Virus record (IMG/VR): IMGVR_UViG_3300034374_009179
Location: 1-31,362 of that record
Source: a virus
Direction: 5' to 3' (one strand)
DNA length: 31,362 nucleotides
Shown here: one piece after another, positions 1-31,362 of the stretch
Layout of the letters: each line of letters begins with the position of its first letter
Numbering within the stretch: position 1 is the stretch's first letter
The notes under the pieces: model-generated
Databases searched by the model: none
Seen by the model: only the letters and a program-made list of their open reading frames with translations
Told to the model about the DNA's origin: nothing
Position numbers and translations under genes: made by a program

Positions 1-2946
1 GGGTGTGGAACTGGTTTCAGTGTTCAAAAACATCATGTCGCAAAACTCCCAAAATTGCGACAGGTTTCAGCAAAAGGTAGCAGCGTGAAACATGTTATTC
101 GGGATAATATTGAAGGATGGTCGGACGCTATTGGTATTCTCGTTTCTTCATACTTTGAAGACTGTGATTTATTTCCAGAATATTCTGGTAAATCCGTGAC
201 ATTTGATTACTCAAAGATTCGCCCCGCTGGCTCCTATCTAAAATCTAGCGGCGGAAAAGCACCCGGACCAGAACCACTAAAAAAGGCTCTAAATAATATT
301 AAAAAGATTCTTGATAGGGCCGTTAAAAATGGGCAAGAGAAGCTTAAGCCAATAGACGCTTATGATATAGTAATGTTTGCCGCCGACGCCGTTATTAGTG
401 GTGGAGTACGCAGAAGTGCTACAATATGTGTTTTTTCACCGGATGATGAAGAAATGGCGAAAGCTAAAACAGGAAGCTGGTTTATAGATAACCCACAAAG
501 AGGCAGATCTAACAACTCTGCCCTTCTACTGAGAGATGGAACAAGTAAAGAGCAATTTGAAGAATTAATGAATTCAGTAAAAGAGTTTGGCGAGCCGGGG
601 TTTGTTTGGTCAGACTCGAAAGAATTAATTGTTAACCCGTGCGTTGTTGCTGATTCTACTATATTAACCGACCGTGGCATCAAAATGGTTTCTGATCTTA
701 TTAACAAGCCATTTAATGCCATAGTAGATGGACTATCTTATCCAAGCCATAAAGGATTTTGGAAAACAGGAACCAAGCAGGTTATTGAGTTACAATTTAA
801 ATCTGGTAGGACTCTTAAAGTAACTCCTAATCATAAGATTATGACAACAACGGGATGGAAAGAGGCTGGAGATATTCTTTTTGGAGAAAATGTTGTTATT
901 AATAATCACAGAGATTATACATTGGACAACGCAGCTAATTTTGATCCAACGTCTGTAGCTTGGAAGAAAAGTTATCTTTTAGGATTATTTTTAGGTGACG
1001 GCAATAATTCAAAAGGATCTGCACAATTAAAATGGTGGGGTGAATCAAAAGAAGAATACAGAAAAGAAGCATATCAAATGCTTTCAGAAGTTGGTTTTAC
1101 CAATCATCACCATAAATCAGGACAAAATTCTACAGCTGTTTATAGTTCTGTAGAATCGAAAAAACTTATGAAATTTGCTATTGATAACGGTTGTATAGTT
1201 GGAACATCTAAAAAACTAAGTAAACGATCTATTTGTGGATCATGGAATCATATTTCAGGGTTAATTGCTGGATATTTTGATGCTGACGGAACAGTATTAG
1301 TAAATAATGTAAAAGGATCATCTTTAAGAATATCATCTATTCAATTAGAAAATTTGCAAAATTTACAAATAGCACTTAATTCTTTTGGTATTTACTCTAG
1401 AATTTATCAAAATCGTAGATCAGAAGGTGATAGAGTTATGCCAGATGGCAAAGGTGGAACAAAAAATTACTTTTGCCAAGCCTCACACGAATTAGTAATC
1501 AGCAATGATAACATAGTTAGATTTGCAAAATATATTCCAATCAAGAATGCTGATAAGATTCATAAAATTCAAACAATAGTGAATAATTATAAAAGGATGC
1601 CAAATAGAACTAACTTTGTTGACGTTCTTGTAAATAAAACTATTGTTGGAGATTTAGATGTTTATGACTGCACAGTAGAAGATATTCATGCTTTTGATAA
1701 TGACGGTGTTTATGTTCACAATTGTGTCGAAATTGGCATGTGGCCTGTCGATGAAACAACTGGAGAAACTGGATGGCAAGCATGTAATCTATCAACTATT
1801 AATTGTGCAAAGGTAAAGACAGAACAAGATTTTTATGATGCTTGCAAAGCTGCTGCGATTATAGGAACACTACAGGCTGGTTTTACTAAGTTTGAATACC
1901 TCGGAAGTGTTTCTGAAAGAATAGTTGCTAGAGAGGCACTGCTTGGAGTTTCTATGACAGGTATGATGGAAAAACATGATATTTGCTTAGATCCAGAAAT
2001 TCAACGCCATGGTGCAGAAATAGTAAAAGAGGTTAACGAGAAAGTTGCCGAAGTTATTCAAATCAATAAAGCGGCTAGAACAACATGTATTAAACCCGAA
2101 GGATCGTCTAGTTGTATCCTTGGTACATCCTCTGGTATCCATCCTCATCACGCCAAACGATATATTCGTCGTGTTCAGGCCAACAAAATGGAACCTATAT
2201 ATCAATACTTCAAAGAAGTAAATCCTAGAGCGTGTGAAAAAAGCGTATGGTCTAATAATGATTCTGATGACGTTGTGGCATTCTGTGTAGAGGTTCCAGA
2301 TGGTTCAAAATTAAAAAATCAAGTAAGTGCAATTGATCTTCTTGAGTATGTAAAAAGCACTCAACAGAATTGGGTCATGAGTGGCACAAATAAAGAACTA
2401 TGTACGCAAAAATGGCTGGTTCACAATGTATCTAATACTATAAATGTTAAGCCAGAAGAATGGGATCTTGTGACAGACTTTATATATGATAATCGTCAAT
2501 ATTTTTGTGGAATATCATTGTTGCCAATAGCTGGCGATAAGGACTATGCACAGGCACCATTCACGACCGTATATTTACCAAGTGAACAAGTCCAGCACTA
2601 TGGTGATGCAGCCATGTTTGTTAGTGGGTTAATAGAAGTGGGGCTTAAACTTTATGATGATAATCTATGGGCGGCATGTGATAGCCTTCTAGGTTTTGGT
2701 CAAAAAATAAAAGATCCAGAAAAGAAGGAATATCTAGACAGATGTCAAAAGTTTGCAGATAAATATATGAACGGCGATCTTAAGCTATTAACATACTGCA
2801 TGAAAGACGTATACAACTGGAAAGATTGGATTGATATGAAGCGAGAGTATGTTGATGTTGATTATACGAATGTTATAGAAGAAGAAAATAATGTTAATCC
2901 AGTTCAAGAGATCTCATGTGCTGGAGGTAAGTGCGACTTAATTTAA
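1..2946 (+). CDS. nrdJ: Class II (adenosylcobalamin-dependent) ribonucleotide reductase, intein-containing, 5' end outside window
   Basis: Reduces ribonucleotides to deoxyribonucleotides by a B12-generated thiyl radical. The frame is open from base 1 (G-C-G-T-G-F-S-V, a class II/RTPR-like glycine-rich segment), so the gene starts upstream and a TTG at 55 is only an internal codon. Visible family features are N-P-C-V-E-I around the catalytic cysteine (codon 1723-1725 after splicing), A-C-N-L-S-T-I-N, G-T-L-Q-A-G-F-T-K-F-E-Y-L, K-P-E-G-S-S-S, and a C-terminal C-A-G-G-K-C redox pair that would recycle the active-site disulfide. An intein at 640-1722 interrupts the gene; without it the visible protein is about 620 aa, close to monomeric RTPR enzymes once the missing N-terminus is allowed for. 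Family assignment is firm. Monomeric RTPR versus another class II subtype is less sure because the N-terminus is missing. Confidence 0.93.
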   Translation, partial: GCGTGFSVQKHHVAKLPKLRQVSAKGSSVKHVIRDNIEGWSDAIGILVSSYFEDCDLFPEYSGKSVTFDYSKIRPAGSYLKSSGGKAPGPEPLKKALNNIKKILDRAVKNGQEKLKPIDAYDIVMFAADAVISGGVRRSATICVFSPDDEEMAKAKTGSWFIDNPQRGRSNNSALLLRDGTSKEQFEELMNSVKEFGEPGFVWSDSKELIVNPCVVADSTILTDRGIKMVSDLINKPFNAIVDGLSYPSHKGFWKTGTKQVIELQFKSGRTLKVTPNHKIMTTTGWKEAGDILFGENVVINNHRDYTLDNAANFDPTSVAWKKSYLLGLFLGDGNNSKGSAQLKWWGESKEEYRKEAYQMLSEVGFTNHHHKSGQNSTAVYSSVESKKLMKFAIDNGCIVGTSKKLSKRSICGSWNHISGLIAGYFDADGTVLVNNVKGSSLRISSIQLENLQNLQIALNSFGIYSRIYQNRRSEGDRVMPDGKGGTKNYFCQASHELVISNDNIVRFAKYIPIKNADKIHKIQTIVNNYKRMPNRTNFVDVLVNKTIVGDLDVYDCTVEDIHAFDNDGVYVHNCVEIGMWPVDETTGETGWQACNLSTINCAKVKTEQDFYDACKAAAIIGTLQAGFTKFEYLGSVSERIVAREALLGVSMTGMMEKHDICLDPEIQRHGAEIVKEVNEKVAEVIQINKAARTTCIKPEGSSSCILGTSSGIHPHHAKRYIRRVQANKMEPIYQYFKEVNPRACEKSVWSNNDSDDVVAFCVEVPDGSKLKNQVSAIDLLEYVKSTQQNWVMSGTNKELCTQKWLVHNVSNTINVKPEEWDLVTDFIYDNRQYFCGISLLPIAGDKDYAQAPFTTVYLPSEQVQHYGDAAMFVSGLIEVGLKLYDDNLWAACDSLLGFGQKIKDPEKKEYLDRCQKFADKYMNGDLKLLTYCMKDVYNWKDWIDMKREYVDVDYTNVIEEENNVNPVQEISCAGGKCDLI
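640..1722 (+). mobile_element. NrdJ intein with LAGLIDADG homing endonuclease (361 aa)
   Basis: The in-frame insertion starts with Cys1 (C-V-V-A-D-S-T-I-L-T, block A), has T-P-N-H (block B), two dodecapeptide LAGLIDADG motifs (Y-L-L-G-L-F-L-G-D-G near 975 and I-A-G-Y-F-D-A-D-G near 1270), and ends V-Y-V-H-N followed by Cys+1. Removing it restores N-P-C-V-E-I-G. It is therefore a class 1 intein (Cys1, Asn end, Cys+1). The +1 residue is the radical-carrying catalytic cysteine of the reductase, so the enzyme cannot be active before splicing. Both endonuclease motifs keep their acidic residues, so the homing domain may be active (inference). Confidence 0.93.
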
Positions 2947-2954
2947 GGTGTAAA

Positions 2955-3056
2955 ATGAAAAGAGATAGAATAGTTTTATTTGTAGCTTTACTTGCTGTTT
3001 TTGGCTTCATGATCGCCGCAGCTTTTATATCACTAATAATTTTAGAGCCAATTTGA
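2955..3056 (+). CDS. Small single-pass membrane peptide (33 aa), unknown
   Basis: A 33-codon ORF begins with ATG at 2955, eight bases after the nrdJ stop, and ends with TGA just before the dUTPase start. It has a short basic N-terminus (M-K-R-D-R) followed by about 22 hydrophobic residues and a short E-P-I tail, which looks like one transmembrane helix. A weak Shine-Dalgarno-like AAGG lies at 2945-2948. It fills the gap between nrdJ and dut without disturbing either. No family is recognised; it could be a holin-like or inner-membrane microprotein, but size and hydrophobicity alone do not show that. Confidence 0.5.
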   Translation: MKRDRIVLFVALLAVFGFMIAAAFISLIILEPI

Positions 3057-3061
3057 AAAGG
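3056..3061 (+). promoter_or_regulatory. Ribosome binding site deciding the dUTPase start
   Basis: AAAAGG lies six bases before ATG 3068. This favours 3068 over the in-frame TTG at 3053, which overlaps the preceding stop and has no ribosome binding site at a useful distance. Confidence 0.55.
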
Positions 3062-3067
3062 ATAAAT

Positions 3068-3544
3068 ATGCAGACAAATATAATTGGAAAAAATACAGTT
3101 AGTACTACTCCAGAAAATAATAGTTCGATTAACTTTGTTAAGCTTAATGATGAATCAAAAACACCAAAGAGGTCTAATGATACTGACGCTGGATATGATC
3201 TATATTCCGTAGAAAACAAGAGCATCAAACCAAAATCTAGAGTAATCATTAAAACTGGAATTTCTATGGCTATTCCAAACGGCTTTGTTGGTTTGATTTG
3301 GCCTAGATCTGGATTAGCGGTTAAATATGGTATTGATACTCTGGCTGGAGTAATAGATAGCGGATATCGTGGCGAAATATGCGTTGTTTTACAAAATCAT
3401 GGAGACAAAGCATACGAAGTAAAATCCGGCGATAGAATAGCTCAGATATTATTTCAGTCTGTTGAATGTGTATATTTTAATGAGGTTAGCACTTTAGAGG
3501 AAAGTCAAAGAGGAAGTGGTGGGTTTGGTAGTAGTGGAGCTTAA
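3068..3544 (+). CDS. dut: Deoxyuridine 5'-triphosphate nucleotidohydrolase (dUTPase)
   Basis: Hydrolyses dUTP to dUMP and pyrophosphate, keeping uracil out of DNA and supplying the dTMP precursor. All five trimeric dUTPase motifs are present in order: D-A-G-Y-D-L-Y-S (I), R-S-G-L-A (II), G-V-I-D-S-G-Y-R-G-E-I (III, with the catalytic Asp and the sugar-stacking Tyr), G-D-R-I-A-Q-I-L-F (IV), and a C-terminal glycine-rich R-G-S-G-G-F-G-S-S-G (V). The 158-aa length is normal for the family. ATG 3068 is chosen for its ribosome binding site. It follows nrdJ, so two steps of dNTP supply are adjacent. Confidence 0.95.
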   Translation: MQTNIIGKNTVSTTPENNSSINFVKLNDESKTPKRSNDTDAGYDLYSVENKSIKPKSRVIIKTGISMAIPNGFVGLIWPRSGLAVKYGIDTLAGVIDSGYRGEICVVLQNHGDKAYEVKSGDRIAQILFQSVECVYFNEVSTLEESQRGSGGFGSSGA

Positions 3545-3546
3545 TA

Positions 3547-4659
3547 GTGAGTCAGCCACAAAAAAGAATATTCTATGCCTGTCAGGCAGTATTATTTATT
3601 TCAAGAAATACACAAACATCCAATAGTCCATTAAGTGAGGCTTCTTATCTTACGGGCGTTCAATCTGTTGGTGTTGATGGCGATTTTCCGTCTACAACCT
3701 TTCCAGATTTTGGTAGATTTCAAAGAAAAAACAAATTTGAAAATAGGCAAAAAGAATTTTCTATTAATATAGACAGAGTATTGGCAAAAGGTCAAGACAC
3801 TTTTTATAATTCAAATTATTCTAGCAGTTATACTACTACACATCTACTTCACGAAGACAACATAGGCTGTCAAGGTGAGCTAAATAATAATGGAAAATGT
3901 CTAAGAAATTATGATATCTTTCTAGTGTACGGAGATGATGAAAACTCACTATTAAATGATAGCACAACAAAAAAGAATGTCGTATATAGAAACTGTTTGT
4001 TGACAAGTTTGTCTTATAATATTTCTGTAGATGGGTCTATTATTGAGTCTATTGGATTAATCAGCAGAAAGGCAGACTATAATGCTGCTGGCATTCCCTC
4101 TCTACCAGTTTCTCCACAGTCAGCAGAAACTGTAAGAAGGCAAGATATAGATATGGCTAGCACTATCCTTCCAGAAGAAGCGTTAGCGATATTCAAAACG
4201 GATGAACCAGATTCTTTAAATAACAAAGATATTTATGGTCTTCAGTCAATAAATATTGATATGTCTATAGACTACACAGAATTAAATGATATTGGCATAT
4301 GGCGTGGATATGACGATGGCGATGATATAAACAAGTGGAGATTTGTCAATCTGCCAATAAATATTTCGTCTTCTTTTACTGGAGTGTCAAGATCTTTATA
4401 TCCAAGAGAAGACATAGGTGTAGATACACCAGAGTTTGAAAAAAATAAATCAATAAAAATTGTATCGCTTGCCGGTAATTCCAATTATTATATATGGGAT
4501 CTAGGCAGAAGAAATTATTTAAATAATATAAACGTTTCTGGTGGAGATGCGGATGGAGGGAATGTAGAACTAACACTATCATATCAAAATGACTATAGTG
4601 AATTAGTAATAGCTCGGGCGGAAACAGTACAAGATATAACATCTAATGCTATTTATTAA
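3547..4659 (+). CDS. Probable virion structural protein, tail-tube-like
   Basis: 370 aa, starting at GTG 3547 with GGAG at 3536-3539 seven bases upstream. The pattern resembles phage tail-tube-type proteins I know from other tailed phages: an early L-T-G-V-Q-S-V-G-V segment followed by an aromatic stretch (F-P-D-F-G-R-F), a strand with R-V-L-A-K-G-Q-D-T-F-Y, and a central L-T-S-L-S-Y-N-I-S-V-D-G-S followed by E-S-I-G-L, typical of beta-sandwich tube subunits. There is no signal peptide, membrane segment or catalytic motif. It is isolated among metabolism and replication genes, which is odd for a structural gene. The structural role is an inference from sequence pattern only. Confidence 0.5.
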   Translation: MSQPQKRIFYACQAVLFISRNTQTSNSPLSEASYLTGVQSVGVDGDFPSTTFPDFGRFQRKNKFENRQKEFSINIDRVLAKGQDTFYNSNYSSSYTTTHLLHEDNIGCQGELNNNGKCLRNYDIFLVYGDDENSLLNDSTTKKNVVYRNCLLTSLSYNISVDGSIIESIGLISRKADYNAAGIPSLPVSPQSAETVRRQDIDMASTILPEEALAIFKTDEPDSLNNKDIYGLQSINIDMSIDYTELNDIGIWRGYDDGDDINKWRFVNLPINISSSFTGVSRSLYPREDIGVDTPEFEKNKSIKIVSLAGNSNYYIWDLGRRNYLNNINVSGGDADGGNVELTLSYQNDYSELVIARAETVQDITSNAIY

Positions 4660-4675
4660 CTAGCTGGAGTTTTTA

Positions 4676-5353
4676 ATGACAAAAAAACAAAAGAGAGAAG
4701 CGGCACAAAACAACAAACCACATGCTCCACTAAGAAAGGTTCTAAAACCCAAAACTAAAAATCAATCTGAGTATATTAGGGCTATGTCGGAATTTGATAT
4801 AACATTTTGTACAGGCCCTGCTGGATGTGGGAAAACGGCTGTTGCTGTCGGATTGGCGTGTGAATACCTACTAACAGAAAGAATATCTAAAATAATCATA
4901 ACAAGACCAGTAGTAGAGTCAGGCAGGGGTTTAGGATTTCTGCCCGGAACACTAACTGAAAAAATATTGCCATATCTTATGCCTATAATAGAAGAAATGA
5001 AGCTATATTTAAGTAATGATACTTTTAATATGTATAAAAATCAAAACTTGATAGAGCTTTGTCCACTAGAATATATGAGAGGTAGAAACTTTCATGACAC
5101 TTTCATGATATTGGATGAAGCTCAAAACGCTACATATGAACAGATAAAAATGTTTCTGACTAGAATAGGTATGAACTCTAAGGCGGTCATAAATGGTGAT
5201 ATCACACAGACAGATCTAAATGCGGGTGCTGATGGCGGTCTAGACGATTGTATAGATAGATTATCTGACATTGATGATATTGGCATATGTGAATTAGACT
5301 CTTCTGATATAGTTAGAAATAAAATCATAGCAAAAATAATATCAAGATTGTGA
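4676..5353 (+). CDS. phoH: PhoH-like P-loop ATPase
   Basis: 225-aa PhoH-family protein common in phages. Walker A is G-P-A-G-C-G-K-T at residues 47-54, followed by I-I-I-T-R-P-V-V-E-S-G-R-G-L-G-F-L-P-G (the PhoH signature after Walker A). Walker B is F-M-I-L-D-E-A-Q-N, and sensor-like N-G-D-I-T-Q-T-D follows. A basic N-terminus (about 25 residues) precedes the domain. The cellular role in phages is unsettled; ATPase activity and links to RNA metabolism or phosphate stress are proposed for the family. ATG 4676 is preceded by TGGAGT. Confidence 0.92.
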   Translation: MTKKQKREAAQNNKPHAPLRKVLKPKTKNQSEYIRAMSEFDITFCTGPAGCGKTAVAVGLACEYLLTERISKIIITRPVVESGRGLGFLPGTLTEKILPYLMPIIEEMKLYLSNDTFNMYKNQNLIELCPLEYMRGRNFHDTFMILDEAQNATYEQIKMFLTRIGMNSKAVINGDITQTDLNAGADGGLDDCIDRLSDIDDIGICELDSSDIVRNKIIAKIISRL

Positions 5354-5409
5354 AATATTAGATACAGGACAGGATAATCTTATTGAACCAAAAACTTGAA
5401 AGGGATACT

Positions 5410-5754
5410 ATGCCATGCTATGATTTTGAATGCGAGGCTTGTGCGTACTACACTGAAATAAAACAGTCGTTTAATGATCCAAGTACGCACAAATGCCCGC
5501 ATTGCGGTAAAAAAACGCTAGTTAAAGTTTTTATAAACCCCCCATCTATTATGGTTCGTGGTGAGCCATCAACTATTGGTCAGTTGGCTGATAGGAATAC
5601 TCAAAAAATGGGCAAATATGAAATTGAAGATAAGAATAGGGCCAATGGAATAAAAACAGAAAGCCCAATAGATAAAAAAAGAAGAGACATGAATAGAAGA
5701 ATTAACTCTATGACACAAACGCAAAAACTTAAATGGATAAAAGATGGTGATTGA
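5410..5754 (+). CDS. FmdB-like zinc-ribbon protein
   Basis: 114 aa beginning M-P-C-Y-D-F-E-C-E-A-C, the usual opening of FmdB-type zinc ribbons. A second C-P-H-C knuckle lies about 20 residues later, so four cysteines can bind one zinc. The rest is basic and hydrophilic (K-K-R-R-D-M-N-R-R). ATG 5410, with GAAAGGG five bases upstream, is chosen over the in-frame TTG at 5383 because it starts exactly at the conserved M-P-x-Y-D-F. FmdB-like ribbons are frequent in phages, and their target is not known. Confidence 0.7.
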   Translation: MPCYDFECEACAYYTEIKQSFNDPSTHKCPHCGKKTLVKVFINPPSIMVRGEPSTIGQLADRNTQKMGKYEIEDKNRANGIKTESPIDKKRRDMNRRINSMTQTQKLKWIKDGD

Positions 5755-5997
5755 ATGTATGTAACAAAAGAAAAGAACCATATAGATAGATCATTATGCC
5801 CCCATCACGCTGTTGTAACTTTAAAAATAGATATTAGGAAAATAAAAACAGATGGGACATTAGATAATCAAGTTATAGGCAATGCAGACTTACAGAAGTA
5901 TGGAATCTCTAACAAGGCTCAAATATGTTTTTCTGCACCAACAGAAGCCGAATGTATAAAATTAGTAAAAGAAAAATTGGAGAAATTAAATGTCTAG
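5755..5997 (+). CDS. Hypothetical protein (80 aa)
   Basis: The gene starts with ATG immediately after the previous stop and overlaps the next gene by 8 bases, so it looks translationally coupled. The protein is small and mixed-charge, with alternating V-T-L-K-I-D-I strands, a C-P-H-H near the N-terminus and a lysine-rich C-terminal helix (E-A-E-C-I-K-L-V-K-E-K-L-E-K-L). No family is recognised. Position between the zinc-ribbon gene and other small genes suggests an accessory function in the replication block, but nothing shows it. Confidence 0.6.
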   Translation: MYVTKEKNHIDRSLCPHHAVVTLKIDIRKIKTDGTLDNQVIGNADLQKYGISNKAQICFSAPTEAECIKLVKEKLEKLNV

Positions 5998-6331
5998 ATG
6001 GGAAAACGAAGATGTTAGCGATTTGAATTTACCAGAACCAGAAAACATCGTAAGAACATATTTTGATAAAAATGGTAACATAACTTCAAATCCTGAAAGT
6101 TCTGTAGCTAAAGTTTCTGAATGCGATGAAAAGAAAGTTTATTATGTTAAATATGGTAGGGGCGAACTTTTAGATCCTCACCACATAGATTCTTCTATGC
6201 AGATTAAAAGATCTTACTATATGATGAAAAAAGTTAACCAGCAAATCTTTGAATCATATGTAAAATTCCTACAAACAAAAAATAGATTATACTTTACTAA
6301 AGCAAGAAGACTTTTAATGGAGAAGATATAA
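5990..6331 (+). CDS. Hypothetical protein (113 aa)
   Basis: ATG 5990 has TTGGAG about eight bases upstream inside the preceding gene and ends in TAATG shared with the next start. The acidic N-terminal part (E-N-E-D-V-S-D-L-N-L-P-E-P-E) is probably disordered. The C-terminal half is basic and helical (S-Y-Y-M-M-K-K-V-N-Q-Q-I-F-E-S-Y-V), ending K-A-R-R-L-L-M-E-K-I. No recognised domain; the charge pattern could suit a nucleic-acid or protein-binding adaptor. Confidence 0.6.
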   Translation: MSRWENEDVSDLNLPEPENIVRTYFDKNGNITSNPESSVAKVSECDEKKVYYVKYGRGELLDPHHIDSSMQIKRSYYMMKKVNQQIFESYVKFLQTKNRLYFTKARRLLMEKI

Positions 6332-6630
6332 TGAAAAAGGGCCCCTTATCGAATAAAGACAAAGAATTTATAGATTGTAATGTTGGTATGGCTATAGAAG
6401 AGCTATCTAAAAAGCTGGAGAGATCTATTGAGGTTCTTGAAAAATATTTATCCTCAAATAAGACAAAACCAAAAGGCGATAATATTAAGCTATTCGCCAG
6501 AAATAAAGATCGTGGAGTTGTCATAATGACAGAATCGGCATCTATGGCTTCTGACGAAAATAAAAATAAAGTCAATCTATACAAAACAAGAAAGTATAAG
6601 GATTCTATTCACACTATAAAGGAAGACTAA
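6331..6630 (+). CDS. Hypothetical protein with possible N-terminal helix-turn-helix (99 aa)
   Basis: It starts at ATG 6331 inside TAATG and ends in TAATG shared with the following gene. The first 45 residues read like a short helical DNA-binding unit (L-S-N-K-D-K-E-F-I-D then A-I-E-E-L-S-K-K-L-E-R-S-I-E-V-L-E-K-Y-L), the kind of spacing found in sigma-like or homeodomain-like helix-turn-helix proteins. The C-terminal part contains R-G-V-V-I-M-T-E-S-A-S and a basic tail. The assignment is a visual guess; no family is named with confidence. Confidence 0.55.
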   Translation: MKKGPLSNKDKEFIDCNVGMAIEELSKKLERSIEVLEKYLSSNKTKPKGDNIKLFARNKDRGVVIMTESASMASDENKNKVNLYKTRKYKDSIHTIKED

Positions 6631-7145
6631 TGATTTGTACATCTATTGATGGGTATATGGATAGTTTGTGTTGCAATCAATTGATGATAAGTTGGCAGAT
6701 AACATTGACAGACGGCACTAAAGTTTATGGTGATTATGATAGGCCGAATTTTGAAAATCCTTGGATTAGATTAAAAGAACACTGTGAAAAAAATTTAGTG
6801 TATCCAGCAAAAGTAGAGCTTCATATGTTTGGTGCCCCCCATGAAGTATTTTTTCAAAACGAAAAAGGGCTAGATGGCGTGTTTGTAATGAGGGGGATGG
6901 CAAAAGATCAATCTATGGACGGTAGCCATTCTCAATCTTTTCAGACGATGACTGTTGGATTATTAAGAGATGACTGTTCGTGTATAGATATATCAAAATA
7001 CACATGGCCGATTTCTAATTTTGAGCAAAAACAAACAACAAGAGTATTGACAAAAGAAAACCTAGAGGCTATGATATTTAAGCATGACTCAGAAAAAAGA
7101 AAACACCCAGAAGTACAAAAGCTGCTCGACGGGCCAACCATGTAG
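6630..7145 (+). CDS. Hypothetical protein (171 aa)
   Basis: The protein looks globular and beta-rich, opening with M-I-S-W-Q-I-T-L-T-D-G-T-K-V-Y-G-D-Y and P-W-I-R-L-K-E-H-C. There are several Cys residues (C-C near residue 14, C-S-C near 116) but no regular metal knuckle. The start shares TAATG with the previous stop. The last 62 bases overlap the next gene in another frame. I do not recognise a family. Similar small proteins occur beside recombination genes in large phages, but this rests on memory of layout only. Confidence 0.6.
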   Translation: MICTSIDGYMDSLCCNQLMISWQITLTDGTKVYGDYDRPNFENPWIRLKEHCEKNLVYPAKVELHMFGAPHEVFFQNEKGLDGVFVMRGMAKDQSMDGSHSQSFQTMTVGLLRDDCSCIDISKYTWPISNFEQKQTTRVLTKENLEAMIFKHDSEKRKHPEVQKLLDGPTM

Positions 7146-7554
7146 TGCCGCACAGTACATAGCAGAAATAATTTGCATAAGGAAAAGAGAAAAAGAAAAC
7201 AAGGGAAGTCTTGAATATAAATTTTGGAATAAATCACAAAAAGACGAGTATCAAATACAGATTAGACTCGCCAATAAGCTTATCAAGAAATATGACATAG
7301 AATCCATATTGCATTTTCTAAATCATGGATCTGGCAAAAAAACCTATTCTTTGGGTTTTCTTCATTCTTCAAAGAAGTTTGTCATAGTCTCTAAGTATGT
7401 TGATAATGGTGTGAAAGAAAGTCACAAGCTTGTAGAGCAAAACAAAAATAAACCTAAAAAGGTTATTGAAGTAGACAAGCCAGCATACAAAAAAAGAAAA
7501 TCATATGGTGGTAATACACTATTAACAAAAATTAGGAAGGCAGACAATGGCTAA
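7084..7554 (+). CDS. Hypothetical phage protein (156 aa) upstream of recA
   Basis: It overlaps the preceding gene by 62 bases and the recA start by 8 bases. It has C-S-T-G-Q-P-C-S-A-A-Q-Y-I-A-E-I near the N-terminus, then R-K-R-E-K-E-N-K-G-S-L-E-Y-K-F-W-N, a recurring pattern in phage proteins of unknown function. The C-terminus is strongly basic (K-K-R-K-S-Y-G-G and K-I-R-K-A), suggesting nucleic-acid contact. No catalytic motif is visible. ATG 7084 lacks a strong ribosome binding site, and the long overlap suggests coupled translation. Confidence 0.6.
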   Translation: MTQKKENTQKYKSCSTGQPCSAAQYIAEIICIRKREKENKGSLEYKFWNKSQKDEYQIQIRLANKLIKKYDIESILHFLNHGSGKKTYSLGFLHSSKKFVIVSKYVDNGVKESHKLVEQNKNKPKKVIEVDKPAYKKRKSYGGNTLLTKIRKADNG

Positions 7555-8620
7555 AAAGGAATCTGGATATTTATCAACTATCATTAAAGAATATGGAAAT
7601 ATCATTTCTACCGGAGCTTCCATACTTGAGCAAAAGAAAAACTATAAAGTAATATCTGTTAGTCCAGCTATAGATATAGAGCTTGGTGGAGGAATTAGAG
7701 AAGGTAGCTGGCTGACATTAACTGGAGATCCCAAGAGCGGTAAGACCACAACGGCAATGCAAATAGCTGCTAATTGCCAGAAAGAGGGCAGGCCAATAAT
7801 TTATTTGGATGTTGAGGGCAGAATAAAGGATATGAATTTTGAGGTTGCCGATCTAGATCCAGAAAAGATGCATATTATTCATCCAGAGGATAAGCCTATA
7901 CCAGCGGAGGATTTCCTAGATGTAGCTTACAAAATGATGAGCCACCCAGATTATCATGGTGCTGTGCTAATTATAGACTCAATTTCTTCACTTATGCCAG
8001 CAAAAGAACTAGATGGAGATATGTCGCCGGGCAGAGCCGGTCTTCCTAAGATATTATCAGTTTTTACAAAAAAGGTTGGACAATTATTGCCAAGACAAAA
8101 GGGATTAATTATAGCTATTACTCACTATATAGCAAATACTGCCGGATACGGAAAAGCAAAATTAGCAGATGGCGGAAACAAGATTCAATATCAAGCAGAC
8201 ACTAGGATGGAAATTGCCGGAAGCGGTGAAAACTCTGCCGTAAAACCTTGGCTAAATTCTAACAAAGAAAGAATAGGTCAAGCTGTAAACTGGAAAATCA
8301 TATGCTCATCAATGGGACCGCCCGGAGGTCAGGTACAGAGTTGGATTAGATATGGACACGGAATAGACAAGGCACAAGAGATACTTATGTTAGCTATGGA
8401 TATAGGCATGATAGAAAAAGCTGGGGCTTGGTTGACATGCTCATTTATCAAAGACTATCCAGAAATAGCTAAAAAGATAAAACCAGATTTAAATATTGAT
8501 GATGAAGAGGCTCTTTTAAAGAGTTTTAAATTTCAAGGTCAGGATAATCTATATAATTTCTTTTCTGAGAATCCAGAATTAGTAAATATACTTGAAGCAA
8601 AGATAAAGGAAATGCTATGA
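7547..8620 (+). CDS. recA: RecA/UvsX-type recombinase
   Basis: ATP-dependent strand-exchange protein, 357 aa. Walker A is G-D-P-K-S-G-K-T-T (residues 60-68). The catalytic glutamate region is Y-L-D-V-E-G-R, Walker B is V-L-I-I-D-S-I-S-S-L, and an L2-side segment G-G-N-K-I-Q-Y-Q-A-D-T-R matches the bacterial RecA G-G-N-A-L-K region. The C-terminal core I-R-Y-G-H-G-I-D-K-A-Q-E and I-E-K-A-G-A-W closely tracks bacterial RecA, so RecA-like fits better than T4 UvsX. The start at ATG 7547 is preceded by GGAAGG. It is followed without a gap by a nuclease gene (ATGA overlap), pointing to a recombination/repair operon. Confidence 0.93.
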   Translation: MAKKESGYLSTIIKEYGNIISTGASILEQKKNYKVISVSPAIDIELGGGIREGSWLTLTGDPKSGKTTTAMQIAANCQKEGRPIIYLDVEGRIKDMNFEVADLDPEKMHIIHPEDKPIPAEDFLDVAYKMMSHPDYHGAVLIIDSISSLMPAKELDGDMSPGRAGLPKILSVFTKKVGQLLPRQKGLIIAITHYIANTAGYGKAKLADGGNKIQYQADTRMEIAGSGENSAVKPWLNSNKERIGQAVNWKIICSSMGPPGGQVQSWIRYGHGIDKAQEILMLAMDIGMIEKAGAWLTCSFIKDYPEIAKKIKPDLNIDDEEALLKSFKFQGQDNLYNFFSENPELVNILEAKIKEML

Positions 8621-9024
8621 CGATCATTGGTCTTGATGGCAAGACATACAATTGGAATCCAACGTCATCACAGGCTGAAACAAACAATAGATCTTCACTT
8701 CACATCAAGGCTAAAACACTTTTATCGGAAGTGTTTAAACACGATAGAATTTTAGAAGAGGTTTCCCTACCGGGAACAAAGAGCGAATATAGAAAAACAA
8801 CATTAAGGGGCGATTTATTTATACCAAATAGAAAACTCCTAATTGAAGTGCATGGCGAACAGCACCATAAATTCAATAACTTCTTTTTCAAAAATAAGCT
8901 GCAATTTTTTAAAGCAAAGGCTAGAGATAGCGATAAAAAAGAATGGTGTAAAATAAATGATATTGAATATATAGAACTAAATTATAATGAGGATATAGAT
9001 GAATGGAGAAGAAAGATACAATAG
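8617..9024 (+). CDS. Small PD-(D/E)XK / Vsr-like endonuclease
   Basis: 135 aa, coupled to recA through ATGA. The core reads R-G-D-L-F-I-P, then L-L-I-E-V-H-G-E-Q-H-H-K-F, then K-A-R-D-S-D-K-K-E-W-C and I-E-Y-I-E-L-N. This is the order of a restriction-fold nuclease of the Vsr-like branch (Asp, then E-V-x-G-E-x-H, then a basic helix and a final strand). The substrate is unknown; next to recA a role in recombination or repair is plausible. It is not a homing endonuclease by any visible DNA-binding module. Confidence 0.65.
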   Translation: MTIIGLDGKTYNWNPTSSQAETNNRSSLHIKAKTLLSEVFKHDRILEEVSLPGTKSEYRKTTLRGDLFIPNRKLLIEVHGEQHHKFNNFFFKNKLQFFKAKARDSDKKEWCKINDIEYIELNYNEDIDEWRRKIQ

Positions 9025-9460
9025 TTTTATAGAAAATATAGAAGATTGGATTAAATCTATTGGAATTATAGAAGTATCGCCAAATGAATCCGTTGAAAAA
9101 TCTTTATCTCTTTCTTTTAGCGATCTTAAAAATTTATCATACGAAGAGTGCCAAATGTTGGCGTATGAATTATATTGCTATGCCGAATACGTAGATTCTT
9201 TATTGGCAAAACAAAAAATAACACACGATTGGGCGGAAGACGCTATCTGGTATATAATATGTGACAAGATCAATCAGTATGGCGACAAGTACACAAAATG
9301 GCAGGAAAAATACTTTTATTCTATCAAAGAAAATCCACTAGCATCTCAAATACTTAAAGTAAAAAATACAGCACACGCCAGAATGGAAATATTAAAAAAT
9401 AAATCAGAAAACATAAAAAAGATATCAGAAACACTAAACAATCTAGCAAAGAGGAGATAA
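8999..9460 (+). CDS. Hypothetical protein in the UvsY-like position (153 aa)
   Basis: It overlaps the nuclease gene by 26 bases. It is helical and charged throughout, with S-L-S-F-S-D-L-K-N-L-S, a tyrosine-rich helix (Y-E-L-Y-C-Y-A-E-Y-V-D) and a coiled-coil-like C-terminus (M-E-I-L-K-N-K-S-E-N-I-K-K-I-S-E-T-L). T4-type phages place the small, helical recombination mediator UvsY near the recombinase, and size and composition here are compatible, but no UvsY signature is seen. Treat the mediator idea as a hypothesis. Confidence 0.55.
   Translation: MNGEERYNSFIENIEDWIKSIGIIEVSPNESVEKSLSLSFSDLKNLSYEECQMLAYELYCYAEYVDSLLAKQKITHDWAEDAIWYIICDKINQYGDKYTKWQEKYFYSIKENPLASQILKVKNTAHARMEILKNKSENIKKISETLNNLAKRR
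9451..9456 (+). promoter_or_regulatory. Strong ribosome binding site (GAGGAG)
   Basis: GAGGAG lies five bases upstream of ATG 9462 and overlaps the end of the preceding gene. It is one of the best Shine-Dalgarno matches in the window. Confidence 0.6.
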
Positions 9461-9461
9461 T

Positions 9462-9884
9462 ATGTCTAGCATAGAACAAGCTAAAAGTCTTTTAAAGAAG
9501 GCGATAGAAATAGGCGACAATGAATTGATAGAGCTTGCAAACAGCATCCTTCAAACCTATAATGTAGACGCGAAGCAGAGAAGAGAGTCCACCGGAACTA
9601 AGGCCCAATCAAATGATTTTATTTTTAGTATGCCAAAACAGCAAGAAGATAAAACGCTTAAAAGTGGCGTACCAGTAAACCAAATACAAAACAGAACAAA
9701 TACTTTTTATGATGATGGCACAGAATTTAAAGATGTCATAACACCATCTATAAAGCCAGCAGAAAGAAAAAGGCCAGCATTTAAGATGATTGAGCAAACT
9801 TGCCAGAAATGCGGAAAGACAAAAACAACCCATCCCGCCCATAAAAGAGAATATTATATCTGCGATAAATGCATAGCAAAATGA
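9462..9884 (+). CDS. Zinc-ribbon protein upstream of helicase (140 aa)
   Basis: The N-terminal ~30 residues form an amphipathic helical segment (I-E-Q-A-K-S-L-L-K-K-A-I-E-I-G), followed by a low-complexity polar linker. The C-terminal zinc ribbon has C-Q-K-C-G and C-D-K-C separated by about 18 residues. The gene ends by overlapping the helicase start (ATGA). The helix-linker-zinc layout next to DnaB would suit a DNA-binding accessory or loader, but no loader family is recognised. Confidence 0.6.
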   Translation: MSSIEQAKSLLKKAIEIGDNELIELANSILQTYNVDAKQRRESTGTKAQSNDFIFSMPKQQEDKTLKSGVPVNQIQNRTNTFYDDGTEFKDVITPSIKPAERKRPAFKMIEQTCQKCGKTKTTHPAHKREYYICDKCIAK

Positions 9885-11344
9885 CAAACAAAAAACCATC
9901 CTTACAAAACTTGGCGTCTGAAAGGGCTATACTGGCAGGGCTATGTCAGTATGGTCTAGATGTGTATCTAGATATAGATTTTATAGAGTCTGATTCTTTT
10001 GATGATGAAATGAATCAGCTTATATTTAGCTGCCTTTCAAAAGCTATTAATCTATCACCAAAAGTAGATTTAACTTCTATACTGTCTGCTGCCGACGATC
10101 TTGGCATATCCGATAAGATAAATACTAAACAAGAAATTTCTTTTATAAGATCTCTATTTAATTTTCCAATAGCTAAAGAGAATGTTCTTATCCATGCCGC
10201 AAAAATAGCGAAGCTCAAGCTAGCTAGAGATCTAAAGAAAACATTACAAACCTGTGCCAAAGATATAGACAATATCAACGGTGAAGAGGATGTGATGGAC
10301 ATAGTTGCAAAAATAGAAGAGCCAATATTAGATACCACTTCAAGTATATACCAATCCTCTAGCAATAAAACAGAAATACTTGGGGCAAATATAGATGAGT
10401 ACATAGAATATCTGTGTGAAAACCCATCAGACTTTGCCGGTATACCAAGCGGTTTTGACAGGTTCGATATTGCTATTGGCGGTGGACTTAGGAGAAAATG
10501 CGTTGATCTTATAGCCGCTCGTCCAAAAGTTGGAAAATCAATGTTTGGTGACGCTGTGGCTATGCACGTATCTAAGAATTTAAATATACCAGTTTTAATG
10601 TTAGACACAGAGATGTCCAAGGAAGACCATCTCAATAGAATGCTGGCAAATATTAGTGGTGTTGAAATAAATAAAATATCTACTGGTAAATTTGCAGAGA
10701 ATGAACTAGATAAGGAAAAAGTAAATAAAGCCGCAAAACTATTAAAAGATATACCATACCATTATATAAGTATTGCTGGGCAACCTTTTGAGAATATACT
10801 TAGCATGATGAGAAAATGGATATATCAGCATGTTGGATTTGATGAAAACGGAAAAACTAACGATTGCTTAATAGTTTATGATTATCTGAAGCTTATGGGG
10901 TCTGAAAGCATAACAAATGCTATGCAAGAATATCAAGTATTGGGTTTTCAGATAACAAAACTGCATAATTTTTGCGTAAAATACGACGTTCCATGCCTGA
11001 GTTTTGTACAGTTAAATAGAGACGGGATAACTAAAGAGTCAACAGATGTCGTTTCTGGATCGGATAGACTGATATGGCTATGTACTAGTTTTTCTATATT
11101 TAAATTGAAATCTGATGAAGAAATCGCTGAAGATGGTATTGGTAATGGTAACAGGAAATTGGTTCCCGTTGTGGCTAGGCATGGGTCTGGACTAGATGAT
11201 GGCGATTATATTAGTATAAAGATGTTTGGATCATTAGGCAAAATAGAAGAGGGTATAACAAGAAATGAAATCCATACAAGGTCACAGAACTCTGATAACG
11301 GATTTGAAATAGATGAAGACATTGACGCAGAAACAAATATATAA
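9881..11344 (+). CDS. dnaB: Replicative DnaB-like helicase
   Basis: RecA-fold hexameric helicase that unwinds the replication fork. The N-terminal DnaB domain is evident (N-L-A-S-E-R-A-I-L-A-G-L and following helices). After a linker comes G-I-P-S-G-F-D-R-F-D, Walker A A-R-P-K-V-G-K-S (residues 213-220), V-L-M-L-D-T-E-M-S, Walker B C-L-I-V-Y-D-Y-L, and S-F-V-Q-L-N-R-D with the S-G-S-D-R-L region. About 487 aa, normal for the family. ATG 9881 (ATGA overlap with the preceding stop) is chosen over the in-frame ATG at 9869. The C-terminus overlaps the primase gene by 32 bases, so helicase and primase are coupled. Unlike the neighbouring enzymes it carries no intein. Confidence 0.93.
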   Translation: MTNKKPSLQNLASERAILAGLCQYGLDVYLDIDFIESDSFDDEMNQLIFSCLSKAINLSPKVDLTSILSAADDLGISDKINTKQEISFIRSLFNFPIAKENVLIHAAKIAKLKLARDLKKTLQTCAKDIDNINGEEDVMDIVAKIEEPILDTTSSIYQSSSNKTEILGANIDEYIEYLCENPSDFAGIPSGFDRFDIAIGGGLRRKCVDLIAARPKVGKSMFGDAVAMHVSKNLNIPVLMLDTEMSKEDHLNRMLANISGVEINKISTGKFAENELDKEKVNKAAKLLKDIPYHYISIAGQPFENILSMMRKWIYQHVGFDENGKTNDCLIVYDYLKLMGSESITNAMQEYQVLGFQITKLHNFCVKYDVPCLSFVQLNRDGITKESTDVVSGSDRLIWLCTSFSIFKLKSDEEIAEDGIGNGNRKLVPVVARHGSGLDDGDYISIKMFGSLGKIEEGITRNEIHTRSQNSDNGFEIDEDIDAETNI

Positions 11345-12347
11345 AATATCAAAAACCGCTTTTAACAACTTATCTACACTTTTTAATAAACTTGGTATTG
11401 AATATGTAGAATACCCAAATAGATATTCATTTCCATGTCCGGTGCATGGCGGTGATAATATGGAAGGTTGTAGTATTTTTACTAGCGGTCATTCAAATAA
11501 AGGCAATTGGAAATGCTGGACAAACCACTGCGAAGAAGAATTTGCAAATAATATTTTTGGATTTATAAGAGGATCTCTATCATATAGAGCGAATAGAAAC
11601 GTCTCACTAAATGAAACAGAGTCGTTTTGCATTGATTTGTTTGGCCTAGATACCATAAATAGTATTCCTGAAGATATAGAAAAAAAAGAGGTAGATTTGA
11701 CAGAAGTCTTCAGCAAAAAACCAACAATAACAAAAAACGGAATAACTAGAGATCAAATAAGGTCAAAACTAAAAATACCATCACCATACTTTTTAGATAG
11801 GGGATTCTCCAGAGAAATATTAGATACGTTTGATGTTGGACTATGTTTAGAGCGAGGAAGACCCATGTATAACAGGTCAGTTGTACCTGTTTACGATAAT
11901 GATTTTAACTATACTGGATGCGTTGGCAGGGCTACAAACGAAAGTTTTAAGCCAAAATGGCTACATAGTAAAGGGTTTAAAAAGTGTGTGCTATATGGGC
12001 TAAATCTAGCTAAAAATAAGATATTGGAAACTCAGTCAGTTATATTAGTAGAGGGTCAAGGCGATGTTTGGAGAATGCATGAGGCTGGATGCGGCCAAAC
12101 CGTTGGCATATTTGGGTCTAGCATAAATGATGAACAGCTTCTTCTTCTGGAAAATAGTGGGGCATTAAATATGGTTGTTTTAACAGACTATGATGATGCC
12201 GGTAAAAAAGCTTTCGAGCAAATAGTTAAAAAGTGTGGAAGAAGATTTAATTACTACAGACCGGAAATATCAAAAAAAGATGTAGGTGAAATGTCTGTAG
12301 AAGAAATTCAGAAACAACTAATACCACAATTACAAGGAGTAATATAG
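11313..12347 (+). CDS. dnaG: DnaG-type primase (zinc finger plus TOPRIM)
   Basis: Makes RNA primers for the lagging strand. A CHC2-like zinc site reads C-P-V-H-G-G then C-S-I-F and W-K-C-W-T-N-H-C within the first 75 residues. The core has a TOPRIM domain: V-I-L-V-E-G-Q-G-D-V (catalytic Glu) and V-V-L-T-D-Y-D-D-A-G-K-K-A (D-x-D). At 344 aa it is short, lacking the long helicase-binding C-terminus of bacterial DnaG, as is common in phages. The gene begins inside the helicase gene. Confidence 0.88.
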   Translation: MKTLTQKQIYKISKTAFNNLSTLFNKLGIEYVEYPNRYSFPCPVHGGDNMEGCSIFTSGHSNKGNWKCWTNHCEEEFANNIFGFIRGSLSYRANRNVSLNETESFCIDLFGLDTINSIPEDIEKKEVDLTEVFSKKPTITKNGITRDQIRSKLKIPSPYFLDRGFSREILDTFDVGLCLERGRPMYNRSVVPVYDNDFNYTGCVGRATNESFKPKWLHSKGFKKCVLYGLNLAKNKILETQSVILVEGQGDVWRMHEAGCGQTVGIFGSSINDEQLLLLENSGALNMVVLTDYDDAGKKAFEQIVKKCGRRFNYYRPEISKKDVGEMSVEEIQKQLIPQLQGVI

Positions 12348-12351
12348 TTTC

Positions 12352-13248
12352 ATGATTAGTAGAATATTAGCTTTTGCCGGAAGTAAACAAGCTGGAAAAA
12401 CAACGTCATCAAATTTTTTACATGGATACCAACTGAAAGCAAACGGTATAATAAATAATTTTGGTATCACCGACACTGGTAGCCTAGCTGTTGAAAGTGT
12501 CGTTACAGATTCGAATGGGAAAGAAACAGTAAGCTCTGGATTTTTAGACGTAAATCGAAATGATGAAGAATTTGCTGAGTGGGCAGCGTATAATATGTGG
12601 CCATATATAAAAAATTACTCATTCGCAAATCCATTAAAAGAGTTTTGTGTGGCGATGTTTAATCTACCGAGAAAGAACATATTTGGTAACAATGAACTAA
12701 AAAACGAAAACAGCCCACTAAAATGGCAAGACATGCCCGGAGTTATAACCAATAAATCACAATCAATAAAAAAAGAAGTCAAATCCCTTATCGAGAATGG
12801 GTCTATGATATACCATAGGCAGGGGAACATGACTTATAGAGAAGTCTTGCAATTTTTTGGAACTAATATATGTAGAAAAATATACCCAGAAATATGGCAT
12901 AGAAGATTAATAAAAGATATTGAATATGAGCAACCTCTTATTGCTGTTGTAGATGATTGCAGATTCGTTAATGAAGTTAAGTCAATTCAGGAAAATGGTG
13001 GTAAAGTCATACACCTAACTAGAAATCCATACGAAGATAATCATGATAGCGAAAAGGAGCTTGAATCATATGGCGATTTTGATTTTGTCATTGATAATGC
13101 TAATCTCAATATACATGAAACAAATATAAAAATAATAGAAGCGATAGATTTTTGGGGATGGCTAGACAAAGAGTTTACACCACCCAAAACAGAGCCGCCA
13201 AAAACAGAAAAAGAACTTGTTAGTGGCATACACAAAATAAAGAAATGA
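12352..13248 (+). CDS. Deoxynucleoside monophosphate kinase-like P-loop kinase
   Basis: 298 aa. An N-terminal P-loop (F-A-G-S-K-Q-A-G-K-T-T, residues 8-18) is followed by a layout like T4 gene 1 dNMP kinase: a substrate-domain segment F-A-N-P-L-K-E-F, Y-R-E-V-L-Q-F-F-G-T-N-I-C-R with W-H-R-R-L, then A-V-V-D-D-C-R-F-V-N-E and V-I-H-L-T-R-N. It would phosphorylate dNMPs toward dNTPs, fitting the RNR and dUTPase genes. The proline/lysine-rich tail after residue ~275 is extra. AAGGAG lies 12 bases upstream of ATG 12352. Confidence 0.8.
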   Translation: MISRILAFAGSKQAGKTTSSNFLHGYQLKANGIINNFGITDTGSLAVESVVTDSNGKETVSSGFLDVNRNDEEFAEWAAYNMWPYIKNYSFANPLKEFCVAMFNLPRKNIFGNNELKNENSPLKWQDMPGVITNKSQSIKKEVKSLIENGSMIYHRQGNMTYREVLQFFGTNICRKIYPEIWHRRLIKDIEYEQPLIAVVDDCRFVNEVKSIQENGGKVIHLTRNPYEDNHDSEKELESYGDFDFVIDNANLNIHETNIKIIEAIDFWGWLDKEFTPPKTEPPKTEKELVSGIHKIKK

Positions 13249-13255
13249 GATAAAT

Positions 13256-15226
13256 ATGGATTGTACATACATAAGAAGTAGCAGCTATAATCAGTACGAA
13301 TATTGCCAGATGTCATATTTTCTGACATATAATTTGGGATGGCAGCAAACGTCAGGAAAAAAAGCCCAACTGGGAACTATTGTCCATAAAGTTATGGAGT
13401 GTTTAGCCACATGCAAAAAAGAGATACAGGATAATCCCAAGAGCACCAAACTGGAAATAGAAGACGATTCTTTAGGTAAAATAAAATTTACAAAGAATTC
13501 ATTATATACAAAAACTTTTGTAGATAAACTGATAAAATCGTCTTATGACTACTATACTAGTAGTTGTGTTCACTCATACTCTAACGCCGATTTTAATTTC
13601 TGCAAAGATTTAGTCAAAATGGCTATAGAATATAACGATGGTCAATTTGATCCCAGAAATAGGAAAATAGTACAAGCAGAACCACATTTTGATATACCAA
13701 TAGAGGAAGATTGGGCTAAGTATAAATATACATTACCAGACGGTAAAATTATTGAGGGGCAACTGGCAATAAAGGGAACAATAGACTTAGTAACGGAAGT
13801 TGATGATGGCATAATAGAGGTTGTAGATTGGAAGGGTCTACCTCTAGATACCAAAATACCAACACCAAATGGCTGGACAACTATGGGTGAAATACAAATT
13901 GACGATGAAGTGTTTGATCAGTATGGTCAAGTATGCTCTGTTGTTGGTAAGTCTCGCGTAAAGAATAAGCCATGCTACAAAATTACATTTGACGATACTA
14001 CATCTGCTATTTGTGATGATGAGCACTTATGGAAACTTGCTAATGATAAAACCGTGCCAGTACAAGAACTACGTATTGGAGATACTATTAATGTGGCAAA
14101 ACCAATTGACTGTGGGTATATAGACCTACCAGTGTCACCATATCTTCTAGGTTCATGGTTAGGAGATGGGAGAAATAGGTCGTGTGAAATTTGTAGTGAT
14201 GACCCAGAAATGTATGAGCTACTAAGAAGTGATGGTCATGAGATTGGGGTTAATGTTGGACACGTAAATGCTGCTGAATCTAGAACAATATTAAACACTA
14301 CTAGTGTACTTAGAACTCTAAATGTTTTGCATAATAAGCACATTCCAGAAATTTACTTCAGGGCTTCATTCGATCAAAGATTAAATCTTTTGAGGGGGTT
14401 GCTAGACACTGACGGTAATGTGAATACTGGTCGTAAACAGGCGGTATTTACATCATGCAATGAAAGACTCGCTAATGATGTTAAACATTTAGCATTAACA
14501 TTAGGGCAGAGGCCCTATATCTACAAGCAAACACGCCAAACAAATTTTACAAACGGCGAGAATGTAAATGTATATCATGTTTCGTTCAGGCCAATTAATA
14601 TCAACCCATTCAGGCTCGATAGAAAAGCGAGCATGATAGATCCAAATTGGGGTGCTGGTAGGTCCAATATTAGAAAGATAATCAGTATCACAGAAGAACC
14701 AATACAAAAAACACAATGTATTGCTGTAGATAGTCCTGATAATACTTACTTGTGTACCGAGAATTATATTCCAACCCACAACACAGGTCGCCGCTTAAAC
14801 TGGGCTACAGGTGAAGAAAAAACTTATGAAAAATTATGTGAAGATCCACAGCTACTACTGTATAACTATGCGATATCAAAATTGTTCCCAGAATACAAAC
14901 AGGCCATAATGTCTATCTTCTTTATTAAAGATGGGGGTCCATTTAGCATGTGTTTTGATTCTGATGATCAAACAAAATTTTTGTCGATGCTTGAAAAAAG
15001 ATTCAAACAGATAAAGCGTAATGATTTTCCACAACCGGTTTCAAGAGACAGATCAAGTTTTAAATGCACAAAGCTTTGTCATTTTTATAAAAACAATTGG
15101 AAAGATACCAATACGACTATGTGTCATTATATCGAAGATCATATAAAAGCTTTTGGTTATGATGAAACGGTTAGAAAATGCACTAAAGAAAATCATAGCA
15201 TTGGATATTACGAAGCTCCGGGTTAA
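13256..15226 (+). CDS. RecB/Cas4-like PD-(D/E)XK exonuclease interrupted by an intein
   Basis: The mature protein is about 340 aa after removal of the 316-aa intein at 13835-14782. Nuclease features are S-Y-N-Q-Y-E-Y-C near the start, L-G-T-I-V-H-K-V-M-E (RecB-family His), G-T-I-D (Asp177), and E-V-V-D-W-K (Asp191, Lys193) rejoined to T-G-R-R. This gives the D-x13-D-x-K-T-G-R core of RecB/AddB/Cas4 nucleases. Cysteines at 17, 604, 608 and 623 could hold an iron-sulfur cluster as in Cas4/AddB, although the spacing is not canonical. The likely role is end resection or recombination beside RecA, DnaB and the polymerase. No Cas1/Cas2 or CRISPR array is present, so this is not a CRISPR adaptation gene. 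Confidence 0.85.
   Translation: MDCTYIRSSSYNQYEYCQMSYFLTYNLGWQQTSGKKAQLGTIVHKVMECLATCKKEIQDNPKSTKLEIEDDSLGKIKFTKNSLYTKTFVDKLIKSSYDYYTSSCVHSYSNADFNFCKDLVKMAIEYNDGQFDPRNRKIVQAEPHFDIPIEEDWAKYKYTLPDGKIIEGQLAIKGTIDLVTEVDDGIIEVVDWKGLPLDTKIPTPNGWTTMGEIQIDDEVFDQYGQVCSVVGKSRVKNKPCYKITFDDTTSAICDDEHLWKLANDKTVPVQELRIGDTINVAKPIDCGYIDLPVSPYLLGSWLGDGRNRSCEICSDDPEMYELLRSDGHEIGVNVGHVNAAESRTILNTTSVLRTLNVLHNKHIPEIYFRASFDQRLNLLRGLLDTDGNVNTGRKQAVFTSCNERLANDVKHLALTLGQRPYIYKQTRQTNFTNGENVNVYHVSFRPININPFRLDRKASMIDPNWGAGRSNIRKIISITEEPIQKTQCIAVDSPDNTYLCTENYIPTHNTGRRLNWATGEEKTYEKLCEDPQLLLYNYAISKLFPEYKQAIMSIFFIKDGGPFSMCFDSDDQTKFLSMLEKRFKQIKRNDFPQPVSRDRSSFKCTKLCHFYKNNWKDTNTTMCHYIEDHIKAFGYDETVRKCTKENHSIGYYEAPG
13835..14782 (+). 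mobile_element. Class 3 intein with LAGLIDADG endonuclease in the nuclease gene (316 aa)
   Basis: The in-frame insertion lies between Lys193 and the Thr of the D-W-K-T-G-R motif. It starts with Gly (G-L-P-L-D-T-K-I-P-T-P-N-G-W), so position 1 is not Cys, Ser or Thr. It shows the class 3 W-C-T signature: H-L-W in block B (His257, Trp259), C-I-A-V-D-S-P in block F (Cys488), and Thr510 as the +1 residue after P-T-H-N. In class 3 inteins the block F Cys makes the first branched intermediate. LAGLIDADG motifs are Y-L-L-G-S-W-L-G-D-G and L-L-R-G-L-L-D-T-D-G. The intein shows different Ile codon use from its host gene (7 ATA, 14 ATT, 4 ATC against 17, 5, 2). Confidence 0.9.
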
Positions 15227-15230
15227 TAAA

Positions 15231-15713
15231 ATGATAGAAATAAAAATTACAGAAGAAATGAAAAAAAGAGCTTGGCGTAAAGCTAGGCAAATGGGAAAAT
15301 TGCATAACTCCATTACTAGCGGCGACGGAAATATAGCCGGGTTTCTTGGAGAAGAAGTTGCAAATGTTATAATAGGCGGATCAATTAGCAACACTTATGA
15401 TTATGATATTGACAAGGATGGAAAAACATATGATGTCAAAACAAAAAGATGCACAGGAGAACCTAAAGACTATTATGAGTGTTCTGTGGCTGCGTATAAT
15501 ACAAAACAAAAATGCGACGAATATGTATTTGTTAGAATTGAAAATATAAAAGGCAAATGGGGAAGGGCTTGGGTTTTAGGTTTTTACCCAAAAGAATCTT
15601 ATTTTAAAGATGCAAAATTCCTAAAGAGAGGACAAAGAGATGGAGACAATGGTTTTTTAGTTAAAGCTGATTGTTACAATATTGCGATTAAGGATTTGAA
15701 AAAAAATGGCTGA
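15231..15713 (+). CDS. PD-(D/E)XK-like nuclease of phage type (160 aa)
   Basis: The core reads A-G-F-L-G-E-E-V-A-N (Glu), Y-D-Y-D-I-D-K-D-G-K-T-Y-D-V-K-T-K (Asp then D-V-K), which matches an E...D...D-x-K restriction fold. It continues with a compact C-terminal domain (Y-V-F-V-R-I-E-N and K-A-D-C-Y-N-I). No membrane segment or DNA-binding module is seen. ATG 15231 follows the preceding stop after four bases; upstream in-frame ATGs would overlap the Cas4-like gene by up to 74 bases and lack coding character. It may act with the RecB-like nuclease, but its substrate is unknown. Confidence 0.65.
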   Translation: MIEIKITEEMKKRAWRKARQMGKLHNSITSGDGNIAGFLGEEVANVIIGGSISNTYDYDIDKDGKTYDVKTKRCTGEPKDYYECSVAAYNTKQKCDEYVFVRIENIKGKWGRAWVLGFYPKESYFKDAKFLKRGQRDGDNGFLVKADCYNIAIKDLKKNG

Positions 15714-16608
15714 GTTAATAGATGTACATCAAGAATTCCATCTTGGAAATAGATTTATATTTGATGTTGCTGAAAACATGTCTAAATTTTTACCAGATGA
15801 ATATAGAGTTATTGTAAAGTATGATAGACAGGCTTATCATGATTATAGTCCAAATTTCTTAAATGTGTTATTGTCAACATCATGTGAATCACATAATCTT
15901 GCAAAAGATTTCTTTGATGAAAATGTTCACGCTATCTTTCAAAATTATTTTCATTTAAATAAGTGGAGCGAGCCCGTTCACAATAACATATCTTATCCAC
16001 TACCAATAGGTACATTTGTAGATGTACCAAATGATATAAATATAAAACCACTACAGGAAAGAGAGTTTGATTTTTGTTTTATTGGCTCAATACCAAATAC
16101 TGGCACAAGGGACTGCTTTAAAAGAAATGTAGATTCATTTATTAAGGGTTTTGGAAACAATTATAAATACAGAATACATTATACTAATTCTTTTAGTGAT
16201 GGATTATCTCACAATGATTATCTTGAAATATTAAACAGCTCAAAAATAAGTTTGTGTCCATCCGGGTCATCTAGCAGTGAAACATTTAGATTTTTTGAAT
16301 CAATTAGAATGGGGTCGTTTCCCGTAGTTGACTTTTTACCAAAGTTTTGGTATTATGAAGGTGCCCCATTTTTTTTAGTGAAATGGTTTCAGATAGAAAA
16401 AACAATACCACTTATGCTACAAAGCTTGGAAAATGGATATAATCATACTGAACACGTATCAAGATATATGGATGAAATACTTAATCCAAAAAATTTGGCT
16501 AATATACTATCTCAAATATTGCTAAAAAGAGATTCTATTGGTATAGATTTAGTAAAAGGGCAAATCGAAAAAACAAGAACAGAGATGAAAAAACAATGTC
16601 GAATGTAG
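15706..16608 (+). CDS. Exostosin-like glycosyltransferase
   Basis: 300 aa. The C-terminal half carries K-I-S-L-C-P-S-G-S-S-S-S-E-T-F-R-F-F-E-S-I-R-M-G-S-F-P-V-V split around residues 185-212, the sugar-nucleotide-binding pattern of exostosin/GT47-like and other GT-B enzymes. The upstream strand F-D-F-C-F-I-G-S-I is typical of the start of that half. It overlaps its neighbours on both sides, so it belongs to the same transcription unit, yet it sits among replication genes more than 6 kb from the main glycosyltransferase cluster. Donor and acceptor cannot be read from the sequence. Confidence 0.75.
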   Translation: MAELIDVHQEFHLGNRFIFDVAENMSKFLPDEYRVIVKYDRQAYHDYSPNFLNVLLSTSCESHNLAKDFFDENVHAIFQNYFHLNKWSEPVHNNISYPLPIGTFVDVPNDINIKPLQEREFDFCFIGSIPNTGTRDCFKRNVDSFIKGFGNNYKYRIHYTNSFSDGLSHNDYLEILNSSKISLCPSGSSSSETFRFFESIRMGSFPVVDFLPKFWYYEGAPFFLVKWFQIEKTIPLMLQSLENGYNHTEHVSRYMDEILNPKNLANILSQILLKRDSIGIDLVKGQIEKTRTEMKKQCRM

Positions 16609-18173
16609 CGATTAATTGTAAAACGCACTATAGCCTACTTAGGGGTTTTTCAAAGTGCGAAGCATTAGCAAAGAAGTGTAGCGAATATGGTTACACTTCT
16701 TGCGTTTTAGCAGATATAAAAACAATAGCTGGTGCTGTTGATTTTCATAAGGCTTGCAAAAAATACGGAATAAAACCAATTATAGGGTGTGACTTTGAAG
16801 AATATATGCTTGTAGCTAAAAATAAAAATGGATGGCTCGATTTAATCAGATATTTTTCTGATCAGAATTTAACAAATCTTAAAGAGATATGTAAAAATGG
16901 AAATATTTTATGTCTAAGCCCAAACACTTCATTTAAGAAGATATTTCAAAATAACTTTATTGAAGTATCGTATCAGAAATATGCTTCATACTACGTGGAA
17001 AAAAGTGACGCGGTTCTGCACAGAATACTGCTTTGTTCCGGCATGAAGAAAACAATACCACAAGTTAACAAGACTCTAAAAAACAATGAGGAATTCAATG
17101 ACAAAAGGTTTTTTATATCCGATGAATTTCATCTTAAAGGACCAGAAGATATTAATATAGACTTTGATCTAGATAAATTATGCGAAGATTATGAAATAAC
17201 GCACAAGCCAATGCTGCCAGAATTTGAATGCCCAGACGGCCTAAATCAAGATGAATACCTTACCCAATTATGTCGGATTGGGTGGCGGGAAAAGCTGATT
17301 AATAATGGCATAGTAGATGACGATGAGGTAAAATCAAAATATACCGATAGAATAAAATTAGAGCTTGGCGTAATATTTGAAGCTGGATTATCTGGTTATT
17401 TTCTAGTTGTTCAAGATATAGTTAATGAGGTTAAAAGAAGGGGATGGATAGCTGGAGTTGGAAGAGGAAGTGCTGCTGGCAGTCTTGTGTCGTATTTGAT
17501 CGGCATAACCGGTATTGACCCAATTAAATATAATCTTTTATGGGAGCGATTTTATAATCGAGGAAGAGATTCTGGTGATCATGTTTCTCTGCCGGATATT
17601 GATATGGACGTTCCGGCAGATAAAAGAGATGATATTATTGAGTACATTAAAAACAAATATGGGCACGATAAGGTTTCACAGATGATAACCTTTGGCAGGC
17701 TTCAGGGCAGAGCCGCCCTTAAGGAAGTACTAAGAATCAGTGATGCTGTCTCGTTTGCCGAAATGAATGAGATAACTAAAAACATACCAAATGAAGCTGA
17801 AATATCTGACCAGTTAGAATTGATGGAGCAAAAATCAATCATCAGATGGGCACTAGAAAATCAACCAGAATCACTAGAGGCTTGGTGTAAAATAAATGAC
17901 GATGGCGAATTAGTTGGACCATTGTCCGAAATATTTGAGCAAGCTATAAAAATAGAAGGCACAAATAAATCACAAGGTAAACATGCCGCTGGTGTGATAA
18001 TCTCTAAAGAGAAACTAAAAGATGTATGCCCAATGATTAAAGACAAAAATGGACAGATGATAGCGGGATTTGAAATGAACGATTTAGAAAGTCAGGGCCA
18101 TGTCAAATTCGATGTTCTAGGAATAGATTTACTTGGAAAAGTTATGGAGATAATTAATTATGAAAGCAACTAA
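16596..18173 (+). CDS. dnaE: DNA polymerase III alpha subunit, piece 1 (PHP, palm, thumb)
   Basis: 525 aa. The N-terminal PHP domain (to about residue 200) is followed by the polymerase core with V-G-R-G-S-A-A-G-S (near 287-295), L-P-D-I-D-M-D (catalytic Asp334 and Asp336) and H-V-K-F-D-V-L-G (third catalytic Asp506). It ends 20 residues later with a normal stop, at the palm-fingers junction, so the fingers, C-terminal DNA-binding and OB parts are missing from this chain. There is no half-intein at its C-terminus. PHP metal ligands are degraded: the usual H-x-H is N-C-K and the D-H pair is D-I. The gene overlaps the glycosyltransferase by 13 bases and the next ORF by 14. Confidence 0.92.
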   Translation: MSNVAINCKTHYSLLRGFSKCEALAKKCSEYGYTSCVLADIKTIAGAVDFHKACKKYGIKPIIGCDFEEYMLVAKNKNGWLDLIRYFSDQNLTNLKEICKNGNILCLSPNTSFKKIFQNNFIEVSYQKYASYYVEKSDAVLHRILLCSGMKKTIPQVNKTLKNNEEFNDKRFFISDEFHLKGPEDINIDFDLDKLCEDYEITHKPMLPEFECPDGLNQDEYLTQLCRIGWREKLINNGIVDDDEVKSKYTDRIKLELGVIFEAGLSGYFLVVQDIVNEVKRRGWIAGVGRGSAAGSLVSYLIGITGIDPIKYNLLWERFYNRGRDSGDHVSLPDIDMDVPADKRDDIIEYIKNKYGHDKVSQMITFGRLQGRAALKEVLRISDAVSFAEMNEITKNIPNEAEISDQLELMEQKSIIRWALENQPESLEAWCKINDDGELVGPLSEIFEQAIKIEGTNKSQGKHAAGVIISKEKLKDVCPMIKDKNGQMIAGFEMNDLESQGHVKFDVLGIDLLGKVMEIINYESN

Positions 18174-18390
18174 ACAGGATATCAAGACAGTAGTATTTTC
18201 TGGTTGTGCTTTAGAGCTTGATGGTGTATCAATTTGCAATATTGAAAACTATCTAAAGAACGCCGTGGTCAAAAGATCAGCAAAATATCAAGTGTGGTCA
18301 GATAGACATAGATGCTATAAGCTTTACCATAATATTGATGAGGCTGTAGACAAGTTTCTATCATTAACAAAGGATAAAGTATATGGCTAA
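18160..18390 (+). CDS. Hypothetical 76-aa protein between polymerase pieces
   Basis: The small basic protein has its start inside dnaE piece 1 and its stop inside the exonuclease gene. The second half (K-R-S-A-K-Y-Q-V-W-S-D-R, C-Y-K-L-Y, N-I-D-E-A-V-D-K-F-L) alternates strands and a final helix much like an AP2-type DNA-binding fold, in which three strands pack on an E-A-A helix. That likeness is by eye and weak. It has no intein motifs, so it is not the source of a trans-splicing half. The location suggests a polymerase-associated factor. Confidence 0.55.
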   Translation: MKATKQDIKTVVFSGCALELDGVSICNIENYLKNAVVKRSAKYQVWSDRHRCYKLYHNIDEAVDKFLSLTKDKVYG

Positions 18391-19072
18391 TACGAGGGAT
18401 ATTATTTGTTTTGATTTTGAAACTGGGGGAGCGAACCCACACACATGTCAACCAACCCAAATAGCCGCAATAGCTATACACGGAAGAAAACTAACGCTTC
18501 AGCCAAATGGTGTTTTCAATAGTGAGATTCGTCCAATTATTGATGATGAAAAGGCCATAGCCGCTGGTGTTGGTCCACTTGAAGACAAGGCCCTTGAAAT
18601 AACAAGAAAAACTAGAGAGGGGCTAGCTAAGGCCCCACCACCTAAAATAGTATGGAAAAAGTTTACTGAATTTGTTAACCAATACAATTGGAAAAATACT
18701 TCTTTCACTGCACCAATAGCCGCTGGCTTTAATATCATAGCATATGATATGCCTATTGTTAATCGTATGTGTAAGCAATACGGTCCATATAACAACGATA
18801 GGGGGGAGCAAAAGCTGTTCAATCCTATATTTAAAATGGATCTTATGGACCATATTTATTGTTGGTTTGAGAACAATCAAGATGTTAAATCTTATAATAT
18901 GGATTATCTAAGGGACTATTTTGGATTGCCCAAAGATAATGCTCACGATGCCCTACAGGATGTTAAAGATACGGCAAATATATTGATTAAGTTCTTAAAA
19001 TTACAACGAGGACTTCTTAAAAAGATAAAGTTTGAAAAATCATTTGCAAATGGGGATATGTACATTGAGTAA
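18383..19072 (+). CDS. dnaQ: DnaQ-like 3'-5' exonuclease (DEDDh)
   Basis: 229 aa. Exo I is I-I-C-F-D-F-E-T-G-G (Asp11, Glu13), Exo II is A-G-F-N-I-I-A-Y-D-M-P-I, and Exo III is N-A-H-D-A-L-Q-D-V-K-D-T-A (H and D of DEDDh). This is the epsilon-type proofreading fold. Piece 1 of the polymerase has a degraded PHP domain, so a separate exonuclease is the likely proofreader. The gene lies exactly between two halves of dnaE and overlaps both neighbours by 8 bases, suggesting coupled synthesis of the subunits. Confidence 0.88.
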   Translation: MANTRDIICFDFETGGANPHTCQPTQIAAIAIHGRKLTLQPNGVFNSEIRPIIDDEKAIAAGVGPLEDKALEITRKTREGLAKAPPPKIVWKKFTEFVNQYNWKNTSFTAPIAAGFNIIAYDMPIVNRMCKQYGPYNNDRGEQKLFNPIFKMDLMDHIYCWFENNQDVKSYNMDYLRDYFGLPKDNAHDALQDVKDTANILIKFLKLQRGLLKKIKFEKSFANGDMYIE

Positions 19073-20438
19073 GATGGACTTAAATGACTTTGAAGATCAA
19101 AACGTATGGGATTTGATATGCAGCGGAAAGACAAAAGGTGTTTTCCAGCTAGAGTCTAATCTTGGTAGACATTGGGCAAAACAACTAAAACCAAGAAGTA
19201 TTTCTGAATTATCTGCTCTGATCAGCCTCATTCGACCGGGGTGCATCTCTGGTGATACAAAAATAACAGTATCTTCTTACATACATAAAGATGGCAATGT
19301 TAGGTTTGTAAGAAAAACAATGAAAGAATTGTTTATCAATAAAGATAGGTACGATAGTTTATTTTCTATTGACAAAGATTACAATCTTGACATTAATAGG
19401 GTTTCTGATATTTTTTATAGCGGGCAAAAAGAGTGTTTTAAAGTTTTAATCTCTAAAAGGCCAAACAGGAAAAAGTCTTGGAAACAGCCAATATATTATG
19501 ACTTGGAATGCACAAAAGACCATAAGCTATTGAGAAGTGATGGCGAGTGGGTGGAGCTTCAACATTTGAAACTTGGCGACCGTATAGCGATACTTAAAAA
19601 ACAAAGAAAGAAGCTTGTAGCAAATAGACAAGCCCCGTCAGCAGATAAAGTAGAAAATGCTAGATTAAGACTACCACAATCTAATGACATAGAGTGGGCC
19701 GAGTATGTGGGTTGTGAATCGGTTGGCATTAAAGATACTTATGATATAACAATGGATGGACCTAATCATAATTTCATGGCTGGTGGCATTGTTGTTCATA
19801 ACTGCCTTAAGGCTTATACAGACGGCAAAAGCATGACTCAGCATTATGTAGATAGAAAATCTGGAAAAGACCCGACAACATTTCCACACGATTCTCTATC
19901 TGATATACTGAATGAAACTTACGGCGTTTTAGTATATCAAGAACAATCAATGATTATAGCCCAAAAGCTTGCTGGGTTCAGTCTACAGGAAGCAGATGTT
20001 TTAAGAAAGGCTATTGGTAAGAAAAAAGCGGACCTCATGGAAAAGGTTAAAAAATCATTTATAGAAGGTGCTATCAATAAGGGAATCGTAAGTAAAGAAC
20101 TTGCAGAAGAAATATTTTCTTGGATTGAAAAATCTAGTAGATATTCGTTTAATAAATGTCTATCACCAGAAACAATCGTTATCACGCCTAGCGGCGAGAA
20201 ACCGATGAATGATATAAAAGTTGGAGATGCAGTATTAGCACCAAACCATAATGGTAATGAATTTGTTGAAGTTCTAGACACAATAGACAATGGCGATAAA
20301 GAAACCGTAGAAATAACCTTAGAAGACGGTAAAACAATAACATGCACGATAGATCATAAATTCTTATGTAACAATGGGCAAATACTTCCACTTTATGAGA
20401 TTTTAGAAAACAATCTTGAAATTATGTGTATAAACTAG
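19065..20438 (+). CDS. dnaE: DNA polymerase III alpha subunit, piece 2, with mini-intein and N-terminal split-intein half
   Basis: The sequence takes up the DnaE fold at the start of the fingers: E-D-Q-N-V-W-D-L-I-C-S-G-K-T-K-G-V-F-Q-L-E, then S-L-I-R-P-G. After a mini-intein (19242-19802) it continues Y-V-D-R-K-S-G, Y-G-V-L-V-Y-Q-E-Q-S-M, R-K-A-I-G-K-K-K and R-Y-S-F-N-K. It then enters a half-intein at 20157 and stops. Host-derived sequence is about 177 aa. The start is uncertain: TTG 19065 (GGGG nine bases upstream, overlapping the exonuclease stop) or ATG 19074; in-frame codons at 19032 and 19050 add residues unlike DnaE. It needs both cis- and trans-splicing to mature. Confidence 0.88.
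   Translation: MSKMDLNDFEDQNVWDLICSGKTKGVFQLESNLGRHWAKQLKPRSISELSALISLIRPGCISGDTKITVSSYIHKDGNVRFVRKTMKELFINKDRYDSLFSIDKDYNLDINRVSDIFYSGQKECFKVLISKRPNRKKSWKQPIYYDLECTKDHKLLRSDGEWVELQHLKLGDRIAILKKQRKKLVANRQAPSADKVENARLRLPQSNDIEWAEYVGCESVGIKDTYDITMDGPNHNFMAGGIVVHNCLKAYTDGKSMTQHYVDRKSGKDPTTFPHDSLSDILNETYGVLVYQEQSMIIAQKLAGFSLQEADVLRKAIGKKKADLMEKVKKSFIEGAINKGIVSKELAEEIFSWIEKSSRYSFNKCLSPETIVITPSGEKPMNDIKVGDAVLAPNHNGNEFVEVLDTIDNGDKETVEITLEDGKTITCTIDHKFLCNNGQILPLYEILENNLEIMCIN
19242..19802 (+). other. DnaE mini-intein without endonuclease domain (187 aa)
   Basis: The insertion splits R-P-G and the following C-L-K-A-Y-T-D-G. It opens with Cys1 (C-I-S-G-D-T-K-I-T-V, block A), has C-T-K-D-H-K-L-L (block B T-x-x-H), Y-D-I-T-M-D-G-P-N-H-N-F (block F) and ends I-V-V-H-N before Cys+1. 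No LAGLIDADG or other nuclease motif is present, and a basic linker (K-K-Q-R-K-K-L-V-A-N-R) occupies the usual endonuclease site. It is therefore a class 1 mini-intein that has lost, or never had, its homing nuclease. It lies in the fingers region of the polymerase. Confidence 0.9.
20157..20438 (+). other. Split intein, N-terminal half (IntN, 93 aa)
   Basis: After the extein S-F-N-K the frame enters C-L-S-P-E-T-I-V-I-T-P-S-G-E (block A) and runs through V-E-I-T-L-E-D-G-K-T-I-T-C-T-I-D-H-K-F-L (block B with T-x-x-H), then G-Q-I-L-P-L-Y-E-I-L-E. It stops at TAG 20436. Length, order and end point mirror the IntN half of the cyanobacterial split DnaE intein. I count 17 acidic and 5 basic residues (Lys/Arg), giving the strong negative charge typical of IntN halves that pair electrostatically with a basic IntC. 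Confidence 0.92.
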
Positions 20439-20453
20439 TGTGAGCCCTATTAA

Positions 20454-20459
20454 AAGGAG
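20454..20459 (+). promoter_or_regulatory. Ribosome binding site of the homing endonuclease
   Basis: AAGGAG lies nine bases before ATG 20469, in the 30-base gap after the IntN stop. The endonuclease therefore has its own translation start and is not made by read-through. Confidence 0.6.
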
Positions 20460-20468
20460 TCGTAGTTT

Positions 20469-21365
20469 ATGACAATAGAAAAAAAAGATTGGCATACATG
20501 TATACTGTGCGAAAAGGATATAAAAGATTTATCTAAAATATACGGTGGTTCTGGTATATATTACACTAAAGTATTTTCAGATCACCTAAAAAATGATCAT
20601 GGTATTTCTCCAGAAGAATACTTTGAAAAAATATCAGAAAGACCACTCTGTTCATGCGGGGAATGCAAAAAGGTTGTTGACCTTGTTTGGAAAGGGAAAA
20701 ATAATTTCTCATGGAGAAAATATAAATGTGGTAAAAATGATGGAGTTAAAAAATGGAGCAAATGGGCAAAACATGGTAGATCCGGTGAAAATAATCCAAT
20801 GTATGGAAGAGATTCGTGGAATAAAAATAAAACAAAATATGATTCAGATATAATAATGAAAATATCTCAAAAGATGACAAACAGACACATATCTGATATA
20901 ACTAAACAAAGACAATCCAAGTCAGCCAAAGCGAGAAAAATACATGGACACACTGGCCATAGACATAGTGAAGAATCTAAAAATAAAATGAGAATAGCGA
21001 CATTAAACGCTATCAAGAATGGCAAAATGCCACAAACCAAAACAAAATGCCACATAGAGATGGCAAAAATATTAAATGATCTTAATATTTCATTTGAAGA
21101 AGAGTTTATGGTAAGTTATTGGTCTTTTGATTTCTACTTGAATGATCTGGATATTTTAATAGAAGTTGATGGTGATTATTTTCATTCAAATCCATTATTT
21201 TACAAAAAGCCAAAAACAAAAACTCAAAAAATAAATGCTAGCAGGGACAAGAAAAAAAATGAATTCTGTAAGACAAATAATCTTACTTTAATTAGATTTT
21301 GGGAACACGATATACATAACAACAGGGAAGATGTAATATGCAGGCTAGAAAAATTATTAATGTAA
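20469..21365 (+). CDS. Free-standing homing endonuclease, NUMOD3 plus Vsr-like nuclease
   Basis: 298 aa. The N-terminus has a C2H2-like finger (H-T-C-I-L-C-E-K-D-I ... F-S-D-H-L-K-N-D-H-G) and a further C-S-C-G-E-C. Next come NUMOD3-type DNA-binding segments (G-E-N-N-P-M-Y-G-R and S-E-E-S-K-N-K-M-R). The C-terminal nuclease is Vsr-like: S-F-D-F-Y-L-N-D-L-D-I-L-I-E-V-D-G-D-Y-F-H, then R-D-K-K-K-N-E-F-C, then L-I-R-F-W-E-H-D-I. This matches the type of endonuclease described in fractured genes with split inteins. It lies between IntN and IntC, and its last 28 bases overlap the IntC start. The expected target is the unbroken dnaE site encoding F-N-K-S-H (inference). Confidence 0.85.
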   Translation: MTIEKKDWHTCILCEKDIKDLSKIYGGSGIYYTKVFSDHLKNDHGISPEEYFEKISERPLCSCGECKKVVDLVWKGKNNFSWRKYKCGKNDGVKKWSKWAKHGRSGENNPMYGRDSWNKNKTKYDSDIIMKISQKMTNRHISDITKQRQSKSAKARKIHGHTGHRHSEESKNKMRIATLNAIKNGKMPQTKTKCHIEMAKILNDLNISFEEEFMVSYWSFDFYLNDLDILIEVDGDYFHSNPLFYKKPKTKTQKINASRDKKKNEFCKTNNLTLIRFWEHDIHNNREDVICRLEKLLM

Positions 21366-21451
21366 AAAAGATAGGGAAAATTAGGACTATGGATATTGAG
21401 GTTGATAATGAATCTCATATATTCTACGGAAATGGTATAGCCACATCTAAT
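21338..21451 (+). other. Split intein, C-terminal half (IntC, 38 aa)
   Basis: M-Q-A-R-K-I-I-N-V-K-K-I-G-K precedes T-M-D-I-E-V-D-N-E-S-H-I-F-Y (block F) and G-I-A-T-S-N (block G), with Asn as the last intein residue and Ser as +1. The length matches the 36-residue IntC of cyanobacterial DnaE. It carries six basic and four acidic residues, complementing the acidic IntN. It lacks any block A or B, so it can splice only with the IntN encoded at 20157-20438. Confidence 0.92.
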
Positions 21452-22468
21452 TCCCACGGGGTTGCATATGCCATAAACGCATTCTGGAGCGCGTATTGTA
21501 AATACCATAAACCCACAGCCTTCTATATTTCATATCTAAATCACGCACACAGAAAGCCAGATTCGCATAAAGAAATTAAAGAACTGGTTGTTGACGCTAA
21601 ACTTCTTGATATAGAAGTGTATCCACCAAGACTTGGTAACATTTATAAAGATTTCACAAGTAGGGGTGGTAAGATTTATTTTGGTATATCGCACATAAAG
21701 AATGTAGGCGATTCAGAGTGCGATAAAATAGTAAACAACTTTTCAAACAGCGAAATAAAAAACTTTTCTTGGGTTCAATCGTTGGTAGAAATTATATACA
21801 AGGGAAAAGTTAACAAGAGGGCGGTTATATCTCTAATATCTGTCGGGGCCTTCAATGGGCCTAAAAATATAGAATCTAGAAACAAAATGCTATATGAATT
21901 TGATAGCTGGAATCAGCTAACCCAAAGAGAAAAAGACTATATTGCAGATAATTATTCTGAATTTTCATCGCTTAACGAATGTATAGATAATATGCTGTCT
22001 AATTTTAAGTTAACATCAAAGCGAAAAGAAGTAGTTTCAGATATTTGTGAATCTCTTAAAAATCCATTTTATGATACTCAAGATAGTATTTCAACTATAG
22101 CGCAGTACGAAGAAAAATACATGGGGTGTTCTTTAACTTGTAGTAAATCAGACGCGGTTGATAGTACGTTTTCTGCAACAATGTGCAAAGACATATCCAA
22201 CGGATTGATAACAGGTAAAGCAAATATTATAGTTACTATAAGCTCAGTAAGGACATATAAAACAAAAAAGGGGAAAAATCCCGGTCAAATTATGGCGTTT
22301 TTGTGTGCTGAAGATAGTAGCGGTATGCTGGATTCGATTACCGTGTTTCCAGAGTCTTATGAGAACTACAAAGATTTGCTAATTGAAAATAATACAGTAC
22401 TAATACAGGGCGAAATCTCAAAAAGAGATAAGTCTTCAATTATTGCAAATAAAATTACTCAGGTTTGA
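21338..22468 (+). CDS. dnaE: DNA polymerase III alpha subunit, piece 3, with C-terminal split-intein half
   Basis: The first 38 residues are an IntC, and the extein resumes with Ser at 21452: S-H-G-V-A-Y-A-I-N-A-F-W, which joined to F-N-K of piece 2 recreates the DnaE F-N-K-S-H motif. It continues through the C-terminal fingers and helix-hairpin-helix region (near G-G-K-I-Y-F-G-I-S-H-I-K-N-V-G) to an OB-fold (K-A-N-I-I-V-T-I-S-S-V-R-T-Y, S-G-M-L-D-S-I-T-V-F). The host-derived part is 338 aa. Pieces 1, 2 and 3 without intein total about 1,040 aa, near the length of an intact DnaE (E. coli 1,160). ATG 21338 is the only start that includes the whole IntC. Confidence 0.92.
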   Translation: MQARKIINVKKIGKIRTMDIEVDNESHIFYGNGIATSNSHGVAYAINAFWSAYCKYHKPTAFYISYLNHAHRKPDSHKEIKELVVDAKLLDIEVYPPRLGNIYKDFTSRGGKIYFGISHIKNVGDSECDKIVNNFSNSEIKNFSWVQSLVEIIYKGKVNKRAVISLISVGAFNGPKNIESRNKMLYEFDSWNQLTQREKDYIADNYSEFSSLNECIDNMLSNFKLTSKRKEVVSDICESLKNPFYDTQDSISTIAQYEEKYMGCSLTCSKSDAVDSTFSATMCKDISNGLITGKANIIVTISSVRTYKTKKGKNPGQIMAFLCAEDSSGMLDSITVFPESYENYKDLLIENNTVLIQGEISKRDKSSIIANKITQV

Positions 22469-22474
22469 AACAAT

Positions 22475-22786
22475 ATGAATAAATGCTATTTTTTAGGTAG
22501 ATTGAAAGAACGACCAAGGTTACAAAAAATTAATGATACAAATGTTACTAGATTCAATTTAGAAGTAGAAGAATTTAGGAAAGATAAGTCTGGAACAAGA
22601 AAAAAAAGAAAAGACGTTTTGACATTTGAGGCTTGGGATACGGCAGCAACAGCAATAAACAAACAGGCACTACCTTACGATAATATGGTAGTTGAGTGCG
22701 TTGCTAGAAATGATAGACCAAGTGACGATATTGTGTTTAGGGTGACAAGCTTTAGGATTTTTAAAACATTTGAAGATGAGAAATAA
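22475..22786 (+). CDS. ssb: Single-stranded DNA-binding protein (OB fold)
   Basis: 103 aa. It opens M-N-K-C-Y-F-L-G-R-L-K-E-R-P-R-L, the usual first strand of bacterial-type SSB, followed by N-V-T-R-F-N-L-E-V-E, a basic loop (K-D-K-S-G-T-R-K-K-R-K) and D-V-L-T-F-E-A-W-D, then M-V-V-E-C-V-A-R-N-D. The length covers only the OB fold. The long acidic tail of bacterial SSB is missing and replaced by a short E-D-E-K end. It lies six bases after dnaE piece 3. Confidence 0.85.
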   Translation: MNKCYFLGRLKERPRLQKINDTNVTRFNLEVEEFRKDKSGTRKKRKDVLTFEAWDTAATAINKQALPYDNMVVECVARNDRPSDDIVFRVTSFRIFKTFEDEK

Positions 22787-24413
22787 AAAAATATTATTTG
22801 TATCAGAAGCCCCGTGGTATAGTACTGGATACTCTGTATATACTAATCAAGTATTAAAAAGACTATGCAATGAGGATCATTTAGACATAGCTCAATTGGG
22901 TGTTTATGTAGAAGAAAATGATCCAAATATTAAAAACTTTCCTTGGAAGATATACTGGAATAAGCCAAGCAAATCAAACCCACAATATTCTAATTATCAA
23001 AAAAGTCCATCGGCGCAATTTGGCGATTTCATGTTTAATGAAGTATTGCTTGATTTTATGCCAGATATTGTTATAGATATTAGAGATTGGTGGATGGTAG
23101 AATTTGAACAGCGTTCTCCATTTAGAGATTTCTATAAATGGGCGATTATGCCAACAGTAGATGCAGCCCCACAAAACAATCAGTGGATCAGCACATACGA
23201 ATCTGCTGATGCTGTTTTCGCCTATTCAGAATTTGGTAGAGACACATTAATAAATCAGTGCGATAATATTAACTTTATTGATGTGGCGTCTCCATCGGCA
23301 AGTGAAGTTTTTTGTCCAGTACCAGACAAAGCGGCCCATAAAGAAGAGCATGGCATAAATAAGGATGCGTTTATAATTGGTACAGTGATGAGGAATCAAA
23401 AACGTAAACTATATCCAGATTTATTTAAATCTTTTAGGGAGCTTATAGATTCTTCAAATGAAGATAACACATTTTTATATTGCCATACATATTATCCAGA
23501 TATAGGTTGGGATATACCAAACCTATTGGATGAATATAGCTTATCAAATAGGGTTTTATTCACCTATAAATGCAAGAAATGTGGAAAGATATCTACAGAC
23601 TTTTTTCAGGATTCTCTACAGTTTTGTAAGGGGTGCGGAAATTTCTCAAATCAATTAGTTGGTATCAACAATAGCATAAACGAAAAAGAATTATCAAATA
23701 TATATAACATGTTTGATGTTTATGTGCAATACGCAAACAGTGAAGGTTTTGGTATGCCGCAACTGGAAGCGGCTTTTTGCGGTCTTCCTGTTATATCAAT
23801 TTATTATTCTGCTATGAAATCTGTTATAGATAATATTGGCGGTTTTGGTATTGAGCCTTTAGAGTTCTCTAAAGAATGCGAAACAGACTGCAATAGGGCC
23901 ATACCTGATAACAAGAAGTTTGTACAATTACTTAAAGAATTGAGGTCTATACCTATTGATAAACTAAGATCAATTGGTGTGCAGATAATGAATAAAGCAA
24001 GAGAAAAATATAGTTGGGATATTGTTGCTAATAAATGGTTAGGCTACATAAACAGTCAAGACGCTTTAGATGAAAACCTAACTTGGAAATCGCCCTCAAG
24101 AGTGAGAATTCCAGCCACAAGCATACCAAAAGAATTACAATCAATAACAGATAAGGTAAATTATATATTTACAAATGTTTTACATAAACCAGAGTTAATA
24201 AATACATACTTCTGGAAAAAGGTTGTTAGAGATTGTACATATGGGTATAGATGTGATAATGTTGAGCCAGATTTTTACTTTAATGAATCGCATGTACAGG
24301 CTTATAATTCATATAAGTCTTTCTCTATAGAGGATGCATTTAAAGAACTCTATAATTATAGACAGCAAATAAACACTTGGGAAGAAGCTAGGCTAAGGAA
24401 AATATCCAAATGA
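22776..24413 (+). CDS. GT-B glycosyltransferase with embedded zinc ribbon
   Basis: 545 aa. The N-terminal Rossmann part starts K-I-L-F-V-S-E-A-P-W-Y-S-T-G-Y-S-V-Y. The C-terminal part has I-I-G-T-V-M-R-N-Q-K-R-K and Y-V-Q-Y-A-N-S-E-G-F-G-M-P-Q-L-E-A-A-F split around residue 325, the donor-binding E-x7-E motif of GT4 enzymes. A zinc ribbon (C-K-K-C-G and C-K-G-C-G) is inserted between them around residues 267-290. About 100 residues follow the catalytic half and are unassigned. ATG 22776 is preferred to TTG 22770. The gene begins within the ssb 3' end and opens the glycosyltransferase cluster. Confidence 0.8.
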   Translation: MRNKKILFVSEAPWYSTGYSVYTNQVLKRLCNEDHLDIAQLGVYVEENDPNIKNFPWKIYWNKPSKSNPQYSNYQKSPSAQFGDFMFNEVLLDFMPDIVIDIRDWWMVEFEQRSPFRDFYKWAIMPTVDAAPQNNQWISTYESADAVFAYSEFGRDTLINQCDNINFIDVASPSASEVFCPVPDKAAHKEEHGINKDAFIIGTVMRNQKRKLYPDLFKSFRELIDSSNEDNTFLYCHTYYPDIGWDIPNLLDEYSLSNRVLFTYKCKKCGKISTDFFQDSLQFCKGCGNFSNQLVGINNSINEKELSNIYNMFDVYVQYANSEGFGMPQLEAAFCGLPVISIYYSAMKSVIDNIGGFGIEPLEFSKECETDCNRAIPDNKKFVQLLKELRSIPIDKLRSIGVQIMNKAREKYSWDIVANKWLGYINSQDALDENLTWKSPSRVRIPATSIPKELQSITDKVNYIFTNVLHKPELINTYFWKKVVRDCTYGYRCDNVEPDFYFNESHVQAYNSYKSFSIEDAFKELYNYRQQINTWEEARLRKISK

Positions 24414-25495
24414 AAGTGCTATACATAGGTCACTATAGAGACGGTACTGGATGGGGAAGTGCTGCAATAAACAATATTCTGGCTATGGATAGGGCTGGGA
24501 TTAATGTTGTGCCAAGAGCTATAACATATGAAACCGAAGACAGAGAGTACCCAGAGAGAATAAAAGAGTTAGAAAGTACATCATCTTATGATTGCGACAT
24601 ATGCGTTCAGCATACATTGCCACACTTATGGTCATACGATTGTTCATACAAGAATATAGGATTTATCGAAACAGAGTCTACATCATTTAAAGATACTGGA
24701 TGGCAATACTATGCCAATATGATGGACGAAATATGGGCTCCTTGCTATGCGTCAAAAGCATCGTGCAGGATGAGCGGCGTTAATGTTCCAATAGAAATTG
24801 TTCCCCATTGCCTAGATATAGAATCATATCAATCATATGGATTCACAAAAAAAATAGGAGAATTAGAAAATACATTTAATTTTGCTTTTGTTGGAGAGTT
24901 CATAGAAAGAAAAAATATTCAAGCATTATTGATAGCGTTTCATTCTGAATTTAGATATAATGAACCGGTAAATCTATTCATAAAAACATCTAAACATAAT
25001 GTTGACTATGTTAAGAATTATTGCAGTAATGTAAAGCGTGGTTTAAAATTAAGAAAATCATACAAAGATGAGATAATAATATCTGGAATGCTAAATTTTC
25101 CAGATTATGTTTCTGTTCTAAAACAGTGCAATTCTTTTGTTATGCCTAGTCGCGGTGAAGCTTTTTGTATTCCGTTGTTAGAAGCAATGTCTCTCGGTAT
25201 ACCGGCGATATATACTGCCAATACAGGAATTGAAGATTATGCCTATGGCGTTAAGGTAAAATCTTTGGAGAAACAATGTTTTGGTTGTGTTGATAGTATA
25301 CCATACCTAGATAATGCAAATAGCTCTTGGTGTGAAATAGATATTGCCGAATTAAGATTTGCCATGAGGGGGCAGTACATGAAATGGAAAACGAGCCAAG
25401 AAGAAAAAGAAAAACAAGAATGCATAGAAGCGGCACATGCGTTAGACCATAAGAAAATAGGATTAAAAATAAAGGACATACTAAATGACAGCTAG
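24410..25495 (+). CDS. GT4-like glycosyltransferase
   Basis: 361 aa, ATGA overlap with the previous gene. The N-terminus reads K-V-L-Y-I-G-H-Y-R-D-G-T-G-W-G-S-A-A (loop with glycine-rich turn). The donor half has F-A-F-V-G-E-F-I-E-R-K-N and F-V-M-P-S-R-G-E-A-F-C-I-P-L-L-E-A-M-S around residue 245, the E-x7-E motif of GT4. It transfers a sugar from a nucleotide-activated donor to an unknown acceptor. The C-terminus (about 330-361) is a charged helix that overlaps the next start. Confidence 0.85.
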   Translation: MKVLYIGHYRDGTGWGSAAINNILAMDRAGINVVPRAITYETEDREYPERIKELESTSSYDCDICVQHTLPHLWSYDCSYKNIGFIETESTSFKDTGWQYYANMMDEIWAPCYASKASCRMSGVNVPIEIVPHCLDIESYQSYGFTKKIGELENTFNFAFVGEFIERKNIQALLIAFHSEFRYNEPVNLFIKTSKHNVDYVKNYCSNVKRGLKLRKSYKDEIIISGMLNFPDYVSVLKQCNSFVMPSRGEAFCIPLLEAMSLGIPAIYTANTGIEDYAYGVKVKSLEKQCFGCVDSIPYLDNANSSWCEIDIAELRFAMRGQYMKWKTSQEEKEKQECIEAAHALDHKKIGLKIKDILNDS

Positions 25496-26519
25496 TGCAA
25501 CACCAAGATCTATAAGATCAATAATGAAACATTCTAAAAGGGGCGACAAATTAAATATATTAACTTTTGCCACGCATGAAAGATATGAGTATAACCTATG
25601 TAAAACCGGGCATGATTTTTACTCATTGGCTATTGGTAAAACTTGGGACACTGAATATTCACCAATACCAGAAAATTACCATGTCATAAAAGATATTCCA
25701 AACGAAGTAGATTTTGATATAGTGCTATCACACACAGCGTGTAATAGATATGATTATGCCCATCAGTTACTTTCTGGCTTTAATATGCCTGTGGATCGTC
25801 GTACAAATAAAATCGCAACACCATCAATCTTGCATGTTCATGTGCTTCCAGATGTTAGAGGGAATGTTGATGAGCAGATATCAAGCATGAAAGCTTTCAA
25901 TTCAGACAAGACTTCGTTTATCTCTGACTTTAGCAGAAACGCATGGGGATATGATCCCAAAAATTCAACAGTTATAGAACACGGAATAGATACAGATTTT
26001 TGGAAATATACTGGAGCAGAAAGAAAAAATCACTGCCTGTCTGTTGTAAATGATTGGCCAAATAGGGATTGGTGCTGTGGTTTTAATCTATGGAAAGATA
26101 CTATACAAGATGTTCCGGCTCTTGTCGTCGGTAAAAGTCCCGGCTTTTCTTTTCCGGCACAATCACCAGAACACTTGAGGGATATATACAGCTCCTCTAG
26201 AATATTTTATAATACATCGTTACATTCACCTGTGCCTACTGTATTATTAGAAGCGATGTCTTGTGGATGTGCTATTGTTTCTACTGCTACGTGTATGATA
26301 CCAGATATAATCTTGCATGGATATAATGGTCTAATATCAAATGACCCAAATGAATTAAGGTATTTCTTAAATAGACTACTTAACGATGAGGAAAAAGCAA
26401 GGACGCTTGGCGATAATGCAAGAAAAACAATAGAACAGAAATTTAACTTAAAAAGATTTTGTGAAAATTGGAATAACTTATTCTACTCTACAATAGAAGA
26501 ATACAAAGGTAAAGCATGA
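25485..26519 (+). CDS. GT4-like glycosyltransferase
   Basis: 344 aa. It has V-I-E-H-G-I-D-T-D-F-W-K in the interdomain region (typical GT4), then I-F-Y-N-T-S-L-H-S-P-V-P-T-V-L-L-E-A-M-S-C-G-C-A, with the donor-binding acidic residues and L-L-E-A-M-S-C-G, followed by G-Y-N-G-L-I-S-N-D-P. The first 20 residues are basic and may be an extension; in-frame ATG 25524 (M-K-H-S-K-R) is a possible shorter start. It overlaps the previous gene by 11 bases and the next by 4 (ATGA). Confidence 0.85.
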   Translation: MTASATPRSIRSIMKHSKRGDKLNILTFATHERYEYNLCKTGHDFYSLAIGKTWDTEYSPIPENYHVIKDIPNEVDFDIVLSHTACNRYDYAHQLLSGFNMPVDRRTNKIATPSILHVHVLPDVRGNVDEQISSMKAFNSDKTSFISDFSRNAWGYDPKNSTVIEHGIDTDFWKYTGAERKNHCLSVVNDWPNRDWCCGFNLWKDTIQDVPALVVGKSPGFSFPAQSPEHLRDIYSSSRIFYNTSLHSPVPTVLLEAMSCGCAIVSTATCMIPDIILHGYNGLISNDPNELRYFLNRLLNDEEKARTLGDNARKTIEQKFNLKRFCENWNNLFYSTIEEYKGKA

Positions 26520-26938
26520 GAATATATCTATCTACAGAACAGCCAGAAGACACAACATATATATGGGCCAATAGTTTGCCTATGCTTGATAGCCTCTCAT
26601 TGGATTCAGAGTCATTGGAAATAGTATGTAAAAATTTTATTTCATCTTTTGAATATTCAGACATTAGGCCGCTACTTCAAAGGATCTACAAAAAAATGAG
26701 GCTTGGATGTAAATTAACTATTATTGAAAAAGATATTGATTTATTATGTAGGTCTTTCTATGTAGAAGAGCTTGACATTAATACTATTAATCAAATACTA
26801 TTTTCTCTGCAAAAAAGAAAAAGCGTATTTAATATAACAGATATTGAATCTAGCCTTCCTAGCGGGATACAAGTAACACATAAACACTATGAAAGCGGCG
26901 ATTGTTCATTTATACTAAAATGTAAGAGGGTTTCTTAA
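26516..26938 (+). CDS. Methyltransferase-like fragment protein (140 aa)
   Basis: The central part resembles the second half of class I SAM methyltransferases found in glycan clusters: E-S-L-E-I-V-C-K-N-F-I-S-S-F-E-Y-S-D-I, R-R-ending helix L-L-Q-R-I-Y-K-K-M, then R-L-G-C-K-L-T-I-I-E-K-D. These resemble the 'helix before strand 5, then lead-in K-P-G-G' region. The N-terminal glycine-rich SAM-binding loop (E/D-x-G-x-G) is absent, so catalysis is doubtful. It is coupled on both sides (ATGA and TAATG). It may be a decayed or structural partner of a neighbouring transferase; low certainty. Confidence 0.5.
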   Translation: MRIYLSTEQPEDTTYIWANSLPMLDSLSLDSESLEIVCKNFISSFEYSDIRPLLQRIYKKMRLGCKLTIIEKDIDLLCRSFYVEELDINTINQILFSLQKRKSVFNITDIESSLPSGIQVTHKHYESGDCSFILKCKRVS

Positions 26939-27717
26939 TGAACATATTAACAAATTGTAACGGGTGCGTTTTTTCAGAAATGGAAAACAATGTACAGGCA
27001 GGCTGTAGATTAAATAGGCATCAAAAATTTGAATGCTCTATTGGAGATAATGGATATTTTAATATAAATAGATTCTGTAATACTTTTAGGCCGAATGAAT
27101 GGCTGTCAGATTTATCTGTTAGTGAATCAGAAGATATAGTTTCTACAGTACTTGATGAGGTTAAACCAAGAGTTGGATTTTTTGTTATATTTGATCATGA
27201 TATTAGCAATCTAAATTCAACATTAGATGATATAGCCAATCAAACTATTGATAGTAGATATGTTATTGTTATTAATGATAAAGTAGAATACAATGATGAT
27301 ATACATTCGCTTTTACTAAAAAAGTTTGATTTTGATAAAACAAACTATCATATAGTACAGATAGTCGAACAACCAAAAATAATGCCCATGTTAATAGATG
27401 AATCTTTTAAACACGCTAAAAATGGATGGGCGTATGTCTGCCATTCTGGAGAACCTATTGATAGAAATTTAATAGAAAAGATTCATCATAGAATCAATAT
27501 TGATATGCGTAGGTTGGTTTTTATTGAGCCTTATGATGATAACTTAAATGGCTTGTTTTTCCAGACCGCGTTATTTAAATTTTTGAACGGGAACCACACA
27601 AAAGTATTCTCTGATGAAGTTGTTGATAATAGAGTTTTTATTGATAAGGTAAAAGAAGCATGTGGCAATAGCGATAAGGATACTTTCACATCTTGGGAGG
27701 AATTCAATGAGTCCTAA
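26938..27717 (+). CDS. GT-A-like protein with N-terminal cysteine cluster
   Basis: 259 aa. The first 50 residues hold N-C-N-G-C, A-G-C-R-L-N, F-E-C-S-I and R-F-C-N-T, which could bind zinc or iron-sulfur. From about residue 80 a Rossmann-like GT-A start follows (R-V-G-F-F-V-I-F-D-H-D, D-D-I-A-N-Q-T, Y-V-I-V-I-N-D), matching family 2 enzymes in spacing, with a weak W-A-Y-V-C-H-S-G-E-P in place of a clear D-x-D. Catalysis is therefore uncertain. It overlaps the next gene by 11 bases. Confidence 0.55.
   Translation: MNILTNCNGCVFSEMENNVQAGCRLNRHQKFECSIGDNGYFNINRFCNTFRPNEWLSDLSVSESEDIVSTVLDEVKPRVGFFVIFDHDISNLNSTLDDIANQTIDSRYVIVINDKVEYNDDIHSLLLKKFDFDKTNYHIVQIVEQPKIMPMLIDESFKHAKNGWAYVCHSGEPIDRNLIEKIHHRINIDMRRLVFIEPYDDNLNGLFFQTALFKFLNGNHTKVFSDEVVDNRVFIDKVKEACGNSDKDTFTSWEEFNES
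27695..27700 (+). promoter_or_regulatory. Ribosome binding site deciding the GT2 start
   Basis: GGGAGG lies six bases before ATG 27707, favouring it over the in-frame alternative start at 27662, which would add 15 residues that do not belong to the GT2 fold. Confidence 0.6.
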
Positions 27718-28489
27718 TGTTGCTATAGTAATAACAAACTATAATTATGGTGAGTATCTAATACAAGCCATAAATAGTGTTTTAAGACAAGAATATGATG
27801 GAGAGATAAGAGTATATGTAGTAGATGATGGATCTATTGACGATTCATGGGATATATTATGTAATATCACCCACGCACATAATTCTTATGATCTTAATGA
27901 GCCATACTACAAAGGTCTAATACAAGAAAGAAGAGACGGTAAAAATCTATATTGTTTTAGGATAAGCAACTCTGGTGCTAGCACTGGAAGGAATGTAGCA
28001 ATATGGCAAGCTTGGGAATGGGCTGATATATTTGGGGTTCTAGATTCTGATGATGAATACTTTCCAAGCAAAGTTAAGACACTAGTTGATAAACTAATTG
28101 AGCATGAAGAGGTTGGTGTAGCGTATGGTGATTATAGTAATATCAATTTATTTTACACTAAGCATGAATTTAAAGAATCATATAGCAGGAATAAGTTAAT
28201 CAATAAGTGTATCGTTCACAGCGGCTCGCTGATTAAGAAAGAATATATAGAAAAAGTTATACTGCCAAATAAAGAAATATTTGACTCAAGACTTCATGGT
28301 CCCGCCAGTAAAGAATTTATCGGCTGTACTGAAGATTATGATTTATGGCTTAGGCTTTCTAAAGTATGTATGATAACACATGTGGCGGAAAATCTAGCTA
28401 TAGCAAATCAAACACATAATAGCCAATCAAAAAAGATGACGAGAGATATTTTTAATAAGAATTCACAGATACTGGCATCGAGATTATGA
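27707..28489 (+). CDS. GT2 family glycosyltransferase
   Basis: 260 aa from ATG 27707. The GT-A fold is clear: V-A-I-V-I-T-N-Y-N-Y-G-E-Y-L, A-I-N-S-V-L-R-Q-E-Y, V-Y-V-V-D-D-G-S-I-D-D-S (nucleotide-binding D-D-G-S), N-S-G-A-S-T-G-R-N-V-A, and G-V-L-D-S-D-D-E-Y (metal-binding D-x-D). A C-terminal C-T-E-D-Y-D-L-W-L-R supplies the catalytic E-D region. All expected residues are present, so it should be active. It is coupled to the next gene through ATGA. Confidence 0.9.
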   Translation: MSPNVAIVITNYNYGEYLIQAINSVLRQEYDGEIRVYVVDDGSIDDSWDILCNITHAHNSYDLNEPYYKGLIQERRDGKNLYCFRISNSGASTGRNVAIWQAWEWADIFGVLDSDDEYFPSKVKTLVDKLIEHEEVGVAYGDYSNINLFYTKHEFKESYSRNKLINKCIVHSGSLIKKEYIEKVILPNKEIFDSRLHGPASKEFIGCTEDYDLWLRLSKVCMITHVAENLAIANQTHNSQSKKMTRDIFNKNSQILASRL

Positions 28490-29211
28490 CTAGATTTATT
28501 ACAAATATAAAGTCAACAAAACACAAGAGAAAAAAACTAGATATAGCTATAGCCATATTGTCTGCCGGTATTGGGCAAAGAATAAAGTCTCATGAACCAA
28601 GGAGTATGTTAAAGATAAATGACAATACTTTAGTTGAAAACCAGATATCAACAATAAACCAGTGCTTTAATGATCCAGAAATTATAGGCGTGTTTGGCTA
28701 TGAATGTCAAAAGATATGCAAAAGAATTGGAAATAAACTAAGGGTTGTCGAAAATCAATTATATGAATCTACAAATACAGCAGAAAGTATAAGATTAGCA
28801 TTTAACAATACAAATAAAAATGGGTTTATGTTTCTTCATGGCGATTTATGTTTTAACAAAGAGACATTACTTAATGTAGAGTATAATAAGTCTTTTGTGG
28901 TTGTTGATAACAATGGAAAGTTTGAAGACAAAGAAGCTGGTGTCACGATAGTAAATAATAAAGCTAGTATATTTTCATACGGATTAAAATCAAAATGGTG
29001 CCAAATAGCATTTCTTACTGGAAAAGAATTGAAAATAGCAAAACAATTTTTTAACAAATTTGAAAGTGCAGACAAAAAGATGCTATCTTTTGAAGTTCTA
29101 AACGCCATCATATCTATGGGCGGCTCTTTCTTCTGCTATGAACCTAAAAATATGGAAATATTCGAAATAGACAAAATAGGAAATAATATACATGAAGATA
29201 TTGATTTCTAG
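28486..29211 (+). CDS. Sugar-phosphate / choline-phosphate nucleotidyltransferase-like protein
   Basis: 241 aa. After a basic lead the signature reads A-I-A-I-L-S-A-G-I-G-Q-R-I, then E-P-R-S-M-L-K-I-N. This is the nucleotidyltransferase G-x-G-x-R...P-K-x-L pattern, but with Arg in place of the usual Lys (P-R-S). A metal-site H-G-D-L-C-F follows near residue 119. Such enzymes activate sugars or phosphocholine as NDP/CDP derivatives, which would supply a donor for neighbouring transferases (inference). Start by ATGA with the preceding gene. Confidence 0.7.
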   Translation: MTRFITNIKSTKHKRKKLDIAIAILSAGIGQRIKSHEPRSMLKINDNTLVENQISTINQCFNDPEIIGVFGYECQKICKRIGNKLRVVENQLYESTNTAESIRLAFNNTNKNGFMFLHGDLCFNKETLLNVEYNKSFVVVDNNGKFEDKEAGVTIVNNKASIFSYGLKSKWCQIAFLTGKELKIAKQFFNKFESADKKMLSFEVLNAIISMGGSFFCYEPKNMEIFEIDKIGNNIHEDIDF

Positions 29212-30226
29212 TGATGGCATACATGCACACTATTACCAAAGGCTATCTTGGCTAAATGCTTTTAAAGCCTGTGGTTTTACGGTTGGTATGTGGGATTGTA
29301 AAAAGGTTTCGCCTTTTGATGTTTTTGATCAATTTGAACCTGATATATTTTTAGGGCAGTCCTACAATCTAAATGAATCTTTAATAAAATGTCTATATGA
29401 AAGACCGCATTTAAAAGTCGGATTAAGATCTGGCGATTGGGGCGACCACGAAGAATCCGTCGATAAAGACAAGTATAACATACTTTATTGTTCTGCAAAA
29501 GAAAAACAGCTATTAAAAAAACTTAAAGACGAAATTGGCAAGCCAGATTTTGTCCATATCCACTACACACAAGAAAATGTTGAAAAAACGCACAATCACT
29601 TTAGGTCGATAGGTATTGAACCAAAATCACTAATGATGTGTGCCGATACTATTTCTTATGGTGGTGCAAAATTTGATCCAAGGCTTGAATGTGATATGGG
29701 TTTCGTTGGCGGATATTGGCCATATAAGGGACAAGTAATAGACAGATGGTTCTTACCATTATTAGAAAACATAGGCGAATATAAAGTTAAAATATTTGGA
29801 AATCAGCCTTGGCCAGCAAATCAATATTGTGGATTCATAGAAGATAAATATGTAAAAAATGTATTCGCATCAGCAAAAATCTGCCCAAATTTAAGCGAGC
29901 CACACGCACAGGCATTTGGTATTGATGTTAATGAAAGAATGTTTAAGGCTTTATACTGTGGCGGATTTTGCGTTTCTGACTGTGTTTCATCTTACGGGAT
30001 ATTTGAAGATGGCATAGTAATCGCTAAGTCACCAGAAGAATTTAGATCAAAAATAAATTACTATCTTGAAAACCCACAAGAGAGAAAGAGTATATCTATT
30101 AAAGGCAAAAACATAGTAGAAAAATACCACACGGGATTTCATAGGGCCGCTAGTATAATGGAATATTTTGGAATTGAATCAGCAAAGGAAAAGATATTAA
30201 ATGATTACGTCAATAGTTTTCAGTAA
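29192..30226 (+). CDS. CgeB-like glycosyltransferase
   Basis: 344 aa. The C-terminal half has D-M-G-F-V-G-G-Y-W-P-Y-K, K-I-F-G-N-Q-P-W, then C-P-N-L-S-E-P-H-A, N-E-R-M-F-K-A-L-Y-C-G-G-F and F-R-S-K-I-N-Y-Y-L-E-N-P-Q-E-R, the layout of CgeB/DUF3880-type GT-B enzymes. The N-terminus (K-I-L-I-S-S-D-G-I-H-A-H-Y-Y) fits the family. It overlaps the nucleotidyltransferase-like gene by 20 bases and the next by 26. Confidence 0.8.
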   Translation: MKILISSDGIHAHYYQRLSWLNAFKACGFTVGMWDCKKVSPFDVFDQFEPDIFLGQSYNLNESLIKCLYERPHLKVGLRSGDWGDHEESVDKDKYNILYCSAKEKQLLKKLKDEIGKPDFVHIHYTQENVEKTHNHFRSIGIEPKSLMMCADTISYGGAKFDPRLECDMGFVGGYWPYKGQVIDRWFLPLLENIGEYKVKIFGNQPWPANQYCGFIEDKYVKNVFASAKICPNLSEPHAQAFGIDVNERMFKALYCGGFCVSDCVSSYGIFEDGIVIAKSPEEFRSKINYYLENPQERKSISIKGKNIVEKYHTGFHRAASIMEYFGIESAKEKILNDYVNSFQ

Positions 30227-31049
30227 GGATAGGCCCCTACAGTTAGATTTGCTTTTAAATAGCGCTGAATACAATTTTATTGATTGTGATGAAATGTTTG
30301 TTGTTGAAAAATATTCAGAAGAATACAAGGATTCACTTGATATTATATTTGAGGAACACAAAAACGTAAGGCATCATAGGCAAAGTTCGTCTATCTATAG
30401 AGATATATACGATATTTCTAGTCTTGCAAAAAATGATTTCATTTGTTTTTTTACTGATGATGACATCTTTTATGATAGGTTTTTTATTGGGCCATTCTAT
30501 AAAGAGATTTTTGAAGAAAAATATAATACATGCTGTCTTTCTTTGAGGCTTGGATTAAATATTTTTAAGAGGTCGCACAATGGTGCTGAAGGAGAAGATA
30601 GACCATATATGTACCATGAATGTGGAGATTTTATGTTGGTGCCTAAGACATGTTATGGTTATGGGTCTTATTGGTCGTATTCACACTCCCTAGACGGCCA
30701 CATATTTAGAAAAGAAACAATCATAAACATAATGGATGAGTTGAGTTACTTAGACGATAAATTCAACTTTAAGCAAACCCCAAACGAACTAGAGGCACAA
30801 ATGCAAAGATATTGGGCCCTATCTGAAAACAATATAGTGTGCCCAAAACGGAGTTGCGTTTTTAATAGTCCAAATAATAGAGTCTCAGATACACATACAG
30901 AAAATAGTTATGGCGATACGTTCAAATATGAAGCTAAAAATCTATTAGATATTTTCATTGCTGGAAAAAGAATAAATTTTGACTTGTTAGATTTTCAAAA
31001 CATAAACTGCCCACATCAAGAAGTAGATATTTTGAAAGGCTTACCATGA
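30201..31049 (+). CDS. GT-A type glycosyltransferase
   Basis: 282 aa. It opens I-T-S-I-V-F-S-K-D-R-P-L-Q-L-D-L-L-L, the start of family 2-like enzymes that act on chain ends. It has I-C-F-F-T-D-D-D-I-F (metal-binding D-D-D at about 95), and a later Y-W-S-Y-S-H-S-L-D-G-H-I-F-R-K segment. Cysteines near the C-terminus (I-V-C-P-K-R-S-C, I-N-C-P-H) are not in a classical pair. Donor and acceptor are unknown. Confidence 0.75.
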   Translation: MITSIVFSKDRPLQLDLLLNSAEYNFIDCDEMFVVEKYSEEYKDSLDIIFEEHKNVRHHRQSSSIYRDIYDISSLAKNDFICFFTDDDIFYDRFFIGPFYKEIFEEKYNTCCLSLRLGLNIFKRSHNGAEGEDRPYMYHECGDFMLVPKTCYGYGSYWSYSHSLDGHIFRKETIINIMDELSYLDDKFNFKQTPNELEAQMQRYWALSENNIVCPKRSCVFNSPNNRVSDTHTENSYGDTFKYEAKNLLDIFIAGKRINFDLLDFQNINCPHQEVDILKGLP

Positions 31050-31203
31050 TATTTGACATAGCAAAAATTATCTACATTATTTACTATCGCTATATAAGTC
31101 AATAGACAGAACCACATCGTCGGAATTTACTTTTTATACCTTATGTATGGATGATGAATCAGATTATATTAGAGACTACAAACAATTTAAGGAATTATCA
31201 TGA
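31046..31203 (+). pseudogene. Frameshifted GT8-like N-terminal fragment
   Basis: ATG 31046 overlaps the previous stop but gives only 19 codons before TAG at 31103. If one A is added to the A-tract at 31063-31067, the frame reads on as N-Y-L-H-Y-L-L-S-L-Y-K-S-I-D-R and F-T-F-Y-T-L-C-M-D-D-E-S to TGA 31201, which overlaps the next ATG (31200). That wording is typical of the first 45 residues of GT8-like transferases. So either a one-base loss has broken a short gene, the sequence has an error, or a -1 ribosomal slip on A-AAA-A is used. Even in frame it is only about 52 aa, so it is a remnant or very small gene. Confidence 0.5.
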
Positions 31204-31362
31204 ATATAGCCGCCGTTATAGAACACTTAGGCCCATCACAAAAATCGTTCTATTTAATAAAAGAATTTAACAAGGCCATAAATAGAAAAGACATGTGTGT
31301 TTCTGTCTTTTTTCAAAAATCTACAGTGCCAGTAGTTCCATTGATGTTTTCATCTAAGAGCG
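31200..31362 (+). CDS. Partial gene at window end, possible glycosyltransferase
   Basis: ATG 31200 shares bases with the TGA of the preceding fragment. The 54 visible codons (M-N-I-A-A-V-I-E-H-L-G-P-S-Q-K-S, then L-I-K-E-F-N-K-A-I and V-S-V-F-F-Q-K) have no stop before the window ends. The start resembles the first strand and helix of a GT-B enzyme, and the location in the cluster supports this, but too little is present to assign a family. Confidence 0.55.
   Translation, partial: MNIAAVIEHLGPSQKSFYLIKEFNKAINRKDMCVSVFFQKSTVPVVPLMFSSKS

Follow-up and report, generated by a model that had tools for sequence, protein, structure and literature searches.

A probable mobile fractured gene in a viral dnaE: a split intein with a free-standing EDxHD-type endonuclease gene between its halves

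The window analysed here is an entire IMG/VR virus record of 31,362 bases, a fragment of a metagenomic virus without a megablast match among 50,697 phage records. Besides DnaE, it encodes NrdJ, a dUTPase, PhoH, RecA, DnaB, a Toprim protein, an exonuclease, an SSB-like protein and glycosyltransferases. The viral DnaE is carried by two genes, split between the palm and the fingers with no intein at that place (16596-22468 in the window; also L005-L070 and L272-L313), and the N part is a separate gene in all relatives holding both parts. Wherever a locus of the clade holds both parts, the two dnaE genes are separated by a small ORF and a gene for a DnaQ-like exonuclease. The second dnaE gene (about 19074-22468), whose ORF opens at 19032 with an in-frame ATG at 19074, is interrupted twice: a contiguous mini-intein lies at 19242-19802, and the second insert is the fractured cassette described here (Table 1). 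The window DnaE is made as three polypeptides before splicing.

Table 1. Position of the dnaE genes and of the parts of the cassette in the window
Feature	Positions	Strand	Matches or basis
dnaE N gene (PHP + palm, 525 aa), first DnaE polypeptide	16596..18173	+	Pfam PHP 2.5e-15, DNA_pol3_alpha 1.1e-71
DnaQ/RNase T-type 3'-5' exonuclease gene, between both dnaE genes	18383..19072	+	Pfam RNase_T 7e-12; PHROG DNA polymerase exonuclease subunit
Second dnaE gene, N-extein of the split intein, fingers domain	19074..20156	+	
IntN, 93 aa, Cys1, TIDH block B, net charge -12	20157..20435	+	
Stop TAG (20436-20438), second in-frame stop TAA (20451-20453), Shine-Dalgarno AGGAG (20455-20459)	20436..20459	+	
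Free-standing EDxHD/Vsr-like homing endonuclease, 298 aa (predicted)	20469..21365	+	Profile and fold
IntC, 38 aa, terminal residues GIATSN, net charge +2	21338..21451	+	
C-extein, rest of DnaE (helix-hairpin-helix, OB fold), +1 residue Ser	21452..22468	+	

IntN with its stop codon, the free endonuclease gene and IntC lie in line where the sequence-only reading had placed them, and they interrupt dnaE exactly between the FNK and SH codons; removal of the insert gives ...RYSFNK-SHGVAYA..., identical to the arrangement of a closely related contig, L005. The second in-frame stop lies five codons past the IntN TAG and is followed by AGGAG and then by the endonuclease ATG. IntN and the endonuclease are in one frame in the window, with two in-frame stops between them, and in different frames in L024, L036 and L070. 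The endonuclease gene overlaps at its 3' end with IntC, which is read in another frame from its own ATG, preceded by AGGGA, and continues into 338 aa of DnaE. Recomputing the net charges first proposed for IntN and IntC gave the same values (-12 and +1 in L024), and the proposed +1 Ser does stand at the start of the C-extein.

The two halves hold the splicing motifs Cys1, TxxH, terminal Asn and Ser+1. IntN matches the NCBIfam model TIGR01445 (intein_Nterm) with 35.7 bits for a cut-off of 24.5, and among PDB inteins the cyanobacterial DnaE inteins and gp41-1 were its best matches (Npu DnaE 3e-10, gp41-1 8e-10). The penultimate residue of IntC, just before the final Asn, is a Ser instead of the usual His; a penultimate Ser or Ala was also seen in the cyanobacterial DnaE inteins retrieved. 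A homologue fused in one piece (contig L257, discussed below) gave a model (pLDDT 79.6) with TM scores of 0.80 to gp41-1 and 0.84 to Npu DnaE, which also favours the window halves forming a complete intein. The split-intein reading, first made from the letters, is thus supported both by the family and PDB matches and by the predicted intein fold of this fused homologue.

The endonuclease comprises N-terminal Cys/His motifs, NUMOD3 repeats and a nuclease domain (about 190-298). The latter matches the catalytic-domain profile of I-Bth0305I, an EDxHD intron endonuclease (PDB 3r3p), at 1e-4, and the predicted fold superposes on Vsr (Z 11.2, 104 residues, 2.7 A) and on I-Bth0305I (Z 10.2) in a model of medium confidence (mean pLDDT 63.5; 57 to 84 for the blocks of the nuclease domain). 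NUMOD3 was found in all four members tested (best 3.7e-6). The endonuclease also has a DUF559/Vsr-like domain, and the initial description as a NUMOD3/Vsr-like endonuclease holds. E212, D221, H239 and D260 are invariant in seven homologues and are candidate catalytic residues. Unlike I-Bth0305I, the enzyme is here free-standing between intein halves and carries NUMOD3 and Cys-rich motifs. A single scan of bacterial genomes returned no relatives of this endonuclease.

The same three-part cassette was found at the same codon in seven contigs (the window, L024, L036, L070, L255, L256 and L261), each time with its own stop, spacer and overlap. Identity to the window endonuclease is 61-62% for L024, L036 and L070 and 51-54% for L255, L256 and L261. 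All seven of these EDxHD carriers retain the TAG, and in each the same frame meets another stop no more than about ten codons further on. One continuous frame through the split, which would contradict the sequence-only reading, is excluded since the six further contigs share the order of the parts, with stop and overlap.

Most of the collected loci are empty (97, for 13 filled, duplicates included; about 90 other viral loci are empty). In L005, a contig 97-98% identical to the window, the dnaE parts are joined with zero bases between FNK and SH. The two sequences show four silent differences within the 7 bases upstream and 6 bases downstream of the insertion point, the next ones being 141 bases upstream and 53 bases downstream; such a clustering has a binomial P of about 2e-6 (local background 10 in 1,355). 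At three of the four positions the window base matches that of the carrier L024. This cluster is as co-conversion during homing would leave it, either through a gain in the window or through a loss in L005. The dnaE site of L068 has an in-frame 24-base deletion of SNRYAFNK exactly at the insertion site, flanked by an AAGTC repeat; the deletion may be a scar left by repair or else an artefact of assembly.

Comparison of L024 with L036 bears on the mobility of the cassette. Their IntN, endonuclease and IntC are 93%, 90% and 87% identical in protein (dS 0.63, 0.31 and 0.56), whereas the N and C parts of their dnaE share only 62% and 57% of amino acids (dS 3.5 or saturated). Furthermore, the host tree groups L036 with L070 with full support, whereas the cassette tree groups L024 with L036. 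The excess of cassette similarity over dnaE similarity and the conflict between the two trees indicate that the cassette has moved between viruses. On the host tree, the carrier state must have changed at least three times. With L024-L036 dN/dS values of 0.07 for IntN, 0.14 for the endonuclease and 0.10 for IntC, all three parts are maintained by selection.

Could the break be spurious, introduced by assembly or sequencing into what is really an ordinary contiguous intein carrying a nested endonuclease? Contiguous inteins do occur at the same site, in L257, L263, L265, the Rhodococcus phage NiceHouse (L316) and a fecal phage (L317). However, seven contigs whose endonucleases are 48-90% identical all have the TAG, the spacer and an IntC start that overlaps the endonuclease gene out of frame, and in three of them IntN and the endonuclease are not even in the same frame. 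As stop, spacer and overlap are conserved in this way, the arrangement is no sequencing error; we consider this explanation already refuted by the conserved arrangement and leave it almost no probability. A second alternative, that a group I/II intron or a plain free-standing endonuclease splits the gene and that the DnaE pieces work unspliced, draws on the fact that this virus clade already has DnaE in two separate genes with no intein between them. The splitting of a gene by insertion of a homing endonuclease has been described for phage nrdA (Friedrich 2007, as cited in PMC10448857). Against this, both halves hold conserved intein blocks under purifying selection, and the fused homologue of L257 is predicted to adopt a complete intein fold. 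Rfam gave no intron match up to E 1 in 18000-22500 and none at the gathering score across the window, and a group I/II intron was rejected for this reason. Unspliced DnaE pieces thus seem very unlikely.

An alternative that accepts the split intein is that it is dying, splicing still being functional while the endonuclease no longer homes. The rarity of carriers, with 7 EDxHD-fractured contigs for about 90 empty loci, and the apparent loss of the endonuclease seen once, in L257, are in its favour. Yet the endonuclease dN/dS of 0.14 was obtained between recently transferred copies, the candidate catalytic residues are invariant, the cassette has recently been transferred into divergent hosts, and its presence/absence difference with L005 is also recent. 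Loss of homing is, in our view, improbable.

The element is very probably a mobile fractured gene, in which the second dnaE gene of a tailed-phage-like virus holds a naturally split intein whose halves flank a free-standing EDxHD endonuclease gene. Its anatomy, its recurrence, the empty sites, the horizontal transfer and the purifying selection on the three parts can be read from the sequences compared, and from these we infer cutting, homing and splicing. The endonuclease probably cuts insert-less dnaE copies near the FNK-SH codons, and repair off an occupied copy would insert the cassette and convert some flanking bases. The two dnaE fragments would be translated apart, and IntN and IntC would pair through their opposite charge. 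Trans-splicing involving Cys1, the block B TxxH, the terminal Asn and Ser+1 would then join FNK to SH and restore the polymerase, the expected ligated DnaE junction being SRYSFNKSHGVAYA.

Further occupants of the site were sought by degenerate DNA scans across both splice junctions. These revealed more dnaE inteins exactly at FNK-S, the junction being FNA-C in L256 and L257. In L259 (oriented 12315-14830), IntN begins with Ser1 and ends in IMCI before a stop; a free-standing LAGLIDADG ORF comes next, then IntC on its own. In L262 (oriented 1032-3877; seen also as L264), IntN runs in frame into NUMOD4/HNH-type sequence, while IntC and the rest of DnaE make up a separate ORF, and L262 is a half-fractured form. 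With the nuclease classes of L259 and L262 taken from sequence motifs rather than from a profile search, the same split position appears to have received at least three nuclease families (EDxHD, LAGLIDADG in L259 and HNH in L262).

Besides the contiguous inteins of L263, L265, NiceHouse and the fecal phage, L257 holds a contiguous mini-intein of 131 aa. Its halves are identical to those of the fractured L256 at 262/273 (96%) and 111/111 (100%) bases, for 79% and 69% DNA identity in the dnaE flanks. The last IntN sense codon is joined in frame to the second IntC codon, the stop, the endonuclease gene and the start codon being gone, and no endonuclease homologue was found elsewhere in the 31.5-kb record of L257. 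In the intein tree, L257 falls within the EDxHD-fractured group, with an AU p of 0.0001 against the fractured forms alone as a clade. Re-fusion is favoured because it needs one event, the reverse needing a homologous endonuclease to enter the same position at least twice. It seems rather likely that L257 is a re-fused fractured intein of the L256 type, and that split inteins revert to one piece in nature; we go no further than this because the case is a single metagenomic contig. If re-fusion is real, fractured elements are a reversible stage and not a dead end.

Fractured genes associate split inteins with EDxHD/Vsr-like endonucleases, as in gp41-1, gp41-8, NrdJ-1 and IMPDH-1 (Dassa et al. 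2009, cited in PMC3653736 and PMC12350094). As far as these accounts go, the present cassette resembles them in its split at the endonuclease insertion position, the free-standing endonuclease gene between the halves, Cys1/Ser+1 and the EDxHD/Vsr domain, and differs from them in its host gene, the dnaE of a virus clade with DnaE already in two genes. We conclude that the cassette belongs to the known fractured-gene kind. We found no earlier report of a phage dnaE case, in a literature check that is incomplete in that it stops short of the original fractured-gene list of Dassa 2009. The sequence-only reading had added that fractured genes are known mainly from environmental DNA; the kind agrees, but cultured phages have them too. 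IntN and IntC are likewise in separate genes in Campylobacter phage nrdA and in polB and uvsX of Vibrio phage vB_VmeM-32; the host genes differ from ours, and a SegG-like gene is found in uvsX and two ORFs without known function in nrdA. Among named phages, we noted fractured genes in vB_VmeM-32 (polB and uvsX), Campylobacter WX1 (nrdA) and Prevotella Lak-B5 (recA) (L253, L249 and L254); in Lak-B5 recA a nuclease-like ORF follows IntN.

The cyanobacterial split DnaE inteins (Npu, Ssp) share with this one the host protein, a natural split at the same intein position and a penultimate Ser. They differ by their insertion site (Y-CFNKSH, 4 residues upstream of the FNK-SH used here), by Cys+1 and by having no endonuclease. 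A common ancestry with them was first suggested by the top PDB and NCBIfam matches and the shared penultimate Ser. However, the profile score is 59 bits, for 66 with the Campylobacter phage NrdA split intein, the tree support of 90/89 obtained with the last residues is gone once the last three are dropped, and the AU p is 0.32. These comparisons do not support the idea that this intein descends from the cyanobacterial split DnaE intein, or that the two share an ancestry apart from other inteins.

The origin, spread and disappearance of split inteins have mostly been argued from single snapshots. A single site here offers empty, newly invaded, fractured (with two nuclease families), half-fractured and apparently re-fused alleles, including one empty/occupied pair that differs by 2-3% in DNA, and the larger value of the finding lies in this allele series. 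Since these are real allele pairs, homing by a fractured gene and the interconversion of split and contiguous forms become testable. The site also widens the choice of candidate tools for protein ligation by split inteins from an essential polymerase, among them a Ser1 type.

The window holds four inteins. A LAGLIDADG-type intein of 361 aa lies in NrdJ, a class II ribonucleotide reductase (640-1722). A LAGLIDADG intein of 316 aa (13835-14782) lies within a PD-(D/E)XK exonuclease at its DWK-(T/S)G active-site motif, and is absent from L005, 97% identical. The contiguous mini-intein of the second dnaE gene, 187 aa long and inserted at RPG-C, was found among the collected loci only in the window, in L005, where it is 5 aa longer, and in L278.
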